64,000 nt of DNA. It comes from a virus. A model generated the notes under the pieces. That model saw only the letters and a list, made by a program, of their open reading frames with translations, made no database searches and was not told the origin of the DNA. The stretch is taken from positions 1-64,000 of the IMG/VR virus record IMGVR_UViG_3300047564_002155; one strand, written 5' to 3'. This document shows positions 1-64,000 of this stretch, one piece after another (the first letter of the stretch is position 1; each line of letters begins with the position of its first letter). The position numbers and the translations under genes were made by a program.

Positions 1-33
1 TACAACGAAACCTTTAACGATAACGAGAAATGA
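1..33 (+). CDS. C-terminal end of an unknown gene cut by the window edge
   Basis: Frame 1 reads ten codons (YNETFNDNEK) to a TGA at 31-33. The next small ORF starts with an ATG overlapping this stop (ATGA), the arrangement used by many gene pairs further on, which is the only support that this is a real gene end. Nothing can be said about function from ten residues. Confidence 0.4.
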   Translation, partial: YNETFNDNEK

Positions 34-122
34 AAGAACAAAATGTGCCGCTACTTATCTTTCTCAAAAAGAAACTCCAATCTATTTTTGGAACAAGCTC
101 TTGGTGGTGGTTTAACTGGTAA
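30..122 (+). CDS. small unknown protein, 30 aa
   Basis: The ATG at 30 overlaps the preceding stop by four bases (ATGA). The product is 30 residues, with a basic centre (LKKKLQ) and a Trp-rich end (WWWFNW). It lies 11 bases before the next start. Coupling to the upstream stop supports translation, but it is short, resembles nothing I recognise and could be chance. Confidence 0.35.
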   Translation: MKEQNVPLLIFLKKKLQSIFGTSSWWWFNW

Positions 123-133
123 ATAAAAAAGAA

Positions 134-319
134 ATGAAAAGACTAATCACCGCTCTGACACTTATTGTAAGTACATCCGCTTGTACCCAATACAATGAAA
201 CATCTGAACCAATTGGGGTTGATACCAATACCGTAGAATTTTTAGATTCAAGTACATTGGAAGGTAACTTTGATGATGACTCGTTTGGTGAAGATACCAC
301 CTTATTTAAAAGCAAATAA
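134..319 (+). CDS. small lipoprotein, 61 aa
   Basis: The first 17 residues form a lipoprotein-type signal: basic start (MKR), hydrophobic stretch (LITALTLIV) and STSAC, with Cys17 as the likely lipidated residue. The mature part of about 44 residues is acidic and Ser/Thr/Asp rich with no recognisable domain. The position -3 residue is Thr rather than the usual Leu/Val, which is tolerated in Bacteroidota. It is followed after one base by the next start, suggesting one transcript. Small phage lipoproteins in other systems block receptors against superinfection; that role here is inference only. Confidence 0.7.
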   Translation: MKRLITALTLIVSTSACTQYNETSEPIGVDTNTVEFLDSSTLEGNFDDDSFGEDTTLFKSK

Positions 320-320
320 A

Positions 321-623
321 ATGAACAAATTTGATATTAAAAAACTAAACGCTCTGATTGAGGTTGCGAAGTCGGATGGGATGTCCTACCGAATGTTTAA
401 ACTTAATGGTGTTTTCTATACTGTATCATATGTAGTAGACCAAACTCAACCTCAAGGTAAAGAGCGGGCTATCTTTATAAAGACTCGTAAGGGTACATCG
501 GAAGGACTAAATAAGTTTTATCTAAATCATACCTATGATTCTTCTTGGGATTCTATCTTTAAGGAGATGTATGATATCTACTTTAAAGAATATCAATCAC
601 GGCGTAATAACGATTTTCAATGA
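321..623 (+). CDS. unknown protein, 100 aa
   Basis: The start at ATG 321, directly after the lipoprotein stop, is preferred over an in-frame ATG at 270 because the longer form would overlap the lipoprotein by 50 bases. The product mixes basic and aromatic residues (MNKFDIKKLN start, Tyr-rich second half) and looks soluble. The stop overlaps the next ATG (ATGA at 620-623). I do not recognise the family. Confidence 0.65.
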   Translation: MNKFDIKKLNALIEVAKSDGMSYRMFKLNGVFYTVSYVVDQTQPQGKERAIFIKTRKGTSEGLNKFYLNHTYDSSWDSIFKEMYDIYFKEYQSRRNNDFQ

Positions 624-700
624 AAATTTTTTTAATATCACTTATAGTTATCACCATCGGATTCGTGGTATGGGTAATCAAGAAAATGGATGACCTATGA
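620..700 (+). CDS. single-pass membrane peptide, 26 aa
   Basis: Both ends are coupled to neighbours: its ATG overlaps the previous stop (ATGA at 620) and its TGA overlaps the dCMP deaminase start (ATGA at 697). The peptide is almost all one hydrophobic helix (IFLISLIVITIGFVVWVI) followed by KKMDDL, giving N-out/C-in or the reverse topology. Such peptides are often missed in annotation. Double coupling plus a clean transmembrane pattern makes translation likely; function is unknown. Confidence 0.6.
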   Translation: MKIFLISLIVITIGFVVWVIKKMDDL

Positions 701-1152
701 ATTGGACTGAATATTTTAGGGGGATTGCACACCAAGTAAAATTAAAGTCAAAAGACATCCGAACTCAAATCGGTGCGGTGGTGGTTGGTAAGGACAACGA
801 AATCCTATCCACGGGCTACAATTCATTTCCACGAGGGATTAACGATGAGTTGGATTGGAGACAGGAACGACCCGAGAAATATTATTGGTTTGAGCACGCA
901 GAACGCAACGCAATCTACAACGCAGCACGAATTGGTGTATCGCTAAAAGATTCTACTATGTATCTTACTTGTGGTATATCGTGTTCGGATTGTACTCGTG
1001 GAATCATCAATTCAGGAATCAAAAGGGTTTACCTTGAAAAGGGTGGTGGTGCTCAAGGAGTGTTGTGGGATGAACACGAAAAGAGGTCAGTTGAAATGTT
1101 TAAAGAAGCCGGAGTGGAGATTGTATTTTACGATGAGATTTGTAAAAAGTAA
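697..1152 (+). CDS. deoxycytidylate (dCMP) deaminase
   Basis: Zinc-dependent cytidine/dCMP deaminase family, 151 aa, the usual size. The zinc site is visible as H67-A-E69 and the C96-x-x-C99 pair (ISCSDC). The usual Pro before the first Cys of PCxxC is replaced by Ser. In this family Glu is the proton shuttle and His plus two Cys bind zinc. The enzyme converts dCMP to dUMP, feeding dTMP synthesis during phage DNA replication, as T4 gene cd does. The start overlaps the stop of the membrane peptide by four bases. A related tRNA/riboflavin-type deaminase is possible but less likely in a phage of this type. Confidence 0.88.
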   Translation: MNWTEYFRGIAHQVKLKSKDIRTQIGAVVVGKDNEILSTGYNSFPRGINDELDWRQERPEKYYWFEHAERNAIYNAARIGVSLKDSTMYLTCGISCSDCTRGIINSGIKRVYLEKGGGAQGVLWDEHEKRSVEMFKEAGVEIVFYDEICKK

Positions 1153-1165
1153 ATACTATTTATTA
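1153..1165 (+). promoter_or_regulatory. candidate late promoter motif
   Basis: TACTATTTATTA lies about 40 bases before the DUF2589 gene. Similar ATAYTTATTA-like words stand before several structural genes in the window. No Bacteroidota -33/-7 promoter is seen here. Assignment is by recurrence only. Confidence 0.35.
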
Positions 1166-1203
1166 GGGTAGATATTTACAAACAATTTTTAAAAAGGAAA
1201 CAT

Positions 1204-1803
1204 ATGGCAATTTCAGACCAATTTAAGGGACTTCCAATTGAAGACCTTATCGTGCAACCATTAGTTGGAATGGCCAAAGGTCAAGCCCAACTAAATGATG
1301 TTACTTGGAGATACATCTCTGAAGTAGCATTTGAAAAAGATGAGAAAACTGGTAAGTCTTCAACAAGATTTCTTGATGTTCAGTTAAATCGTTATGTAAC
1401 TAATCCTGATTCAGGAGAACAAGAGTTACAACAAATCAACTCAATGGTTCCGATGTTACCATTAGTACCACTACCAGCATTAGCTATCACATCTGCTGAT
1501 GTTGAGTTCACTATGGAGATTCAACAATCTTCTACTGAAAAAGACACATCAAGTTCAGAAGCATCTTTTGCTGCATCTGCTCAAGGTGGTTTCTGGGGTA
1601 TGAAATACAAGGCGTCTATGTCTGGTAAAGTTGCAACCTCAAGAGAAAATACTCGTTCAACTGACAATTCTGCGAAATACAATGTAAAAGTACACGCTGA
1701 ACAATTACCTGCTACTGAAGGTATGTTGAAATTGTCTGATATGTTGAATATGATGATGGAACCAAGCATTGTTGCACAAGCGGACAATAACAACGCTAAC
1801 TAA
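1204..1803 (+). CDS. DUF2589-family protein
   Basis: 199 aa. Residues 1-25 (DLIVQPLVGMAKGQAQLN) and the block VPMLPLVPLPALAITSADVEF near 84-104 match the DUF2589 pattern of an amphipathic N-terminal helix and a beta strand pair, followed by a Ser/Thr-rich segment and a closing strand and helix. The family's function is not established. A clear Shine-Dalgarno-like AAAAAGGA precedes the ATG, unusual for early genes here. It heads a cassette with a second DUF2589-like gene, a membrane protein and a zinc ribbon. Family assignment is from memory of the motif. Confidence 0.7.
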   Translation: MAISDQFKGLPIEDLIVQPLVGMAKGQAQLNDVTWRYISEVAFEKDEKTGKSSTRFLDVQLNRYVTNPDSGEQELQQINSMVPMLPLVPLPALAITSADVEFTMEIQQSSTEKDTSSSEASFAASAQGGFWGMKYKASMSGKVATSRENTRSTDNSAKYNVKVHAEQLPATEGMLKLSDMLNMMMEPSIVAQADNNNAN

Positions 1804-1806
1804 TAA

Positions 1807-1838
1807 TTTGGATATATAAAATATTTTTTGTATATTTG
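1807..1838 (+). promoter_or_regulatory. Bacteroidota-type promoter
   Basis: TTTG at 1807-1810, 20-nt spacer, TATATTTG at 1831-1838. This matches the -33 TTG and -7 TANNTTTG consensus of the primary sigma factor of Bacteroidota. It would drive the second DUF2589-like gene, the membrane protein and the zinc ribbon. Confidence 0.8.
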
Positions 1839-1859
1839 TTTATTAAAAAGTTACGCTAA

Positions 1860-2351
1860 ATGGCAAAAGTCAATTTAGAGGAACTATTGGGTGGTCTCCA
1901 AGAGGCCGCCCAAGTAGTTCTCTCAATACAAGAACGACAACACATCAATACGTTGTCAAAGTATTTTGATGAGGATGGAACTCCCATCACCCAAATTTTT
2001 AAAATTGGCGATTCGGAAGTGGCAGTTCCACTTTATATCCTAGCAGACCATTCTTCAGTAGGATTAGATGAATTAGACATTGAATTTCAAGCAAGATTAT
2101 TGCCGGGTGGAGAAACTCCATCAGAACTCAAAAAAAACTTATTACCTATTTTTGAAAGACAAAAACAAAAAGGTAATGCGCAATATAAACATCAGATTTC
2201 AAACATATCCGTTGATGGTGATACTCCCAACAAAGATGGTGTAGCAACTATTAAAATTAAATTTAAAAAAGATAACAAGCCCGAAGCGGTATCACGCTTG
2301 GTAGATATGTTGATTAATCAAATGAATGACCCAAATCACAAATTGAAATGA
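1860..2351 (+). CDS. second DUF2589-like protein
   Basis: 163 aa. It mirrors its upstream neighbour: an N-terminal helix (LEELLGGLQEAAQVVLSI), a strand pair VAVPLYILADHSSVGLDEL followed by DIEFQARL, a charged loop, and a C-terminal helix ending LVDMLINQMNDP, comparable to LSDMLNMMMEP in the first protein. It is therefore likely a paralogue or partner subunit. It lies behind its own promoter and overlaps the next start by four bases. Biochemical role unknown. Confidence 0.6.
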   Translation: MAKVNLEELLGGLQEAAQVVLSIQERQHINTLSKYFDEDGTPITQIFKIGDSEVAVPLYILADHSSVGLDELDIEFQARLLPGGETPSELKKNLLPIFERQKQKGNAQYKHQISNISVDGDTPNKDGVATIKIKFKKDNKPEAVSRLVDMLINQMNDPNHKLK

Positions 2352-2623
2352 TACCTGAATTAGAATTACCAAATTCAAAAAAGAAAAAAGAAGAACCACA
2401 AAAAATGAAAAACATTTCACCAGACCAACATAGAAAAAGGTTAGGTATTTTCATAACCTCTATTTTTGCATTCACTTTAGGATTTATTTTCTTTGAGTTA
2501 CAACAAGAACAAAAGCTTGATGGTGAGTGGAAAGAACTAATTCTTGTTTTAATTGGCGCCCTTATTGGTAATTTTGGAAAAGTGGTTGATTTTTGGTTTC
2601 ATCACAAACAAGACCAAGAATAA
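2348..2623 (+). CDS. two-helix membrane protein
   Basis: 91 aa. A lysine-rich cytoplasmic head (residues 11-34) precedes a first membrane helix (LGIFITSIFAFTLGFIFF) and a second (LILVLIGALIGNFGKVV), closing with FWFHHKQDQE. The topology resembles small phage holin-like or membrane-anchoring proteins, but the company of DUF2589 genes rather than lysis genes argues against calling it a holin. Start overlaps the upstream stop (ATGA), so it is translated with the DUF2589-like protein. Confidence 0.6.
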   Translation: MIPELELPNSKKKKEEPQKMKNISPDQHRKRLGIFITSIFAFTLGFIFFELQQEQKLDGEWKELILVLIGALIGNFGKVVDFWFHHKQDQE

Positions 2624-2835
2624 TGCCGCTACCTTGTCCAGGATGTAGACAACCCCTTGGAATGGACCTTGACTTTATTGTAAAAAATCCTATATCAGTA
2701 TGTCCACATTGTGGGGTGATTATGAATTTTACTGCTGATAATAACGTAGTAGCTGATTATAGAAGAGCATTGTCTGATATTGAATCTATCAAAACAAAGT
2801 ACAAAGACATAGCTAAATTTGGTGCAAAAACTTAA
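2623..2835 (+). CDS. zinc-ribbon protein, 70 aa
   Basis: The start is taken at ATG 2623, one base into the upstream stop (TAATG). Residues 4-30 contain two Cys pairs, CPGC and CPHC, the signature of a zinc ribbon; the rest is a charged helix (ALSDIESIKTKYKDIAKFG). It closes the DUF2589 cassette and is followed by a terminator. Zinc ribbons of this size often mediate protein or nucleic acid contacts; the partner is unknown. Confidence 0.65.
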   Translation: MPLPCPGCRQPLGMDLDFIVKNPISVCPHCGVIMNFTADNNVVADYRRALSDIESIKTKYKDIAKFGAKT

Positions 2836-2850
2836 CAATTTCTTAACATT

Positions 2851-2877
2851 GAGGGCTTGACACAAGTCCTCTTTTTT
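2851..2877 (+). terminator. rho-independent terminator fused to a promoter
   Basis: GAGGGCTTG (2851-2859) pairs with CAAGTCCTC (2863-2871), nine pairs including one G-U, three-base loop, then six T. It ends the DUF2589 cassette. The TTG in the upstream arm doubles as a promoter -33 element. Confidence 0.85.
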
Positions 2878-2887
2878 ATTATCTTTA
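2857..2887 (+). promoter_or_regulatory. promoter embedded in the terminator
   Basis: TTG at 2857-2859 inside the hairpin, exactly 20 nt, then TATCTTTA at 2880-2887. An upstream block TTAACAATTTCTTAACATT (2832-2850) is shared with other promoters of the window. It would drive the small-gene operon from 2902. Confidence 0.75.
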
Positions 2888-2901
2888 CTATGTAATAAGA
2901 A

Positions 2902-3153
2902 ATGAGTGTTATGAGAAAGTTACTAAAAATCCAAAAGTCTAACAAGGTCATCAACGGAATGAATTGTTTTGAACTCCTTGAGGCGGGAAAAGTTGTGGGG
3001 ACTTTTGTCTCTGAAGAAAAAGCCAGAATCGCCTTGGGTAAGCGTAGGTTCTACAACCACGGTGAAAAATCCGCAGCAATAGGTGGGTTTGCTCCTGATG
3101 TGTTGATGATGCACAAAATTATGGGCGGTTTTTCTGAAATTGATGGAATCTAA
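2902..3153 (+). CDS. unknown protein, 83 aa
   Basis: First gene after the terminator-promoter. The start may be ATG 2902 or ATG 2911; the latter carries the GTTATG context seen at neighbouring starts. The product has a basic N-terminus, an FELLEAGKVVGTF strand pair, a basic patch (LGKRRFYNHGEK) and a glycine-rich end. No family recognised. Confidence 0.65.
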   Translation: MSVMRKLLKIQKSNKVINGMNCFELLEAGKVVGTFVSEEKARIALGKRRFYNHGEKSAAIGGFAPDVLMMHKIMGGFSEIDGI

Positions 3154-3167
3154 TAAATAAAAAAGTT

Positions 3168-3386
3168 ATGACCGAAAAAGAAATACTAATTGAGTTGCTT
3201 AAGTTTAATGAACTACAACTCAAATTGCTAGCAGAGCAAATCAACGATACGGATGTTATAATAAGTGAAAACACTGTTGATTTCCTTAATCGGATTTCTT
3301 TGTTAGCTTCCAACATTTCAGAAGAATTGATGGAAGTACATAAAGTAAGTAATGATGAGTTAATTGAAATATTAGAAAAGTTATGA
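3168..3386 (+). CDS. small acidic helical protein, 72 aa
   Basis: Predominantly helical with leucine heptads (LLKFNELQLKLLAEQI and LIEILEKL), net acidic, no membrane segment. Preceded by AAAAAAGTTATG, the recurrent start context of this block, and overlapping the next gene by four bases (ATGA). Function unknown. Confidence 0.65.
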   Translation: MTEKEILIELLKFNELQLKLLAEQINDTDVIISENTVDFLNRISLLASNISEELMEVHKVSNDELIEILEKL

Positions 3387-3688
3387 AAAAAGTTATTAGA
3401 GATGGTATGGTAGGTGTATTGGTATCACCTGGTTTTGGTGGTGGGTTCTCAACTTGGGGTTACCCAACTGAAGCAATCTTTGACCCACACCTAATTTATT
3501 TGGTAGAAACCCGAAAGGAAGATGAGATACTTGAATACTGCGAAACCAAGTGGCCAGACCAATACTCTGGTGGTGTTGAAGATTTGGTAGTACGATGGAT
3601 ACCTGAAGGTTCGGAGTTTGTTATTGAAGAATACGATGGGGCTGAATCGTTGATGTTGAAAGAAGAGTATAATTGGATAACCGCATAA
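3383..3688 (+). CDS. small conserved phage-type protein with SPGFGGGFSTWG motif
   Basis: 101 aa. The motif VLVSPGFGGGFSTWG (residues 12-26) followed by a FDPHLIYLVE segment recurs, to my recollection, in small phage and bacterial proteins of unknown function. Soluble, acidic C-terminal half. Its ATG overlaps the previous stop and is preceded by AAAAGTT. Confidence 0.65.
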   Translation: MKKVIRDGMVGVLVSPGFGGGFSTWGYPTEAIFDPHLIYLVETRKEDEILEYCETKWPDQYSGGVEDLVVRWIPEGSEFVIEEYDGAESLMLKEEYNWITA

Positions 3689-3692
3689 AGTT

Positions 3693-4016
3693 ATGAAAAA
3701 TTTTATTAATAAGAAAGTATTAGTTACTACACAAGGTTGGTTCTATGGTAAGGATGGAAGGTCATATAAGGGGGTTCACGGAACCCTAAAGGCCATTCAC
3801 GAAGCTGGTAAAACACTTGGGTTTATACCTAACCGAGCACACGCTAACTGGTTTATAGAAATAGGTGAAATGGTAATTATGGGATGTCAAGTAATGTATA
3901 TTGTTGAATGTGAAACCATACATACTGGTAATGTTACCGATTGGACAACCGAAGGTCAAAGTGAAACTGGTATAAAGGAATATGAACGCCCAACAGCTAT
4001 TTATATGGTATCCTAA
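3693..4016 (+). CDS. unknown protein, 107 aa
   Basis: Starts with AAAGTTATG four bases after the previous stop. The central stretch VHGTLKAIHEAGKTLGFIP and the following NWFIEIGEMVIMG suggest a compact alpha/beta fold; no catalytic motif is evident. Part of the operon from 2902. Confidence 0.65.
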   Translation: MKNFINKKVLVTTQGWFYGKDGRSYKGVHGTLKAIHEAGKTLGFIPNRAHANWFIEIGEMVIMGCQVMYIVECETIHTGNVTDWTTEGQSETGIKEYERPTAIYMVS

Positions 4017-4048
4017 AAATTACAACCAACCAACACAAATAAAAAGTT

Positions 4049-4675
4049 ATGAACAAGAATAGTAAATTTTTTACTCCTCCTCCTAAACCAACTCTTAAAG
4101 AGAGATTGGAGGATTTGAAGTACACCATCCTATTTTGGAAAGGTCGTAAGATGAAGTATATCACCACTCGTAATTTGGAATGGAGTGATATTCGTTATAT
4201 CTTCTTTCCATCCAAATTGGACAAGTATGGATACCTAAACATCACATTCTATAAGGATAATGAATTTACTAAAGCACTTATGCCGCTGGTATTAGCAATG
4301 GATTACGAAGCAAAACCTTGGTGGTGTCCTCGTTGGTTCCTACGATTCCTTCACGTTTTCGGAAACGATAAATCATTGGTTAGGGTTCGTAATCGTAGAC
4401 TACACAACCTACACCGAAAACTTACCAAAGGTATCTTATTTTGGGATTGGAAAACAAAGTGGTATGACTATGATTTGAGAATCTCCATTTCAGGTCCCGC
4501 ACACTTACACAATCTAGCAAGTTGGATTGAGAATGGATTTTACAAAAAAGGATATCAGAACGAACTGATTCAAAAAATCAAAAAGATTGACCCCAACGCT
4601 AGTACAAATATTATTAGTATAGACTATTTAGAGAAACAATTAAAGGAGTTAGAAAATGGTAAAGCGGAAGAGTAA
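4049..4675 (+). CDS. unknown basic Trp-rich protein, 208 aa
   Basis: Preceded by AAAAAGTTATG. A proline/lysine-rich N-terminus leads into a body with many aromatic residues (KPWWCPRWFLRFLHVFG near 90-106) and basic clusters (VRNRRLHNLHRKL), then a helical C-terminus. The pattern would suit a nucleic-acid- or membrane-surface-binding protein, but no family is recognised. It overlaps the next gene by 20 bases. Confidence 0.65.
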   Translation: MNKNSKFFTPPPKPTLKERLEDLKYTILFWKGRKMKYITTRNLEWSDIRYIFFPSKLDKYGYLNITFYKDNEFTKALMPLVLAMDYEAKPWWCPRWFLRFLHVFGNDKSLVRVRNRRLHNLHRKLTKGILFWDWKTKWYDYDLRISISGPAHLHNLASWIENGFYKKGYQNELIQKIKKIDPNASTNIISIDYLEKQLKELENGKAEE

Positions 4676-4943
4676 ACAAGAAAAGCACGCAGAGTTTATG
4701 CAAGATGTAATCAACAAAATGTTTGAGATTGCAGGACACGAAGTAACTTACGATGACATCAAAGATAGAAAAGATGATTGGTTCACTCAATGGACTATGA
4801 CTGAAGCTCAGAATGATGAGTGGCAAGAATGGGGTATTGAAGAAATCCGTAAACGATTCCGATACAATAAGGAATGGGCTAAAAAAGAAATGGGTATGAT
4901 TTCCCTAATGTGGGGATTAAAATTTAGTGATTTTAAAATCTAA
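4656..4943 (+). CDS. unknown charged helical protein, 95 aa
   Basis: Basic N-terminus (MVKRKSKQEKH) followed by Trp-rich helices (WFTQWTMTEAQNDEWQEWG) and a C-terminal LMWGLK motif. The compact helical layout is reminiscent of small conserved phage proteins, but I cannot name the family. The 20-base overlap with the gene before indicates translational coupling. Confidence 0.65.
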   Translation: MVKRKSKQEKHAEFMQDVINKMFEIAGHEVTYDDIKDRKDDWFTQWTMTEAQNDEWQEWGIEEIRKRFRYNKEWAKKEMGMISLMWGLKFSDFKI

Positions 4944-4947
4944 TAAA

Positions 4948-5022
4948 ATGGTATTTGGTATTATAGTTGTAGTCTTATTATGGGCTATCCTAAAACAACT
5001 ACAACGAAACGAAAAACGCTGA
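4948..5022 (+). CDS. single-pass membrane peptide, 24 aa
   Basis: ATG at 4948 four bases after the previous stop. Residues 2-16 are one hydrophobic helix (VFGIIVVVLLWAILK), followed by a basic tail (QLQRNEKR), predicting the tail in the cytoplasm. It fills the gap exactly to the phosphatase start at 5024. Similar in design to the 26-aa peptide at 620. Confidence 0.55.
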   Translation: MVFGIIVVVLLWAILKQLQRNEKR

Positions 5023-5023
5023 T

Positions 5024-5779
5024 ATGAAAACTTTATTATTGGGAGATACCCACGGAAGAACTTATTGGAAAGACATCATCAAAAAAGAAACACCTGATAG
5101 GGTTATTTTTATTGGTGATTACTTTGACTCATTCAATATTCCTGCGGTATCCCAAATCCAAAACTTTAAGGATATTATTGAATTCAAAGAAAATACTGAC
5201 ATTGAGGTAGTAATGTTGATTGGAAACCACGACCATCACTATTTGAGTGATGAAACTTATAGTGGATTTCAACCCGCAGCAAAATGGGATATCAACGACC
5301 TACTTACTAAAAATATGAATCACCTTCAAGTTGGATATTCATTTGATGATATCTTATGTACTCACGCTGGGGTAAGTCCTGTTTGGATGGATGATATGTT
5401 TGGCTGGAATGGTTGGAGTTCAGATAATTTAGTCCAACTAATCAACGACCTATACAAATACAAACCACGAAGCTTTAACTTTTCTCATATGGGATACGAC
5501 CCATATGGAAACCATCCATCACAAGGACCTATGTGGATTAGACCGGCTGCGTTGATGAAATCAAACAAAGGTGACAATGGATTAAAGAAAAAGTTTATTC
5601 AAGTGGTTGGTCACACCCAAGTGAATAGTATCTTTGATTCAGTCACCGCATACGAAAAATCAATGGGTAGTAGATACTTACTGATTGACGCATTGGACAG
5701 TGGTGGATATGTATATCACATTGATGGAAAATTCTATCCAGATGTAATACCCTTGGTAGAAAAAAATAATAAAATTTGA
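5024..5779 (+). CDS. PPP-type metallophosphatase
   Basis: Calcineurin-like metallophosphoesterase, 251 aa. Motifs in order: GDTHG with D8 and H10, GDYFDS with D32, GNHD with N68-H69-D70, a later THAG and VVGHTQ, all metal ligands of the PPP family (bis-tetraphosphatase and Ser/Thr phosphatase relatives such as lambda PPase). The substrate could be a phosphoprotein or a dinucleoside polyphosphate; the sequence does not decide. It follows the 24-aa membrane peptide by one base and ends the operon before a promoter. Confidence 0.85.
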   Translation: MKTLLLGDTHGRTYWKDIIKKETPDRVIFIGDYFDSFNIPAVSQIQNFKDIIEFKENTDIEVVMLIGNHDHHYLSDETYSGFQPAAKWDINDLLTKNMNHLQVGYSFDDILCTHAGVSPVWMDDMFGWNGWSSDNLVQLINDLYKYKPRSFNFSHMGYDPYGNHPSQGPMWIRPAALMKSNKGDNGLKKKFIQVVGHTQVNSIFDSVTAYEKSMGSRYLLIDALDSGGYVYHIDGKFYPDVIPLVEKNNKI

Positions 5780-5788
5780 TATGAAGGC

Positions 5789-5819
5789 TTGTTTTAATGA
5801 AAAAAAATTCGTATATTAG
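5789..5819 (+). promoter_or_regulatory. promoter for a nearly leaderless transcript
   Basis: TTG 5789-5791, 20-nt spacer, TATATTAG 5812-5819. The spacing matches the other promoters; the last bases of the -7 element differ (TTAG for TTTG). The first ATG downstream is at 5824, so the 5' leader would be a few bases at most. Confidence 0.6.
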
Positions 5820-5823
5820 AACT

Positions 5824-5982
5824 ATGAAAATTAAACACATCCAATTTGAGCGATTCAACCAATGGGGTCAAATGTACCCTCTACCTACAATTCGTGTTAC
5901 CCACACACTAAAATTGTACGGATGGTACACCATTGAGTTTATTTGGTTTAATAGGGGATTATCTATAAATATTTTTGTATAA
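5824..5982 (+). CDS. unknown protein, 52 aa
   Basis: ATG 5824 is chosen over an in-frame ATG at 5797 because the latter lies inside the promoter spacer. The product is aromatic-rich (RFNQWGQMYP, YGWYTIEFIWF) and ends in a beta-like stretch. No family recognised. Confidence 0.55.
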   Translation: MKIKHIQFERFNQWGQMYPLPTIRVTHTLKLYGWYTIEFIWFNRGLSINIFV

Positions 5983-5985
5983 GCT

Positions 5986-6150
5986 ATGGAAGAAATCAAA
6001 GAAATGCTAATGAAAATCTCCGACCAATTAGAACGGATGGTTGGAGTATTGGAACGTGCTGAAGAAAAGACAAACAAACCTACCAAGTGGGTTAAAGTTA
6101 AAGATGTTCCAAAAGAATTGTTAACTGACGCAGGAAGAGACCCACGATGA
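5986..6150 (+). CDS. unknown small coiled-coil protein, 54 aa
   Basis: ATG at 5986, three bases after the previous stop; TGA overlaps the next ATG (6147-6150). Residues 1-30 form a charged amphipathic helix (MEEIKEMLMKISDQLERM), followed by a basic WVKVKDVPKELL segment. The coupling on its 3' side supports translation. Function unknown. Confidence 0.6.
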   Translation: MEEIKEMLMKISDQLERMVGVLERAEEKTNKPTKWVKVKDVPKELLTDAGRDPR

Positions 6151-6335
6151 AAACGCCAAAATACAAAATCCTAAAATATCAAGAAACCCAAAGTGGTACG
6201 ATAGTAGGACATTATGTAAATGATTCCGAAGGAATTGCAGTAGAATGGTCTAATAAGGAAGATGCAGAGAGAGTTGCAGAACTATTCCAAACAAATTCCG
6301 TTCACGGATACCTTTATAGGGTTATGGAAATCTGA
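6147..6335 (+). CDS. unknown protein, 62 aa
   Basis: ATG overlaps the previous stop by four bases. The protein has a lysine-rich start, a short beta-rich core (GTIVGHYVNDSEGIAVEW) and a helix (KEDAERVAELFQ) typical of small modifier-like phage proteins. No family recognised. Confidence 0.6.
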   Translation: MKTPKYKILKYQETQSGTIVGHYVNDSEGIAVEWSNKEDAERVAELFQTNSVHGYLYRVMEI

Positions 6336-6371
6336 ATGGTTAGCACCTGCTGACATTTAAAAAAATTGATT

Positions 6372-6632
6372 ATGAATAAAATCTCCGAATCCCACCTCCG
6401 CTCATTAGGTTTTCAGAAAGAAGTAGTTCCTATTGATGAAAGTGGTTATGAAAAAGACTTTTACTACTATTCAGTAGATATAAACCATCTTACTCTGATT
6501 ACTGAAGCAGATGATGAAATCGTAGACAATCAATGGTCAGTCAGTATTATGGAAAGTGGATTAGAAAAAATCTACGACTTGGATGATTTGACACGATTGT
6601 TACATCTACTAAAAAAATACGAAGTAAAATGA
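6372..6632 (+). CDS. unknown acidic protein, 86 aa
   Basis: Start taken at ATG 6372 (a TTG six bases upstream is in frame but less likely). Acidic, with a HLRSLGF start, alternating strands (FYYYSVDI, HLTLITEADDE, WSVSIMES) and a leucine-rich C-terminal helix, a pattern common in small phage proteins of unknown role. The last codons overlap the next ATG (ATGA). Confidence 0.6.
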   Translation: MNKISESHLRSLGFQKEVVPIDESGYEKDFYYYSVDINHLTLITEADDEIVDNQWSVSIMESGLEKIYDLDDLTRLLHLLKKYEVK

Positions 6633-6877
6633 TATTTGTAGATGGATACGATTCTGCAATCCTTGGAATGGATACGGAATACCAAAGAGTTGTATACTCT
6701 AAATCAAAAATGGTTGATGTTTTAATTGGGGATGGGTTATCTGAATCCGATGCATTAGAATGGTTAGAATACAACGTATGGAATACTTATGTAGGAGAAC
6801 ATACGCCAATCTTTTTACACGAGTTGACAAAAGAAGATATCCAAGAATGGGTTGATAGAGATGAAGAAATTCTTTAA
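6629..6877 (+). CDS. unknown acidic protein, 82 aa
   Basis: Coupled to the gene before (ATGA). Acidic helical protein with SKSKMVDVLIGDGLSESDA and ALEWLEYNVW segments. A frequent type of small phage protein (a helix followed by EWLEYNV) but without known function. Overlaps the next small ORF by 17 bases. Confidence 0.6.
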   Translation: MIFVDGYDSAILGMDTEYQRVVYSKSKMVDVLIGDGLSESDALEWLEYNVWNTYVGEHTPIFLHELTKEDIQEWVDRDEEIL

Positions 6878-6947
6878 GTACCTTATGTGGTTGGAAGGAG
6901 AACGAATCAAGATTATGATTCATTGTGGTAGACCAACCTCTATCTAA
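6861..6947 (+). CDS. possible small basic protein, 28 aa
   Basis: ATG 6861 lies in the end of the previous gene; product is basic with a hydrophobic start (MKKFFKYLMWLEG) and a Cys near the end. The overlap style matches the neighbourhood, but the ORF is short. After it, 6948-7049 holds no gene that I can see; it is locally richer in G and C (about 6955-7000). Confidence 0.35.
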   Translation: MKKFFKYLMWLEGERIKIMIHCGRPTSI

Positions 6948-7049
6948 CCCCCTCCAAGCTATCAAGCGATAAAGCAGACAGGCACCACGGGCAAACGGGC
7001 GGAATGGCAAATTCCTTTACACACCAAAAAATTTTTAAAGTTATACACG

Positions 7050-7961
7050 ATGATTACAAACGGAATTTCGGGACCTTCAACGAAAGCAATCACATACAAA
7101 GAGAAGAGTGTTTTAGAAAAAGAGTTGGATTTTATCAAAACCCAATATGGGGAGTTTATTTATGATATTCCCCTACCTGAAGGTATTTGGACAAATGGGG
7201 CGTTAGACATCCCCCATACACGATTGAAGCGAATCTTACAAGTGGTGTCTGATTTATCTAAAAAACCTCTGAACAAAATTCGTGTTTTGGATTTGGGTTC
7301 TTTAGATGGTCAATTCTCTTTAGAGTTTGCGTATCACCAATCCGATGTCGTTGGGGTTGAAGTCCGACACGCAAATGTAATGAAGTCTGAATTTTGTAAA
7401 CGAACTTTGGAACTTCGTAATGTAACTTTCTTGGAAGAAGACGCAAGAAGTATTTCTTTGGAACAACACGGAAGGTTTGATGTTATTATTTGTAGTGGGT
7501 TATTGTATCACTTAACCGCAACTGACGCAATTGAGTTGATAAAGAAAATGTATCAGATGACCGAAAACCTATTGGTGTTGGATACACATATTAGTCTACA
7601 ACCCCAATTAGAATTTCCATATGAGGGAAGTTCATACTTTGGTAATCTACACAAAGAACACGGAGAAGATGAATCACAAGATATCAAGGAAACGCGAATT
7701 CTTGCGTCTTGGGACAACCCACATAGTTTTTGGTTTACACGACCCTCGTTAGTAAACATTCTAAACAAAACAGGGTTTACATCCATCTACGAAGCGTTCA
7801 CGCCCGCACATAAAAATTACGGAAATGATGGGTTTGAACACGAAGACCGATGTACATTTGTAGCTGTAAAAGGTAATGAACAACACCTATTTACATCACC
7901 ATCCGCAAATAATACGAATGAATTTTTTGATGAATCACAACTACAATATAAACTTAAATGA
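7050..7961 (+). CDS. class I SAM-dependent methyltransferase
   Basis: 303 aa. Motif I is VLDLGSLDGQ (residues 79-88), motif II acid at VVGVEVR, and motif IV region FDVIICSGLLYHL, all in the order of Rossmann-fold methyltransferases. LLYHL after the motif IV strand is typical of small-molecule or sugar/lipid methyltransferases rather than DNA methylases, and no NPPY/DPPY motif is present. Downstream lie a TylF-like methyltransferase and a GT25 glycosyltransferase, which suggests glycan modification. Target unknown. Overlaps the next ATG by four bases. Confidence 0.82.
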   Translation: MITNGISGPSTKAITYKEKSVLEKELDFIKTQYGEFIYDIPLPEGIWTNGALDIPHTRLKRILQVVSDLSKKPLNKIRVLDLGSLDGQFSLEFAYHQSDVVGVEVRHANVMKSEFCKRTLELRNVTFLEEDARSISLEQHGRFDVIICSGLLYHLTATDAIELIKKMYQMTENLLVLDTHISLQPQLEFPYEGSSYFGNLHKEHGEDESQDIKETRILASWDNPHSFWFTRPSLVNILNKTGFTSIYEAFTPAHKNYGNDGFEHEDRCTFVAVKGNEQHLFTSPSANNTNEFFDESQLQYKLK

Positions 7962-8299
7962 AACCTCTATTTGAATTAGGCGATTATGTAGTTCCCATCG
8001 GAACAAAAAGTGTAAAAACTATTCACGAAATTGAGTTCTATAAAGAGTTTAAAGACTATGTATATTATACAACCGATGGTCTATCATTTGGTGGAAATCA
8101 GTTGGAACCAATGGAACTCGTTTATGAAAGGGAATACAAAATGACCTGTGAAGCTCAGATTGAAGAAATCTTAATGGAATCACATTCATATGGATTAAGA
8201 CAAGAAGTTATGGAAACTGCAAAAGAGCTTATGAGTAGTGACCATAAAATTGATAGGTTAACTGCATACGAACTTGCGTATCGGGAATGGATTAAATAA
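7958..8299 (+). CDS. unknown protein, 113 aa
   Basis: Translationally coupled to the methyltransferase (ATGA). The N-terminal half looks like a small beta barrel (FELGDYVVPIGTKSVKTI, VYYTTDGLSFGG), the C-terminal half is helical (QEVMETAKELM, TAYELAYREW). No family recognised. Confidence 0.6.
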   Translation: MKPLFELGDYVVPIGTKSVKTIHEIEFYKEFKDYVYYTTDGLSFGGNQLEPMELVYEREYKMTCEAQIEEILMESHSYGLRQEVMETAKELMSSDHKIDRLTAYELAYREWIK

Positions 8300-8306
8300 T
8301 TTATTT

Positions 8307-8477
8307 ATGTATTGTTTTTATTATATCAAGAACGACCAAAAAAAAGAACCACTTGGAAAGGTGGTATCTACATCAAGACTCAAAGCAGCACAATCATTTG
8401 CTGAAAGAAAACAACTACCACTAAAAGACTTTTTAAAATTATTTTCGGTAGAAAAGAAAAACCCATTTTTGTTATGA
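8307..8477 (+). CDS. unknown protein, 56 aa
   Basis: ATG 8307 is chosen because the longer in-frame start at 8274 would overlap the previous gene. The pattern KEPLGKVVSTSRLKAAQSF followed by AERKQLPLKDFLKLFSVEK resembles short phage proteins in which a helix places residues into a FA..K.L...FL..Y consensus. Overlaps the next ATG by four bases. Function unknown. Confidence 0.55.
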   Translation: MYCFYYIKNDQKKEPLGKVVSTSRLKAAQSFAERKQLPLKDFLKLFSVEKKNPFLL

Positions 8478-9088
8478 AATATAAATTATACCTTCGTGGT
8501 TGGGAACTCAATATGTCAGCCCACCAACTTACGCAAGAAGAAGTTGATACTATCCAAGATTTAATTGAAGATGGCGAGTATGAAGATGTTACTGACATTG
8601 GGTTTGAGTTAGAATATGATATCTTACCCAATTATGCGGTGTTTGATACCAATATGTGGAAAATCTCCTCAAAAGCAACTAATGAGTCTACCACGACACT
8701 TTATCTTGTTGATGAAAACGGAAATGACATATTTGAATGTTCATTAACCGACATTATGGATTCTTACGAAATGTTAGGTGATGATGATGGTCTTGGTGAG
8801 TATGAAGGTTTTAATGAAGGTCATACTATTGTAGGTGAAGACATCCCACACATCCTTGTATACCTTGAAGAAAACAAAGGGATTATTTGTCACTTTGAAT
8901 TTGAATCAGATACCCAACCAACTCCAAAAGATTTTTGTATTATAGCTGGTTCAGTTGAGACTGAAGATGGTGACCTTGATTTTGTAGATAAAGTTTGTTT
9001 TGGAAGACAAGTTCTTGAACCTAATTACGATGAAGAATCTCTTAATGGTAAAAATTTAGAGTTTAATATTTTATCTTACGAAGCGTGA
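8474..9088 (+). CDS. strongly acidic unknown protein, 204 aa
   Basis: Starts in the GTTATG context and overlaps the gene before. Asp/Glu rich throughout (EEVDTIQDLIEDGEYEDV, LGDDDGLGEYEG, VETEDGDLDFVD) and poor in Lys/Arg, with predicted mixed alpha/beta content. Such a charge profile is seen in DNA mimics but also in many ordinary halophile or marine proteins, so no role is assigned. Its stop overlaps a GTG start for the methyltransferase. Confidence 0.6.
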   Translation: MKYKLYLRGWELNMSAHQLTQEEVDTIQDLIEDGEYEDVTDIGFELEYDILPNYAVFDTNMWKISSKATNESTTTLYLVDENGNDIFECSLTDIMDSYEMLGDDDGLGEYEGFNEGHTIVGEDIPHILVYLEENKGIICHFEFESDTQPTPKDFCIIAGSVETEDGDLDFVDKVCFGRQVLEPNYDEESLNGKNLEFNILSYEA

Positions 9089-9762
9089 TTTTTGGAAGAG
9101 AACATATTACAAAAGAATCACTTGATATACTAAAACACATTACCCACGAAATTGATGGTGATATGTCTTACGACTACCCATTGGGTGATATTCAAAATAA
9201 AATTCTACACCATCACAATCACATACTCTATGATATCCGTAGTGTATTGGGTAGTGATGAAAAAGTATATCTTGAATTAGGAACTTATGCTGGTGGTTCA
9301 TCCGCTTTAGTAACATCCCACCCATATCCCACCAAGGCATATGGGATTGATATATGTGAACGATTTTACGAAGATACAGTTTATGATACTGTAAATCGGT
9401 TTGTAAAACCACATAACTCTTTTAAATTTTACGAGGGTAATTGTCAAGACAAAAACTTCATTCAAAAGCTAAAATCAGAAATACCAAAGGTTGATTTATT
9501 ATACATTGATGCGGGTCATTGGTTCTTTGATGTATTGTATGATTTTACAAACTTTGTTGACTTCGTAAACCCAGGCGGTTATATTGTATTTGATGATTAT
9601 GAAGATATTTGGTCATCAACCGAAGTTTGTTATGCTGTTGATTATTTGGTAGCTAACAAAATGAAGGATGGGTTTGAGATAGTAGGTTCATTACCAAATA
9701 TACAAAACGCAAGACCGGCGATTATGTTAAACTCAAATTTGTTTGTAGTAAAGAAATTATAA
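9085..9762 (+). CDS. class I methyltransferase, TylF/CmcI-like
   Basis: 225 aa. Motif I VYLELGTYAGGSS (61-73), an acid at the end of the next strand (YGIDICER), then VDLLYIDAGHWFFDVLYD and GGYIVFDDYED, the layout of the Methyltransf_24/TylF group (macrocin O-methyltransferase, cephalosporin hydroxylase relatives). These methylate sugars or small molecules. The start is GTG 9085, overlapping the previous TGA (GTGA). With the GT25 gene it suggests a glycan-modifying set. A promoter follows its stop. Confidence 0.78.
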   Translation: MIFGREHITKESLDILKHITHEIDGDMSYDYPLGDIQNKILHHHNHILYDIRSVLGSDEKVYLELGTYAGGSSALVTSHPYPTKAYGIDICERFYEDTVYDTVNRFVKPHNSFKFYEGNCQDKNFIQKLKSEIPKVDLLYIDAGHWFFDVLYDFTNFVDFVNPGGYIVFDDYEDIWSSTEVCYAVDYLVANKMKDGFEIVGSLPNIQNARPAIMLNSNLFVVKKL

Positions 9763-9765
9763 TTC

Positions 9766-9796
9766 TTGTGTAATTCAAACTTATTTTGTATATTTG
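9766..9796 (+). promoter_or_regulatory. Bacteroidota-type promoter, nearly leaderless
   Basis: TTG 9766-9768, 20-nt spacer, TATATTTG 9789-9796, a perfect -7 element. The downstream ATG at 9801 would sit at or within a few bases of the transcription start. Confidence 0.75.
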
Positions 9797-9800
9797 TAAA

Positions 9801-10001
9801 ATGATTAACGTAATATCACTATATCTGATTGTTGGATTCATCCATATGTTTTTGATTGGATTTGTCACAACAAGAATAAAAAAACTTGGCGGTGATATTG
9901 AATACACCCATTTGGAACGAATTATGGTTATTTTAGTATGGCCTGTATTTGGATTCTTTTTTTGGTATAACTTTTTTAGAACCTTACTTGGAAATAAGTG
10001 A
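9801..10001 (+). CDS. two-helix membrane protein, 66 aa
   Basis: ATG 9801 is preferred over an in-frame ATG at 9786 that lies within the promoter. Helices: VISLYLIVGFIHMFLIGFV and IMVILVWPVFGFFFWYNFF, with a charged loop between (TTRIKKLGGDIEYTHLER). First gene of the transcript leading to GT25. Might anchor a glycan-modifying enzyme, but that is a guess from position only. Confidence 0.65.
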   Translation: MINVISLYLIVGFIHMFLIGFVTTRIKKLGGDIEYTHLERIMVILVWPVFGFFFWYNFFRTLLGNK

Positions 10002-10399
10002 TGGATTTATCTACCGAACAACAAATAGAATTATTGGGTCTGATGAAGCATTGGGTAGTTGCTACTCAAATTGATAAGACCAAAGAGGGAAACTATATGG
10101 TAGTTGTAAATGACTCATTTGAACAACACTCATTAGGAAACCCATATGATTTGGTGGAAATGATAGAGAATCTTCGTGGTGATTTATTTGCTAAAGATTT
10201 TATAGAATTTGAACGCAAGTTAAAAGACAAGATAAAAGTTAATGATAGTCGGTTTGTTAGGACACGATACATTTTGAATATGTTGTTTGAAGATATGGTA
10301 CGGCAAGTGAATGTTCGTAATCACCGAAAGGATACAAAATACAAGATGTTGTATTTGAACTTTGTTGATTTTCTTGAAAAATTACCAAAATCAAAATGA
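10001..10399 (+). CDS. unknown protein, 132 aa
   Basis: ATG 10001 overlaps the last base of the previous stop (TGATG); a GTG at 9998 is an alternative. Helical, with a VVVND strand region and a basic middle (FERKLKDKIKVNDSRF). The C-terminal helices are basic (RNHRKDTKYKMLY). No family recognised. Overlaps the GT25 start by four bases. Confidence 0.6.
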   Translation: MDLSTEQQIELLGLMKHWVVATQIDKTKEGNYMVVVNDSFEQHSLGNPYDLVEMIENLRGDLFAKDFIEFERKLKDKIKVNDSRFVRTRYILNMLFEDMVRQVNVRNHRKDTKYKMLYLNFVDFLEKLPKSK

Positions 10400-11136
10400 A
10401 ATTAGATAAGGTATATATCATTACATTGGACCAATCGGATGAGAACCAAAAGTCTATTTTAGAAAGATTGGTTTTTATGGGTGTTCCAAATGAAACGACC
10501 TATATAATTTTTGATGGTGTAAATGGTCGTGAATTATTTTCTACCGAGCAAGGTCGTTTAGACTACGGAATTAAATTCTACGATGGTTGGAAGTTGAATG
10601 ACTCAAATGATTTTTGGAATCGTGCAGTCACAACTGGCGAAGCTGGTGGTATGTGTTCCCATATTAAAGTGTGGGAAGACGCCTATACAAATGGATATGA
10701 AAATATTTTAATTCTTGAAGATGATTACAATCCCGAGCAACCATTTCCGTGGAGTGTATGTGATGAGTTAGAAAACTACGAATACGATATTTTGTTTCTA
10801 TCAAGAAAATTACAAAGTGGTCATTACGACATTGAAATTGGATTTGATAATTTTGTAGTTCCTGGTTACTCATATCAAACACATTCTTACATAGTATCCA
10901 AATCGGGACTGAAAAAATTAGTAGAAACGCATCTACCAACTCTAAAACAAAACATAGTAGTATCGGATGAGTTTTTACCTGCAACCTATACAACACACCC
11001 ACGAGAAGACATTCGTAATATGTATCAACGAAATATCAGCGCTCTGGCTTATAGATACAACCTCATAACACAATTACGATTTGAAGCTTTAGGAAATTCA
11101 CTAACATCTCCTATTCAAGGAATAGATTATTATTAA
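10396..11136 (+). CDS. glycosyltransferase family 25 protein
   Basis: 246 aa. N-terminal KVYIITLD strand, GEAGGMCSHIKVWEDA (81-96) and NILILEDDY with E108-D109-D110 match the GT25 signature (LPS galactosyltransferase LgtB/LpsA group and collagen galactosyltransferases): a GE.GC..SH...W block followed by the LEDD metal/sugar-nucleotide site. It would transfer a hexose onto a phage or host glycan in the cytoplasm. Phages use such enzymes to modify host surface sugars or their own DNA or virion; the acceptor is not evident. Coupled to the gene before. Confidence 0.82.
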   Translation: MKLDKVYIITLDQSDENQKSILERLVFMGVPNETTYIIFDGVNGRELFSTEQGRLDYGIKFYDGWKLNDSNDFWNRAVTTGEAGGMCSHIKVWEDAYTNGYENILILEDDYNPEQPFPWSVCDELENYEYDILFLSRKLQSGHYDIEIGFDNFVVPGYSYQTHSYIVSKSGLKKLVETHLPTLKQNIVVSDEFLPATYTTHPREDIRNMYQRNISALAYRYNLITQLRFEALGNSLTSPIQGIDYY

Positions 11137-11138
11137 TT

Positions 11139-11459
11139 ATGACTGAACAAGAATTACACAAGCTATTAGAAATCCAATACCTAAAGGGTCGTTTGGATGA
11201 ACTACACAAAGCGTTTCCAACGGTGATTGATTTACATCGCTCTCGTAAATTAGATGCTCGTATTCAAAAATATTACGACAAACTCAAGAACACGGATGAA
11301 ATGGCATATCACTTATATTTGGTGGAACGACACAACCAACAAGTGTCCAAAGAAAAATCTCAAAAGCATATGAAAGACTTGTTGGAATCAATCATCCCAC
11401 AATTGGGTGATATGGAACTGATAAATAAAATTAAAAAACAAATTGAAACTTATATTTAA
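11139..11459 (+). CDS. unknown helical protein, 106 aa
   Basis: Two bases after the GT25 stop. Almost entirely charged helices (LEIQYLKGRLDELHKAF, LDARIQKYYDKLKN), net basic, possible coiled coil. Last gene before the tRNA array; its stop is followed six bases later by the tRNA promoter. Confidence 0.6.
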   Translation: MTEQELHKLLEIQYLKGRLDELHKAFPTVIDLHRSRKLDARIQKYYDKLKNTDEMAYHLYLVERHNQQVSKEKSQKHMKDLLESIIPQLGDMELINKIKKQIETYI

Positions 11460-11465
11460 ATAAAA

Positions 11466-11497
11466 TTTGGCAATATCAAATTAGTTTCGTATATTTG
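11466..11497 (+). promoter_or_regulatory. promoter of the tRNA array
   Basis: TTTG 11466-11469, 20-nt spacer ending TTTCG, TATATTTG 11490-11497. Perfect match to the -33/-7 consensus; the first tRNA begins 14 bases downstream. A near-identical copy stands at 12245. Confidence 0.85.
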
Positions 11498-11510
11498 TAT
11501 CAACAAAAAT

Positions 11511-11596
11511 GCCGATGTGGTGAAATAGGTAGACACAAGGGACTTAAAATCCCTCGCTCAGTAATGAGTGTGCCGGTTCAAGTCCGGCCATCGGTA
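11511..11596 (+). tRNA. tRNA-Leu(UAA)
   Basis: 86 nt, cloverleaf with long variable arm. Anticodon loop CTTAAAA gives anticodon TAA. Acceptor GCCGATG pairs with CATCGGT, leaving a terminal G1-U72 wobble; T loop TTCAAGT. CCA is not encoded. Reads UUA, common in this AT-rich genome. Confidence 0.93.
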
Positions 11597-11644
11597 CACG
11601 GAAACCCACATAGAGTTCTTTGATTTATTGGTTTTTAAAAAAAC

Positions 11645-11718
11645 GCCCCGATAGCTCAGCTGAATAGAGCAACGCACTTCTAATGCGTAGGTCGCAGGTT
11701 TGAATCCTGCTCGGGGTA
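11645..11718 (+). tRNA. tRNA-Arg(UCU)
   Basis: 74 nt. Anticodon TCT in the loop of the CGCAC/GTGCG-like stem; acceptor GCCCCGA with TCGGGGT (G1-U72 wobble); T loop TTTGAAT. CCA not encoded. Reads AGA. Confidence 0.92.
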
Positions 11719-11773
11719 CTCCCAGGCGTGTACAATCAACACCAAGGTTATGGTTGTCCTTTAACAACCAGTT

Positions 11774-11846
11774 AGGGAAGTAGCGCAGATGGTAGCGCAC
11801 CGCATTTGGGATGCGGGGGTCGCAGGTTCAAGTCCTGTCTTCCCTA
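11774..11846 (+). tRNA. tRNA-Pro(UGG)
   Basis: 73 nt. Anticodon loop TTTGGGA, anticodon TGG. Seven-pair acceptor AGGGAAG/CTTCCCT beginning with A1-U72, unusual for tRNA-Pro, which normally starts with C. D and T arms are canonical. CCA not encoded. Confidence 0.92.
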
Positions 11847-11861
11847 CAAACAGTACTTACT

Positions 11862-11933
11862 ACGCTACCCATAAGAACAGCGTCCCAGGGTAAGTCATTT
11901 ACGAGGGTAGGTAGTTGCAAATGCCTATCCTCA
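11862..11933 (+). other. structured spacer between tRNA-Pro and tRNA-Tyr
   Basis: The 92-base spacer holds three possible hairpins: ACGCT/AGCGT (11862-11883), GTAA/TTAC around 11890-11902, and GGTAGG/CCTATC around 11906-11930. It has no tRNA consensus and no ORF. It may only aid tRNA processing. Confidence 0.3.
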
Positions 11934-11938
11934 CTTAA

Positions 11939-12021
11939 TGGAAGGTGGGTGAGTGGTTAAAACCGGCAGACTGTAACTCTGCTCCCTTACGGGTACGGCG
12001 GTTCAAATCCGTCCCTTCCAA
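11939..12021 (+). tRNA. tRNA-Tyr(GUA)
   Basis: 83 nt with a long variable arm as expected of bacterial tRNA-Tyr. Anticodon loop CTGTAAC, anticodon GTA. Acceptor TGGAAGG pairs fully with CCTTCCA (U1-A72). T loop TTCAAAT. CCA not encoded. Confidence 0.92.
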
Positions 12022-12032
12022 CTAAATAATAT

Positions 12033-12104
12033 GCTCCGTTAGTGAAGAGGTTATCACACATCCCTTTCACGGATGAGTCAGGGGTTCAATTCCCCTACGG
12101 AGTA
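12033..12104 (+). tRNA. tRNA-Glu(UUC)
   Basis: 72 nt. Anticodon loop CTTTCAC, anticodon TTC. Acceptor GCTCCGT/ACGGAGT with a terminal G1-U72 wobble; T stem AGGGG/CCCCT. CCA not encoded. Reads GAA. Confidence 0.92.
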
Positions 12105-12145
12105 CAATGATTAAGTTTCTTTTACATACTTATTCACACAACAAC

Positions 12146-12232
12146 GGAGGTTTGGCAGAGTGGTTGAATGCGGCAGTCTTGAAAACTGTTTTACGAGAAA
12201 TTGTAACCGGGGTTCAAATCCCTGAGCCTCCG
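12146..12232 (+). tRNA. tRNA-Ser(UGA)
   Basis: 87 nt with a long variable arm. Anticodon loop CTTGAAA, anticodon TGA. Acceptor GGAGGTT/AGCCTCC, discriminator G73 as expected for serine. CCA not encoded. Reads UCA. Confidence 0.92.
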
Positions 12233-12244
12233 CTAAAAAAAAGA

Positions 12245-12276
12245 TTTGGCAATATGAAATTTATTTCGTATATTTG
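12245..12276 (+). promoter_or_regulatory. second promoter inside the tRNA array
   Basis: TTTG 12245-12248, 20-nt spacer, TATATTTG 12269-12276; nearly identical to the promoter at 11466. It lies 10 bases before the tRNA-like element and so probably initiates that RNA. Confidence 0.85.
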
Positions 12277-12286
12277 TCAAACAATT

Positions 12287-12358
12287 GCGGAAAAAGACTT
12301 AAAAGAAAGTCGCTTATCATCCAGATAAGAGGAGTTGGGGCAGTTCCAACTTTCCGCT
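12287..12358 (+). ncRNA. tRNA-like cloverleaf RNA lacking tRNA consensus residues
   Basis: 72 nt that pair as a cloverleaf: GCGGAAA/TTTCCGC closing stem (12287-12293 with 12351-12357), two-base linker, GACTT/AAGTC arm, one base, CTTAT/ATAAG stem with a seven-base loop CATCCAG, four-base variable region, GTTGG/CCAAC arm with a seven-base loop. Dimensions are those of a tRNA and the loop triplet would be TCC (Gly), consistent with the Gly-like GCGG acceptor. However U8, U33, the D-loop GG and the TTC of the T loop are absent. It has its own promoter. It is probably not a translating tRNA; a mimic, decoy or other small RNA is possible. Confidence 0.6.
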
Positions 12359-12416
12359 CAAACAAGGATGTGTTCTTTGTCGTTTTATGTTTAACAATTT
12401 AATGTAAAGTTTTCGT

Positions 12417-12584
12417 ATGAAGAAAATCATTGCAATGTTCGCTATCGCAGCATCAGTTGCTGCTTGTAGTGAAGCTACTGAAGAAGTAGTAGTTGAAGAA
12501 ACCACCGTAGACACTACGGCTGTTGTAGATTCTGCTGCTATTGAAGTAGAAGAAGTAGAAGGCGTAGAAGCTGCCGCTGAATAA
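12417..12584 (+). CDS. small acidic lipoprotein, 55 aa
   Basis: A clear lipoprotein signal: MKK, hydrophobic IIAMFAIAA, lipobox SVAAC with Cys17. The mature 39 residues are nearly all Glu, Val, Ala and Thr (EATEEVVVEETT), an acidic flexible tail; acidic residues just after the Cys resemble the surface-export signal of Bacteroidota lipoproteins. It is located within the tRNA array, downstream of the tRNA-like RNA. A role in superinfection exclusion is conceivable but unproven. Confidence 0.78.
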   Translation: MKKIIAMFAIAASVAACSEATEEVVVEETTVDTTAVVDSAAIEVEEVEGVEAAAE

Positions 12585-12615
12585 TATAAAGAGCTGAGTC
12601 TAGCCGATGGGTTTT

Positions 12616-12640
12616 GATAGTTGAACCCTAATCAACTATC
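12616..12640 (+). other. perfect hairpin before tRNA-Thr
   Basis: GATAGTTGA (12616-12624) and TCAACTATC (12632-12640) form a perfect nine-pair stem with a seven-base loop. No T run follows, so it is not a classical terminator; tRNA-Thr begins four bases later. It may guide processing or protect the lipoprotein mRNA 3' end. Confidence 0.5.
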
Positions 12641-12644
12641 GTAA

Positions 12645-12717
12645 GCCTCCATAGCTCAGTTGGTAGAGCTACTGATTTGTAATCAGTAGGTCGCTGGTTC
12701 AAGTCCGGCTGGAGGCT
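12645..12717 (+). tRNA. tRNA-Thr(UGU)
   Basis: 73 nt. Anticodon loop TTTGTAA, anticodon TGT. Acceptor GCCTCCA/TGGAGGC, fully paired; T loop TTCAAGT. Discriminator T73. CCA not encoded. Reads ACA. Confidence 0.93.
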
Positions 12718-12798
12718 CAAGGTATGAATTGAAGACAGTAATAAAACCGACTGCGGTGTTCTTTATGAACGAGTGTAACCGGATATTCATATCCCATT

Positions 12799-12872
12799 GG
12801 GGGTATAGCTCAGTTGGCTAGAGCATCTGCTTTGCACGCAGAGGGTCGGGGGTTCAAATCCCTCTATCTCCA
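12799..12872 (+). tRNA. tRNA-Ala(UGC)
   Basis: 74 nt. Anticodon loop TTTGCAC, anticodon TGC. Acceptor GGGGGTA pairs with TATCTCC with two G-U pairs, one of them G3-U70, the identity element of alanyl-tRNA synthetase. Discriminator A73. CCA not encoded. Confidence 0.93.
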
Positions 12873-12963
12873 CCTTGCATGCCATGCGAAGGTTTCTTTG
12901 TTCCTTGGGAAAAACAAAGTGGAGCTACAGTGGCGGGTTGCTGTTGTCCCACAACAACAGGGT

Positions 12964-13036
12964 GCGGTAATAGCTCAGTTGGTAGAGCATAACCTTGCCA
13001 AGGTTAGGGTCGCAGGTTCAAGTCCTGTTTACCGCT
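12964..13036 (+). tRNA. tRNA-Gly(GCC)
   Basis: 73 nt. Anticodon loop TTGCCAA, anticodon GCC. Acceptor GCGGTAA/TTACCGC, discriminator T73 as usual for bacterial Gly. The preceding spacer (12873-12963) contains two hairpins, CTTTGTT/AACAAAG and CTGTTGT/ACAACAG. Confidence 0.93.
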
Positions 13037-13039
13037 CAA

Positions 13040-13094
13040 GTAGACCTTTAAAAGGGCCCTTCCGTGTTACACGGCTTGTTGGGCCCGGGTCTAC
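13040..13094 (+). other. 55-nt nested hairpin after tRNA-Gly
   Basis: Three nested stems: GTAGACC (13040-13046) with GGTCTAC (13088-13094), GGGCCC (13054-13059) with GGGCCC (13081-13086), and CCGTG (13062-13066) with CACGG (13070-13074). It is GC rich in an AT-rich genome and followed by an A/T stretch without a clear T run. Possibly a terminator-like or stable RNA structure. Confidence 0.55.
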
Positions 13095-13156
13095 GACCTA
13101 ATTAAATTTTAAAATAATAATTTAATAATTATTAACCGAACGATATCACTAAATTT

Positions 13157-13228
13157 TGCCCTATCGTCTAATTGGCAGGACATCTGATTTTGGTTCAGCG
13201 AATTGAGGTTCAAATCCTTGTGGGGCAA
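13157..13228 (+). tRNA. tRNA-Gln(UUG)
   Basis: 72 nt. Anticodon loop TTTTGGT, anticodon TTG. Acceptor TGCCCTA/TGGGGCA with U1-A72, typical of tRNA-Gln; the T stem has two G-U pairs. CCA not encoded. Last tRNA of the array. Reads CAA. Confidence 0.9.
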
Positions 13229-13247
13229 CAAATATTTACGGAGTTAT

Positions 13248-13748
13248 ATGAAGAACCTATTAAATTGGTTTAAATTTTTACTACCTCAAAAGAAATTCAA
13301 TCCATCTATCATTGAGGATTATAAATTGATTTTTGAGCATACTGAATATAAAAAACATAGACTTTCCGGCTATACCGAATGGAAAGTTGAACGCAGCATT
13401 TTAAAATCCAATAAAGAATACAAATACGGATATTTTGAAATCCAAACTGATGGTGATGCTATTTTAGCATCAGATAGGATATTTGGTTTAAATATTTCGT
13501 TGAATAGTAATGGTTGGTTTTTCTTTTCAACTTTGGAACCTGAAATGAAGAAGGTTTGGAAACACCATAATAAAAACAAATCCGTTAAGTATGGATTGTT
13601 GTGGACTCCAAGCCGAATCATCGTTTTTATAAACGACACTATGTTATATGATACATCAGATATTGATATTGTTAAATATTATATTGAACCTATGAAGATA
13701 ATCACATCCAAAGAATGTGAATATATAAAGGTATACCAAAAAAAATGA
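13248..13748 (+). CDS. GH16/concanavalin-like beta-sandwich protein without catalytic motif
   Basis: The ATG at 13248 is used because the longer frame from 13203 would run through tRNA-Gln. 166 aa. YGYFEIQTDGD, GLNISLNSNGWFF and YGLLWTPSRIIVFINDTMLYDT follow the order of strands in family 16 glycoside hydrolases (KYGYFE... WTP..I.F..D). The catalytic ExDxE motif is not visible, so it may be a lectin-like binding protein. No signal peptide. It is followed by a terminator-promoter. Confidence 0.55.
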   Translation: MKNLLNWFKFLLPQKKFNPSIIEDYKLIFEHTEYKKHRLSGYTEWKVERSILKSNKEYKYGYFEIQTDGDAILASDRIFGLNISLNSNGWFFFSTLEPEMKKVWKHHNKNKSVKYGLLWTPSRIIVFINDTMLYDTSDIDIVKYYIEPMKIITSKECEYIKVYQKK

Positions 13749-13772
13749 TATTTTGATTAAAAATAATTAAGA

Positions 13773-13799
13773 GGGGGCTTGTTTAAGTCCCCTTTTTTT
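13773..13799 (+). terminator. rho-independent terminator fused to a promoter
   Basis: GGGGGCTT (13773-13780) pairs with AAGTCCCC (13785-13792), one G-U pair, four-base loop, then seven T. Same design as the hairpins at 2851 and 22607. Confidence 0.88.
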
Positions 13800-13809
13800 A
13801 TTATCTTTA
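13779..13809 (+). promoter_or_regulatory. promoter embedded in the terminator
   Basis: TTG 13779-13781 in the hairpin, exactly 20 nt, TATCTTTA 13802-13809. The 50-aa gene starts 20 bases downstream. Confidence 0.75.
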
Positions 13810-13828
13810 CATCGTAATAATTATTGAT

Positions 13829-13981
13829 ATGGCTAAGACATATAAAGACAAGTTGAAATTCAATGGTGATTGGACTGTTGGTGAAGCAGCCCATCATATC
13901 GGTAAGAAGACTACTACCAAAACACACAAGTCCGAACGAATGTATAATCGGAAAAATAAATCGTGGAAGCAAGAAATTTAA
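13829..13981 (+). CDS. small basic protein, 50 aa
   Basis: Starts 20 bases after a promoter and is the only ORF between two promoters. Strongly basic (AKTYKDKLKF, GKKTTTKTHKSERMYNRKNK) with a central WTVGEAAHHIG segment. Could bind nucleic acid or ribosomes; no family recognised. The TAA is the first part of the shared promoter-upstream block (TTAACAATTTG). Confidence 0.65.
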   Translation: MAKTYKDKLKFNGDWTVGEAAHHIGKKTTTKTHKSERMYNRKNKSWKQEI

Positions 13982-14002
13982 CAATTTGTTAACATTGACC
14001 TA

Positions 14003-14032
14003 TTGTGTATTCAAATTATTTTCGTATCTTTG
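14003..14032 (+). promoter_or_regulatory. promoter of the VWA gene
   Basis: TTG 14003-14005, 19-nt spacer ending TTTCG, TATCTTTG 14025-14032. Upstream block TTAACAATTTGTTAACATT begins at 13979. The whole 55-base region resembles that at 16086-16139. Confidence 0.82.
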
Positions 14033-14050
14033 TATAGTAATCATTGACCT

Positions 14051-16096
14051 ATGACTAAATCAAAATCTTCTTACTCTTCGTTCTGGCTTGACAAGTCCCT
14101 ATTCCTTGATGAGGACACTACCTATGTCACCGATATAGAACGAAAGTCCTCTGACCTTATGAAATTGGTATCCTACAAACGTGCGGTATCCAACTTCGTT
14201 AATATTGTAACGGGTATGCCAATTAAGGTCACCTTTGATGAACGGGGTTCCGACTCTTACACCGATGGTACGGAAGTAGTTATCTCCGCTAAGATGGATG
14301 ATGCTGAATTTGACCCCACGGTGGGTCTGGCGCTTCACGAGGGTTCTCACATCAAACTTACTGACTTTGAGACTCTTCGTAAAATGGCTCGTGATAATTA
14401 CTTTCCATCTACTATTGATGTGAACTATCTTCGTGAAAAGATGGGTCTTGAACTTGAGTCAAGTGTTTCATCCGCTATTTACGACCAACTGAAAGACCTG
14501 CTTAATGTGGTTGAGGACCGTAGGATTGATAACTACATCTTCCAAACCGCTCCGGGCTATCGTGGTTACTACGAGTCAATGTACGATAAATACTTCAACG
14601 CCAAGATTATTGATAAAGGTCTTCAGTCTTCCGAGTATCGTGATGAGAATTGGGATTCTTACATTTTCCGAATTGCAAACATCACCAACGCAAATCGTGA
14701 CCTTGACGCTTTGAAGGGTCTTCGTGAGATTTGGAACATCCTTGACCTTAAAAATATTGGTCGGTTGAAAACTACTTGGGATGCTCTTGAGGTTGCAGGT
14801 GCTGTGTTTATGGTTTACTTTAAAAATTACATTGAGGCTAAAGAACAAGGTCAAGGTGGTGGTGATAATCAGACCGAACCAAAAGAACACGAAATGAACG
14901 GACAAGCCGATATGAGTGGTGATATGGATGACCAATCATCGGAAGGCGGTATGTCTTCTAATATGGATATGAGTGGTGAACCTACCGATAGTGGTGATGA
15001 GACTGAAGTAGAACAACTCAGCCCATCTCAAGTTGAACAACTTAAACGGGCTATTGAAAAGCAGAAGAAGTTTCAAGAAGGTGAGGTCACTAAAAAGAAA
15101 ATTGGTAAGAGTGAAAAGCGTAAGGTAGAAGCTCTTGACCGAGCTGATATTGATGTTGAGGTCACGGGTAAGGATATGACTCGTAAGTGGAATAGTTCCG
15201 CTTCGGGTGGAACCCAAACCTATGTGGTTCGTAACTTTAGTAAAGAGTTGATTTCTACCAATCAGTTTCCAATTCTTACGGATTCTGTCTGGCGGACTGA
15301 ACAAAATGTGAAAAACACCCAACGGGGTATTCAGTTGGGTATTCTCTTGGGTAAAAAACTCAAGACTCGTAATGAAGAACGCTCTTTGATTACCCCTCGT
15401 ATGAAGAGTGGTAAATTAAGTGCTCGTATGATTCACGAGATTGGGTTTGGTAACTTTGATATCTTTGAACGAACGATGGTCAACAAATCCAAGCCCGCTG
15501 TGATTCACATCACTATTGACGCTAGTGGTTCAATGGGTGGTGATAAGTGGAACAACACCCAAGTCGCAGCGGTTGCTATCGCTAAGGCGGCTTCAATGAC
15601 CCAAAACATTGATGTGGTAATTTCTTACCGAAGTACAATGGGTTATGGTAGTGATTATGTACCATTCATCTTGGTGGCTTATGATAGTCGTAAGGACAAG
15701 TTCTCTAAAATTCAGAACTTATTCCACCACATTACTCCAAACGGAACGACTCCTGAAGGTTTGTGTTTTGAGGCTGTGATGAAGGATATTATCGGATACG
15801 CTAAAGGTAGTGACGCTTACTTTATCAACTTTTCCGATGGATGTCCGACATTCTCAAACAACGACATCTACTACGAAGGTCAAGATGCTTACAATCACAC
15901 TGCCGCTCAAGTTAAGAAAATCCGCCAAGCCGGAATCAATGTCCTTTCTTACTTCATCACCGAAGGTTACTACGGAACCGACGCACAGGCCTTCAAAACG
16001 ATGTATGGTAAAGACGCTCAGTTCATCAATGTGACCGAGGTGGCTCCTCTTGCTAAAACACTTAACTCAAAGTTTGAGGCAAATTTAACAATTTGA
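14051..16096 (+). CDS. VWA-domain protein with HExxH-like motif (CobT/BatA-like partner of the AAA+ ATPase)
   Basis: 681 aa. The N-terminal third has LALHEGSHIK with H96-E97-x-x-H100, a zinc-peptidase-like motif. Residues 270-335 are a low-complexity acidic, Met/Ser/Gly-rich linker, followed by a basic helical stretch. The C-terminal VWA domain starts near 480 with the MIDAS motif D490-x-S492-x-S494 (IDASGSMGG) and a second metal-site segment (FSDGCPTF). VWA proteins paired with MoxR/CobS ATPases act as substrate adaptors in metal chelatases or remodelling machines. The ATPase gene follows 69 bases later behind a similar promoter. Whether the HEGSH site cuts peptides is unknown. Confidence 0.82.
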   Translation: MTKSKSSYSSFWLDKSLFLDEDTTYVTDIERKSSDLMKLVSYKRAVSNFVNIVTGMPIKVTFDERGSDSYTDGTEVVISAKMDDAEFDPTVGLALHEGSHIKLTDFETLRKMARDNYFPSTIDVNYLREKMGLELESSVSSAIYDQLKDLLNVVEDRRIDNYIFQTAPGYRGYYESMYDKYFNAKIIDKGLQSSEYRDENWDSYIFRIANITNANRDLDALKGLREIWNILDLKNIGRLKTTWDALEVAGAVFMVYFKNYIEAKEQGQGGGDNQTEPKEHEMNGQADMSGDMDDQSSEGGMSSNMDMSGEPTDSGDETEVEQLSPSQVEQLKRAIEKQKKFQEGEVTKKKIGKSEKRKVEALDRADIDVEVTGKDMTRKWNSSASGGTQTYVVRNFSKELISTNQFPILTDSVWRTEQNVKNTQRGIQLGILLGKKLKTRNEERSLITPRMKSGKLSARMIHEIGFGNFDIFERTMVNKSKPAVIHITIDASGSMGGDKWNNTQVAAVAIAKAASMTQNIDVVISYRSTMGYGSDYVPFILVAYDSRKDKFSKIQNLFHHITPNGTTPEGLCFEAVMKDIIGYAKGSDAYFINFSDGCPTFSNNDIYYEGQDAYNHTAAQVKKIRQAGINVLSYFITEGYYGTDAQAFKTMYGKDAQFINVTEVAPLAKTLNSKFEANLTI

Positions 16097-16109
16097 TAAC
16101 ATTAGACGC

Positions 16110-16139
16110 TTGTATATTCCGAATAATTTCGTATCTTTG
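16110..16139 (+). promoter_or_regulatory. promoter of the AAA+ gene
   Basis: TTG 16110-16112, 19-nt spacer ending TTTCG, TATCTTTG 16132-16139. The upstream block TTAACAATTTGATAACATT (16085-16103) contains the stop codon of the VWA gene. Closely similar to the VWA promoter, so both genes should be expressed together. Confidence 0.82.
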
Positions 16140-16165
16140 TTAAGTAATCAGTTAATCACTCTTTT

Positions 16166-17437
16166 ATGAAAAACCAACGCTTTGTTTATGGTTCAGTTGT
16201 TGAGAAAAACGGAATCCTCCTTTTCTCTGATGTGGAAGGTAAATTGTATAATTTGCCAGAGTTAAATGAAAAGGGAAGTCCCCTTTACAAACGAGCCCGA
16301 GCGGCTGCTAACGCTCCTGGCAAGTGGGCTTTTAAAGTTCGTGTTGTTGGGACATTAAAGAGTGGTTCTTTGGGATTCACTCGTGTTGGGGTTGAGATGC
16401 TCGCTGGAGCTGAACCCGTGACCAACTTTGATAAACCAAATGGTGGTCTTGAATCTTATCTTTACAATTCTAATCCTACTACCGAACCTATGGTAACTAA
16501 TGTTCCTGAAGATGTCCTTAACTTTATTCACAATGAAGCCGAGGGTCTCAAACCCAAGATGTTGTTTATGAACTCACTCAAGTGGAAATACTTGGTTCGT
16601 AACATCATCCGTGGTAAGAACATTATGATGACCGGCCCTGCTGGTTGTGGTAAGACTATGGCTGCTAAGGCGGCTGCTAACTCCCTTGAGGGTTACAACA
16701 CCTTCATCATCAACTTGGGTGCTACACAAGACCCACGAACGACCTTGATTGGTAATACTCAATTTGATACCACGAAAGGTACGGTGTTTAACTCATCACC
16801 ATTTGTTAAGGCGATTCAGACTCCCAACATGGTGATTGTGTTGGATGAGATTACTCGTGCTCACCCAGAGGCTTGGAACATTCTGATGACGGTACTTGAC
16901 CAAGGTCAACGCTACCTACGATTGGATGAGGCTGCTGACGCTCCTGTGGTTCGTGTCGCTGATGGTGTATCGTTTATCGCTTCCGCTAACATCGGTAACG
17001 AGTACACCGCTACACGAATGCTTGACCGGGCTATCCTTGACCGATTCACTATCATTGAGATGGATACCTTGACCAAAGAAGAAGAGACCCAACTGCTTCA
17101 GATGATGTATCCTTCAGTTGAGGCTGAGTTGATTGCAAGTGTGGCTGAGATTACTTCAATGACTCGTAACGAGGTCAAAGGTGATTCTCCCAAACTTACC
17201 AACTCACTATCTACACGGGCTGCTGTGGAGATTGGTTCACTTCTCTACGATGGGTTCTCTCTTGAAGAGGCTGCTGAAATTACCATCTACCCATTCTTTG
17301 AAGAAGCCGGTGGTGCTCAATCTGAACGAGTCTACATCAAGCAGTTCGTTCAAAAGTTTATCAAGACTACATCTACCGAAGATATCTTCAATGTGGATGT
17401 TGATGTGGAAACTTACGATTACTCTAATCCTTTCTAA
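16166..17437 (+). CDS. MoxR/CobS-type AAA+ ATPase
   Basis: 423 aa. Walker A GPAGCGKT at 157-164, Walker B IVLDEITRA with D227-E228, sensor-like SANIGNEYTATRMLDRAILDRF (about 271-292) with the arginine of the DRF motif. Residues 1-150 form a separate N-terminal domain. These are the features of MoxR-family ATPases that work with a VWA partner, here the upstream gene. Phage CobS/CobT-like pairs are known from large phages, though not as cobalamin enzymes by proof. Ends TAATG, coupled to the oxygenase. Confidence 0.88.
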   Translation: MKNQRFVYGSVVEKNGILLFSDVEGKLYNLPELNEKGSPLYKRARAAANAPGKWAFKVRVVGTLKSGSLGFTRVGVEMLAGAEPVTNFDKPNGGLESYLYNSNPTTEPMVTNVPEDVLNFIHNEAEGLKPKMLFMNSLKWKYLVRNIIRGKNIMMTGPAGCGKTMAAKAAANSLEGYNTFIINLGATQDPRTTLIGNTQFDTTKGTVFNSSPFVKAIQTPNMVIVLDEITRAHPEAWNILMTVLDQGQRYLRLDEAADAPVVRVADGVSFIASANIGNEYTATRMLDRAILDRFTIIEMDTLTKEEETQLLQMMYPSVEAELIASVAEITSMTRNEVKGDSPKLTNSLSTRAAVEIGSLLYDGFSLEEAAEITIYPFFEEAGGAQSERVYIKQFVQKFIKTTSTEDIFNVDVDVETYDYSNPF

Positions 17438-18030
17438 TGGATTTTAAAGAATCAATAGGAATTTTTCCAAACTCAATATCAGATGAGTTTTGCGACCACC
17501 TTGTTAGTATTTTTAACAATGAATGGAATAATCACTATATCGGAATTGTTGGGTCTGGTGAGGTAGAGTCACAATCTAAAGTATCACGAGATTTTAATTT
17601 GATTCAATATGAACAATACACCAATGAGGTGAATGTGTTGACTCAAATTTCAAACACTAAAATTAATGAATACATTTTAAGATATAAAGATGTTCCAAAC
17701 TTAAACACAAAAGCTTGTGTATTTCAAAACGGAACTCATTATCCGGTATGGCAAATTCAATATTATAAAAAAGGTGAAGGTCACTTCAAACAATATCATA
17801 CTGATGGTGATATAAAATTTGCAAGTCGTAGGTTTGCTGTAATGTTTTATTTAAATGATGTTGAAACGGGTGGTGAAACCGAATTCCCATATTGGGATTT
17901 AAAAGTAAAACCCACCAAGGGAACATTCATAGTTTGGCCGGTTCCTTGGCCGTGGATACATTCGGGTCATATTCCAATTTCAAACGATAAGTTTATTGTT
18001 ACATCTTGGTTGACGCTAAACGAAAAATAA
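17437..18030 (+). CDS. 2OG-Fe(II) dioxygenase, prolyl-4-hydroxylase type
   Basis: 197 aa. Fe ligands H121-x-D123 (YHTDGD), strand YLNDVETGGETEFP, and a distal WIHSGHIP histidine. The 2OG-binding position is Lys (NDKFIVTSWL), as in collagen-type prolyl hydroxylases rather than Arg. The reaction would be hydroxylation coupled to 2-oxoglutarate decarboxylation; substrate may be a protein residue. The start overlaps the AAA+ stop by one base, so it is co-translated with the ATPase, suggesting a functional link. Confidence 0.85.
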   Translation: MDFKESIGIFPNSISDEFCDHLVSIFNNEWNNHYIGIVGSGEVESQSKVSRDFNLIQYEQYTNEVNVLTQISNTKINEYILRYKDVPNLNTKACVFQNGTHYPVWQIQYYKKGEGHFKQYHTDGDIKFASRRFAVMFYLNDVETGGETEFPYWDLKVKPTKGTFIVWPVPWPWIHSGHIPISNDKFIVTSWLTLNEK

Positions 18031-18040
18031 TCAAAAATAA

Positions 18041-18072
18041 TTTGGCAATTTAAATTTTATTTCTTATCTTTA
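18041..18072 (+). promoter_or_regulatory. Bacteroidota-type promoter
   Basis: TTTG 18041-18044 (TTTGGCAAT as in the tRNA promoters), 20-nt spacer, TATCTTTA 18065-18072. The first ATG follows nine bases later at 18081. Confidence 0.8.
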
Positions 18073-18080
18073 CAATCGTT

Positions 18081-18506
18081 ATGGGATACAACAAATTTCA
18101 ATGGTGGATGAATGGTCAAAACAAACGCCGACCTTTGGGTAAAAATTCATCACTATTAGACAAAATTAAAAATGGAGATTTTGACTATTCACCATTGTTT
18201 GATGCTTCTAAAAAATGTCGTGAAGATGCTGACCTTGCTTACGAATTGGCTTATAAAAACTACCTTGGTAATGATGAGTCAAATCGTAAACGGGCGGCTG
18301 AAGATAGTGCTCGTATGACCCGAGTTCGGGCGTTGAAACTCAAGGAGACTGCAAATGAACAAGAAAACAAACGACTGATTGATTTGCGGATTGCTTTAAA
18401 AAATGAGTTTGGCGCTGACCTTTGGGACAAAATGATGGAAGAAACTCCTATGTCTTTAGTTGAATTATATAAATGGTATGAAAAACAAGTTCGTAAAGCT
18501 AAGTGA
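18081..18506 (+). CDS. unknown basic helical protein, 141 aa
   Basis: Directly behind a promoter with a very short leader. N-terminus is basic and aromatic (KFQWWMNGQNKRRPLGKN), then a helical body (RKRAAEDSARMTRVRALKLKET). No recognised domain; first gene of a run of small overlapping genes. Confidence 0.65.
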   Translation: MGYNKFQWWMNGQNKRRPLGKNSSLLDKIKNGDFDYSPLFDASKKCREDADLAYELAYKNYLGNDESNRKRAAEDSARMTRVRALKLKETANEQENKRLIDLRIALKNEFGADLWDKMMEETPMSLVELYKWYEKQVRKAK

Positions 18507-18753
18507 TAGTGAGGTAGAGAAACTCAACGATGATGAGTTGATGACCTACCTTGATAATCTATCAGAACATCTGATGAAAGGAGCAGCCCCTTTGCCCGGC
18601 TATTACCTAAAACGATTTGCGTATATGGATGCTAAACAACGAGGTGTAGAAATTACCGATGAACAACATCGTGAACTAAATAAACTGGCAATTAAATATC
18701 GTAAAGAAGCAAATGAAAAAATTATCCAAAAAATTCAAGAAGATGGGATTTAA
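18478..18753 (+). CDS. unknown helical protein, 91 aa
   Basis: Start taken at ATG 18478, overlapping the previous gene by 29 bases; an upstream ATG at 18460 is possible. Helical and charged with VEKLNDDELMTYLDNLSEHL and a C-terminal lysine-rich helix. No family recognised. Confidence 0.6.
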   Translation: MKNKFVKLSDSEVEKLNDDELMTYLDNLSEHLMKGAAPLPGYYLKRFAYMDAKQRGVEITDEQHRELNKLAIKYRKEANEKIIQKIQEDGI

Positions 18754-18922
18754 TAAAATGTTTGTTCCAAGTATTAACATCGTATCCGCTGAGGTTTATG
18801 ATTATGGTGTTGAGTGGGTTGTTCAAAAATACGGAAAGGCTGATGCTTTGATGGGCGACTCCGAATCAGTTGACTACATTAACCGACTAATTCAGATTAA
18901 AAATGAAAATGAATTACGATAG
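18713..18922 (+). CDS. unknown protein, 69 aa
   Basis: Overlaps the gene before by 41 bases; ATG 18743 would reduce the overlap to 11 and is a fair alternative. Basic start, then an alpha/beta body (VSAEVYDYGVEWVVQKYGKA). Function unknown. Confidence 0.55.
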   Translation: MKKLSKKFKKMGFNKMFVPSINIVSAEVYDYGVEWVVQKYGKADALMGDSESVDYINRLIQIKNENELR

Positions 18923-19214
18923 TGATGAGGACTTTAACGAACTCTATGAGAATGTTAAAGAATATATGTATCAAGAGAATTTTTTTGAAACTGCTCATAT
19001 TGAATACGAAGGTCGGTTTTTAGACATTGTAAAACACCTTCTTATGGTAGCGAACGATGATGACCTATTATCAGAATTGTTAATTAAAGCTATTAAAATA
19101 TATCGTGAAATTGAAATAGATGAAGCGATTGAATCCCTTTCCGAAACTGGTCTTATTCGGATGGTTGTAGATGAGAATGGAAATCTTGGATACGAAATAA
19201 ATTTTAAAGACTAA
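18903..19214 (+). CDS. unknown acidic protein, 103 aa
   Basis: Overlaps the previous gene by 20 bases; ATG 18909 is an alternative start. Acidic and helical (DSDEDFNELYENVKEYM, FLDIVKHLLMVANDDDLL), ending with a small strand pair. No family recognised. Confidence 0.6.
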   Translation: MKMNYDSDEDFNELYENVKEYMYQENFFETAHIEYEGRFLDIVKHLLMVANDDDLLSELLIKAIKIYREIEIDEAIESLSETGLIRMVVDENGNLGYEINFKD

Positions 19215-19246
19215 TTATTAAACAACTAACCCTAATTTTTTTATTT

Positions 19247-19447
19247 ATGAGTTACTATGTAGTAAAGGTTAAAGTTAACCAAGAAGATGCAAAAGGTCGT
19301 ATCAAAAAATTGACCGAACAATATATGGTTCACGCAGTATCCGTTACTGATGCTGAAGCCAAGGTTGTTGCAGACTTTGAAGGTTCTAATTTGGAGTTTG
19401 AAGTGTCAGCAGTAATTGAAACAAAAATCATCAAGGTAATTGAATGA
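19247..19447 (+). CDS. DUF4494-like protein
   Basis: 66 aa. The pattern KLTEQYMVHAVSVTDAEAKV followed by LEFEVSAVIETKIIKVIE matches my recollection of DUF4494, a small beta-rich family frequent in Bacteroidota and their phages and of unknown function. Its presence supports the host assignment. Overlaps the next ATG by four bases. Confidence 0.65.
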   Translation: MSYYVVKVKVNQEDAKGRIKKLTEQYMVHAVSVTDAEAKVVADFEGSNLEFEVSAVIETKIIKVIE

Positions 19448-19695
19448 ATCTAATGATTGGTGAAAAAGTAATTGCGGAGGTAAATGGTGTCCACAAAGTG
19501 GGCACCATTGTCTCCAAGACAAAGTTGAAACGAGGTAATACCTACGCATTAAAATTGGAAGATGGAAAGCTCATTGATGTGTGTTCTATCAACAAAGAAT
19601 TGTCTCCGTATTGCCACATTAAACGAGGTCTTACGAAATCATTAAATAAAATAGAAGATGATAACTCCGGACAAGAAGAAGTTTCAAAGTCTTAA
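19444..19695 (+). CDS. small SH3/KOW-like barrel protein, 83 aa
   Basis: ATGA-coupled to the DUF4494-like gene. Strands GEKVIAEVNGVHKVGTIV, NTYALKLEDGKLIDV suggest a small beta barrel of the SH3/Tudor type, with a polar acidic tail. No catalytic residues visible; identification by pattern only. Confidence 0.6.
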   Translation: MNLMIGEKVIAEVNGVHKVGTIVSKTKLKRGNTYALKLEDGKLIDVCSINKELSPYCHIKRGLTKSLNKIEDDNSGQEEVSKS

Positions 19696-19957
19696 GCGAA
19701 AAGTTCTAAAGGTATTCCCTAACGCCAAAACACATATGACTAAAGATGGTCAGTATTATGTATCTAATGGTGAGGGTGGAATAATTGGGTCAGAGCACCT
19801 GATACCAGCACAATCAAATGTAATGAATGCTTGGTATTGGGCTGCGGAATCCGTTAAAATTGAACGAAACATTGAACGAACTTCACCAAATCGTATGAGT
19901 TTGGACTCATTTGAGAAAAAATTTGAAAGAATCTCTAATAGAAACAAAAGATATTAA
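19658..19957 (+). CDS. unknown basic protein, 99 aa
   Basis: Overlaps the previous gene by 38 bases. Strongly basic N-terminus (PDKKKFQSLKRKVLKVF), GQYYVSNGEGGIIGSEHLIP middle, and a WYWAAESVKI helix. Might bind nucleic acid. No family recognised. Confidence 0.6.
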   Translation: MITPDKKKFQSLKRKVLKVFPNAKTHMTKDGQYYVSNGEGGIIGSEHLIPAQSNVMNAWYWAAESVKIERNIERTSPNRMSLDSFEKKFERISNRNKRY

Positions 19958-20001
19958 GCTCAAGCAAACTATTTATATTCGTTAACTATAAATTTTTTGT
20001 T

Positions 20002-20295
20002 ATGAAAAAATATAACCAAAACCAACGAAATGGTTCACTAAACCACTCGTATGGTGTTTCTGACTCTGAAGAAGCTAGACTAAATAAAGCATTCGGAGAA
20101 AAGTTCTCATCCATTGATTTTGAATTTGATTTAGAAGAATCGGATTACCCTATTAAGAACTCAACTCAAATTGGAGCTCTTGTAGTTGGTGATTACCGAA
20201 TCTCACTATCACTTGGTGAAATGGATAGAATTATGCGCACATTAGAAGATACATTAACCACTGTGAATATGAAGGGAAGGTTGGGTGTCTTTTAA
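20002..20295 (+). CDS. unknown protein, 97 aa
   Basis: Starts in the context TTTTTTGTTATG. Polar N-terminus (KKYNQNQRNGSLNHSYG), acidic middle (FEFDLEESDYP), then IGALVVGDYRISLSLGEMDRIM, a strand-helix pair seen in small phage proteins. Function unknown. ACTATTTATATT at 19969-19980 resembles the late motif but is weak. Confidence 0.6.
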   Translation: MKKYNQNQRNGSLNHSYGVSDSEEARLNKAFGEKFSSIDFEFDLEESDYPIKNSTQIGALVVGDYRISLSLGEMDRIMRTLEDTLTTVNMKGRLGVF

Positions 20296-20319
20296 CTACT
20301 TATAATAAAGGGGGTCGGT

Positions 20320-20628
20320 ATGGGTGATGAATCTTGGGATGAGGCAGAATACAACTTTTTTTCAAGTCTATCAGATGAAGACAAGTTGTATTACATATAC
20401 GATGTATTTACAGAGGAATTTGTTGAATTTGAAGATACCTATGTATCATCCGTTGAAATTACAATTACCGATACCCATCTTATTATATCTTGTGAAGAGC
20501 CGGATATATCAAAAAAATTAATATCATCATTTATTATGGATGGTATGATATTACAATTTCAAGAAGAAAAACATTCATCGCTTTTTTACAAGATAGTAGG
20601 TAATACTGAAAATATGTCAGTAAACTGA
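20320..20628 (+). CDS. strongly acidic unknown protein, 102 aa
   Basis: Asp/Glu-rich throughout (GDESWDEAEYNFFSSLSDED, EEFVEFEDTYV). Beta-rich centre (VEITITDTHLIISCEE). Its stop lies inside an inverted repeat upstream of dnaK. No family recognised. Confidence 0.6.
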   Translation: MGDESWDEAEYNFFSSLSDEDKLYYIYDVFTEEFVEFEDTYVSSVEITITDTHLIISCEEPDISKKLISSFIMDGMILQFQEEKHSSLFYKIVGNTENMSVN

Positions 20629-20710
20629 CAAAGTGTATTATAATACACAATTGGTATGTATTTTGTCCCTTTTATGATACATTAACATTCAAAAGGGTAA
20701 TATAATACAC
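20615..20710 (+). promoter_or_regulatory. palindrome-rich control region before dnaK
   Basis: Contains TGTCAGT/ACTGACA (20615-20630), the perfect 16-base palindrome GTGTATTATAATACAC (20633-20648), a half copy TAATACAC (20703-20710), and CCCTTTT/AAAAGGG around 20668-20697. No consensus -7 element is seen. The repeated TAATACAC words look like an operator for a dimeric repressor. Confidence 0.55.
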
Positions 20711-20728
20711 TTTAATTTGAAAAACAAA

Positions 20729-22585
20729 ATGAGCAAAATAATTGGTATTGATTTAGGAACTACTAACTCGTGTATTTCCGTAATTGAGGGTGGTGAATCC
20801 GTGGTGATTGTAAATGGTGAAGGCGCTAGAACAACACCATCGGTAATTTCTTTTGATAAGGGTGAAGTAAAGATTGGGGCGGCTGCTAAACGAGTTGCAG
20901 TGACCAATCCTAAAAATACCCTATATTCAGTAAAGCGTTTCATTGGTAAGCGTTATTCTGAATTAAATAAAGACCACCTTAATGTTGGATACGAAGTAAA
21001 GAAAGGTCCAAACGACTCTATTCTTATTCAAGCGAACGGAAGAGATTATGTTCCACAGGAGATTTCGGCAATGGTTCTCCAAAACATTCGTAAGTCTGCG
21101 GAAGCATATCTTGGTGAAGATGTTCGTAAAGCGGTAATCACGGTTCCTGCATATTTCAATGATTCACAACGACAAGCAACCAAAGAAGCCGGTGAAATTG
21201 CCGGGTTAGAGGTAATGCGTATCATTAACGAACCAACAGCCGCAGCACTCGCTTATGGTTTGAACAAGAAAGATACTGATATGAAAATCGCAGTATTTGA
21301 CTTGGGTGGTGGAACTTTTGATATATCAATCCTTGAATTGGGTGATGGTGTATTTGAAGTTCTATCTACAAATGGTGATACACAACTTGGTGGTGACAAC
21401 TTTGATGAGGCGATTGTAGAACATATTGTCTCTATGATTAAAACCACCAAAGGAGTTGACTTAACAAGTGACTCAATGGCTATGCAGAGAATCCGTGAAG
21501 CTGCTGAAAAAGCTAAAATTGAATTATCATCTACAACATCTACGGATATTAACCTACCATACATTTCAGTAGGTCAAGATGGTCCTATTCATTTTGAAAC
21601 ATCATTGTCTCAATCGGATTTTAATCGTTTAACATTACCACTTGTGGACCGATGTATGAAACCTTGTCAACAAGCCGTTAAGGATGCTGCTGTTTCATTG
21701 AGTGATATTGATGAAGTTATTCTTGTAGGTGGTTCAACTCGTATCCCAGCCGTTCAAGACGCCGTTGAAAAGTTCTTTGGTAAAAAACCAAGTAAGGGTG
21801 TGAATCCTGATGAGGTTGTTGCTGTTGGAGCTGCTATTCAAGGTGGTGTTCTTGGTGGTGATGTTAAAGATGTTCTTCTTTTGGATGTGACTCCATTGAG
21901 TTTGGGTATTGAAACTCTTGGTGGTGTGTTTACGGCTATCATTGATGCAAACACAACCATTCCGGTGAAAAAATCACAAACATTCTCAACCGTATCGGAC
22001 AATCAACAAGTTTTAGAGGTTCACGTTTTACAAGGTGAACGACCTATGGCGAAAGACAATAGAACTTTGGGTAGGTTCCACTTGGAAGGTATTCCAATGG
22101 CTCCTCGTGGGGTTCCACAAGTTGAAGTTACATTTGATATTGATGCTAATGGTATTTTAAATGTGTCCGCAAAAGACTTGGGAACTAAAAAAGAACAAAG
22201 AGTACGAATTGAATCTTCAACAGGATTATCCAAGGATGAAATCCAACGTATGAGGGATGAGGCTGAAATGAATCGTGAAGAGGATTTGAAACGACAAGAA
22301 TCGGTGACGCTCATTAATGCTGCTGATGGCTATTTGTTCTCCAGCGAAAAACAAATACAAGAATTGAATGATAAAATTCAATCAGATGAGAAAGAGAAAT
22401 TGGAAAGTCTTATGAGGGACTTAAAATCCGCAGTTGATAGTAGAGATATAGAATTAGTTAAAGATAGTAAGATAAAATTAGAATCTGCGTGGTCAAAAGT
22501 CACAACACGAATGTATCAGAACCCGCCAACTCAAACGGGTGATAGTACACAAGACATAGAGTTTGAAGAAGTTACGAACTCGTAA
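20729..22585 (+). CDS. dnaK: chaperone DnaK (Hsp70)
   Basis: 618 aa. ATG 20729 begins [15 protein letters not shown], the first phosphate motif of Hsp70; an upstream in-frame TTG is less likely. Other hallmarks: [27 protein letters not shown], the linker [14 protein letters not shown], and substrate domain motif [17 protein letters not shown]. It ends DIEFEEV, like bacterial DnaK. It is complete and probably active. Host-derived dnaK genes occur in some large phages and may assist capsid or tail folding or replication. No dnaJ or grpE is seen nearby, so it would use host co-chaperones. Expression may be controlled by the palindromes upstream. Confidence 0.96.
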
Positions 22586-22606
22586 TGATTTAACAATTTC
22601 TTAATA

Positions 22607-22638
22607 TAGGGGGCTTGGAAAAGTCCCCTATTTTTTTT
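22607..22638 (+). terminator. rho-independent terminator fused to a promoter
   Basis: TAGGGGGCTT (22607-22616) pairs with AAGTCCCCTA (22621-22630), ten pairs with one G-U, GGAA tetraloop, then eight T. Ends the dnaK transcript. Confidence 0.9.
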
Positions 22639-22645
22639 ATCTTTA
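22615..22645 (+). promoter_or_regulatory. promoter embedded in the terminator
   Basis: TTG 22615-22617 within the hairpin, exactly 20 nt, TATCTTTA 22638-22645. Upstream TTAACAATTTCTTAATAT (22590-22607). Drives the UV endonuclease gene. Confidence 0.75.
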
Positions 22646-22662
22646 TGTATAAAGAAAAAACT

Positions 22663-23592
22663 ATGACAAATTTAGGTTATTGTTGCATCAATATGACCCT
22701 TGGTAAGGACAAGATTACTACCAATCGGTCTATGGTCAAAAAAACATTTCTCAAAGAGGGTATTAGTCGGTCATCCGACCTTGCTGTACAAAACGCAAAA
22801 GACTTGGTGGAGATTATCAAGTGGAATCACAAGAATGGTTTCAAACTATTTCGTATGACTTCTGACCTCGTTCCTTGGGCCAGTGAGTTTCATTTGAACG
22901 AAATGCCCGACTACGACAAGTTCTCTAATGTCCTCAAGGGTGCAGGTACGCTTGCCAAGACCTATGGACAGCGTATAACATCACATCCCGGCCCATTTAA
23001 TGTCTTGGTGTCTCCCAACGAGAAAGTCGTTCAGAACACGATTAAAGACCTTTCTATACACGGAGAACACTTTGACCTTATGGGATTGGAACGAACCCCA
23101 CACAACCTTATTAACATCCATTGTAATGGGGTCTATGGTGATAAACAATCTGCTATGGATAGGTTTTGTAAAAACTTTGAATTGCTGCCAGAATCAGTTC
23201 AAACACGATTGACTGTTGAGAACGATGACAAGGGAAGTATGTATTCAGTTAAGGACCTTATGTATATCCACGAGCGTGTTGGTATTCCTATTGTCTTTGA
23301 CTATCACCACCACACCTTCAATACCGGTGGTCTTACTGAACAAGAAGCCCTTGAACTTGCTATGTCCACTTGGGGTGATGTTAAACCATTAGTCCACTAC
23401 TCTGAATCCAAAACATTGGAAGACCCTACTGCTAAACCTCAAGCACACTCTGACTACATCTATTCCGAGATTAATACCTATGGTCATAACCTTGATATTG
23501 ACATTGAAGCCAAGATGAAAGAGCTGACAGTATTAGACTATATTTCCAAATTTGGTCAACACTCAACAGGGCATAATATGGGGAAAGCTTAA
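22663..23592 (+). CDS. uvsE: UV damage endonuclease (UvdE/UvsE family)
   Basis: 309 aa with ATG 22663, the first ATG downstream of the promoter; an earlier ATG at 22645 overlaps the -7 element. The sequence begins NLGYCCINMTLG and contains the metal-site segments of the UvdE TIM barrel: SHPGPF, HCNGVYGDK, TVENDD, FDYHHHTFN and VHYSES. The enzyme nicks 5' to cyclobutane dimers and 6-4 photoproducts, starting repair. T4 uses the unrelated DenV for this, so this phage has a different solution for damage in sunlit water. No partner genes needed. Confidence 0.9.
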   Translation: MTNLGYCCINMTLGKDKITTNRSMVKKTFLKEGISRSSDLAVQNAKDLVEIIKWNHKNGFKLFRMTSDLVPWASEFHLNEMPDYDKFSNVLKGAGTLAKTYGQRITSHPGPFNVLVSPNEKVVQNTIKDLSIHGEHFDLMGLERTPHNLINIHCNGVYGDKQSAMDRFCKNFELLPESVQTRLTVENDDKGSMYSVKDLMYIHERVGIPIVFDYHHHTFNTGGLTEQEALELAMSTWGDVKPLVHYSESKTLEDPTAKPQAHSDYIYSEINTYGHNLDIDIEAKMKELTVLDYISKFGQHSTGHNMGKA

Positions 23593-23610
23593 TATAATCT
23601 GTTATTATTC

Positions 23611-23674
23611 AAGCACTTTAATATTTATTAACCACAGGGTGCTTAAGCACTTAAGCTTTAAGCGACTTAATAAG
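23611..23674 (+). repeat. TTAAGC repeat cluster
   Basis: TTAAGC at 23643, 23651 and 23658 in an eight- then seven-base rhythm, a perfect palindrome GTGCTTAAGCAC (23639-23650), and an inverted AAGCAC at 23611. It sits in the 133-base gap between uvsE and the membrane protein gene. Possible protein-binding iterons or operator. Confidence 0.45.
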
Positions 23675-23725
23675 TGATTATAAGTATCGCTCCTGAAGTT
23701 AATGAAAATAGGTTTTTAGGAAAAT

Positions 23726-24829
23726 ATGAAAAATTTTTTTAATAGAAAGAACGGATTTGTTTTACTGATGATTATCAGCACTTTTGCTCTGGCTGGGTCT
23801 GCTGCATATTATTCGGTATTTGGATTAAGTTCTCTTTTCGCTGGGGCCAGAACCGAGGTTATTATAATGGCTGGTGCTTTAGAATTTTCTAAACTAATTC
23901 TTGCATCATACCTACATAATCATTGGAGTAAAGCTGGTTGGATGAAATGGTATTTAACCTTTGCAGTTGGTATCCTTATGGTAATTACATCAGCTGGTAT
24001 TTACGGATTCCTAACATCAGCATATCAATCTACTGCTGATAAATTAGGAACTACTGATAAGTTGGTGGAAGTGGTTGAATTGAAAAAGGGAAGGTTTCAA
24101 GAGCAATTAACTTACTACAATGATGAAAAATTAAAATTGAATGAATCCATCAACGGACTTCGTGGTGGTTTAGCTAATAATACTCAATCTCGTGTTGATA
24201 GAAATGGTAACGTAATTACATCTACATCATCATCACAGCGAAGGTCTTTAGAATCTCAATTAAAAAGCGCAGTAGAACAACGAGAGTCTATCTCAAAAAA
24301 GATTGAAGTGTTAACCGATTCTATCACCAAATTAGAATTAAATGTATTGGATTTACAAACCAATAACGAAGTAGCGGCAGAAGTGGGACCTCTCCGTTAT
24401 ATGTCTGAAATTACAGGCAAACCTATGAATGTAATCGTAAACTGGTTTACCCTTTTGATTGTATTCGTATTTGACCCTTTAGCCATTTCAATGGTAATTG
24501 CTTTAAATAAATTAACTAAAAAAGAGAATGAAAATGGAAATGAACTTTATTCTATCAACACTAGCAGTAGTGATAACAATAGCAGCGTTGGGATTCCTAA
24601 CAGCGACACCAATAATGAAGAAGTATTACAATCAGAGTATTCAAGCGGAGAATCAATTGAAACAAACGCAGACCCAATTAAGTCAGAAGATATTACGATT
24701 GAAGAACAAACTAAAAAAGAAAAAGAAGAAGTAGTATTTGTTCCAACCGATGAAGACGCTATAATTGATGCTCGTACTTTATATAATGAAACTTATCAAA
24801 AAAAGCAACAACACACATACCTAAAATAA
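23726..24829 (+). CDS. membrane protein with coiled-coil loop, 367 aa
   Basis: Membrane helices at about 10-33 (GFVLLMIISTFALAGSAAYY), 42-60, 72-98 and 235-255 (VNWFTLLIVFVFDPLAISM), with a long coiled coil of about 110 residues between the third and fourth (LKKGRFQEQLTYY). The last 100 residues are low-complexity Ser/Asn/Glu. A second gene appears to be encoded in another frame in that tail. Similar four-helix/coiled-coil proteins are frequent in large marine phages, function unknown. Confidence 0.75.
   Translation: MKNFFNRKNGFVLLMIISTFALAGSAAYYSVFGLSSLFAGARTEVIIMAGALEFSKLILASYLHNHWSKAGWMKWYLTFAVGILMVITSAGIYGFLTSAYQSTADKLGTTDKLVEVVELKKGRFQEQLTYYNDEKLKLNESINGLRGGLANNTQSRVDRNGNVITSTSSSQRRSLESQLKSAVEQRESISKKIEVLTDSITKLELNVLDLQTNNEVAAEVGPLRYMSEITGKPMNVIVNWFTLLIVFVFDPLAISMVIALNKLTKKENENGNELYSINTSSSDNNSSVGIPNSDTNNEEVLQSEYSSGESIETNADPIKSEDITIEEQTKKEKEEVVFVPTDEDAIIDARTLYNETYQKKQQHTYLK
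24528..24734 (+). CDS. possible overprinted membrane/coil protein, 68 aa
   Basis: In the +1 frame of the tail of the 23726 gene. Starts MKMEMNF, followed by a strong membrane helix (ILSTLAVVITIAALGFL) and a Gln/Lys coiled coil (IQAENQLKQTQTQLSQKI), ending in a lysine run. The host frame is low-complexity exactly here, which suggests selection acts on the nested frame. The layout (signal anchor plus periplasmic coil) is spanin-like, but a small unrelated membrane protein is equally possible. A chance ORF cannot be excluded. Confidence 0.45.
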   Translation: MKMEMNFILSTLAVVITIAALGFLTATPIMKKYYNQSIQAENQLKQTQTQLSQKILRLKNKLKKKKKK

Positions 24830-24830
24830 A

Positions 24831-24862
24831 TTTGGATAATTCAATTATTTTTCGTATATTTG
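24831..24862 (+). promoter_or_regulatory. promoter of the ClpP-like gene
   Basis: TTTG 24831-24834, 20-nt spacer ending TTTCG, TATATTTG 24855-24862: full consensus. ATG follows at 24885. Confidence 0.85.
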
Positions 24863-24884
24863 TATCAATATAAATTATAAATCT

Positions 24885-25517
24885 ATGGATGAACTATATA
24901 CAACTACTTTAGGCAATACCACTAAAATTGCTTATGAAGAAACAAATAACGATGGAACTGATATTGATAACCATCGTAAATTTTATCGTGAGTTTGACTA
25001 TGGTATTGATACCGAAGACAATGTAATCTTTATCCAAGATGAAATCCAAAGCGGACTTACCTTTGATATTGTATCTAAAGTCCGATTGTTGAAAAAAATC
25101 AATGGTAATATTGACACGGTAAATATTCTACTGAACTCCGGCGGTGGTGATGTAATTGAAACTCTTGCGTTGATTGATTATATGAAATCACAAAAAGACC
25201 AAATGAAGTTTAACATTATTGTTCGTGGTATGGCTATGTCCGCAGCCGCTCTTCTTTTGGCTAATGGAACCGGAACTCGTGCTGCAAGTAAACACTCCAA
25301 GATTATGGTTCACCAATTGTCTACTATCGTAGTTGGTAAGTTGAGTGATGTTAAATCAAATGCAAAGTTTAGTGAAGAGTTGGAAACTGAATGTAATCAG
25401 TTGATGGCTGAAAGCACAAAAATGGATAAGGACTATTGGCAGAACATCCAAAGTTCAGATTATTTTATGTCGGCTGAAAAGGCTTTGGAATTAGGAATTA
25501 TTGATGTAATCATTTAA
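24885..25517 (+). CDS. ClpP-like serine protease
   Basis: 210 aa, the size of ClpP. GGGDVIETLALIDYM, the nucleophile segment GMAMSAAALLL with Ser119 and MVHQLS with His143, separated by 24 residues as in ClpP (25 in E. coli). An N-terminal 40-residue acidic extension precedes the fold. No ClpX/ClpA gene is in the window, so it would need the host ATPase, act alone as an oligomer, or be a head maturation protease of the S14 type. Since a gp21-like protease starts at 63873, the head role is less likely. Three bases before the HD gene. Confidence 0.85.
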   Translation: MDELYTTTLGNTTKIAYEETNNDGTDIDNHRKFYREFDYGIDTEDNVIFIQDEIQSGLTFDIVSKVRLLKKINGNIDTVNILLNSGGGDVIETLALIDYMKSQKDQMKFNIIVRGMAMSAAALLLANGTGTRAASKHSKIMVHQLSTIVVGKLSDVKSNAKFSEELETECNQLMAESTKMDKDYWQNIQSSDYFMSAEKALELGIIDVII

Positions 25518-25520
25518 ACT

Positions 25521-26312
25521 ATGGTAAATTTTTTCACGGCGGAAGAACTTGTAGAAAACTATGAGAAATTTCGTAAACTAATCAATCAAACCTTTACCGG
25601 TGAACGATTGGATGCTCTCAACAAAATGTACGACCATTTTGAAGAGCGTATGATTTACACCCCAGCATCTTCAACTGAACACTTCCATAATGCTTTTCCA
25701 GGTGGGTATGTAGACCACGTTCTTCGTGTCACTCGTAATGCTTTGAAGGTATATGACTTGTATACCGAATTGGGTATGGGTATGAATGATTACACTCGTG
25801 AAAACTTAATCTTTACAGCCCTACACCACGACTTGGGTAAGTTGGGAACTCCATCGGAAGATTTATACATCAAGAACGATTCGGAATGGCATGTAAAAAA
25901 CCAAGGTAAAATTTACAAGTACAATCCAAATATTCATTGGATGTCTTTAAATGATAGAACTTTTTACAATCTAAACTACTTTGGTATTAAGTGTACGGAA
26001 GAGGAGTGGATTAGTATTAAACTTACCGATGGATTGTATGATGATAATAACAAAGAGTATTTCATCAAATTTGATAAAGACCAAGCAATCAAAACATCGC
26101 TTCCGTTTATAATGCACACTGCTGACTTGTTTGCTGCACGATTTGAGAATGAACGATGGATTAAAGAAATGCAACCACAAAAATCAACTCGTAGTGTAAC
26201 GAATGGTAGACCTGCTATTAAAGCATCAAAATTATCTGATACCTTTCAGACGAGTGGTACGTTTACAACAACAAATGTGTTTGATGCTTTTAAAGATGTA
26301 ATTGAGGATTAA
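25521..26312 (+). CDS. HD-domain phosphohydrolase
   Basis: 263 aa. Metal ligands of the HD fold: H66 (GGYVDHVLRV), H103-D104 (ALHHDLGKLG), with a later histidine/aspartate in the C-terminal half (MHTADL). HD proteins cleave phosphate esters in nucleotides or RNA. The substrate is not evident. It is co-oriented and tightly spaced with the ClpP-like gene and the sigma factor, so it is in the same transcript. C-terminal 50 residues are Ser/Thr rich. Confidence 0.83.
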   Translation: MVNFFTAEELVENYEKFRKLINQTFTGERLDALNKMYDHFEERMIYTPASSTEHFHNAFPGGYVDHVLRVTRNALKVYDLYTELGMGMNDYTRENLIFTALHHDLGKLGTPSEDLYIKNDSEWHVKNQGKIYKYNPNIHWMSLNDRTFYNLNYFGIKCTEEEWISIKLTDGLYDDNNKEYFIKFDKDQAIKTSLPFIMHTADLFAARFENERWIKEMQPQKSTRSVTNGRPAIKASKLSDTFQTSGTFTTTNVFDAFKDVIED

Positions 26313-26313
26313 T

Positions 26314-26619
26314 ATGATTTGGATTATTTTTATTTTATTATCAGTTTGTGTATCGCTTGGATATGCTGTTAGAAACTTACTAAAAAAGTATGAAGCTCTT
26401 GAAGCGGAGTTTGAAGATTTGACTGAAACTTATGAACAAGCTGAAGTCCAGTTGTCTGATATGGCTGGTCATATTGACAACGCTTTGACTCGTATGAAGG
26501 ATATTGATAAGATTGGTTCGTTTGAAGCTGATGATGAAACTGGCTATGTGTTTAAAGAAATGTATGAAATCGTACAACAATTAGAAGATTATTACAATGG
26601 CCAGAAAAGCGAAGAGTAA
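26314..26619 (+). CDS. membrane-anchored coiled-coil protein, 101 aa
   Basis: ATG 26314 is used, one base after the HD stop, giving an N-terminal membrane helix (WIIFILLSVCVSLGYAV) followed by a long acidic coiled coil (YEALEAEFEDLTETYEQAEV). It overlaps the sigma factor gene by 23 bases. Topology suggests the coil lies in the cytoplasm or periplasm depending on the flanking charge (RNLLKK after the helix favours cytoplasm). Function unknown. Confidence 0.68.
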   Translation: MIWIIFILLSVCVSLGYAVRNLLKKYEALEAEFEDLTETYEQAEVQLSDMAGHIDNALTRMKDIDKIGSFEADDETGYVFKEMYEIVQQLEDYYNGQKSEE

Positions 26620-27313
26620 AAGATACTTCACCCAAATTACGGAAATGGCTATCAACGCCTATAACCGATGTGATGACCAACGATTAAAAAATAAAATCTA
26701 TAATAGGTTTATTCACTATCCCTTTGATAAACTTGCAGAGAATGTAATTCACACCTACAAGACATATTACTTTGATGTTCCGTATGAAGATGTTAAGATG
26801 AATGTGGTTGCGTTTCTAAACGAGAAGATTCATAAGTTCAACGGAGATAATGGTCGGGCGTTTTCTTACTTTACGGTAATTGCACGAAACTATCTATTCA
26901 ATGAGAACAATCAGAACTACGCGAGAATGAAGGCTCAGACCGATGTTGATTCTATTGATAATGAGCGTGATGTAGTCAACGAAACTTATATTGCACAAAA
27001 TTTGGAGTTTCAATCTGACTTTATGGATTTCTTTGGAGATTATATGGATTTTCATATGAAGCGCTTGTTTCCCAAAGAACGAGACCAAAAAATTGCCGAC
27101 TCTTTGAATGAGTTATTTAAACACCGAGATAATCTCTATTCCTACAACAAAAAGGCATTATACATACTTATTAGAGAAAGAACTGGAGTATCAACTCAAT
27201 ACATTACAAAGATTGTTGGTAGATACAAGGTAATTTACGCAGAATTATATTCTGATTATAGTAAGGGAACAATAAAAAACTTAAATCATCGTATAGAGGA
27301 ATTCAATGCATAA
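26597..27313 (+). CDS. gp55-like late sigma factor
   Basis: 238 aa. Residues about 50-115 follow the sigma region 2 pattern seen in T4 gp55: YEDVKMNVVAFLNEKIHKF, then NGRAFSYFTVIARNYLFNENN. A second helical part near 190-225 (YNKKALYILIRERTGVSTQYITKIVGRYK) reads as a helix-turn-helix, which T4 gp55 lacks. It would direct host RNA polymerase to late promoters, for which the ATAYTTATTA-like words before structural genes are candidates. It stands just upstream of the baseplate module. Assignment is by pattern and position; a generic sigma-like factor is the alternative. Confidence 0.75.
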   Translation: MARKAKSKRYFTQITEMAINAYNRCDDQRLKNKIYNRFIHYPFDKLAENVIHTYKTYYFDVPYEDVKMNVVAFLNEKIHKFNGDNGRAFSYFTVIARNYLFNENNQNYARMKAQTDVDSIDNERDVVNETYIAQNLEFQSDFMDFFGDYMDFHMKRLFPKERDQKIADSLNELFKHRDNLYSYNKKALYILIRERTGVSTQYITKIVGRYKVIYAELYSDYSKGTIKNLNHRIEEFNA

Positions 27314-27668
27314 AGATGATGAAATCTTTAAGGGTAAAACTTTTTCGGATTTGATGTCTGACATCTACAACAATTCAAAAAAGAAAGACCGACAAATTAA
27401 ATTGCTAATCGCCCAACTTGAACCTATGGTAAAAAGTGTGGGCGATGCTGCTGCGGTAGTACCCTTAATTAGAGAATATTTGGATGTGTCGGTTAAAAAC
27501 GATGACGCCCTAATTAAACTTGCAGCAATCGTTCAACGAATGATGAAAAACGAATCTGATGCCGAAGGTGGTGGACTACTACTTTCAGAGGATGAAAAGA
27601 AACAACTTATGCAAGCTATGGAAGAAGTTGAAAAAGACCTTCCTAAAGATGATGAGGATGATTTGTGA
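27306..27668 (+). CDS. unknown protein, 120 aa
   Basis: Overlaps the sigma gene by eight bases and ends in a GTGA overlap with the gp5-like gene. Basic N-terminus, central helices (LIAQLEPMVKSVGDAAAVVPLIREYL), acidic tail (EEVEKDLPKDDEDDL). Its place next to gp55 could suit a gp33-like transcription coactivator, but no motif shows it. Confidence 0.6.
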   Translation: MHKDDEIFKGKTFSDLMSDIYNNSKKKDRQIKLLIAQLEPMVKSVGDAAAVVPLIREYLDVSVKNDDALIKLAAIVQRMMKNESDAEGGGLLLSEDEKKQLMQAMEEVEKDLPKDDEDDL

Positions 27669-28723
27669 TATTTGGTACGGTAGAAAATATAGTATTGGAT
27701 GATAAAGACTCTGAAAAGTTATATAAAATTTATGTAGCAACTACCACAGGTCTTACAGGTAATACAATTGAAGCATATCCACTTGATATGACTTCTAAAA
27801 AGATTCCTGTTATTGGTGAACAAGTAATGGTGGTGTTGGGTTCCAATGCTGATGCTAATTCACAAAAAAGGTCATCAGTTAGAAATTATTATATTTCAAC
27901 GGTTGGTATTCAATCAAATATAAACCATAACGCATTACCAAAGTTAAATCTAAAAACAGCATCTTCCCTTGGTAATTTAGATGGCGCTTTTGCTGGTGTT
28001 CCTGCTCAAACATCTACTCCTACACCACACGATTTTGGTAATGGGTTTGTTGAATTAAAAACCCTATCTCAATTACAACCCTACCTTGGTGATGTTATTT
28101 TTGAAGGTAGATTTGGTCAGTCAATTCGTTTTGGATATACTCCACGAAATACAAAAAGAACTAATAGTTTGGTAAGTGGTGCTACGATTGAACCAAGTTG
28201 GACATCACCACGACCTGAAGCTCCAATTACAATTATTAGAAATGGTGTTGGATTTTCTCGTGGATATAATAAATTTGTAGTTGAAGATATAAATCGTGAT
28301 GACTCATCATTGTATTTAACATCACAGCAAAAACTACAAATTAAAACAAGACCATTTTCAGTTGGTGTATCTCCAAGTGGAATCTATCAAAACCCACAAG
28401 CGGTATTAAACTCTGACCGAGTTTTAATCAACTCAAAAAAAGATGGAGTTCTTATTAGTGGTGAAACGGGAGTTTATGTTTCTACTCCAAGTTGGAAAGC
28501 TGATATGGACAAGATGTTTACTCAAATAGATGAACTTAAAAAACAAGTTCAGGAAATAAACATTGTTTTAAGCCAGTTAGGGCCCGCTTTACAAAGTGCT
28601 GCAAATGGGGGTGGTCCTGTTCCAACATTAGTAGCTGTGGCTCCAACTATTATCACAAAAGCGGCTCAGATAAGCGGTAAGTTAGTTAAAATAACAACCG
28701 AACTACAATTGATGAAAAACTGA
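27665..28723 (+). CDS. gp5-like baseplate hub/spike protein (no lysozyme domain)
   Basis: 352 aa with a GTG start overlapping the previous TGA. The N-terminal FGTVENIVLDDKDSEKLYKI region is the OB-fold expected of gp5, followed by a segment FEGRFGQSIRFG, and a Ser/Asn-rich beta region. C-terminal 80 residues are helical (MDKMFTQIDELKKQVQEI). T4 gp5 is 575 aa and carries a lysozyme domain, absent here. It would form the central hub on the tail tube. A late motif follows its stop. Confidence 0.75.
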   Translation: MIFGTVENIVLDDKDSEKLYKIYVATTTGLTGNTIEAYPLDMTSKKIPVIGEQVMVVLGSNADANSQKRSSVRNYYISTVGIQSNINHNALPKLNLKTASSLGNLDGAFAGVPAQTSTPTPHDFGNGFVELKTLSQLQPYLGDVIFEGRFGQSIRFGYTPRNTKRTNSLVSGATIEPSWTSPRPEAPITIIRNGVGFSRGYNKFVVEDINRDDSSLYLTSQQKLQIKTRPFSVGVSPSGIYQNPQAVLNSDRVLINSKKDGVLISGETGVYVSTPSWKADMDKMFTQIDELKKQVQEINIVLSQLGPALQSAANGGGPVPTLVAVAPTIITKAAQISGKLVKITTELQLMKN

Positions 28724-28732
28724 TATTTATTA
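28722..28732 (+). promoter_or_regulatory. candidate late promoter motif
   Basis: GATATTTATTA immediately before the ATG at 28735, the clearest copy with those at 51597 and 57832. If this is a promoter -10 for the next gene, the transcript would be leaderless; otherwise transcription reads through. Confidence 0.4.
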
Positions 28733-28734
28733 CT

Positions 28735-29220
28735 ATGGATACAAATAAACTATTTAAAGCAATTCAAATCATTGTCCAAGAGGAAGTGAAGAAGGAAGTG
28801 GCCAAGAGAGAAAAAGCCATTCGTGAATCTATTTTGAAAGAAATTAAATCAAAGCCAATTCAAAAATCAACTCCAAAGGTTGAGGCTGACCCATTAGAGG
28901 TAAGTCACATTTTTGAATCTCAAACACCAAAGAAAAAGTCTGGTCCAAAATTTGAGGGTAAATTTGCATCTCTACTTAATGAAACTGCTGATGGTGGTGA
29001 GTGGAGAAGTATTAATTCTGCTGGTGGTGCTTTCAACTCAAATCAAGCAATGGCTTGGGGTGCTATGAACCAAACCCCGAATGTTTTACAAACAGCAGAA
29101 GGTAGAGCGGTACCTGTTGAGCAACTACAACAAACTGAAGCGGGTCAAGCGGTAGTAAACGCATTAACACGAGATTACTCCGGATTGATGAAGGCGATTA
29201 ACGCCAAGAAAGGTAGATAA
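28735..29220 (+). CDS. unknown structural-region protein, 161 aa
   Basis: N-terminal charged coiled coil (LFKAIQIIVQEEVKKEVAKR), a Lys/Ser-rich linker and a Gly/Asn/Ala-rich second half (MAWGAMNQTPNVLQTAEG). Conserved T4-like phages of the sea carry a similarly built protein between gp5 and gp25, by recollection only. Stop overlaps the gp25 start (TAATG). Confidence 0.6.
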   Translation: MDTNKLFKAIQIIVQEEVKKEVAKREKAIRESILKEIKSKPIQKSTPKVEADPLEVSHIFESQTPKKKSGPKFEGKFASLLNETADGGEWRSINSAGGAFNSNQAMAWGAMNQTPNVLQTAEGRAVPVEQLQQTEAGQAVVNALTRDYSGLMKAINAKKGR

Positions 29221-29654
29221 TGGCTGTTCGTAAGGAATGGAAAATAAATCCAATTGATTTAAAAAAGAATATTGCCGTTGGTGTTAAATTACCATTTGGC
29301 GGTGCTGGTATTTTCCAATTATCTTACACTACTGAAGAACAAGCTATTTCTAATTTAAAAAATTTGGTATTAACTCGTAAGGGTGAACGACCATTCCAAC
29401 CTCTTTTTGGAACCGATGTTTATTCTCTTTTGTTTGAACAAATGGGTGGTTTTATTGAAGATAATTTAAAATCATCTATCAAAGAAGATATAAATTTTTG
29501 GTTACCTTATATTTTATTAAGTGATGTTATTGTAGACGCTAATCCTGATTACAATAGAGTTAATATATCACTTAATTTTACAGTAACCGAAACTGGTGCA
29601 AACCAAACTATAACATTACAAGTAGACCAACAGGGTGGTCTAACTATTGCTTAA
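29220..29654 (+). CDS. baseplate wedge protein gp25-like
   Basis: 144 aa. VKLPFGGAGIFQLSYTTEEQ, then ISNLKNLVLTRKGERPFQP and FGTDVYSLLFEQ form the gp25/GPW signature (the EPR-like motif of the wedge). This protein is the sheath initiator, linking wedge and sheath in contractile tails. Sized like T4 gp25 (132 aa). Adjacent to gp6, as in T4-like genomes. Confidence 0.92.
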   Translation: MAVRKEWKINPIDLKKNIAVGVKLPFGGAGIFQLSYTTEEQAISNLKNLVLTRKGERPFQPLFGTDVYSLLFEQMGGFIEDNLKSSIKEDINFWLPYILLSDVIVDANPDYNRVNISLNFTVTETGANQTITLQVDQQGGLTIA

Positions 29655-29663
29655 GGAATATAA

Positions 29664-31580
29664 ATGGCTGATAAGGTAAATAAAGAAGTAAGTTTAATTG
29701 GTAGGGACTTTGGTGATTTCCGTAAGAACCTTATTGACTTTGCTAAAAATTACTTCCCCGAAACATACAATGATTTCAATGAATCATCTCCGGGTATGAT
29801 GTTTATGGAAATGGCATCATATGTGGGTGATGTTCTTTCTTATTACACCGATGTTCAGTTAAGAGAATCTATTCTTGAACAAGCTCAAGAAAAGGGTAAT
29901 GTATTTCTCATCTCTCAAGCAATGGGATATACACCCAAACTTAATGTTCCAGCTACAACGGTTTTAAGTGTTTACCAAATCGTTCCAGCACAAGGTAGTG
30001 GTGATAATGTTAGTCCTAATTTTGATTACTCTTTAAAAGTCAAAGAGGGTATGAAGGTCAACTCTGCTACAAATAATGAGATTCAGTTTTCAACAACTCA
30101 AAAAGTAGATTTTGCTTTTTCATCTTCATTTGACCCAACCGAAGTGACGGTTTATCAAATTAATGAAACCACATCCGAACCAACATATTACTTACTAAAA
30201 AAATATGTTAAAGCTGTTAGTGGTGAGGCTGTAACACAAGACTTTACTTTTACCTCTCCAAAGATTTACGACAAAATTCGTATTGAGGCTGAAAACTTAA
30301 TTGATGTTGTAAGTATTATTGATGATAATGGTGATACTTGGTATAAGGTTCCGTATTTGGCTCAAGACACTATTTTTGAACAAGTTCCTAATACATCTGC
30401 ATATTCTTTGAATTACAATTTATACGCAGGAGAAACGCCATATCTTTTAAGATTAAAAAAAGTTCCAAAAAGATATACAACTCGTGTAGAAGAAGATGGT
30501 TCAATGACCATTCAGTTTGGTGCTGGTATTTCATCAAATGCTGATGAAGAGATTCTACCAAATCCAGACAATGTGGGTTCTGCTCTCTACCCAGCAAGCG
30601 GTGACCTTGACCAAGGTATTGACCCATCAAACTTTATGTATTCAAAAACATATGGTGTAGCTCCATCCAACACAACCCTAACTGTAACATATCGTATTGG
30701 TAATGGTGTATTGGATAATGTACCATCAAGGGATTTGACTGATATTGATACGGTCATTTTTGAAAATCAAAATACTTCGGCTTTAAACGCCGGAACCTTA
30801 CAAGTAGTTCAAAATTCAGTTGCTGTGACTAATGAGTCTGCCGCTGGTGGCGCTAAATACGAAGAAGACATCAACCAAGTTCGCCAGAACGCAATGGCTT
30901 ACTTTGCTGCTCAAAATAGAGCGGTGACCAAAGAAGATTATGTTTTAAGAGCATATGCTTTACCACCACAATTTGGGTCGGTTGCAAAAGCGTTTCTTGC
31001 GCCTGATTGGCAAGTTCAAACTTTACTTGATGATGGACCTGACCCAATTGCAAATCCACTAGCATTAAATCTTTATGTGTTGGGTTATGACAATGAAAAG
31101 AAATTAAAAAACCTAAATACAGCAACCAAGGAAAACTTAAAGAATTACTTGTCTTACTATCGTATCTTAACTGATGCTGTAAACATTAAAAACGCATACA
31201 TAGTAAATGTTGGTATTGAGTTTGAAATTATCGTATTACCAAATTACAACTCAAATGAAGTTCTTTTAAAATGTATCAACGCATTAAAAGATTACTTTAA
31301 CATTGATAAGAGACAAATCAACCAACCAATTATGTTATCAGAACTTTATGTTCTTTTAGATAGAATTGATGGTGTTCAAACTGTTGTAAGACCTGATAGA
31401 GATGGTGTGGGTGGTTTACAAATTGTAAATAAATGGAGTGGTGTATATTCTGAAAACAAATACAGCATTTCTAACGCAACAAAACAAGGAGTTGTATATC
31501 CACCAAAAGACCCATCAATTTTTGAAATTAAATACCCTGACCTTGATATTAAAGGTAAGGTAATCCCAATGACATATTAA
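29664..31580 (+). CDS. baseplate wedge protein gp6-like
   Basis: 638 aa, close to T4 gp6 (660). N-terminal NDFNESSPGMMFMEMASYVG, then DVLSYYTDVQLRESILEQAQ, typical of gp6/gpJ, followed by a domain with repeated beta strands and a C-terminal wedge domain. It forms the ring of the baseplate inner core. Preceded by AAGGA, an SD-like RBS, and ten bases after the gp25 stop. Confidence 0.92.
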   Translation: MADKVNKEVSLIGRDFGDFRKNLIDFAKNYFPETYNDFNESSPGMMFMEMASYVGDVLSYYTDVQLRESILEQAQEKGNVFLISQAMGYTPKLNVPATTVLSVYQIVPAQGSGDNVSPNFDYSLKVKEGMKVNSATNNEIQFSTTQKVDFAFSSSFDPTEVTVYQINETTSEPTYYLLKKYVKAVSGEAVTQDFTFTSPKIYDKIRIEAENLIDVVSIIDDNGDTWYKVPYLAQDTIFEQVPNTSAYSLNYNLYAGETPYLLRLKKVPKRYTTRVEEDGSMTIQFGAGISSNADEEILPNPDNVGSALYPASGDLDQGIDPSNFMYSKTYGVAPSNTTLTVTYRIGNGVLDNVPSRDLTDIDTVIFENQNTSALNAGTLQVVQNSVAVTNESAAGGAKYEEDINQVRQNAMAYFAAQNRAVTKEDYVLRAYALPPQFGSVAKAFLAPDWQVQTLLDDGPDPIANPLALNLYVLGYDNEKKLKNLNTATKENLKNYLSYYRILTDAVNIKNAYIVNVGIEFEIIVLPNYNSNEVLLKCINALKDYFNIDKRQINQPIMLSELYVLLDRIDGVQTVVRPDRDGVGGLQIVNKWSGVYSENKYSISNATKQGVVYPPKDPSIFEIKYPDLDIKGKVIPMTY

Positions 31581-31590
31581 GAGGTAGAAA

Positions 31591-33630
31591 ATGATTTATA
31601 GAATTTATCCAAAAAAAGACGCCACAATTTACGAGGATACTGCTCGTAAAAATCAAAATACTGGCAAGGATGAGATTCTTGAGGTTGGTAAGTTTTACGA
31701 CCCTACCAACCCATCTACCTTAATTGGTAATAGTAGAGCCTTAATTCAATTTGACCTTGCTTCTATTTCACAATCAATTCTTGATGGTGATATTAGTGGT
31801 AGTATCAAATATTATTTAAATTTGGAATCTACCGAAGAAAAAGAAATTGCTTCAAATTATACGTTGTATGTTTATCCTGTAAAAGAACAATGGTTAGAGG
31901 GTGTTGGTAAGGAATCTGACACTCCACATAATGAAATTGATGTGTCGTGGGTGTATCGTATTAGTGGTTCTACTTGGGATGTGAGTAATGAAAATGTTAA
32001 TAAACCTGTTGCTCCTGAAACAATCGCTGGGTTAATTGATGCTTATATATTCTCATCCGGAATTAATAATTTTACATTAGACCCATCTCAAAGTATACTT
32101 GGTATCAATGGTCAATCTCCAACCGCAACAATCGTAAATGATAGATTACAAATGTCCGCGTCTTCTTACGGAGGTGGTACAATTTTATTATCAGCATCAC
32201 TTGAGTCCGGGTCAACATATACTACTTACTTTGAAGTAGACCCAAACACTTTGAGTGGTATTGATTTTAGAGTAGCTTACAATCAAAGTTACTTAACATC
32301 CTTGTCAAATTATACACAATCAATTATAAATGCTTCTACTCAATCAGTATCATTTACCACAAATAACACAGGGGTGTATGAATTTTCGCTTACATTCTTT
32401 GATAGAGATGGTACTAACGGGTCGGATGGTTCAATTGATAATTTTTACATTTACGCAACACCACCGCTTGGTACTTTACTATATGATACTTTTGCTATCA
32501 ATGGATTTACATCAGTTTATTTTTTAAATAATGCTATAACGGGGTCAGGTGGTGAACTTCCTACGGTATTTGTCAGTCAGTCAAAATTATTTATGTCATC
32601 ATCTAATTTTGGCGGTGCTGCTGTAAATAGAAATTATAGATTGATTGAAGGCGTTGGTTATACTTCAAGTTTTGATTTGGGATTTGGAAGTGGATACTCT
32701 TCTTTAAAATATGAAGTTGTTGAACCGGATGGTCGTGTTGAATACTACACAATCCTCACATCATCAGTAGCACATACCTCAAGTTTTGTAGCCGACCAGA
32801 CTGGAGAATATTCATTTAGGTGGTCGTTTTATACAAGCGGTTCTAACCAAGCATCCGCATCACTTGATACATTTAAATTAAGTACAAACTATTCATTATA
32901 TCCAACATCTTCTGATGTGCAAGATTTGGTTTATGAGGCTAGATACAATGTAAATTCTGGCGGTGGTACTTGGTATACTTCTTCTTGGGGGACTAACACA
33001 TCATATTCACAATCCTTTGACAAATATGTTCAAAATCTAAATGTTGAAGTTACGGAGTATGTAAATGATTGGTTAAGTGGTAATAGAACCAATAATGGTT
33101 TTATTATTTTAAAATCAAAACAAGATGAATCATCTGCTCGTAAATTGGGAACGGCTAAATTCTTCTCATCGGATACGCATACCATTTATGTTCCAAACCT
33201 TGAGGTTCGTTGGAATAATACAACATTCACAACCGGGTCTTTATCACCACAAACCAATTCTGATTTGATTGTTTATATGAAAGATTTTCAGTCAGAATAC
33301 AAGGAAAACTCTAAAACTAAAATTAGAGTATATGGTCGTGAGCGATATCCGAGTAGAAACTTTTCTTTAGCATCTCCGATTAAGAGTATAAAGTATCTTC
33401 CAACTACCACATATTATTCGGTAGTTGACGCTGAAACAAATAAGACATTTATTCCATTTGATGATACATATACAAAGTTAAGTTGTGATTCTACATCAAA
33501 TTACTTTAACTTTTGGTTTAATGGATTACAACCTGAAAGATACTACAAGTTTATATTTAAGGTTGTGGATTCTACAAATGGAACTACAAAATACTATGAT
33601 GATAATTTCTACTTCAAAGTGGTAAGATAA
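31591..33630 (+). CDS. structural protein with DNRLRE-like fold and inserted tandem beta-sandwich modules
   Basis: 679 aa. Residues 1-135 (IYPKKDATIYEDTARKNQN, RALIQFDLASIS) resemble the DNRLRE/collagen-binding type fold of T4-like baseplate proteins. Residues about 150-440 hold two homologous modules of about 140 residues (VNDRLQMSASSYGGG; VSQSKLFMSSSNFGG), which resemble carbohydrate-binding sandwiches, before the first fold resumes (VEVTEYVNDWLSGNRTNNGF). SD-like AGAGGT precedes the start. It is likely a baseplate or fibre attachment protein; receptor binding by the insert is inference. Confidence 0.7.
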   Translation: MIYRIYPKKDATIYEDTARKNQNTGKDEILEVGKFYDPTNPSTLIGNSRALIQFDLASISQSILDGDISGSIKYYLNLESTEEKEIASNYTLYVYPVKEQWLEGVGKESDTPHNEIDVSWVYRISGSTWDVSNENVNKPVAPETIAGLIDAYIFSSGINNFTLDPSQSILGINGQSPTATIVNDRLQMSASSYGGGTILLSASLESGSTYTTYFEVDPNTLSGIDFRVAYNQSYLTSLSNYTQSIINASTQSVSFTTNNTGVYEFSLTFFDRDGTNGSDGSIDNFYIYATPPLGTLLYDTFAINGFTSVYFLNNAITGSGGELPTVFVSQSKLFMSSSNFGGAAVNRNYRLIEGVGYTSSFDLGFGSGYSSLKYEVVEPDGRVEYYTILTSSVAHTSSFVADQTGEYSFRWSFYTSGSNQASASLDTFKLSTNYSLYPTSSDVQDLVYEARYNVNSGGGTWYTSSWGTNTSYSQSFDKYVQNLNVEVTEYVNDWLSGNRTNNGFIILKSKQDESSARKLGTAKFFSSDTHTIYVPNLEVRWNNTTFTTGSLSPQTNSDLIVYMKDFQSEYKENSKTKIRVYGRERYPSRNFSLASPIKSIKYLPTTTYYSVVDAETNKTFIPFDDTYTKLSCDSTSNYFNFWFNGLQPERYYKFIFKVVDSTNGTTKYYDDNFYFKVVR

Positions 33631-33631
33631 T

Positions 33632-34054
33632 ATGGCGGAAAGACAAATAAAAAGAAATGGTAGAGGTCAAATTGTATCATATGAAATTGCTGCAATTAAT
33701 GACCCAACTGTCGCTACGCCAGAATATGGTAAGTTTCTATTGCAAGGAGTTGGTGAAGAGGGAACTATCATAGAAAAATATAGTGCTGCTTCATTTAACG
33801 AAGAAATAAATACGAATGTTACTTTGGAATTGGTTACATCAGATACTTTAATAGACACTCAAATAGTATTAAATGAAATTATTACTTCACGGGACGAGAG
33901 AGCTACTGGCGATGGTGCTAGTGGTACTGGGTCAATAAATACAGCCCCATTTGGTGTGGTTGGTAACTCCATTGGTGAGGTTAGAGTATTTACACGACCT
34001 GATGGGTCTGATGTAGATTATGAGTGGACTGGAACATTCTGGCAACAAGTATAA
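33632..34054 (+). CDS. small structural protein, 140 aa
   Basis: One base after the previous stop. RGQIVSYEIAAINDPTVATPE start, beta-rich, a Gly/Ser stretch (ERATGDGASGTGSI) and GEVRVFTRPDGSDVDYEW end, the last part like a short fibre tip or connector. No family recognised, but position and composition indicate a virion protein. Confidence 0.65.
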   Translation: MAERQIKRNGRGQIVSYEIAAINDPTVATPEYGKFLLQGVGEEGTIIEKYSAASFNEEINTNVTLELVTSDTLIDTQIVLNEIITSRDERATGDGASGTGSINTAPFGVVGNSIGEVRVFTRPDGSDVDYEWTGTFWQQV

Positions 34055-34065
34055 GGATAAAGTAA

Positions 34066-37000
34066 ATGTCATTAGATAGATTTGAAAATAAAGATGAAGT
34101 TGTAGGAGCAAGTCCTGTTTTCGGTAAAACTATGTTTGCTGATGAGGAGCCCCGTATTCAGAAATTTAATGACCAAATTACACAAAATGATGTAGATGGT
34201 ACATACTCTGGTATAACTTTAACCAATGCGTCTGAAATTCACATTTATGCTGAAGATAATCTTCTTCAATCTCAATATGGTCAACCAATCCGTTCGGTAC
34301 TTACAAATGGTAAACCAACAGCATATGTTGTTCCGGAATTAGATTTAAGACAAACGGGCATTAACGAAGGAAATTATTCGGTATTATATAACTTTCATCA
34401 CAATATTGTTTCTAATTTAAAAATTGATGCAATTTCAGCAGATAGGACCGAAGTTCGTTTAGTATCAAAAACAAATATTCCAAACGTATTTCAACCACTA
34501 AATGTAATGAGTCAGATAATTGGCTCAAATTCATTTGATGCTTATTTACGAAAAAAAGATTTTGTTATCAACTTTAGTCAAAATCAAATATACGATGTAA
34601 CTAATTTATTATTAGATGGTCCTCGTATTGGTGAGGTTAATGGAACTCTAAATTATCCAACGGCTGTTTTTAACTCAACTCCAACTGTGTTTGTTCCATT
34701 AGATGATGTTATTGCTGGTGGAGTTGGTATTTGGAGAACTTTTATAGAAGTTTATAATCCAGCAATCAATCAAACTACACCTCAACTTGGAACACCAACT
34801 GGTAGATTTAGAAAATATGAATTACAACAAAACCCAAACGGAACTTTAAAATGGAATGCTGGTCAGAACACATTTATATTTCCTGATATTCCAAGTGAAG
34901 TTCCATCTGAAATCGTTGACTTTCTTTCAGACACTAATTTACAAGATAAGAGATATCAAGTTGATGTTACTAAATTAAATTTAAATTATAAGTGGTATAA
35001 TAATTTACCATCACAATTTGATGAGTGTATTATTAAGTTATTAAAACCCCTTGAAGCGTCAGTTGAAGTGGGTGACGCTTTAACTGTTGATGCTAGAATC
35101 TTACCAACGTGGGTGGATAAAGTAATAGCATTTCCAGCAATCAAATCACAAGACAAAGATGACTTTTCAACTCCAAACTTTGCGGTTGAAATGGAATCTT
35201 ACGGAAAATCAGATGGAACTGATTGGAAAACTTGGAATGATTTGTTAGACGCAAATTTGTCTACATCTCAACAAATTATTGATTACTATTTTAGCGGTTC
35301 CCTTGGAAAGATAAAGTTAAATATTCAATATAACGATTTCCAAAATTACATTCACTTTTCATCAGCAACCGAACGAGTTGATAATTTTGTATACAAACTT
35401 CAACAAATTGAAGCATACAATTCTCGTATTGATTTATTACAAAATGTTAGTGGGTCAACCGCATTAACTAATATTTCACAATCAATCACTCGTAGAGATA
35501 AAATTATAGGTGCGTTTGATGGATTTGAACATTGGATGTACTATCAAGATACATCTTCCATTTACACACATTGGTCATCTTCGGATTATACAATTACACC
35601 ATATCCAAAAGTGTCCACCTTCCCTTATGTTTTGTATCACACAACATCATCACAAGGTGAAACTTGGTATAATGGTGTCTACGCATCTGCGTCTTTGTAT
35701 GATTCTCAAAACCAAGCAAGACTTCGTAATATGATTCCAACTCATCTGCAAGAAGATGATAAAAATTCAGATTATGTTACATTCATTGATATGATTGGCC
35801 AACACTTTGATATTTCGTGGACATATGTAAAAGCCCTAACCGATATCAATAGAAGAGAAGAACATCCTTGGGATGGTATGTCTGATGAGTTATTGTTCAA
35901 TGTTGCAAAGTCAATGGGTTGGTCTTTGTCTAATGGGTATGGTGATTCTGAACTTTGGAGTTATGTTCTTGGAACTGACCAAACGGGTTCACTATCACAA
36001 ACAGGTCAATTAAAAACCAAGTCGCGAGAGAAAATTGTAAAAGAAACTTGGAGAAGAATTGTAAATAACCTACCATACATTTACAAGACAAAAGGAACTC
36101 CAAGGTCAATCAAAGCACTTCTTGCTACATATGGTATTCCACAAGCATTTCTACAAATTCGTGAATATGGTGGTCCTGTAATTGTGGATTCTCCAAACCA
36201 ATACGAACACGAAAGATTTGTATACAAAGTAAACATTGACGCTCAAGCTGGGAAGTATATTGTAAATCCTTGGGGTGAAATTCAACCAGAAGGATATGCT
36301 GCGCTATTCCCAAGAGCAATTGAAGTTATTGCAAAATTACCTGCAAGTATAAGTTCAGATGATGGTGGTTCAACTGGCGAATACACTATTTTTGATATGG
36401 TTGTTCCTGGTCAAAGAATTTCAGTTAAATTTAATGGTGTTAATTCTACTACCGCTAACTTTACATTAGTTTCTGGCTCAACATCGTTATTAACCACAAA
36501 TAACTTTACTTGGAATGGTGGTAGAGATGTTGTAATAGTTTTAAATAATGATTCAACAACTACATCTTTAAGAGCAGCTATGCCTGATAACTTTGGTAGT
36601 GTTCTTGCAAGTGTTAGTGCTTCGGCAGCCACCCCTAATGCTGTTGAAGATATCTGGTTAGATAGCGGCTCTTTAAATGTTGGTTCTCCAACCGATAATG
36701 ACTACACCTCATTTAATTTACAAGAATTAAGATACTATTATAACATTGTCAGTCAAGAGATTGTTGAAGACCACGCAAAAAATCGTGATGCTTACTTTAT
36801 TGATGATAACACAACTGACCTTGATACTACGGGTTCATTAGTTTCGTTGGTTTACCGTCAATTTTTTGATAGTAAATATGGTGGGTCTAATTGGAATAGT
36901 GCTTCACTACATCCAAATCAAGAAGTAACTACTTTAGTTGATGGTAGAATTTTAAGTTGTTCGTTTGGTCCAAGTGTAACTTCAACTGACCTTGAAGGTG

Positions 37001-38643
37001 AGTTAGATACATACTACTCAAAGATTCCATCAGCAGGCGCATTAAATGTAAACAATAATAAAATTCGTATTGAATCATCAAGTTTGGCCGGGGTATTATC
37101 ACCTGATAAATCACAAGAAAGAAGTCAGTATGATTATGCTCCGCTTGATTCAAACTTGGTTGGTGTTTACTTTTCAACTACCGACACTGTAAACTACGAC
37201 ATCTATAACTCCGAAGGTTATTTTGAGATTGATGATTGGGTTGGTGATACTGATGAAAGATACAATGAATCATATCCATTGTTAAAGTATCGTTCACAAA
37301 ACTACTTTGCAAAATACACAACAAAGACCGCACTAAATCTTATCCTGAGTTTGTTGGCTAGATATGACTCATCTATTTTTAGTCAAATCAAACAAGTTCT
37401 TCCCGCTCGTGTAAATTATATGAGTGGTATCTTGATTGAACCACATATTCTTGAAAGAAACAAATACAAAAGAAATCGTGGTATCACACGAGACTATCAT
37501 CAATATGTTGGAACTATTCCAATGTATAGTGAAGCAAACATAATCGGAAGTAGAAATGACTATGGGTTTAGTAGTGGTTCTCGTATTGTAAATGATGGTG
37601 CTATTGATTTATACAATTATGAACCATCTACATATCAGTATCAAATTGCAACTTTATCATCAAGTATTTCGTGTAGTATTGTTTCAACAAATGTAACTGC
37701 TAGTGTTTTAAGTGAAGGTTTGGTTGGTGGTAACAATGAATTTAATTTTACATCAGTTACTACAAACGCTTCTCTATTATCACATATAACATCAAGCGTT
37801 CTTTGGGTTATTGACAAAAATCAACAACAGGTATTTGTGAGCGGTGGTTTTTCAATTAGCGCAAGTGTTAGTTTAATAACTACAAATGATAGCGAAGGAA
37901 CTATTCAACTTTCAAGTGGATATACTATTGACGGTGCATACACAGGTCAGACCCGTGTATTCATATTAGCATCAGCAAACGATATCAGTAGCGAAGGTTA
38001 CGACCAGTTTAACTCATCAAGTTTATTTTGTGACTCTATAACCACCTATGTTAATAGAACAAATGGGTATTGGGAATATTCACCAACCGGAAGTCAAGCG
38101 GTAAATGCTAGAACAACAAGTCAGGCGTTCATCGTTAATAGATTCTTTTCAACGGCTGGTTCCGCAAGTAGAAATGAAGCGTTTTCATCATCACTTTCGC
38201 CAGCGGATATTCAAGAGTATCGTGGATTGTCAATTGAAAATCTATACTTTAACGGATGTAGAATTTCTTCAGACTCTTTGACCACGGATTCAGCGGATAC
38301 GCCGGATGGTGGTCCTGTAATTGAAGTAAATGTGGTTGATTCAAATACATTAGTTCTATCAACTAAAACGGCATTAGATGGTGATTTACAAATTGGGTCT
38401 GCTGAACCAATTCAAACTATGGTTCCAACCGAACTTGTATCATTACAAAATTATGAATCATTAACAACCGAAACATCAACGCAAAAACGAAATGATGTTG
38501 ATGCTGAACAATATGTCTTAAATGGTCCGTTAATCTATGTTGCTCCATCAAAACCTTTGTATAGAGATGCTGTTTCTACGGAAGAGCAATTAGATTCAAA
38601 TGTGACAATTCAAACAAACTTTATACAACCACAAAATGGTTGA
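34066..38643 (+). CDS. large baseplate/tail protein, 1525 aa
   Basis: Largest protein in the window. N-terminal region with a FENKDEVVGASPVFGKTMF start; central part TWRRIVNNLPYIYKTKGTPRS (about 663-683), typical of the tail protein I/gp7-like group, then AVEVIAKLPASISSDDGG-like beta region with a lectin-type appearance near 750-850; long Ser/Thr-rich C-terminal beta part with a late helical FNPxx segment. It probably bridges inner baseplate and fibres, like T4 gp7. SD-like AAGGAT precedes it. Confidence 0.75.
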   Translation: MSLDRFENKDEVVGASPVFGKTMFADEEPRIQKFNDQITQNDVDGTYSGITLTNASEIHIYAEDNLLQSQYGQPIRSVLTNGKPTAYVVPELDLRQTGINEGNYSVLYNFHHNIVSNLKIDAISADRTEVRLVSKTNIPNVFQPLNVMSQIIGSNSFDAYLRKKDFVINFSQNQIYDVTNLLLDGPRIGEVNGTLNYPTAVFNSTPTVFVPLDDVIAGGVGIWRTFIEVYNPAINQTTPQLGTPTGRFRKYELQQNPNGTLKWNAGQNTFIFPDIPSEVPSEIVDFLSDTNLQDKRYQVDVTKLNLNYKWYNNLPSQFDECIIKLLKPLEASVEVGDALTVDARILPTWVDKVIAFPAIKSQDKDDFSTPNFAVEMESYGKSDGTDWKTWNDLLDANLSTSQQIIDYYFSGSLGKIKLNIQYNDFQNYIHFSSATERVDNFVYKLQQIEAYNSRIDLLQNVSGSTALTNISQSITRRDKIIGAFDGFEHWMYYQDTSSIYTHWSSSDYTITPYPKVSTFPYVLYHTTSSQGETWYNGVYASASLYDSQNQARLRNMIPTHLQEDDKNSDYVTFIDMIGQHFDISWTYVKALTDINRREEHPWDGMSDELLFNVAKSMGWSLSNGYGDSELWSYVLGTDQTGSLSQTGQLKTKSREKIVKETWRRIVNNLPYIYKTKGTPRSIKALLATYGIPQAFLQIREYGGPVIVDSPNQYEHERFVYKVNIDAQAGKYIVNPWGEIQPEGYAALFPRAIEVIAKLPASISSDDGGSTGEYTIFDMVVPGQRISVKFNGVNSTTANFTLVSGSTSLLTTNNFTWNGGRDVVIVLNNDSTTTSLRAAMPDNFGSVLASVSASAATPNAVEDIWLDSGSLNVGSPTDNDYTSFNLQELRYYYNIVSQEIVEDHAKNRDAYFIDDNTTDLDTTGSLVSLVYRQFFDSKYGGSNWNSASLHPNQEVTTLVDGRILSCSFGPSVTSTDLEGELDTYYSKIPSAGALNVNNNKIRIESSSLAGVLSPDKSQERSQYDYAPLDSNLVGVYFSTTDTVNYDIYNSEGYFEIDDWVGDTDERYNESYPLLKYRSQNYFAKYTTKTALNLILSLLARYDSSIFSQIKQVLPARVNYMSGILIEPHILERNKYKRNRGITRDYHQYVGTIPMYSEANIIGSRNDYGFSSGSRIVNDGAIDLYNYEPSTYQYQIATLSSSISCSIVSTNVTASVLSEGLVGGNNEFNFTSVTTNASLLSHITSSVLWVIDKNQQQVFVSGGFSISASVSLITTNDSEGTIQLSSGYTIDGAYTGQTRVFILASANDISSEGYDQFNSSSLFCDSITTYVNRTNGYWEYSPTGSQAVNARTTSQAFIVNRFFSTAGSASRNEAFSSSLSPADIQEYRGLSIENLYFNGCRISSDSLTTDSADTPDGGPVIEVNVVDSNTLVLSTKTALDGDLQIGSAEPIQTMVPTELVSLQNYESLTTETSTQKRNDVDAEQYVLNGPLIYVAPSKPLYRDAVSTEEQLDSNVTIQTNFIQPQNG

Positions 38644-38663
38644 ATTTAATTTCATAAAAAAGT

Positions 38664-38675
38664 GATATTTATATA
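38664..38675 (+). promoter_or_regulatory. candidate late promoter motif
   Basis: GATATTTATATA, 21 bases before the SD-equipped start at 38696, in the only gap between the large tail gene and the following fibre genes. Confidence 0.45.
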
Positions 38676-38695
38676 CATAAAATAAGGAAAACACT

Positions 38696-39361
38696 ATGGG
38701 ATATTTAGATAATTCATCGGTAACTGTTGATGCGATTTTGACCAAGAAGGGTAGAGAACTTCTTGCACAAGGTCGTGATAAGTTTCAAATCACTCAATTT
38801 GCACTTGCAGATGATGAGGTAGATTACAACCTTTGGAACCCCGCTCACTCATTGGGGTCAGACTACTATGGTACAATCATTGAGAATATGCCCGTATTAG
38901 AAGCCCTAACTGATGAGAACTACACTATGAAGTATAAATTGTTGACTCTTCCAAAATCAACTGTAAAACTTCCAATCATCACTCCTTCGGTGACTTCACT
39001 TTCTTTAGAAGAAGATGGTATCTCTTCAACCATCAACATTACAACCAAAAATGGTGGAAATACTTTGTTGGGCTACACCGCCGTGTTGTTAAATTCAGAC
39101 GCTGCTACTATCGTAGGTAATCAAGGTGTTCCAGGTGGAACTTCTCCAAGTGTTAACACAACATCATACATTTCTAATAAGAGTGTTACGGTGGTTGGTA
39201 AAGACGCATTTACAATTACAACCAAAGTTCTTCCATCTGCTACCGCAATTACAACTCGCATTATCTTTATTGGTAACGAAACGGGTGGTAGAACCGAAGT
39301 GACTTTAACTGTAAACCCATACACAGGTAGAGTGTTAAACACAAGAACGATTGCAGGATAA
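38696..39361 (+). CDS. virion structural protein, 221 aa
   Basis: Starts MGYLDNSSVTVDAILTKKGR, a sequence pattern I recall from structural proteins of T4-like marine phages. N-terminal alpha/beta 110 residues, then a beta-rich Thr/Ser/Val domain (TINITTKNGGN). SD-like AAGGAAA precedes the ATG, and a candidate late motif stands 21 bases further upstream. Confidence 0.75.
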   Translation: MGYLDNSSVTVDAILTKKGRELLAQGRDKFQITQFALADDEVDYNLWNPAHSLGSDYYGTIIENMPVLEALTDENYTMKYKLLTLPKSTVKLPIITPSVTSLSLEEDGISSTINITTKNGGNTLLGYTAVLLNSDAATIVGNQGVPGGTSPSVNTTSYISNKSVTVVGKDAFTITTKVLPSATAITTRIIFIGNETGGRTEVTLTVNPYTGRVLNTRTIAG

Positions 39362-39381
39362 TAAACTAAAAGGACACTAAA

Positions 39382-40581
39382 ATGCCAATAAATCCAATAG
39401 ACCCATCAGGCGGCGGATTCTCAAATACGGGAAATATCGGTGGAAACACCGGTGGAACTTCAACACCATCCCCATCAGGTAATACACCACCACCAAGCAC
39501 TTTGACCGCTCAACAACTTTTAGCGTTTGATATTAGTGAAAATAGAACGCCTATCGTTCCTGCCGGCGCATATAATGCTGGTAATGGTAAGGTATACACC
39601 GCATTCAGTACGGATGATGTGGTTGAAGGTGGAATCCAAAGAATTACTCGTGGATTGTGGAGTGGTAATGTTGGTGAATTAACTTCATTCTGGACATCTT
39701 CATTTCAGTCTGCTACTCAAAAATCATACTACTACGAGATTTACAACGGTAACCCAACCACATCTACTTCAGAAGCACAATTCTCCATTGCATATGGACA
39801 TAGATTAGGTAGTGGTTCATTTAGTACAGGTCCTGATTATGATGCTCCATCTAAAGCCATTTATGGTCAGTATCAACAAGCTCTTTTACCATCAACTCAA
39901 ACCCAATTTATATTTGGAACTACAAACTCCGATGATATCTACGCTATTACAATCAATAGAGCAAGATTAAAGGATAAGTTAGATAGAGGAAACTGGGAAT
40001 TGTGTTTGTCGGGTTCTTTAACAGGAAAGTTTGTTAGATTAATTGATGATAGTGGTGATGTAAATCAAAACTCATCAAATGACGCAGAGTCATACAATGT
40101 TGTATCCGGTTCTCTTGCTAATGGTGTATTTTCTGCAACACAAATCTTTGGTACTGTATACCCACATAGAGGTGTAATCATCCTAAATCCAGCGGCTCTT
40201 GACGCTTCTGCCTCATTAGGAACTGTTAGAACAATTAGTGATGCTCAGAACCACAACAAATTATTCCTTGCAATTAGCGGTGCTGCTGCTGCAAATTCAA
40301 GTAATGGTTTCCAAGCAAGAAACGAAGAAGAGGTAAAATCTACATTCTACTTTGTGAGAGCTAAAAACGCAGAATATAATTTCTCAAACAACCCATCGTA
40401 TGTTTCTGGTTCAAATGGTGAACTAAATCAACAAACATTTATTGGTGACTCAAAAACTTACATTACAACGGTTGGATTATACAATAATGATAATGAGTTA
40501 TTAGCAATTGCTAAATTATCTAAACCAATCTTAAAGTCATTCTCAAACGAGGTCCTTGTTAAGGTTAAACTTGATTTCTAA
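39382..40581 (+). CDS. tail/fibre structural protein, 399 aa
   Basis: N-terminus is Gly/Pro/Ser/Thr rich, low complexity (GGFSNTGNIGGNTGGTSTP). The body is beta rich. Its last 75 residues (TYITTVGLYNNDNELLAIAK, LSKPILK) are clearly related to the C-terminus of the 41174 gene, defining a repeated domain. Preceded by AAAAGGA. Probably a fibre or baseplate-periphery protein. Confidence 0.75.
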   Translation: MPINPIDPSGGGFSNTGNIGGNTGGTSTPSPSGNTPPPSTLTAQQLLAFDISENRTPIVPAGAYNAGNGKVYTAFSTDDVVEGGIQRITRGLWSGNVGELTSFWTSSFQSATQKSYYYEIYNGNPTTSTSEAQFSIAYGHRLGSGSFSTGPDYDAPSKAIYGQYQQALLPSTQTQFIFGTTNSDDIYAITINRARLKDKLDRGNWELCLSGSLTGKFVRLIDDSGDVNQNSSNDAESYNVVSGSLANGVFSATQIFGTVYPHRGVIILNPAALDASASLGTVRTISDAQNHNKLFLAISGAAAANSSNGFQARNEEEVKSTFYFVRAKNAEYNFSNNPSYVSGSNGELNQQTFIGDSKTYITTVGLYNNDNELLAIAKLSKPILKSFSNEVLVKVKLDF

Positions 40582-40596
40582 AGATGTTTGTGTTAA

Positions 40597-41172
40597 ATGA
40601 GTATTGTATTCAAAAAAATATTCCAAGAGGGTCTACAAAGAAGACCCTTTAAGGCTCACAAAAGATATGAAGTAACTAATTTAAATTACTCATCATCTTT
40701 TGGAATACAAGTATTACGAGCAATTAACCCAAACGATACGAAGGTAGAAATTTCATCTTCGGTTAATGGTAGTATTGCAGTAGACCCAAATACTCACTTT
40801 AATACAAACGCTTGGGGTTCAATGACTCAAGTGTCCCAAGAGGTTCTTTGGAGTTCTCTTAATCAAGTATTTTTCCAAGAGTCGGATAAAGCTCTATATG
40901 ATACTGCTTCGGTGATGTCTATACCTGTAAATAAGTTTGGTGATGGCATCAAACCTGGTTCAGTTTTTATTACGGATAATTCACACTACCCATCGGCTTC
41001 AATAAAATTATACGACCAATCAATGGATGACTCATATGGTTTATTGATTGCAAGTGAATTAACATCTTCGGTAAAAATAAATCAATCTGATGTTGTATTA
41101 AAATTATCATTTGACAATACTACACGAGTTGTTGATTCTTCAAATTTTAAAAACGAAATTATAGTGAGTTGA
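40597..41172 (+). CDS. structural-region protein, 191 aa
   Basis: Starts MSIVFKKIFQEGLQRRPFKA. Beta-rich with Ser/Asn (VEISSSVNGSIAV) and SYGLLIASELTSS. Its position between two fibre-like genes suggests a virion or fibre-assembly protein; I do not recognise the family. Confidence 0.7.
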   Translation: MSIVFKKIFQEGLQRRPFKAHKRYEVTNLNYSSSFGIQVLRAINPNDTKVEISSSVNGSIAVDPNTHFNTNAWGSMTQVSQEVLWSSLNQVFFQESDKALYDTASVMSIPVNKFGDGIKPGSVFITDNSHYPSASIKLYDQSMDDSYGLLIASELTSSVKINQSDVVLKLSFDNTTRVVDSSNFKNEIIVS

Positions 41173-41173
41173 T

Positions 41174-42646
41174 ATGCCGACTTATACACTTACAACCAAC
41201 TATACAAACAATGTAACTGGCTCTACGCTCCGTAGTTCCGCTGACCCGTTATCATCAATAGTTACAACTCGTACAGTCAATGGAACTCAAACAGGAGGTT
41301 ATCTATTTAATGTTGCATATCTTCATCCCGATAGTGGTTATGAGTTTACTTCTGTTGGTAATATTTCATTTGTACTTGATGGTAACCCATATACACCTGG
41401 GTCTGGTGTAATTGGTGCTTCTCTAAACCCAAGCGGATATATAACTATCCAAACCACACAACAAAATCCAAGTAATACATACAATTTAGTATTAAATGGA
41501 ACCTCTACAGTAGAAGCTCCACCCGTTGAAGATACCGGTTCCGGTGGCGGCGGAGGTGGTGGAGGTGGTGGAGGCGACGCCGGCGTTTCAACTACAAGTG
41601 GTGTGGGTGGAACTGGATATGCATATTCATTTGCAGCAACAACTCAAAGTATTCTTGTAAGACATAACTCTAATTTTGATGTCTTTAATAAAAATGATGA
41701 TTGGGCCGTTTCATTTTGGGGCAGTCTACCAATATCTCAATCCGCTGTGGGTGATTTTTCTACCGAAAAGTTAATCGTATCAAAACACATCGCGGAACGA
41801 TACATAAACGAAGATGGAACTATCACCACTCAAAATAGTGAAGTTGGTTCTTACCCATTTAAAATTGGAGTTTATACAAAATATTCCGATGCGGGTAATG
41901 ATGGTAAAGTATTCTTTGAGACATCTGATGGTACTTCTACTAACCGCGTAACTTCATCAGCACAATATAACGACACCGCATATAGACACTTTACCTTTAA
42001 TAAAACGGGGTCTTTATATGAAATTTGGGTGAATGGCGCAAGAGTAGTAAGTCAATCAGTTTCATATTCATTTAATATCAATAACCAAAAAGATATTTTA
42101 ATTGGTAATGATTCATATGGTAATGAATTTGGATTTAGTGGTTCAATAGATGAATTTCAAATTCATAGAGTAGGTCTTACATCAGCAGAAATTGGTTCAC
42201 TTGCAGATAATAATTTAGTAAGTGGTTCATATCTTCAAAAAAATGATGTTGGGTATGTATTCTACAAACAAGGTATGATTGTGGTAACTGACCCAAGACC
42301 ACGATACCAAAATGTTCTTTTGGGTGATGGTAATGGTTCTTATACAAATAAAAACTATCAAGTTGATTATCGTTCAACAAAAGTCGTAGAGGAAGTAGTT
42401 GCTCTTTGTGAAATTGGTAAAGAAGAATTTCTTGTTACATCAAACCCATCCGCAAGATACGCTCCAAGTGAAAATGAATTCCAACTGGCAGGATTTACAA
42501 CATCATCTTCATTCTATCCATATGTAACTACAATTGGATTGTATAATGATGCCGGTGATTTATTAGCAACGGCAAAATTGGGGTCTCCTCTAAAGCGTAG
42601 GTCTGATGTTGATGTAACAGTTCAAATTAAATTTGATATAGATTAA
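41174..42646 (+). CDS. LamG/concanavalin-type tail protein with poly-Gly hinge, 490 aa
   Basis: N-terminal 120 residues, then an 11-glycine run (hinge, about 124-134), then a LamG/concanavalin-like domain (SILVRHNSNFDVFNKNDDWA, ILIGNDSYGNEFGFSGSIDE) of about 200 residues, and a C-terminal domain shared with the 39382 protein (YVTTIGLYNDAGDLLATAKL). LamG domains usually bind glycans; a role in receptor recognition fits. One base after the previous stop. Confidence 0.75.
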   Translation: MPTYTLTTNYTNNVTGSTLRSSADPLSSIVTTRTVNGTQTGGYLFNVAYLHPDSGYEFTSVGNISFVLDGNPYTPGSGVIGASLNPSGYITIQTTQQNPSNTYNLVLNGTSTVEAPPVEDTGSGGGGGGGGGGGDAGVSTTSGVGGTGYAYSFAATTQSILVRHNSNFDVFNKNDDWAVSFWGSLPISQSAVGDFSTEKLIVSKHIAERYINEDGTITTQNSEVGSYPFKIGVYTKYSDAGNDGKVFFETSDGTSTNRVTSSAQYNDTAYRHFTFNKTGSLYEIWVNGARVVSQSVSYSFNINNQKDILIGNDSYGNEFGFSGSIDEFQIHRVGLTSAEIGSLADNNLVSGSYLQKNDVGYVFYKQGMIVVTDPRPRYQNVLLGDGNGSYTNKNYQVDYRSTKVVEEVVALCEIGKEEFLVTSNPSARYAPSENEFQLAGFTTSSSFYPYVTTIGLYNDAGDLLATAKLGSPLKRRSDVDVTVQIKFDID

Positions 42647-42648
42647 GT

Positions 42649-43356
42649 ATGGCTATCACATTTACAAATGGATTTACAACAATAACAAACAATGGTGGTT
42701 CTTTTGTGAATCCAACTTTGACTTTTGGGTCGGCTGTAACAACAGCAGTTCAAAGTCCATTTTCCGGCGGTGGTAATTCCTATCAGTTTAGTTCATCGGT
42801 AAACAGCTTTATTAGTTTGGTAGCAAGTAGTGATTGGGCTCCAGGTACGGCAGACTTTACAATAGAATGGTTTAGCTATCAGACATCAACAGGAAGTTTT
42901 CCAAGACCATTTTCAGTTGGAAATTACTCAACCGCTCCCATCGCAGTTAGTATTGAGGGTGGTACTTTTTACTACTGGGCAAACGGAGGATTTAGGTATT
43001 CAAATTCAGCTGGAACAATTTTAAATTCGTGGGTACATTGGGCTGTGGTAAGAGGTAGTGGAGTTACAAAAGTTTATAAAAATGGAACCCAATTGGGTAG
43101 TCAAATAACCGATACAAATAATATAACCAATACGAGCACCGAACTTACTGTGGGAAATGAAACCACAAAATCAACCGGCGCTGCTTTAATTGGATATTTA
43201 ACAAACTTCCGCTGGGTCAAAGGATTAGCAGTTTATACTGGAGATTTCACAGTCCCAACATCAGCTTTAACAGCAACGGCAAATGCAAATCCATATGGTG
43301 GGTCTAACACACAAGCTATTGGTGATGGATATACTAAATTACTATTAGTTCCTTAA
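42649..43356 (+). CDS. LamG-like structural protein, 235 aa
   Basis: Single concanavalin-like domain: FTIEWFSYQTSTGSFPRPF, HWAVVRGSGVTKVYKNGTQL and LTNFRWVKGLAVYTGDF, a common pattern in phage tail and fibre proteins of marine phages. Two bases after the 41174 stop, so co-transcribed with the other fibre genes. Confidence 0.78.
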   Translation: MAITFTNGFTTITNNGGSFVNPTLTFGSAVTTAVQSPFSGGGNSYQFSSSVNSFISLVASSDWAPGTADFTIEWFSYQTSTGSFPRPFSVGNYSTAPIAVSIEGGTFYYWANGGFRYSNSAGTILNSWVHWAVVRGSGVTKVYKNGTQLGSQITDTNNITNTSTELTVGNETTKSTGAALIGYLTNFRWVKGLAVYTGDFTVPTSALTATANANPYGGSNTQAIGDGYTKLLLVP

Positions 43357-43357
43357 A

Positions 43358-43591
43358 ATGAAAAATTGGACACAATACTATAATGAAAATAAAGACAAAA
43401 TGTCTTTAAATGAAATGGTGCGTCAATACAATATGGTTTTGTTGCAAAATCAACAAGAATTTATATTAAGACAACAATCTCATAGAAGAAGTGGTAGTCC
43501 GTTTGAATCATCCACTCAAGATTCCGGGTTTTTATTACAAGAAAATAATGACTATTTATTACAAGAAAACAACGATAGGATACTTTTGTAA
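43358..43591 (+). CDS. small fibre-associated protein with LLQENND repeat, 77 aa
   Basis: Helical N-terminus (WTQYYNENKDKMSLNEMV), Gln/Asn rich, and a C-terminal repeat LLQENNDYLLQENNDRILL in which LLQENND occurs twice. Sits between LamG and C1q-like genes and overlaps the next start (TAATG). Perhaps a trimerisation or attachment element; unproven. Confidence 0.65.
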   Translation: MKNWTQYYNENKDKMSLNEMVRQYNMVLLQNQQEFILRQQSHRRSGSPFESSTQDSGFLLQENNDYLLQENNDRILL

Positions 43592-44622
43592 TGGCTGATA
43601 AGAAAATAACGGATTTAACAAGATTAACCGACCCGGTTCTTGCTGATGCTCTACCTATTGTAAATGGTGGTGAAACTAAAAAAACACTCGTTGGTGATAT
43701 TGCAACTCCAATTAGAAATTATAATGCTCCACTTACTGCAAGTGGTATTGTTATATCGGGTCCCATAGTTCCATCAACTCCAAGTGGTTCAAGTTTAGGA
43801 ACTGCAGAATTTCCATTTGGTGATTTATTCGTATCTTCTGGTTCTATTAACATTGCAAGTGATGTGCCGGGAGACCCAAACACATCTCTATCAAATGAAG
43901 GTGGTAATATTTTAGTATCCGCTGGTGGTATGAGATTGGTTGAACCCGGTAACTCGTTTATCGCTGAAACGGGGTCATTCCAATATATTTCGGGAAGTTT
44001 AACTCAAGTAGGTAGTTATAATAGGATTGGAAACACTATAACAACAGGTTCAGTTGACTTTTCAGGTTCATTTACCGCTTCTTTACAATCAGGTTATATG
44101 TGGATAGGTAATTCTAATAATAGAACAACAACAATTCCTACATCTTCTTTATACACAAAAACTAATTTTGGATTCTATGGTTCATTTTATTCCACAGCAT
44201 CACAATATAATCCCGTAGGTAATGTGTCACGTTCTATGATGTTGGAAACTTTAGTTACATCTAATGGTGTAAGTGTAGTAAGTGGTAGTAGAATGAAAGT
44301 ATCTGGTGCCGGTGTTTATAACTTACAATTTTCCGCTCAATTAGAAAAAAGTGATAATGGTGTAGATACGGTTTATATATGGTTTAAGAAAAACGGACTT
44401 AACATACCAGACTCTGCTACCTCACTTGATATATTAAAAGACGCGGGTGGTTCTGGTAGATTTGTTGCGGCTTGGAACTTTGTAGATACATTTAATGCTA
44501 ATGATTATATAGAAATAGTCTGGCAATCCGATGACATTAACGTAAGTATACCTTATGTGGCTCCTTCGGGTAATATTCCATCAATACCATCGGTAATAGC
44601 AACGCTAACTCAAGTATCATAA
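43591..44622 (+). CDS. C1q/TNF-like tail fibre protein, 343 aa
   Basis: N-terminal ADKKITDLTRLTDPVLADALPIV, a motif of phage fibres; middle Ser/Gly-rich beta repeats; C-terminal SGAGVYNLQFSAQLEKSDNG, VYIWFKKNGLNIP and ANDYIEIVWQ follow the jelly-roll pattern of C1q/TNF-type fibre tips. Likely trimeric receptor-binding fibre end. Overlaps the previous stop by one base; end of the tail module. Confidence 0.75.
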   Translation: MADKKITDLTRLTDPVLADALPIVNGGETKKTLVGDIATPIRNYNAPLTASGIVISGPIVPSTPSGSSLGTAEFPFGDLFVSSGSINIASDVPGDPNTSLSNEGGNILVSAGGMRLVEPGNSFIAETGSFQYISGSLTQVGSYNRIGNTITTGSVDFSGSFTASLQSGYMWIGNSNNRTTTIPTSSLYTKTNFGFYGSFYSTASQYNPVGNVSRSMMLETLVTSNGVSVVSGSRMKVSGAGVYNLQFSAQLEKSDNGVDTVYIWFKKNGLNIPDSATSLDILKDAGGSGRFVAAWNFVDTFNANDYIEIVWQSDDINVSIPYVAPSGNIPSIPSVIATLTQVS

Positions 44623-44639
44623 TAAAAATAAAAAAAGTT

Positions 44640-45068
44640 ATGGCAAAAGGAAATTGGAGCCATATCCAAAAGACCAAAGGACATAAGTCAGGTCTTGAAG
44701 ATAGGATAAACGAGCAGTTACGAATTCAAGGAATTGATGGTGAGTATGAGAAACACGAAATCCCATATACCATCCCAGCATCACACCACACCTACAAACC
44801 TGATTTTAAATTACCAAATGGAATTTATATTGAATCAAAGGGGTGGTTCTTGCCGGAAGATAGAAAAAAACATTTGTTAGTAAAAGAACAACATCCTGAA
44901 ATGGATTTGAGATTTATCCTTCAATCTCCAAATGGTAAAATTTATAAGGGTTCAAAAACTACTTATGCTCAATGGTGTGAAAAACACGGATTCAAGTGGG
45001 CAAAGAAAGAAGTTCCGCGAGAATGGATAGATGAGAATCCAAAACAAAATTTCTTTGATTTCTCATAA
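44640..45068 (+). CDS. endonuclease I (T7 gp3 type), Holliday junction resolvase
   Basis: 142 aa versus 149 in T7. All four catalytic residues of T7 endonuclease I keep their T7 numbers: E20 (SGLED), D55 (TYKPDF), E65 and K67 (YIESKGW). The segment DRKKHLLVKEQHPEMDLRF is also shared. The enzyme cuts four-way and branched DNA, resolving intermediates before packaging. A T7-type resolvase rather than the T4 endonuclease VII is notable in a T4-like phage. AAAAAAAGTTATG precedes the start; the next gene's promoter begins within its last codons. Confidence 0.95.
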   Translation: MAKGNWSHIQKTKGHKSGLEDRINEQLRIQGIDGEYEKHEIPYTIPASHHTYKPDFKLPNGIYIESKGWFLPEDRKKHLLVKEQHPEMDLRFILQSPNGKIYKGSKTTYAQWCEKHGFKWAKKEVPREWIDENPKQNFFDFS

Positions 45069-45084
45069 ATATTTCGTATATTAG
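45055..45084 (+). promoter_or_regulatory. promoter for primase gene, nearly leaderless
   Basis: TTG 45055-45057 inside the last codons of endonuclease I, 19-nt spacer ending TTTCG, TATATTAG 45077-45084. ATG at 45089 is only a few bases downstream of the expected start site. Confidence 0.65.
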
Positions 45085-45088
45085 TGGT

Positions 45089-46024
45089 ATGGAGGAAAGA
45101 CTATTATCACTTTTAGAATCAATTCTTGGTAAGTCCAAGAAAACTTCGGGCGACAATTACTCGTTCTATTCTCCATTTGTAGACCACTACAAGAGAAAAT
45201 TAGAAATCAATATACGATTAAATTCCAAAGGAGAAAATCCTTGGCATTGTTGGATTTCTGATGAGAAGGGTAGAACTATTAAATCCCTTTTCAAAAAACT
45301 TCGTGTATCCAAACAAACTTGGGATGAATACAATTCAATCTTCAGCAAGGTCAACCGATATGCAAGTGAGTATGAAACTACTGAAATTGTAGAACAAGTA
45401 GAACTCCCAAAAGAATTCAAACCACTTTACCAAAAGTCAGATTCCATCAAATGGAAACACGCTATGAATTACTTGTTAAATCGTGGGGTTCGTGCTGAAG
45501 ATATTGTTAAATACAATATTGGATATTGTGAGGGTGGTGAATACGACAATAAAATTATCATCCCATCCTATGATGAGCGTGGTAAGTTAAACTACTTTGT
45601 TGGTAGGTCATTTTATGATACAAAGTTTAAACACAAAAATCCAAAGGTTTCCAAAGATATAGTTGGGTTTGATTTGTTAGTGAATTGGGATACTCCTATT
45701 ATCCTATGTGAGGGTGCGTTTGACGCTATTTCAATTAGAAGAAATGCTATACCGCTTTTCGGTAAATCAATACAACCAAACCTTGAAAAGAAAATACTTG
45801 GAAAATTGGTAAAAAAGTTGTATATTTGTTTAGATTCGGATGCTATAAAAAATTCCATAGGATTGGCTGAAAAGTTTGTATCGTATGGAATTGAAACGTA
45901 TTTAGTGGAGTTAAAAGATAAAGACCCATCTGAAATGGGATATGAAAATATAAATAAACTTATTTACAATACACCACCCTTAACACTCCGAAGGTTGGTT
46001 GAGTTGAAGATGAACGGCTTATGA
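45089..46024 (+). CDS. DNA primase with TOPRIM domain (gp61-like)
   Basis: 311 aa. The TOPRIM motif CEGAFDA has E208 and D212; LDSD supplies D249 and D251, the metal-binding set. The N-terminal 75 residues look like a CHC2 zinc-binding domain (PWHCWISDEKGRTIKSLFKKL), but only one Cys remains, so zinc is probably lost. It synthesises primers for lagging-strand replication, probably with a helicase encoded elsewhere. The promoter is directly upstream; it overlaps the Mre11-Rad50 fusion by four bases (ATGA). Confidence 0.87.
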   Translation: MEERLLSLLESILGKSKKTSGDNYSFYSPFVDHYKRKLEINIRLNSKGENPWHCWISDEKGRTIKSLFKKLRVSKQTWDEYNSIFSKVNRYASEYETTEIVEQVELPKEFKPLYQKSDSIKWKHAMNYLLNRGVRAEDIVKYNIGYCEGGEYDNKIIIPSYDERGKLNYFVGRSFYDTKFKHKNPKVSKDIVGFDLLVNWDTPIILCEGAFDAISIRRNAIPLFGKSIQPNLEKKILGKLVKKLYICLDSDAIKNSIGLAEKFVSYGIETYLVELKDKDPSEMGYENINKLIYNTPPLTLRRLVELKMNGL

Positions 46025-49000
46025 GTAAAGTTAAAACTCTTAATATTGGTATAGAAAAGATTGGTAAGATTTACCATATCGCAGATGTCCACATTAGAAA
46101 CCTAAAAAGACACTCCGAGTATCGTGATGTGTTTTCCCAACTTTATGGGTATATTTTGTCCACAATGTCGGAAAACGACATCATCGTAGTTGCTGGTGAT
46201 ATTGTCCACGCTAAAACCGATATGTCACCCGAAGTAGTAGATTTAACGCAAGAGTTCTTTACTCGTTTATCAGACCTACTTCCAACTATTGTAATTCCTG
46301 GCAACCACGATGCTAATCTAAACAACCCATCTCGTATGGACGCTTTACAACCTATTGTAAATGCGTTGAAACTTGATAATCTATACTATCTTCGTGATAC
46401 GGGTGTTTGGAAGATTGGTAATTGTTCGTTCTATCATCAGTCGGTATTTGATGAATCACCGGGGTTCCCAACACCGGTTGATGTTGAGGGGTGTGACCAT
46501 AAGATTGCATTATTTCACGGAGCGGTTGATAAAATTGTTACCGAGTTTGGGTTTGTAATTGAAAACAAAAAAGTTCTTGTAGATAATTTCAAGGGATATG
46601 ATATTGTTCTTCTTGGCGATATTCACAAACCAAACAATGGTGTATTAGGTAATGAGTGGATTAAGTATCCTGGCTCTTTGATTATGCAGAATCACGCCGA
46701 ATCGGTATTTCCAGAACACGGAATCTTGGTATGGGATGTTGATACAAAAACAAACGAATTCGTTCAGATTAAAAATCCATATGGGTATGTGACTGTTGAT
46801 GTTGAGAATGGTAAGATTGTATCTAACTCACCGATTCCACAAAAACCACGAATGAGAATTCGTGTTAAAAACACCAAAGCTGCTGACCTAAACAAACTGA
46901 TTGCAGAATTAAAGAAGGGTAGACAAGTACAAGAACTTACGGTTCAAAAAGTTATTACTCGTAAGGATTCTAACGAAAGTGAAAAGATTGTTCTTCAAAA
47001 TGTTCGTGATGTTGCATATCAGAATAAATTGATTGAAGAGTACCTTTCCGATACCGAACATTTGACTGAAGACCAAATGAGTGTTGTAAAGGGAATCAAC
47101 ACCGACCTCAATGCTAAGTTGGGTAGTCACACTATCAAACTGAATTCTACTTGGGTTCCAAAAACATTTGAGTTCTCAAATATGTTTTCATATGGAGCAA
47201 ACAATATTATTGACTTCAGCAATATGAAAGGTGCTTATGGAATCTTTGCACCAAACGCAAGTGGTAAGTCAACTCTTTGGGATGCTCTTTCGTTTTGTAT
47301 CTTTGATAAGTGTTCACGAACCTCAAAGGCTGAGGATGTGATGAACTACTCTAAAAATTCGTTTGATTGTAAATTTACTTTTGACCTGAATGGGGTTGAC
47401 TATGTGATTGAACGAAGTGCAAAGAAATCTCCAAAGAGGGGGACTGTAAAGGTAGATACAAACTTTTACAAAATAGAAAATGGTGTGATGGAATCTCTTA
47501 ATGGAGAACAACGAAGAGACACCAACTTTATTATCCGTGAGTATGTGGGAACATATGATGACTTCATCCTTACAGCAATGTCCACTCAATCAAACAATAC
47601 AGGGTTTATTGACAAGTCACAAAAGGAAAGAAAAGAACTACTTGCTCAATTCTTGGATATGGATGTATTTGAATCTCTTTACCAAATTGCAAGTGAAGAA
47701 ATCAAAGAATTATCTGCTCTTCTAAAGGATTATAAGAATCAAGACCTACCGACCCAATTAGCTGACGCTGAGGAGACTTTAACATCCATTACAGGTTCTT
47801 TAACCGAATTAGAAGATAAGCGTCTTAAATTGGATTCTCAGCGAGATTCAATCAACACAAAGATTGAGTTTGAAGTTGGTAGTTTAAAGCCCGTTGATGA
47901 TGTTGGTGATGTGGAACAATTAGAAACACATTTAGAGTCACTTAACAAGCAACGAAAAAGACAAGATACCGAATGTGGTGTAAATCTTTCGGAGCTTAAA
48001 AGTATAGAAACAAAACAACAAGATGTTGAGTCAAAGATGTCCAATTTAAACATTGATGACTTAAAAGAAAAAAATGAACAATACAAAACTTACAATAATA
48101 AGTTTAATGAAATGGGAGTTCAACTTGATAAGTTGGAATCTCAAATGGTTCACGCTAAAAAACACTTGGATGGTATTGGGTCTCTTACCTTTGATGATAA
48201 TTGTGACCATTGTGTAAGTAATAAAAACACACCATTTGCAAAACAAGCCCAAACCCTTGAAGATGAGTTGAAAAAATTGGGTAATGAATATACTGACTTG
48301 GTAACCAAACGTATGGATGTAATGACCCTACGAAATCAAAATGATGTGACCAAAGAGCTAAAGCTTTGGGATGACCTTTCCGAAACTTCTTCTAAATTGG
48401 AAAAGGAATGGTTAAAGGTCAGTCGTTCGTATGAGTCGTGTTTATCGCTTGTTAAGGACTATGATACCTCTATTAAAAATTTAGAGATTGATATTCAAAA
48501 AGCCAAGAACCAACAACAAGCGGTAGAGCATAACAAATTGGTAAAGGAAAAGATACAATCTTTAAAAGGTAAACGAACTGAAATTGAAGAGTCTATCAAA
48601 GAAACTACCAATGAGTTAATGAATATCAATTCAGAAATTAAGGTAGCTGAAAAAACCATTGAGAATGTTCATCAGTCTTTGGAAAAACTTCGTGGTATGG
48701 AAATGAAATACGATGGGTATGAATATTACCTCAAGTGTGTAAAGAGAGATGGTATTCCTTACAATCTTATTTCAGAGGTTCTTCCAAAATTAGAAATGGA
48801 AATTAACAACATCCTTTCACCTATTGTAGATTTCCAAATCCTATTGAATACGGATGGTAAAAACATCAATTCGTATATTGCATATGGTGATGCTGAATAC
48901 TGGCCATTAGAACTTACAAGTGGTATGGAAAAATTCATTTCATCTATCGCAATCCGAACTGCTTTGATAAATGTGTCTAATTTACCAAGACCAAACTTTA

Positions 49001-49191
49001 TTGCAATTGATGAGGGATTTGGGTCATTAGACACGGACAACTTCAACTCACTCTATTTATTATTTGATTATCTAAAGACGCAGTTTGATTTTATAATCAC
49101 CATTTCGCACATTGATAAAACGAGGGATATGGTAGATTTCATTATTGACATCAATAAAATCAAAGGGTTTTCATCTATAAGATATTTATAA
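46021..49191 (+). CDS. Mre11-Rad50 (SbcD-SbcC, gp47-gp46) fusion nuclease
   Basis: 1056 aa in one chain. Residues 1-330 are an SbcD/Mre11 nuclease: D22-x-H24 (IADVH), GD at 59-60, GNHD with N95-H96-D97, LFHGAVD and LLGDIHKP. Residues 385-1056 are the SbcC/Rad50 ATPase: P-loop APNASGKST (410-418), two coiled-coil arms, a zinc hook CDHC (728-731), signature LTSGMEKFI and Walker B FIAIDEGFGS (about 993-1002). In T4 these are separate proteins, gp47 and gp46. It would process DNA ends for recombination-dependent replication. No break or frameshift is visible at the join. Coupled to the primase. Confidence 0.93.
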   Translation: MSKVKTLNIGIEKIGKIYHIADVHIRNLKRHSEYRDVFSQLYGYILSTMSENDIIVVAGDIVHAKTDMSPEVVDLTQEFFTRLSDLLPTIVIPGNHDANLNNPSRMDALQPIVNALKLDNLYYLRDTGVWKIGNCSFYHQSVFDESPGFPTPVDVEGCDHKIALFHGAVDKIVTEFGFVIENKKVLVDNFKGYDIVLLGDIHKPNNGVLGNEWIKYPGSLIMQNHAESVFPEHGILVWDVDTKTNEFVQIKNPYGYVTVDVENGKIVSNSPIPQKPRMRIRVKNTKAADLNKLIAELKKGRQVQELTVQKVITRKDSNESEKIVLQNVRDVAYQNKLIEEYLSDTEHLTEDQMSVVKGINTDLNAKLGSHTIKLNSTWVPKTFEFSNMFSYGANNIIDFSNMKGAYGIFAPNASGKSTLWDALSFCIFDKCSRTSKAEDVMNYSKNSFDCKFTFDLNGVDYVIERSAKKSPKRGTVKVDTNFYKIENGVMESLNGEQRRDTNFIIREYVGTYDDFILTAMSTQSNNTGFIDKSQKERKELLAQFLDMDVFESLYQIASEEIKELSALLKDYKNQDLPTQLADAEETLTSITGSLTELEDKRLKLDSQRDSINTKIEFEVGSLKPVDDVGDVEQLETHLESLNKQRKRQDTECGVNLSELKSIETKQQDVESKMSNLNIDDLKEKNEQYKTYNNKFNEMGVQLDKLESQMVHAKKHLDGIGSLTFDDNCDHCVSNKNTPFAKQAQTLEDELKKLGNEYTDLVTKRMDVMTLRNQNDVTKELKLWDDLSETSSKLEKEWLKVSRSYESCLSLVKDYDTSIKNLEIDIQKAKNQQQAVEHNKLVKEKIQSLKGKRTEIEESIKETTNELMNINSEIKVAEKTIENVHQSLEKLRGMEMKYDGYEYYLKCVKRDGIPYNLISEVLPKLEMEINNILSPIVDFQILLNTDGKNINSYIAYGDAEYWPLELTSGMEKFISSIAIRTALINVSNLPRPNFIAIDEGFGSLDTDNFNSLYLLFDYLKTQFDFIITISHIDKTRDMVDFIIDINKIKGFSSIRYL
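49181..49190 (+). promoter_or_regulatory. candidate late promoter motif
   Basis: GATATTTATA in the last codons of the fusion nuclease, 17 bases before the ATG of the fibre-like gene, which switches back from replication to structural genes. Confidence 0.4.
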
Positions 49192-49206
49192 GAAATGGAG
49201 TAGTTA

Positions 49207-51591
49207 ATGGGTTTGGAACTCAAAATAAAGTCAAAACAAAATCTATCCAAATATAGAGTTTTAGTAGAAGACTCATCAGCAACATCTGATGAGTATTTTT
49301 CTATTGTAGAGTTTCCAGAATACTTGGGTGAGGGTAAGAACCTACTTCGTATCAAAACGAACCCAAATGTATTTGAACCCAACACTCAAATCTTTATTGA
49401 GGTATTAGACCCAAATGGAACGCCGGTATATTGGGAGATTCCAAATCATAGAGAAAAAGATGACTCTCGTTTAATTTCTATTTGGGTTTATGGTGATAGA
49501 AACGACAAGTACGATAATGGTAAGGGTATTGGTGAGATAGTCTTGCTTGGAACCTTATCAACTACATCGGATGGTAAACAAGTTCCTACTGATTTCAAAA
49601 AGGTTCCAAATATAAGGTGGAGACGTAAAGTTTCGTTTGCACCAAACAAACCATCAAATGGTAAGATTGTATTTAGGACAGATAGTTTACCAAGACTAAC
49701 ACTATCTTCAAGTGTTGATACATTCACTAATAAAGTAGTATCAAATAATCAATTAGTTAAGACCATCACCAATTCGGATGTTTATTATAAGAAATCTACA
49801 TTTGGAAATACTGTATCACTTGAATATGAAAATGGTGATGCGTTTGAGGGTCAAATGGTTGGTGGTATTGTTTATGGTAATTTGTCCACTACTTTATTTC
49901 CAAGATTGGGTGGTGGTCAATCACAACCAACTACATTTACTGCAAGTATTAGTTCAGTTCCATCCATTTCTATTTTAAGAATAGAAAATCCACTAACTCA
50001 AAGTGATAATAGAACAAATGGGTCCATTCACACATATGAGTATTCTGATGGAACTATAAATGTAAATGTAGAGTATTACTCAACCGCATCTGATACACAA
50101 ACTCAAAATCAAGTTGCTGTTGCAAATATAACTTTAACTAACCTTGACCCTATTGTAGGTAGGGTTCATTCAGTTAACACCTTACTAAAATCACAAGGAT
50201 TAACTTCGGCTGAATATCAATTGATATCAAACAACTTGGTTAGTGCTACAGAATCAGTATCATTTAAAGTTCCAATTCCAACCGAACAACTAAACGACCC
50301 AAAGACTTTAAAATTACAATTTTTAAATGTTGATGGTGTGAAGTCAGAAACCGAACTTGTTAAATCAGATGTTGTATTTACGGGCGGTAACGTATACATT
50401 GCAGGTGACCAATCCTTAATCACCGGCTCATTCCATATTGGAAACGCAATTGGAACTGGCATTGAAATGTCCGGCCAATCAAGTGGATATCTAAAATCGG
50501 TTGGATACCAAGGATTTACATCAGCATCACTTGGTAAAGGGCCGGGTGGATTTCTTATTTGGAGTGGTAGTGGTAATTTACAAATTGGAGTAGACCAATA
50601 CCCTGGTGTAGGAATGGAAATGGTGTCGGAGGGTGGTAGTTCAAGTTTCTTCTTTACAACCGCAGGTGGTGGTAATTTGCAGGTAATCACCGATGATTTC
50701 TTTATTGGAACCGAAGCCACTCAATTTGTTAGTGGTTCAAATGGTAACATAGAAATTAGTTCATCATTTTTCCATCTTAATCCAAAAGATAATGAAGCTG
50801 TGATTGGTGGGTTTGTTGTAACCCCAACTGCAATAAGTTCATCACAATTTGATACATCCGCATCAGTATCCGTTCCAAAACTTGCACTAAAATCAAATGG
50901 ACAAATTACAGGTTCAAGCGTTCTTATCCAACGACTATTGGATGGTGACTTTTACACTTTGTTTGATACGAATGTTGGTATTATAGACGCAAGAAATAAT
51001 GGTAGACAAATTATTTCGGATTATACTGAATATGAGTGGACCGGTTCGGTTGAAACAAAAGTGGCAGAATATTACTTTCAGTTAATGCCGGGTGAAAATA
51101 GACTATTATATGCGTTTAGTCAGTTAACTCATAGGCAAGCGACTGGTTTTACTGGTTCAGTTGGATATGTTCAAGGAACTTGCAAAATGACACTACAAAT
51201 TCCAAATACGGGCTCTGTAACTAATGGTCCATATGGGTATTCATCTCCAAGTCAAGGTACATATTACTACGATGGTTTTGCAAACGCAACAGAATACACG
51301 GTATTTGAACGAACTTTAGGTAATATTGCAACCAATGACTATTATTCAAGTAGAACAAATCAGCCAGGAGACCAAGGGTCTTATTATGTTGTTCCAAGTA
51401 ACTTACAAGGTCGTTTGATTCGTGCAAATCTTTATTTAAAAACTTTAAATGTTGCAACCACTGGCCCACGAACGGCCGGAACTTATTCAAGAGTCAAGGG
51501 TGTGAGTTTAGTTGCCACGAGACAATTTGGTCAGAGAGCTGGTGATATTACGGAAGTATTGCCTGATTTGGGTGAAGGGTTAGGAATATAA
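49207..51591 (+). CDS. fibre-like virion structural protein, 794 aa
   Basis: N-terminal 240 residues form a beta-rich domain (LLRIKTNPNVFEPNTQIFIEV) which may attach to the baseplate; the rest is Ser/Gly/Thr-rich with repeating strands (GGFLIWSGSGNLQIGV, GSSSFFFTTAGGG, IGGFVVTPTAISSSQF), typical of fibre shafts, and a final 200-residue beta domain (TCKMTLQIPNTGSV). SD-like GGAG before the ATG. Possibly gp10- or gp12-like; not decided. Confidence 0.7.
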   Translation: MGLELKIKSKQNLSKYRVLVEDSSATSDEYFSIVEFPEYLGEGKNLLRIKTNPNVFEPNTQIFIEVLDPNGTPVYWEIPNHREKDDSRLISIWVYGDRNDKYDNGKGIGEIVLLGTLSTTSDGKQVPTDFKKVPNIRWRRKVSFAPNKPSNGKIVFRTDSLPRLTLSSSVDTFTNKVVSNNQLVKTITNSDVYYKKSTFGNTVSLEYENGDAFEGQMVGGIVYGNLSTTLFPRLGGGQSQPTTFTASISSVPSISILRIENPLTQSDNRTNGSIHTYEYSDGTINVNVEYYSTASDTQTQNQVAVANITLTNLDPIVGRVHSVNTLLKSQGLTSAEYQLISNNLVSATESVSFKVPIPTEQLNDPKTLKLQFLNVDGVKSETELVKSDVVFTGGNVYIAGDQSLITGSFHIGNAIGTGIEMSGQSSGYLKSVGYQGFTSASLGKGPGGFLIWSGSGNLQIGVDQYPGVGMEMVSEGGSSSFFFTTAGGGNLQVITDDFFIGTEATQFVSGSNGNIEISSSFFHLNPKDNEAVIGGFVVTPTAISSSQFDTSASVSVPKLALKSNGQITGSSVLIQRLLDGDFYTLFDTNVGIIDARNNGRQIISDYTEYEWTGSVETKVAEYYFQLMPGENRLLYAFSQLTHRQATGFTGSVGYVQGTCKMTLQIPNTGSVTNGPYGYSSPSQGTYYYDGFANATEYTVFERTLGNIATNDYYSSRTNQPGDQGSYYVVPSNLQGRLIRANLYLKTLNVATTGPRTAGTYSRVKGVSLVATRQFGQRAGDITEVLPDLGEGLGI

Positions 51592-51596
51592 AATTA

Positions 51597-51607
51597 GATA
51601 CTTATTA
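51597..51607 (+). promoter_or_regulatory. candidate late promoter motif
   Basis: GATACTTATTA directly before the ATG at 51610. Confidence 0.4.
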
Positions 51608-51609
51608 TT

Positions 51610-54600
51610 ATGGGAAATTTAATTAAAGAGTGGGTTAGGGGAATTCTTGTTGAAGAAGTAAAACAAGAAGTAGTAGTTTATGCTGGAAGGTTTCAACCAT
51701 TTCACAAAGGACACTACGCTACCTATGAACATTTGGTAAAAAAGTTTGGTAAGCAAAATGTCTTTGTTGGGACCTCAAATCAACAAGGTGGTCCAAGACA
51801 TCCATTTAATTTTAAAGAAAAACGAGAAATTATGATGAAGATGTTTAACATCCCATCATCACAAATTGTCCAAGTAAAAAACCCATACCAACCAAGTGAG
51901 GTTTTAAATAAATTTGATTCTAAAACCACCGCATTTATCACGGTAGTTGGTGAAAAGGATGAGGCTCGTTTGGGTGGTAAATACTTTAAGAAATACGATG
52001 GTAAGCCCGAAAGTGGATATCTTGATAACGGATATGTGTATGTATCCCCGGCACAACCAAACGCAATAAGCGGAACTGATGTTCGTAATTGGTTATCAGC
52101 ATCAGATGATTCTCAAAGAAAAGCTGGATTCAAGAAAGCATACCCAAAGTTTGACCCAAAGATTTACAATTTAATTTCAACAAGGTTAATGAAGATTGAA
52201 TCCGTAATGGAATCGTTCTTTAAATCATTTGATGTTGAATCTCTTTTAGAGGGCTCTCTTTATGGGGCAGATGCTGGTGAACCCGACACTATGTTTGTAT
52301 TGCCAGGAAAAACTCGCAAACTTGGAATGAAAAATCCAGGTCAAAAAGATGATGTGTGGTTTGTAAATGGTGGTTATGTTCAAATGCACTTTCCGGTAGC
52401 TGATGTGATTGTTTCACCTGATGCAAAGGGGTCATCTGATTACTACCAATATTCATCCAAACGAAATATCCGTAATAATACCGATTTGGAAATCCCACCC
52501 GTAAGTGATGACTTTACAACGGCTAAACAGGGTAGAAAACAAGTTGATGTTCAAGACCTCAAAACCGAAGGTTCTACTATGGGACCAATTTCACTTGATA
52601 TGGTTGATAATGGTCCTGCGTTTTCTTGGGCAAGTAAAGAAAAATACCAATCTGCAAATAACGAAATTGCAAAACGATTGGGATTTGAAGTAGTTGATTG
52701 GATGTTGGGAACTGACTTGGAAACTCAATTTGTTCAAGACCGACCAACACAAGTTTCTTACTATCCAAAAAGTAATAGACCTGCAAATAAAGACTACTCT
52801 GATTGGAAATCTGATATTGAAAAAACAGCCACCGCTGTTGGTGTTGAGTTTATAAATTTTCTTGATAAAAAACAAATTGGATTAAACGAAGACCTTTTCG
52901 GAACATCGTTAAAAATGAAACCATATGAAACCTTGATGGTTAAATCCGTTATTGAATTTATGATGGATAAGTATAATTTTAATGCAAAGATTATAGTAAA
53001 GAAAAAAGAAAAAGTTGGATTGATAGGTGATATATCCTTAAATTCAAATTCAGTAGATGGAAATAAATTTTATTTACACTTTAATCCCAATCAGTCATAT
53101 CAGAGAATAATTCAAACAATGATACACGAGTTGACTCATATCAAACAAGTTTCCAGAAAAGAATTATTACCAAATAAAGACTATACCGCAATACTTTGGA
53201 AGGGTAAAGAATACATAACTGCAAAAGACTATAATAAGTTAATGAAGTCAAGTCCTTCGGAGTATATCAAATTACCTTGGGAAGTTGAAGCTATTTCAAA
53301 TATGAAAAGTTTGTATCCTCAATTTATAAAATCAAAATATTGGTTGGGATTAAAGGGTAAGGACTCTACATTAGATTATATTATCAATACAAACGAAAAT
53401 GTATTAAAAGAATCTTTATTGGTTGAAGGTGGTGCGTATGGTCATATGGCTCACCCATTTGATACTGAAATGAATTTAACTTTTGGTGACTTAAAACAAA
53501 TCATCAACGGAGCCCTAACGGGCGAATTAGAACTTGCAAGAGAAAAGACCGATGGTCAAGCCCTTGCTATTTCGTGGAGAGATGATAAGGGTTTAATTGC
53601 AGCAAGAAACAAAGGACACCTTGCTAATCGTGGTGAAAAGGCATTGGACATTAGCGGTATTGCTTCAAAGTTTGGTGGTAGAGGTGGTTTGACCGACGCA
53701 TACAACTTTGCAATGAAAGACCTTACATCAGCTATCAAAGGTTTATCAAAAGCACAACGAGACAAAATCTTCAAACAAGGTGCAAAGTTTATGAACCTTG
53801 AAGTAATCTGGCCAACATCGGTCAATGTAATCCCTTATGGTCAAGCCCTTTTGGTATTCCACAATACGACTGAATACAACGAAGCTGGTATAGCTATTGG
53901 TGCTGACCAAAGTGATGCAAAGGTTCTTGCTGGGATGATTAAACAAGTTAATGCTGATGTTCAATCAAAATACACAATCCAAGGACCGCCGGTAACCCAA
54001 TTACCAAAGTCGCAAAAACTTACATCTTTAAAATCAAAATTTGATGGTCAGTTGAATAAACTTCAAAAAGAATTTAATTTGAAAGATACTGATGGTGTTG
54101 CAGAATATCACCAAAAGTGGTGGGAAAATTTTGTAGATACAAAATCACCATCAACACTTGATAACAAAACTAAAATGGGTCTTGTTAAAAGATGGGCGTT
54201 CTACGATAAAGGGTTCCGTTTGGACAGTAAAACCATCACCGACCCTAAAGTGTTGACTTGGGCTCAAGGTATAGATAAAAACGACCACGCCAAAATTCAA
54301 AAAGATAATATTAGACCATTTGAAGATATTTTCTTGGGTGTTGGTGCCGAAGTTCTTTCGTTTATGAGTTCAGTTTTAACTGCAAATCCTGATGCTGCTG
54401 TTAGAAGTATGAAAGACCGACTTGACCAAACAGTTAAGGACGTTCAAAAAGCAGGTGACCCAAAGAAAATTGCAAAACTAAAATTAGAATTAGAACGACT
54501 TGCCGCTATTGGTGGTAAAGACAAAATTGTTCCTAATGAGGGTATCGTATTTGTGTATAAAGGTAATACTTATAAACTTACAGGCACATTCGCACCACTC

Positions 54601-54633
54601 AATCAAATTTTAGGATTGTTCTACGGAGAATGA
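51610..54633 (+). CDS. 1007-aa multidomain protein: nucleotidyltransferase, HExxH and KxDG ligase-like motifs
   Basis: Three enzyme-like parts. Residues 20-195: cytidylyl/adenylyltransferase fold with GRFQPFHKGH (H32, H35) and ISGTDVR (153-159), as in NMN adenylyltransferases. Residues 430-560: HELTH (H506-E507-x-x-H510), a zinc-peptidase motif. Residues 610-800: EKTDGQALAIS with K646-x-D-G649, motif I of the nucleotide-dependent ligase/capping superfamily, then IAARNKGHL and VIPYGQALLVFH, compatible with later motifs. Smaller proteins with the first and last parts occur in T4-like marine phages. Located among virion genes, so possibly packaged. Substrates unknown. Confidence 0.7.
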   Translation: MGNLIKEWVRGILVEEVKQEVVVYAGRFQPFHKGHYATYEHLVKKFGKQNVFVGTSNQQGGPRHPFNFKEKREIMMKMFNIPSSQIVQVKNPYQPSEVLNKFDSKTTAFITVVGEKDEARLGGKYFKKYDGKPESGYLDNGYVYVSPAQPNAISGTDVRNWLSASDDSQRKAGFKKAYPKFDPKIYNLISTRLMKIESVMESFFKSFDVESLLEGSLYGADAGEPDTMFVLPGKTRKLGMKNPGQKDDVWFVNGGYVQMHFPVADVIVSPDAKGSSDYYQYSSKRNIRNNTDLEIPPVSDDFTTAKQGRKQVDVQDLKTEGSTMGPISLDMVDNGPAFSWASKEKYQSANNEIAKRLGFEVVDWMLGTDLETQFVQDRPTQVSYYPKSNRPANKDYSDWKSDIEKTATAVGVEFINFLDKKQIGLNEDLFGTSLKMKPYETLMVKSVIEFMMDKYNFNAKIIVKKKEKVGLIGDISLNSNSVDGNKFYLHFNPNQSYQRIIQTMIHELTHIKQVSRKELLPNKDYTAILWKGKEYITAKDYNKLMKSSPSEYIKLPWEVEAISNMKSLYPQFIKSKYWLGLKGKDSTLDYIINTNENVLKESLLVEGGAYGHMAHPFDTEMNLTFGDLKQIINGALTGELELAREKTDGQALAISWRDDKGLIAARNKGHLANRGEKALDISGIASKFGGRGGLTDAYNFAMKDLTSAIKGLSKAQRDKIFKQGAKFMNLEVIWPTSVNVIPYGQALLVFHNTTEYNEAGIAIGADQSDAKVLAGMIKQVNADVQSKYTIQGPPVTQLPKSQKLTSLKSKFDGQLNKLQKEFNLKDTDGVAEYHQKWWENFVDTKSPSTLDNKTKMGLVKRWAFYDKGFRLDSKTITDPKVLTWAQGIDKNDHAKIQKDNIRPFEDIFLGVGAEVLSFMSSVLTANPDAAVRSMKDRLDQTVKDVQKAGDPKKIAKLKLELERLAAIGGKDKIVPNEGIVFVYKGNTYKLTGTFAPLNQILGLFYGE

Positions 54634-54651
54634 TAAATTAAAATAAAAGTT

Positions 54652-55239
54652 ATGTCTAAAAAATTACAAAATGTTAAGGCGATTAAAGAAATGCTCGCCG
54701 GAACACACAAAACTCAAACAAAAACTACAATTGGCTTTGAAACTAAAGATTATGTAAGAAGGGAAGTTGGAGAACAATGGACCGATGAGTTTGGTAATCA
54801 ATGGGAACAAAAAAAAGGATACAAAGTTAAACTTGGTAAACTTTCAGAGGTTCGTAAAGAAGTTTCACAATTTTCAAATTGTCGTAAAGAAGTTTGTACT
54901 TGCACTACACCATCTCAAGCTGATAAAAAGATGATGGCATATCACGGAATGTGTTTGGATTGTGTGGTTGATATGGAACATCAATTACGAATTGAGGGTA
55001 AGTTTGAAGAATACGAAAGAAGTAAGGTTTTAGAAAATGCAAAAGCTTGGCTAAAACAAGCCGAAGTAGAAAAGGAAATCTTAAAATCAGCATTAAAAGC
55101 TCAATACATCCTTGAAGATGGTCGTGTTGAAGAGTGGGAGGGTGGAATGTCACCTGAAGAACTTGAGGCTAAAATTGATGCTGAATTTGAAAAATTTAAA
55201 ACGGATTTCATTGCCAAGTTAGAAAACGGAAACAATTAA
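54652..55239 (+). CDS. Cys-rich putative zinc protein, 195 aa
   Basis: Residues 77-101 carry a Cys set C-x4-C-x-C and later C-x2-C (NCRKEVCTC, MCLDC), probably a zinc site. N-terminus basic, C-terminal half a charged coiled coil (EKEILKSALKAQY). Start in the AAAAGTTATG context. Not recognised; resembles conserved structural-region proteins of marine T4-like phages. Confidence 0.65.
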   Translation: MSKKLQNVKAIKEMLAGTHKTQTKTTIGFETKDYVRREVGEQWTDEFGNQWEQKKGYKVKLGKLSEVRKEVSQFSNCRKEVCTCTTPSQADKKMMAYHGMCLDCVVDMEHQLRIEGKFEEYERSKVLENAKAWLKQAEVEKEILKSALKAQYILEDGRVEEWEGGMSPEELEAKIDAEFEKFKTDFIAKLENGNN

Positions 55240-55241
55240 CC

Positions 55242-55255
55242 ATACCTATTTATTT
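55242..55255 (+). promoter_or_regulatory. candidate late promoter motif
   Basis: ATACCTATTTATTT, 14 bases before the ATG at 55269. Confidence 0.35.
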
Positions 55256-55268
55256 TGTGAGGTATTAT

Positions 55269-57812
55269 ATGAAAAGTAAAGAGTATTACATTCGTTTAGG
55301 TGAAGCGGTTCAAAAGCTAGAAGAAAAGAATTGCCCAACCGACCCATCAAAGTGGTCATATTATAAATCACAAGCAAAAGAAAAGTTTGATGTATATCCA
55401 TCAGCATATGCTAATGGGTGGGCTTCAAAACAATATGGTGATGCTGGTGGTGGTTGGAAGAAATGTGAAAACGAAGCTACTGATTCTCAAGAAAAAGAAT
55501 TTCATACTCAACTTGATAAGTTAGTTCACAAAACTTTTGGTAAAAGTCCGGAAGAAGAAAAAATGGATGAGAAGTTTGATAGAACTCACCTTGGTATTTT
55601 AAAATACGCTTATAAGGACATTGATAAAATCAATCCATCCGACCCAATGTATGTTAGAGTGGCTCAGATGTTGGATAAATTATCAAAACAGGAATTACAA
55701 CAATTGATTGATGCTGACATTAAGTTCATATCACTTCTTGCAAAGAATCGTTTATCAAAAAAAGAATCAGTAAACGAAGAAAAAGTAGATATGGAAGAGC
55801 TAGAAATGATGCTAAAGAAATTAAAAAAAGAGAATCCAGGTAAAAAAGTAACATACAGTTTTATTAAAGGTAAACAATACCCTAAAGGTTATGTTATTAA
55901 AATAAATGGAAAAATTTTAGAAGGTGAATCAGTAAACGAATCTCATTTTCAAGTTGGTGATAATGTCACTTGTCTTAAAAGTGGTATGACTGGTCAAGTT
56001 GTTGGGATGGATAAACCACACGGTGCGGATGATGAGGAATATTATACAGTTAAAAGACAAGATGGTGAAGTAATGAAATACTCACCAAACGAATTAAGAC
56101 TTACTGAAAACACTTTGAAAGAAGGTTTGTTCCAAGACATTATGAGAGCTGTTAAAAAAGGTGATGGTCCTTTCACTTTGGTTGTTATTAAGAACAACAA
56201 AGTAATTAAACAAGTAGAAGTTAAAACTCCACAAGCAATCCCTGCAAACTACTCTTCATTATTAAAAGATTTTCCTAATACGAGAATCAGAATAGAGGAT
56301 GCAACAGGTAAAATTGTAATGGGTGAATCGGTAAACGAAGCTAAGGCAATCGGAAAAAAGATATTCTCTGATGCTAAAGGAAAACTTTTCTTTGGATACC
56401 AAAATGATGATGATACTGTTCAACTTGTAGATTACAAAACTTGGAAAAAACTTCCAATGACGGACTTATCTAATGAGTTTATGGCTAACAGAATAATCAA
56501 CTCAATTGTTAGAAATGAAAGACAATTCAACAAAAAAGTTGAATACAATATGTGGTCTAAAAAGACTAACCCATCTTTTGAAGAGAGAATGGATTACTTC
56601 ATTAAAAACAATTGGATATCTAATATCACTAAAACTGGTATCAAAGAATCGGTAAACGAATCATCAATGAGTAATATTGATATTATCGCACAAGAAGCAA
56701 AAGATTTTAAAGATTTTGTGAAAGAGTTCTACAACGAATACAAAGATTTTCCAAAAGATAGAGATACTATTAAATGGTTAAAAGGTGTTTATGATAATAG
56801 AAGCACAAACGAATCGGTTGAATCATTAGATGAAAAATTACCAAATGAGTTTGCTACCATTCCTAATGATTCTCGTGTAGATGGTATGATGAAACATCTT
56901 CAGCACCATTTGGGTGTTATTAGTAAGAATGTAAAGACTGGTAAAGGTGTTTACAAAAAGGATTTGATGAAGATGGCAAACATCATTAAAGCCCTTCAAA
57001 TGTATGAATCAAAATCAGTAAACGAATCATCGGTTGAAATTGGTGATATCGTATTGTTCCCACCAGCGAATAGTGCTGCTACTGTTGTTGATAGGTTTGG
57101 TAGAAGTGTGACCTTAAAGTTGGCTAATGGTAAAAAAGTTAAAACCGTGGTTGATAAAGTTAAGTTATTAGCACAAGATAATGTAAACGAGGGTAATGCT
57201 TTCACAGGTGCTTTGTTCAAAGCTCGTAAAGAAGGTTTGACTGAATTTGAATTCAACGGAAAAAAATATCCGGTTCACAAACTTGAAGAAGAAAAAGAAG
57301 AAACTCTTGCTGAATCAAAATTGACCAAAGATTCTTTGAAGCAAATTATCAAAGAAGAATACCATAATGTAAAAACCTTTATGGAAGAAAAATACGGATT
57401 TACTCCTGAATTAGGTAAGGTATATTCCAATCTTGCAGCTAAACCTTTTTTAAAAGAAGAAGAGGAAGAGGTAGTTGATGAGTATGATGTAGAAAATTAC
57501 CAAGACCTAAAAGAGTTTGTTCAGTTTATGGCTGAATACAAAAGTGATATCAACGAGGCAGAATATCAAGGTAGAAAAGTAAAACTTGGTAAGATTATGC
57601 AAGGTGATGTTAAGAAATTCAAAGTATATGTTAAGAACGACAAAGGTAATGTTGTTAAAGTAAACTTTGGACAAGGTGGTGATGCTAAGGGTGGAACTAT
57701 GAGAATTCGTAAAGACAATCCTAAAGCAAGAGCATCGTTCAGAGCAAGACACAATTGTGATAACCCTGGTCCAAGATGGAAAGCAAGATATTGGTCTTGT
57801 CGTAAATGGTAA
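55269..57812 (+). CDS. ESVNE-repeat protein, possible processed virion precursor, 847 aa
   Basis: ATG 55269 is preferred to the GTG 12 bases upstream. The protein alternates small folded modules with recurring linkers: ESVNE at 166, 220, 353 and 460, with variants TNESVES at 513-519, KSVNE at 582, NVNE at 638 and DINE at 760. The modules differ: a 165-residue helical N-terminus, a KOW/SH3-like barrel after 220 (QVGDNVTCLKSGM), another after 582 (EIGDIVLFPPANS), and a basic C-terminal domain (RASFRARHNCDNPGPRWKAR). xxE linkers resemble cleavage sites of T4-type prohead protease, whose gene starts at 63873. Processing into internal head proteins is inference. Confidence 0.7.
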   Translation: MKSKEYYIRLGEAVQKLEEKNCPTDPSKWSYYKSQAKEKFDVYPSAYANGWASKQYGDAGGGWKKCENEATDSQEKEFHTQLDKLVHKTFGKSPEEEKMDEKFDRTHLGILKYAYKDIDKINPSDPMYVRVAQMLDKLSKQELQQLIDADIKFISLLAKNRLSKKESVNEEKVDMEELEMMLKKLKKENPGKKVTYSFIKGKQYPKGYVIKINGKILEGESVNESHFQVGDNVTCLKSGMTGQVVGMDKPHGADDEEYYTVKRQDGEVMKYSPNELRLTENTLKEGLFQDIMRAVKKGDGPFTLVVIKNNKVIKQVEVKTPQAIPANYSSLLKDFPNTRIRIEDATGKIVMGESVNEAKAIGKKIFSDAKGKLFFGYQNDDDTVQLVDYKTWKKLPMTDLSNEFMANRIINSIVRNERQFNKKVEYNMWSKKTNPSFEERMDYFIKNNWISNITKTGIKESVNESSMSNIDIIAQEAKDFKDFVKEFYNEYKDFPKDRDTIKWLKGVYDNRSTNESVESLDEKLPNEFATIPNDSRVDGMMKHLQHHLGVISKNVKTGKGVYKKDLMKMANIIKALQMYESKSVNESSVEIGDIVLFPPANSAATVVDRFGRSVTLKLANGKKVKTVVDKVKLLAQDNVNEGNAFTGALFKARKEGLTEFEFNGKKYPVHKLEEEKEETLAESKLTKDSLKQIIKEEYHNVKTFMEEKYGFTPELGKVYSNLAAKPFLKEEEEEVVDEYDVENYQDLKEFVQFMAEYKSDINEAEYQGRKVKLGKIMQGDVKKFKVYVKNDKGNVVKVNFGQGGDAKGGTMRIRKDNPKARASFRARHNCDNPGPRWKARYWSCRKW

Positions 57813-57831
57813 TTATTAACATTGAATTACA

Positions 57832-57841
57832 TACTTATTAG
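57832..57841 (+). promoter_or_regulatory. candidate late promoter motif
   Basis: ATACTTATTA, 27 bases before the ATG at 57869, identical in its core to the motif at 51597. Confidence 0.45.
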
Positions 57842-57868
57842 TAGTTTTAAATTAAATTGGAATAAACT

Positions 57869-58144
57869 ATGGAAACATTAAAGAAAGTTTGGAATTGGTT
57901 ACTTGGTAAAACTACCATTGATGAAAAAATCAAAGAAACCGTTGCCGAAGTTAAAAAAGAAGTAGCCGAAGTAAAGGTTGCTGTTGCAGAAGTAAAAGTT
58001 GCTGCTAAAAAAGTAGTAAAAGAAGCATCTGATGTAGCTAATGTAGTAGAAAAAGCTGCTCCTAAAAAGAAAAGATACTACCCAAAGAAAAAAGCTGCTG
58101 CTAAAACCGAACCAACTGCTAAAAAGCCGGCTGCCAAAAAATAA
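57869..58144 (+). CDS. histone H1-like Lys/Ala-rich protein, 91 aa
   Basis: N-terminal helix (METLKKVWNWLLGK), repeated VAEVK units (KEVAEVKVAVAEVKVAAKKV) forming a long amphipathic helix, and a Lys/Ala/Pro tail (KKKRYYPKKKAAAKTEP). Composition matches H1-like DNA-compacting proteins of bacteria; in a phage it may be a head-internal or DNA-binding protein. The stop is followed directly by the ATG of the next gene. Confidence 0.7.
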   Translation: METLKKVWNWLLGKTTIDEKIKETVAEVKKEVAEVKVAVAEVKVAAKKVVKEASDVANVVEKAAPKKKRYYPKKKAAAKTEPTAKKPAAKK

Positions 58145-58489
58145 ATGAAACGATTCAATACTCAACAACTTGTAATTCTTGCTTTATTAGCTTTACTGGC
58201 ATATCAATTCTTTTTTGCTGGTAATCGTTACAAAAAAGATTACGAAAGAATGTTGAAAGAGCGTGAACAAGAATACAACACGCAGATTGAAAAGTTAGAA
58301 AGTCAATCAGATTCTCTTTTAAAAATCAATAAAGATATTGAAAAAGAATTAAAAAGAATTGATGGTCAAATTGGCAAAAAAGATGCTCAAATCAATAAGT
58401 TAAGGAAACAATATGAAAAAGATGTTGCTAAGCTTGACGCTATGTCTGATAACGACATTGCCGATGCTTTCACAGACGCTTTCAACTGA
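58145..58489 (+). CDS. membrane-anchored coiled-coil protein, possible inner spanin
   Basis: 114 aa: N-terminal anchor (LVILALLALLAYQFFFA) followed by a continuous charged coiled coil (YKKDYERMLKEREQEYN to the end), the topology of Rz-type i-spanins. The next gene starts inside its 3' end in another frame, as Rz1 does in Rz. No endolysin is recognised nearby, so the lysis role is inferred from topology and overlap. Confidence 0.6.
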   Translation: MKRFNTQQLVILALLALLAYQFFFAGNRYKKDYERMLKEREQEYNTQIEKLESQSDSLLKINKDIEKELKRIDGQIGKKDAQINKLRKQYEKDVAKLDAMSDNDIADAFTDAFN

Positions 58490-58820
58490 ATCTAACTTAA
58501 TTGCAGTTCCGAGAGCGGCTCTTGAAAACGCATTAAAGGTAAAAGCAGAACGTGACTTGTGTGTTAATGAATTACGATTAACACAAGAAAAGGTTGTTTT
58601 ATACTCAAAATCTATTGATTTGTATAAAGTTGAAGTTGAAAACTTAAATAAAGTTATTACTTCAAAAGATTTGGTTATTGTAGAAAAAAACAAAATAATT
58701 TCTCTAAAAGAAGACCAAATCAAAGTTTTAAAAAGAGAAAAATCTTCTAAAATGTGGCAAGGTCTTTTGGTTGGCTTTGCTGGTGGAGCTGCTACGGTTA
58801 CATTATTGCTCGCTCTATAA
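58413..58820 (+). CDS. secreted coiled-coil protein with C-terminal anchor, possible spanin partner
   Basis: 135 aa: signal peptide (MKKMLLSLTLCLITTLP, likely cleaved after SQ), long coiled coil (LTQEKVVLYSKSIDLYKVEV) and C-terminal membrane helix (WQGLLVGFAGGAATVTLLLA). Overlaps the upstream gene by 77 bases in a different frame. This is a u-spanin-like topology, but there is no lipobox. Similar signal-coil-anchor proteins are common in Bacteroidota phages. Confidence 0.6.
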   Translation: MKKMLLSLTLCLITTLPMLSQTLSTESNLIAVPRAALENALKVKAERDLCVNELRLTQEKVVLYSKSIDLYKVEVENLNKVITSKDLVIVEKNKIISLKEDQIKVLKREKSSKMWQGLLVGFAGGAATVTLLLAL

Positions 58821-58830
58821 ATAAAAATGT

Positions 58831-60405
58831 ATGGCAAAAAGTTTAAAGGAACTTATTAGGGAAGAGTACATTAAATGTGCTAAAGACCCAGTGTATTTCT
58901 TTAAGAAATATTGTTATATCCAACACCCTCACCGAGGTAAAATTCTTTTCAATCTTTATGATTTCCAAGAAGATTTGATGAGGGAGTTTGATGACCACAG
59001 GTTTAATGTAATCCTCAAATCACGTCAGTTAGGTATTTCTACTCTATCCGCCGGATACTCTTTATGGATGATGTTATTCCACGAAGATAAAAACATTTTG
59101 GTAATTGCAACCAAACAAGAAGTAGCAAAAAACCTTGTGACTAAAGTAAGGTTTATGCACGAAAACCTACCAAGTTGGTTAAGAGGCCAAACCGAAGAAG
59201 ACAATAAACTTTCTTTACGATTGAGAAATGGTTCTCAAATTAAAGCAACATCAGCAGCAGGTGACGCGGGTCGTTCTGAAGCTCTTTCAATGTTAATTAT
59301 GGATGAGGCTGCGTTTATTTCCAACATTGAAGATATTTGGACTTCTGCTCAATCAACTCTTTCAACCGGTGGTAAAGCTATTGTCTTATCAACTCCAAAT
59401 GGTGTTGGTAACTGGTTTCATAAAATTTGGTTAAAAGGTGAGGCCGGTGATAGTTGGAATCCAATCAAACTTCACTGGACCGTTCACCCTGAACGAAACC
59501 AAAGTTGGAGAGATGACCAAACAAAATTACTTGGTGAAAAGGGCGCAGCACAAGAATGTGATTGTGACTTTATCAGTTCGGGTTACACGGTAGTAGACTC
59601 ATCAATTCTAACTTGGTATACTGAAACTTATATTAAAGACCCAATTGAAAAACGAGGATTTGATGGAAATTATTGGTTGTGGGAATATCCAAATTATTCT
59701 CGTGACTATGTAGTGGTAGCCGATGTGGCTCGTGGCGATTCATCCGACTATTCAGCATTTCACGTTATTGATATTGAAACCGTAGAACAAGTTGCTGAAT
59801 ACAAAGGTAAGATTGAAACCAAACAATATGGAGCATTCCTTACATCGGTTGCTGCGGAGTGGAACAATGCTATGTTGGTGGTTGAAAACGCAAACATTGG
59901 TTGGGCTGTAATCCAAGAAGTTATTGATAGAAACTATACAAACTTATATTACTCATATCGTGAGTTGGGTTATGTAGATGATGATGTCCACCTACGAAAA
60001 GGTTGGGACCTAAAGAAAAAAGAAGATATGGTTCCGGGCTTTACAATGTCTTCACGAACAAGACCTTTGGTGATTTCTAAACTTGATACCTATATGAGAG
60101 AAAAAACACCAATCGTTCACTCAAAGCGTTTAATTGATGAGCTGTTTGTATTCATTTGGAATGGTTCCAAGGCGGAGGCTCAACAAGGGTATAACGATGA
60201 CTTGGTTATGTCGTTCTCCACAGGACTTTGGGTAAGAGACACCGCATTAAAATTAAGACAACAGGGTATAGATTTAAGCCGTACCGCATTAACTCACATT
60301 TCAAAGACTCAAGGTGGTGTTTACAACGCCAGAATGGGACAACATAATCCTTGGGTATTAAAAGATGGTAGAGGTAATGATGTAGATATGACTTGGATAC
60401 TTTAA
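58831..60405 (+). CDS. terminase large subunit gp17-like
   Basis: 524 aa. ATPase motifs: KSRQLGIST (63-71, Walker A variant), LIMDEAAF with D158-E159 (Walker B), and STPNG after it (motif III). The C-terminal RNase H-like nuclease has VVVADVARGDSSDYSAF and NPFVLENAN-like segments (MLVVENAN). It translocates DNA into the head, as T4 gp17 (610 aa). No small subunit (gp16) is adjacent. Ten bases after the spanin-like gene. Confidence 0.96.
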   Translation: MAKSLKELIREEYIKCAKDPVYFFKKYCYIQHPHRGKILFNLYDFQEDLMREFDDHRFNVILKSRQLGISTLSAGYSLWMMLFHEDKNILVIATKQEVAKNLVTKVRFMHENLPSWLRGQTEEDNKLSLRLRNGSQIKATSAAGDAGRSEALSMLIMDEAAFISNIEDIWTSAQSTLSTGGKAIVLSTPNGVGNWFHKIWLKGEAGDSWNPIKLHWTVHPERNQSWRDDQTKLLGEKGAAQECDCDFISSGYTVVDSSILTWYTETYIKDPIEKRGFDGNYWLWEYPNYSRDYVVVADVARGDSSDYSAFHVIDIETVEQVAEYKGKIETKQYGAFLTSVAAEWNNAMLVVENANIGWAVIQEVIDRNYTNLYYSYRELGYVDDDVHLRKGWDLKKKEDMVPGFTMSSRTRPLVISKLDTYMREKTPIVHSKRLIDELFVFIWNGSKAEAQQGYNDDLVMSFSTGLWVRDTALKLRQQGIDLSRTALTHISKTQGGVYNARMGQHNPWVLKDGRGNDVDMTWIL

Positions 60406-60437
60406 TTTGGTAGTGTAGTTTATTTTTTGTATATTTA
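60406..60437 (+). promoter_or_regulatory. Bacteroidota-type promoter before portal
   Basis: TTTG 60406-60409, 20-nt spacer, TATATTTA 60430-60437, right after the terminase stop. It indicates that some head genes are also read from host-type promoters. ATG at 60478. Confidence 0.7.
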
Positions 60438-60477
60438 TAGATTGTAAAAGTATACTCTTTTAGTTTAGAAAAACATT

Positions 60478-62337
60478 ATGGCAGACAATTCATTATTTGG
60501 AAGATTACAAAAACTATTCGCTACCCAAGTCATCGTAAGAAGAGTTGGGAAGAATCGTTTACAAGCCGTAGACTCACAAAGACTACAATCTCAAGGTAAT
60601 ATCCGTGGAACATCATACTACGATAGATTTGGTCGTTTACATACTTCTCGTAGGAATTGGGAAACCTACAACCAACAATTTAATTATCACTCAAACAAGT
60701 TAGAATTGTATACTGACTATGAGGCGATGGACAAAGATTCAATCATTACTTCTATTTTGGATATCTACTCCGATGAGTGTACCTTAAAGAACGATATGGG
60801 TGATGTGATTCGTATTAAATCTTCTGATGAGAATCTAAAAAAAATCCTTCACAACTTATTTTATGATATCTTAAATATTGAATTCAACCTTTGGGCTTGG
60901 GTTCGTGGTATGAACAAATATGGTGACTACTTTTTGTATTTAGATATTGAAGAGGGAGTTGGTATTGTAAATGTCCAACCAATTTCAGCATACGAATTTG
61001 AACGTGAAGAGGGATTTAATCCTGATAACCCTTATGAGGTTAGATTTAAATTATCCAATATGAGTTCTTCTACCAATTTCTCATATGGTAAAGATAAAAA
61101 TACATACTTCCCATTTTATCAGATTGCACACTTTAGATTAATGACCGACTCAAACTTCCTACCATATGGTCGTTCTTTGTTAGAGGGTGCTAGAAAAACT
61201 TGGAAACAATTAACTCTTATGGAAGACGCAATGATGATTCATAGAATTATGAGGGCGCCTGAAAAGAGAATCTTTAAAATTGATGTTGGTAATATCCCAC
61301 CACAAGAGGTTGACCAACATATGAGAAACATTATTGATGGAATGAAAAAAGTTCCATATATTGACCAGAACACGGGTGATTACAACCTCAAGTTCAATAT
61401 GATGAATATGTTGGAAGACTATTTCTTGCCGGTTCGTGGTGGTCAAAGTGGAACTGAAATTGATTCTTTGAGTGGTATGGAATTCGGTGGTATTGATGAT
61501 ATTGAATACCTAAAGAATAGAATGATGGCTGCTTTAAAAGTTCCTAAAGCATTCATTGGATATGAAGAGGGTGTGGAAGGTAAAGCTACCCTTGCTCAAC
61601 AAGACATCAGATTTGCAAGAACTGTGGAACGAGTTCAAAAGATTGTTCTATCAGAACTTACTAAAATTGCAATTGTTCACCTTTACTCACAAGGATACGA
61701 AAACGAAGACCTCGTTAATTTTGAGTTAGAGCTTACAAACCCATCTATTATTTACGAACAAGAGAAAATTGCTTTACTTTCTGAAAAGACAACTCTTGTA
61801 AGCAATATGAAGGATTTGAAGATGATTTCACAAGAGTGGATTTACAAAAACATCTTTAATATGTCTGATGATGAGTGGGAAAAAGAACAACAAAAAGTAA
61901 TTGATGACTTGAAGTTATCGTTCAGACACGAACAAATTACTACCGAAGGTAACGACCCAGCTAAAACGGGTGAATCGTTTGGAACACCTCACGACCTTGC
62001 TGTGATTGCACAACAACCTGCTGAAGAAGAGGGTGGTTCTCCTGAAGGTGGATTTCCTGGCGCTGGAAGACCAACTGAAAGTGGAACATACGGAACCGAC
62101 CAAGCAAATATGGGTAGAGACCCACTTGGTAAACAAACCGACATTAGTAGAGACAGTACATATCATAATTTTAGAAAAGGGCCAATGGCGGTTGAATCTC
62201 AAACGGCATTAAAATCTTCTCTGAAAAAAATGAAGGTTAAAACCAAGTCTATGATTATGGAATCCTTAAAACCAGAGTCTAAAACTGAAGAGCTGGGGTT
62301 GTTGGATGAGTCACAATTGTTAGATGATACGATTTAA
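60478..62337 (+). CDS. portal protein gp20-like
   Basis: 619 aa. N-terminal clip/stem features (DYEAMDKDSIITSILDIYSD), NMYYDILNIEFNLWAWVRG region, then FRLMTDSNFLPYGRSLLEG and ALKVPKAFIGYEEG, characteristic of gp20-type portals of T4-like phages. C-terminal 100 residues are Gly/Pro-rich, then a Lys-rich helix. It forms the dodecameric ring through which terminase packages DNA, and fits directly after the terminase gene. Confidence 0.95.
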   Translation: MADNSLFGRLQKLFATQVIVRRVGKNRLQAVDSQRLQSQGNIRGTSYYDRFGRLHTSRRNWETYNQQFNYHSNKLELYTDYEAMDKDSIITSILDIYSDECTLKNDMGDVIRIKSSDENLKKILHNLFYDILNIEFNLWAWVRGMNKYGDYFLYLDIEEGVGIVNVQPISAYEFEREEGFNPDNPYEVRFKLSNMSSSTNFSYGKDKNTYFPFYQIAHFRLMTDSNFLPYGRSLLEGARKTWKQLTLMEDAMMIHRIMRAPEKRIFKIDVGNIPPQEVDQHMRNIIDGMKKVPYIDQNTGDYNLKFNMMNMLEDYFLPVRGGQSGTEIDSLSGMEFGGIDDIEYLKNRMMAALKVPKAFIGYEEGVEGKATLAQQDIRFARTVERVQKIVLSELTKIAIVHLYSQGYENEDLVNFELELTNPSIIYEQEKIALLSEKTTLVSNMKDLKMISQEWIYKNIFNMSDDEWEKEQQKVIDDLKLSFRHEQITTEGNDPAKTGESFGTPHDLAVIAQQPAEEEGGSPEGGFPGAGRPTESGTYGTDQANMGRDPLGKQTDISRDSTYHNFRKGPMAVESQTALKSSLKKMKVKTKSMIMESLKPESKTEELGLLDESQLLDDTI

Positions 62338-62347
62338 CCTACAATAC

Positions 62348-62362
62348 GATATTTATTTATTA
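62348..62362 (+). promoter_or_regulatory. candidate late promoter motif
   Basis: GATATTTATTTATTA, 24 bases before the ATG at 62386, between portal and the following head-assembly genes. Confidence 0.45.
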
Positions 62363-62385
62363 GAAAGTCAAATAAAAGGTTTGAA

Positions 62386-63225
62386 ATGGGTAAGTTAAAA
62401 CACAGTAAGTTCAAAAATACGGGTATTTTATTTGAGTTGCTCGTGAGACAAATTGCTGCTGATACATTAGGTGGCAAAAACTCACTGGCGCTTGAAATAA
62501 TTAAATCCCATTTCAAAAAAGGGACTGAACTAACCAAAGAGTTAAATCTCTATCAGACGCTTCAAAAAGAAACATTTGATACTCAATATAAAGCTCAAGA
62601 ATTTGTTAATATTATTTTAGAGCAGAGAAAAGGTTTAAACGAATCTATTCTTCGTAGACAAAAATATAATCTTATCAAATCTATCAAAGAATCTTATAAG
62701 ATTGATGACTTTTTTAAGTATCGTGTAAACAATTACAAAGAATTAGCATCAACCTACAAGTTATTTGAATATAAGCAAGAAAATTCTCCAAAAGAATGGG
62801 TTGATTGTAAGAATACTATCTTTGAAAGTATTATCACCAAAAAAGAACAATTGGTAGAACAAAAAACCAACGAAGAATACACAACACAACCAAAAGAGGT
62901 TCGTTTATTGGCTTACAAATTCTTGGTTGATTCATTCAATGAAAAATATTCAAGTTTAACTTCGGAACAAAAGAATGTATTAAGAACATACATCAATAAT
63001 ATTGATAATTCAGAGAAATTAAGAAAGTATGTTATATCTGAAGTTAAAAAATTAAAGACCGCATTTGGTAAAGTAAAAGTATCTGATAAGGTTCTATCTA
63101 TTAAGTTAAACGAAACTGTTAATTTGATGGAAAGTATCGCAACATCAAAGGTAATCAGCGAAACGCAGGTTCTTTCTCTATTAAGATACCACGAATTGCT
63201 TCAAGAAGTGAGGAAACTAAAATGA
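62386..63225 (+). CDS. unknown head-module protein, 279 aa
   Basis: Helical throughout, basic (KLKHSKFKNTGILFELLVRQ, LTKELNLYQTLQKETFD, SESYKIDDFF-like segments). Between portal and prohead protease genes, where T4-like phages carry gp67/gp68-type core proteins, although no similarity is seen. SD-like AAAAGG precedes it. The stop overlaps the next ATG. Confidence 0.7.
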   Translation: MGKLKHSKFKNTGILFELLVRQIAADTLGGKNSLALEIIKSHFKKGTELTKELNLYQTLQKETFDTQYKAQEFVNIILEQRKGLNESILRRQKYNLIKSIKESYKIDDFFKYRVNNYKELASTYKLFEYKQENSPKEWVDCKNTIFESIITKKEQLVEQKTNEEYTTQPKEVRLLAYKFLVDSFNEKYSSLTSEQKNVLRTYINNIDNSEKLRKYVISEVKKLKTAFGKVKVSDKVLSIKLNETVNLMESIATSKVISETQVLSLLRYHELLQEVRKLK

Positions 63226-63731
63226 GTAAATACTTGCTAAAAGAACTTGAAGACAAATTCAATCAACTTGAACTTCAACAAGAAGAAGATGAGTTGGATG
63301 AAGCAAATGTGACCGCAAACCTTGATGGTGGTGCTGGTCCCCCAAGAACCCCATATGCTTTTGCTAAAAGTGAGGATGATATGGATGATGACCACATTGA
63401 AGTATTAGGATACAAAAAATCAAAAAAATCAAATCAACATTTTGAATCACTTTCACAATTAGATTCTAAATTAGAAAGTTTGATTGAAGCAACCTATCGT
63501 GCTTATAGAAAAGATGAGTCAATGTCTGCAAAGAAAAAAGTGAATCTTGCTATCAAAGAAATCAATCGTAAGTTGTATGAGGTTGAACAATTAGTAAATC
63601 AGAATACAAAACTTAAAACCGAAATGGGATTGAGTCAAGGTCAGTATTGGGAATCTACAAAAGTAAGATTTAGTAAGATTTCCGAAAGAATGTTAAAGAT
63701 TTCTCGTAAGATTAAAGAGCTGGGGTCGTAA
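63222..63731 (+). CDS. unknown head-module protein, 169 aa
   Basis: Coupled to the gene before (ATGA). N-terminal acidic coil (LEDKFNQLELQQEEDELDEA), a Gly/Pro linker (DGGAGPPRTPYAF), acidic segment, then basic helices. An acidic, helical, scaffold-like protein; probably prohead core. Not recognised by family. Confidence 0.68.
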   Translation: MSKYLLKELEDKFNQLELQQEEDELDEANVTANLDGGAGPPRTPYAFAKSEDDMDDDHIEVLGYKKSKKSNQHFESLSQLDSKLESLIEATYRAYRKDESMSAKKKVNLAIKEINRKLYEVEQLVNQNTKLKTEMGLSQGQYWESTKVRFSKISERMLKISRKIKELGS

Positions 63732-63732
63732 T

Positions 63733-63873
63733 ATGTCTTGCGGATGTGAAAAGAACCAAGTTAATGAAGCTTTAGAGGTGGATGACATCTCTCAAATCAG
63801 ATTGTTGATTCGTAAAGAATTAGCTAAAGTATTTCTTGACCTTTACCGCAAAAAACAAATCTGGGAAAAATAA
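63733..63873 (+). CDS. small helical protein, 46 aa
   Basis: ATG one base after the previous stop; its TAA overlaps the prohead protease ATG (TAATG). Starts MSCGCEKNQVNEALEVDD and ends in a basic helix (IRKELAKVFLDLYRKKQ). It contains a VNEA segment like the repeated ESVNE linkers. Position and size resemble T4 gp67/gp68-type small core proteins; unproven. Confidence 0.65.
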   Translation: MSCGCEKNQVNEALEVDDISQIRLLIRKELAKVFLDLYRKKQIWEK

Positions 63874-64000
63874 TGAAACAATTATTAGTTGATACTACTG
63901 TATTCCAAATTACACCTCAAATCTTGAAGGAGTCGCAAGACCGCCACGGAAGATTTTTGGTTACAGGTGTATTGCAGAGAGCAAACGCTAAAAACCAAAA
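63873..64000 (+). CDS. prohead protease gp21-like, N-terminal part
   Basis: Cut by the window end after 42 codons. MKQLLVDTTVFQITPQILKE and VTGVLQRANAKNQ fit the conserved start of T4-type prohead core protease of marine phages, where VLQRA.AKNQNGR leads into the fold. The gene sits where gp21 is expected, after portal. The protease cuts head proteins after a hydrophobic-x-Glu motif in T4. Confidence 0.8.
   Translation, partial: MKQLLVDTTVFQITPQILKESQDRHGRFLVTGVLQRANAKNQ

What the first reader, a model, noticed from the sequence alone, without database searches (positions are those of the whole stretch)
51610..54633. One protein with NMNAT-like, HExxH and KxDG motifs
Residues 26-35 (GRFQPFHKGH) and 153-159 (ISGTDVR) mark an NMN-adenylyltransferase-like domain, H506-E-x-x-H510 a zinc-protease site, and K646-x-D-G649 the nucleotide-binding lysine of ligases. 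Known NAD-related phage defence-evasion proteins rebuild NAD; known ligases seal RNA or DNA. A chain with all three among structural genes could be a packaged effector that modifies NAD, RNA or proteins on entry. The middle and last domains are assigned by short motifs and need structural confirmation.
Basis: partly seen in the sequence, partly recalled or inferred. Interest (0 to 1): 0.65.

Follow-up and report, generated by a model that had tools for sequence, protein, structure and literature searches.

The report
Cut-apart cargo protein of T4-like phage
A large protein from an uncultured T4-like virus of bacteria carries an NAD-making-type enzyme, a swappable middle part and an RNA-ligase-type enzyme, and appears to be packed into the virus head and cut into separate tools by the head protease, which would make it an exchangeable-cargo delivery system.

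Summary
The three motifs are real. P0001 (window 51610-54633, 1007 aa) has an NMNAT/NadM-type N-terminus (fold and near-invariant motifs), an HExxH...PWEVEA cassette, and a C-terminus of the covalent nucleotidyltransferase (RNA-ligase) superfamily with its motifs invariant. In hundreds of relatives the two ends are constant and the middle is exchanged (0 to about 1400 aa): metallopeptidases, CCA-adding tRNA nucleotidyltransferase, HD domain, RegB-like and unknown modules. A T4-IP-like leader and [LI]xE linkers, the motif cut by T4's prohead protease gp21, separate the parts. The site is at background elsewhere in the genome, enriched among head genes, concentrated at module boundaries and absent from the NMNAT core. 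The HExxH cassette is also a stand-alone gene whose leader (MIKLKSILSE|DLFGTS) ends at the same residue. A cyanophage NMNAT-like protein with such a leader (MKKFSAFLNE|A) was found in purified virions by mass spectrometry (published). Best reading: a head-packaged polyprotein, cut by gp21 into separate enzymes that enter the host, probably an RNA/NAD counter-defence kit. Packaging and cleavage of P0001 itself, and all activities, are inferred. I found no prior description of such a processed, cassette-swapping polyprotein in the papers I could search.

The parts
51610..51654 (+). Leader, residues 1-15 (MGNLIKEWVRGILVE|E): putative capsid-targeting sequence ending in an [LIV]xE site
   Evidence: A leader ending in a hydrophobic-hydrophobic-x-E site is present in most of the 57 unique relatives that reach the NMNAT motif; a few (L061, L062, L074, L078) have only MNLNE/MNLSE. 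Low pLDDT at 6-14. T4 ipII/ipIII leader is MKTYQEFIAE|A.
51664..52227 (+). NMNAT/NadM-like adenylyltransferase domain, residues 19-206; GRFQPFHKGH at 51685-51714, ISGTDVR at 52066-52086
   Evidence: Pfam, NCBIfam, invariant motifs, Foldseek top hits NadM/NadD/NMNAT; 0 strict cut sites against 5.2 expected in this domain of 30 relatives.
52243..52251 (+). Putative prohead-protease site LLE214|G after the NMNAT domain
   Evidence: Site within about 16 residues of this place in most of 30 relatives; pLDDT <50 begins at 212.
52252..52890 (+). Variable middle, first part (residues 215-427): GADAGEPDTMF... and VDNGPAFSW... modules of unknown function
   Evidence: Both recur in relatives in different combinations; 212-349 not modelled with confidence. 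No strict [LIV]xE[AGS] site separates the two in P0001.
52891..53412 (+). Swappable HExxH cassette, residues 428-601; HExxH at 53125-53139, PWEVEA 556-561; preceded by LNE427|D
   Evidence: Stand-alone homologues of about 178 aa, 78-87% identical, carry the leader MI[KR]L..IL[SN]E|DLFGTS ending at the same residue.
53404..53427 (+). Double putative protease site LKE601|SLLVE606|GG before the ligase domain
   Evidence: In 104 unique relatives P1 is always E, P3 is L/I (V once), P2 is one of about 10 residues, P1' is always G; pLDDT <50 at 595-603 and 605-613.
53428..54630 (+). RNA-ligase-superfamily nucleotidyltransferase domain, residues 607-1007; KTDG 53545-53556, R666, E731, EG 977-978 (54538-54543), K989 (54574-54576)
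   Evidence: Invariant motifs; AF2 pLDDT 86.7, pTM 0.83; the 27 best PDB fold hits are ligases, mostly RNA ligases.
55257..57812 (+). Second modular, putatively processed protein (851 aa) with repeated ESVNE|S linkers
   Evidence: 11 [LIV]xE[AGS] sites against 2.35 expected; shares modules with a leader-bearing stand-alone gene in L187.
58831..62337 (+). Head/packaging neighbours: gp17-like terminase (58831-60405) and gp20-like portal (60478-62337)
   Evidence: ORF translations; same order in Microcystis phage Mel-JY01, where terminase and prohead protease are annotated.
63873..64000 (+). Start of the gp21-like prohead protease gene (continues to genome position 64514)
   Evidence: Pfam Peptidase_S77 4.6e-32, above cut-off.

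Best explanation
P0001 is a head-packaged cargo polyprotein of a T4-like phage. (1) Its N-terminal leader targets the precursor to the prohead core, as the capsid-targeting sequences of T4 internal proteins do [inferred by analogy]. (2) The phage's gp21-type protease cuts after [LI]xE in the leader and in each linker, at about residues 15, 214, 427, 601 and 606, releasing an NMNAT-like adenylyltransferase, the middle modules with an HExxH putative peptidase, and an RNA-ligase-type nucleotidyltransferase [cut sites supported by statistics, conservation and homology; cleavage not observed]. (3) The freed enzymes are ejected into the host with the DNA [inferred]. (4) The constant NMNAT + ligase pair, with cassettes such as CCA-adding enzyme, HD and RegB-like domains, most likely works as an early RNA and NAD repair or counter-defence kit [inferred, weakest step]. 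The middle is exchanged module by module between phages, using the cut sites as joints and stand-alone leader-tagged genes as a source or sink of modules [supported by comparisons].
For: Constant ends and variable middle in 80 relatives, total length 639-2003 aa. [LIV]xE[AGS] lies within 10 aa of 81 of 288 homology boundaries against 36+-5 for shifted positions; D or K/R in place of E gives the null value. In the phage genome the site is at background outside the head region (115 against 110.3) and enriched inside it (48 against 19.4). By domain over 30 relatives: NMNAT core 0 against 5.2, ligase 9 against 19.4, variable middle 100 against 35.3. Ligase-side site: E invariant at P1, L/I at P3, free P2. 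The capsid-protein cleavage place aligns with T4 FLTE65|A as LVSE60|A. gp21 homologue present. Stand-alone HExxH gene with the leader ends at the same residue; a second HExxH module shows the same (SINE|GDRDP against ILSE|GVRNP). Islands of leader-bearing small genes: 11 of 14 against 1 of 40 flanking genes. Low-confidence linkers in the model coincide with the sites. Cyanophage S-SM1 T4-GC190 was detected in purified virions (PMC3037559) and begins MKKFSAFLNE|A. T4 rules: PMC9026906, PMC5694885.
Against: No virion proteomics for this phage or any close relative. S-SM1's protein is a distant NMNAT-like relative and a separate gene, not the polyprotein. The island p-value is optimistic, because islands were chosen after seeing leaders and start sites were picked to fit some of them; the boundary test treats related proteins as independent. 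Taken alone, P0001's count of strict sites (4 against 2.3 expected) is not significant. Four related polyproteins (L061, L062, L074, L078) lack a full-length leader. P1' at the P0001 leader site is E, less usual. The ligase has no match to Pfam RNA-ligase models. No NAPRTase (NadV) in the genome.
Confidence: 0.68

Rival explanations
1. Intact multidomain packaged effector: the protein is packaged and ejected whole, like a polyvalent protein; the [LI]xE linkers are only flexible, recombination-prone joints, or only the leader is removed.
For: Published polyvalent proteins are large, multidomain, encoded near head genes and predicted to be injected; N4 virion RNA polymerase is packaged unprocessed (PMC5512222). 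Cleavage was not observed here.
Against: P1 Glu and P3 Leu/Ile are invariant while P2 is free, as expected for a protease site and not for a mere linker; motif variants without Glu show no boundary enrichment; leader-bearing stand-alone genes end their leader at the same residue as the internal joints.
Confidence: 0.17
2. Prohead scaffold/core component: the protein is part of the prohead core, cut up during maturation, and its domains serve assembly rather than the next host.
For: Head-gene neighbourhood, core-type sites; T4 gp22, gp67 and gp68 are core proteins cut by gp21 (PMC9026906, PMC5694885).
Against: Catalytic motifs of two enzymes are kept over large divergence and cut sites are depleted within both enzyme domains, so the products appear to be preserved, unlike degraded core proteins.
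Confidence: 0.06
3. Ordinary intracellular late enzyme (NAD/RNA metabolism), not packaged; the motif pattern is incidental.
For: Most phage NMNAT/NadM proteins are described as NAD-salvage enzymes made during infection (PMC9503650).
Against: Leader, site statistics, head-gene context, modules shared with leader-tagged genes, and published virion detection of a cyanophage NMNAT-like protein.
Confidence: 0.09

Closest known systems
T4 internal proteins IPI-III and Alt (capsid-targeting sequence, gp21 processing)
   Same: About 10-aa leader with hydrophobic P3 at position 8 and Glu P1 at position 10 in ipIII and in the island leaders; LxE/IxE cutting; packaged enzymes ejected into the host (PMC9026906, PMC5694885; ipIII read here).
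   Different: T4 internal proteins and Alt are single mature products with terminal propeptides; here several enzymes lie in one chain with internal sites and an exchangeable middle.
Polyvalent proteins (Iyer et al. 2017, PMC5512222)
   Same: Large multidomain chains with metallopeptidase and nucleotidyltransferase domains, encoded by portal-terminase phages near head genes, with stand-alone cassettes nearby.
   Different: The passages read do not describe T4-type leaders or prohead-protease sites between all domains; NMNAT + ligase ends are not among the domains seen there. The paper was searched by terms, not read in full.
Cyanophage 'cytitidyltransferase' T4-GC190 (S-SM1 SSM1_190) and T4-GC71 (S-PM2d138)
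   Same: NMNAT-like protein with leader MKKFSAFLNE|A, detected in S-SM1 virions; the neighbouring gene has a KWDG motif; in S-PM2 ligase-like and NMNAT-like parts are fused, and the S-PM2 protein matches the ligase model (Foldseek E 9e-5).
   Different: Two genes, or fused in reverse order; no large cassette region; the A2 profile does not find them by sequence.
Bifunctional NadM / NMNAT (2qjo, 2qjt, 1ej2)
   Same: Fold and GRFxPxHxGH / SGTxxR motifs.
   Different: No Nudix domain; pyridine specificity unknown.
RNA ligases (T4 Rnl1, Rnl2, archaeal Rnl, fungal tRNA ligase)
   Same: Best fold hits and motifs I, III, IV, V.
   Different: About 10% identity, low TM-scores, a large helical insertion between motifs III and IV, no Pfam match, motif V reads KLTG rather than KxK.

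Membership tests
NMNAT/NadM-type adenylyltransferase | GRFxPxHxGH and (S/T)xxR signature in a nucleotidyltransferase Rossmann fold | tested here: met
NMNAT/NadM-type adenylyltransferase | NMN + ATP -> NAD activity | not testable with these tools
   No assay; closest NCBIfam hits lie far below equivalog cut-offs
Covalent nucleotidyltransferase (RNA/DNA ligase) superfamily | Motif I KxDG plus motifs III, IV (EG) and V (K) | tested here: met
   Invariant in 32 sequences
Covalent nucleotidyltransferase (RNA/DNA ligase) superfamily | Ligase core fold | tested here: met
   AF2 pTM 0.83; the 27 best PDB hits are ligases, but only one reaches E<0.001 and TM-scores are 0.2-0.3
Known Pfam RNA ligase families (PF09414, PF09511) | Profile match | tested here: not met
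   hence a separate branch of the superfamily, substrate unknown
Zincin metallopeptidase | HExxH with downstream third ligand in a zincin fold | tested here: inconclusive
   HExxH and PWE[VMI]EA conserved in the polyprotein and stand-alone copies seen; cassette only partly modelled and no zincin hit among the listed fold matches
T4-type internal (CTS-bearing) head protein | Short N-terminal leader ending in [LI]xE | tested here: met
   P0001's leader is 15 aa rather than 10
T4-type internal (CTS-bearing) head protein | Presence in the virion and processing by gp21 | not testable with these tools
   Only literature evidence for a distant cyanophage relative, presence only (PMC3037559)
Polyvalent protein | Multidomain effector encoded by portal-terminase phage, predicted packaged | tested here: met
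Polyvalent protein | Characteristic polyvalent domain set (Tox-ART-HYD2, polyvalent MPTase clades, LPDs) | not tested
   Those models were not searched as such

The most novel reading that the evidence does not exclude
Many aquatic T4-like phages use a true cargo polyprotein system: the prohead protease's cleavage motif serves both as processing site and as the conserved joint at which effector cassettes are exchanged between polyproteins and leader-tagged stand-alone genes, with a constant NMNAT + RNA-ligase pair delivered at entry.
Probability: 0.5. Interest if true: 0.87.

Novelty: new variant of a known kind. Interest (0 to 1): 0.75.

Why it matters
If right, one sequence rule (leader plus [LI]xE joints) lets anyone list the injected proteins of a very large group of uncultured phages from genomes alone, and exposes many unnamed early-infection effectors. 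It would explain why cyanophage virions contain a 'cytidyltransferase', long listed among structural proteins without a role. It points to NAD and RNA repair enzymes arriving with the DNA, before any phage gene is expressed, which is when host defences such as anticodon nucleases and NADases may act. The natural exchange of cassettes suggests T4-type heads accept very diverse enzymes.

Tried and rejected
Ligase as ATP-grasp fold: not supported; the fold hits are covalent-nucleotidyltransferase ligases. Sequence searches of the PDB with the ligase profile gave only chance hits. Pfam RNA-ligase models do not match in the genome. NAD salvage by the phage alone: no NAPRTase found in this record, so NMN would have to come from the host. 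T4-like late promoter TATAAATA: 8 found against 8 expected, uninformative for this phage. No Rfam element near the gene. Search for the A2 ligase profile in S-SM1 and S-PM2: nothing by sequence, although Foldseek relates the S-PM2 protein. HExxH fold: model too weak to decide.

Full report
CHECK OF THE OBSERVATION. The N-terminus matches Pfam CTP_transf_like at 3.3e-7, and its closest NCBIfam and PDB relatives are NadM/NMNAT proteins, at modest scores. Across 34 relatives G26, F28, P30, H35, S154 and R159 are invariant. The HExxH is followed by PWEVEA, kept as PWE[VMI]EA in homologues. KTDG is the first of a full set of ligase motifs: KxDG, R666-N, E731, E977-G978 and K989 are invariant in 32 sequences down to 25% identity.

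STRUCTURE. AlphaFold2 of residues 607-1007 with 29 sequences gave mean pLDDT 86.7 and pTM 0.83. Its 27 best PDB fold matches are all ligases (fungal tRNA ligase, T4 Rnl1 and Rnl2, archaeal and Naegleria RNA ligases, ASFV DNA ligase); only the first is below E 0.001 (8.8e-4) and TM-scores are low because of a large helical insertion between motifs III and IV. The full-length model (pLDDT 69.6) matches NadM/NadD/NMNAT with its N-terminus. Its segments below pLDDT 50 are 6-14, 212-349, 367-388, 422-435, 465-485, 514-536, 595-603 and 605-613. The proposed cut sites (about 15, 214, 427, 601, 606) fall in or next to these, though 465-485 and 514-536 lie inside the HExxH cassette and 212-349 is a module that was simply not modelled. 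The zincin fold is therefore unconfirmed. In viral structure models the ligase part matches 'cytidyltransferase-like' proteins of uncultured phages and of Synechococcus phage S-PM2.

WHAT RELATIVES SHOW. In the relatives the NMNAT end and the ligase end are constant, and the middle ranges from almost nothing (Mel-JY01, 639 aa) to about 1400 aa (L041). Middles contain CCA-adding tRNA nucleotidyltransferase (PHROG 2244, 1e-62 to 1e-65), HD domain, several HExxH modules, weak RegB-like matches, and many unnamed modules: 433 segments in 48 clusters when cut at the motif. Order can change: in L168 the NMNAT lies in the middle. Minimal NMNAT + ligase proteins occur in the distant L170 and L173, and ligase alone in L084 and L172. 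So the NMNAT-ligase pairing is old.

THE JOINTS. Ends and modules are separated by [LI]xE. T4's prohead protease gp21 cuts after Glu in such a motif, removes about 10-residue capsid-targeting leaders from internal proteins, and cuts Alt at ITE-6 and LTE-619 (PMC9026906, PMC5694885). Tests: (a) homology boundaries between middles, defined without the motif, lie within 10 aa of [LIV]xE[AGS] in 81 of 288 cases against 36+-5 for shifted positions (2000 shifts, maximum 54), while xD and x[KR] variants give null values; the control [KRQT]xE[AGS] is also enriched (44 against 19), which I attribute to doubled sites such as LKE|SLLVE but did not test; the boundaries are not independent. (b) In the 168-kb genome the motif is at background outside the head region (115 against 110.3) and enriched in it (48 against 19.4); P0001 alone is not significant (4 against 2.3) but its four strict sites all lie between domains. 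(c) In 30 non-redundant relatives the NMNAT core has 0 sites against 5.2 expected, the ligase 9 against 19.4, the middle 100 against 35.3. (d) At the ligase joint of 104 unique sequences, P1 is always Glu, P3 Leu/Ile (Val once), P2 takes about ten residues, P1' always Gly. (e) The phage's capsid protein has LVSE60|A aligned to T4's FLTE65|A, and a gp21 homologue follows the portal gene (Peptidase_S77, 4.6e-32).

THE STAND-ALONE GENES. The HExxH cassette also exists as a separate gene of about 178 aa, 78-87% identical, in other phages. Those genes begin MIKLKSILSE|DLFGTS or MIRLKTILNE|DLFGTS; in the polyprotein the cassette begins GLNE|DLFGTS. A second HExxH module behaves the same way (ILSE|GVRNP stand-alone, SINE|GDRDP in polyproteins). 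In two phages these genes sit in runs of seven neighbours, mostly with the same leader on otherwise different proteins: 11 of 14 match a fixed leader pattern against 1 of 40 flanking genes. That p-value (4e-8) is optimistic, because the islands were chosen for their leaders and a few starts were chosen to fit. T4 ipII and ipIII begin MKTYQEFIAE|A. The window's own genome has two further proteins of this kind: 55257-57812, with 11 sites against 2.35 expected, and genome 163707-165758, whose modules recur inside NMNAT-ligase polyproteins at up to 79% identity, and a leader-bearing HEVEH protein at 165779-166531.

PUBLISHED VIRION EVIDENCE. Sullivan et al. 2010 (PMC3037559) report a putative cytidylyltransferase, T4-GC190, a cyanophage core protein, among proteins detected in purified S-SM1 virions. 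I located that gene: SSM1_190, beginning MKKFSAFLNE|AERSF, next to a KWDG-bearing gene of cluster GC71; in S-PM2 GC71 is a KWDG part fused to an NMNAT-like part in the opposite order. This supports packaging for the NMNAT-like family, not directly for P0001.

MECHANISM. Shown by sequence comparison: domains, conserved motifs, modular exchange, and joints of protease-site form. Inferred: packaging, cutting, ejection. Least certain: the purpose. RNA ligase-type enzyme, CCA-adding enzyme, HD and RegB-like domains share an RNA theme; NAD is consumed by host NADase defences and by KptA-type RNA repair (PMC9503650), and phages are known to pair RNA ligases with CCA-adding enzymes in RNA repair (PMC7824862). 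An early RNA/NAD repair kit is the simplest reading, but the peptidases and the many unnamed modules show the cargo is broader. No NadV was found in this record.

COMPARISON AND NOVELTY. It works like T4 internal proteins (leader and gp21 sites) and resembles polyvalent proteins (multidomain, near head genes). What I have not found described is the combination: several enzymes in one precursor with a protease site at each joint, a swappable middle, and the same modules as leader-tagged genes. The library searched holds open-licence papers only and I used term searches, so absence from it is weak evidence of novelty. I class it as a new variant of a known kind.

CAVEATS. All data are genomic; the host is unknown. 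Several statistics were run after the pattern was noticed on the same data; the domain-depletion test and the genome-wide test depend least on choices made by eye. The intein-like element in L060, splitting exactly K^TDG, fits the habit of inteins of sitting in active sites, and is supporting but anecdotal.

Noticed in passing
L060:7986-11490: NMNAT-ligase polyprotein gene interrupted exactly between K and TDG of ligase motif I by an intein-like element (CVYGDAIIQ ... VNGILVHN), with a separate endonuclease-like reading frame in between: looks like a fractured (split) intein gene.
   Followed up: partly
window 55257-57812: 851-aa protein made of small modules joined by repeated ESVNE|S linkers, ending in a cysteine-containing RARHNCDNPGPRWKARYWSCRKW motif shared with a leader-bearing gene in L187.
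   Followed up: partly
genome G000 163707-165758 and 165779-166531 (outside the window): A further modular protein (683 aa) whose modules recur inside NMNAT-ligase polyproteins of other phages, followed by a leader-bearing HEVEH protein (MKLISLIVE|G).
   Followed up: partly
L187:7955-12466 and L188:9212-12460: Runs of seven neighbouring small genes, most with a common 10-aa leader MI[KR]LxxILxE| on different proteins, including a HAD-like phosphatase (YDFDDTLVFT); candidate islands of packaged proteins.
   Followed up: partly
L190:1093-3903 (Tenacibaculum phage pT24 BPT24_169): Annotated 'DNA ligase 1' but shows no KxDG motif on reading; an acidic protein with many LxE sites, probably a head protein that is misnamed.
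   Followed up: no
L201:2486-4261 (S-PM2d138): KWDG ligase-like part fused in front of an NMNAT-like part, the reverse of the order in the window; in S-SM1 the two are neighbouring genes.
   Followed up: partly
L111, polyprotein middle (segments starting at residues 452 and 516): Homing-endonuclease-like sequence (…EYHLDHKYSILE, HNH-like) inside the cassette region.
   Followed up: no
window 51595-51610: No Shine-Dalgarno-like sequence before the P0001 start, nor before several leader genes in L184-L186, unlike the phage's own head genes (e.g. gp22, gp23).
   Followed up: no
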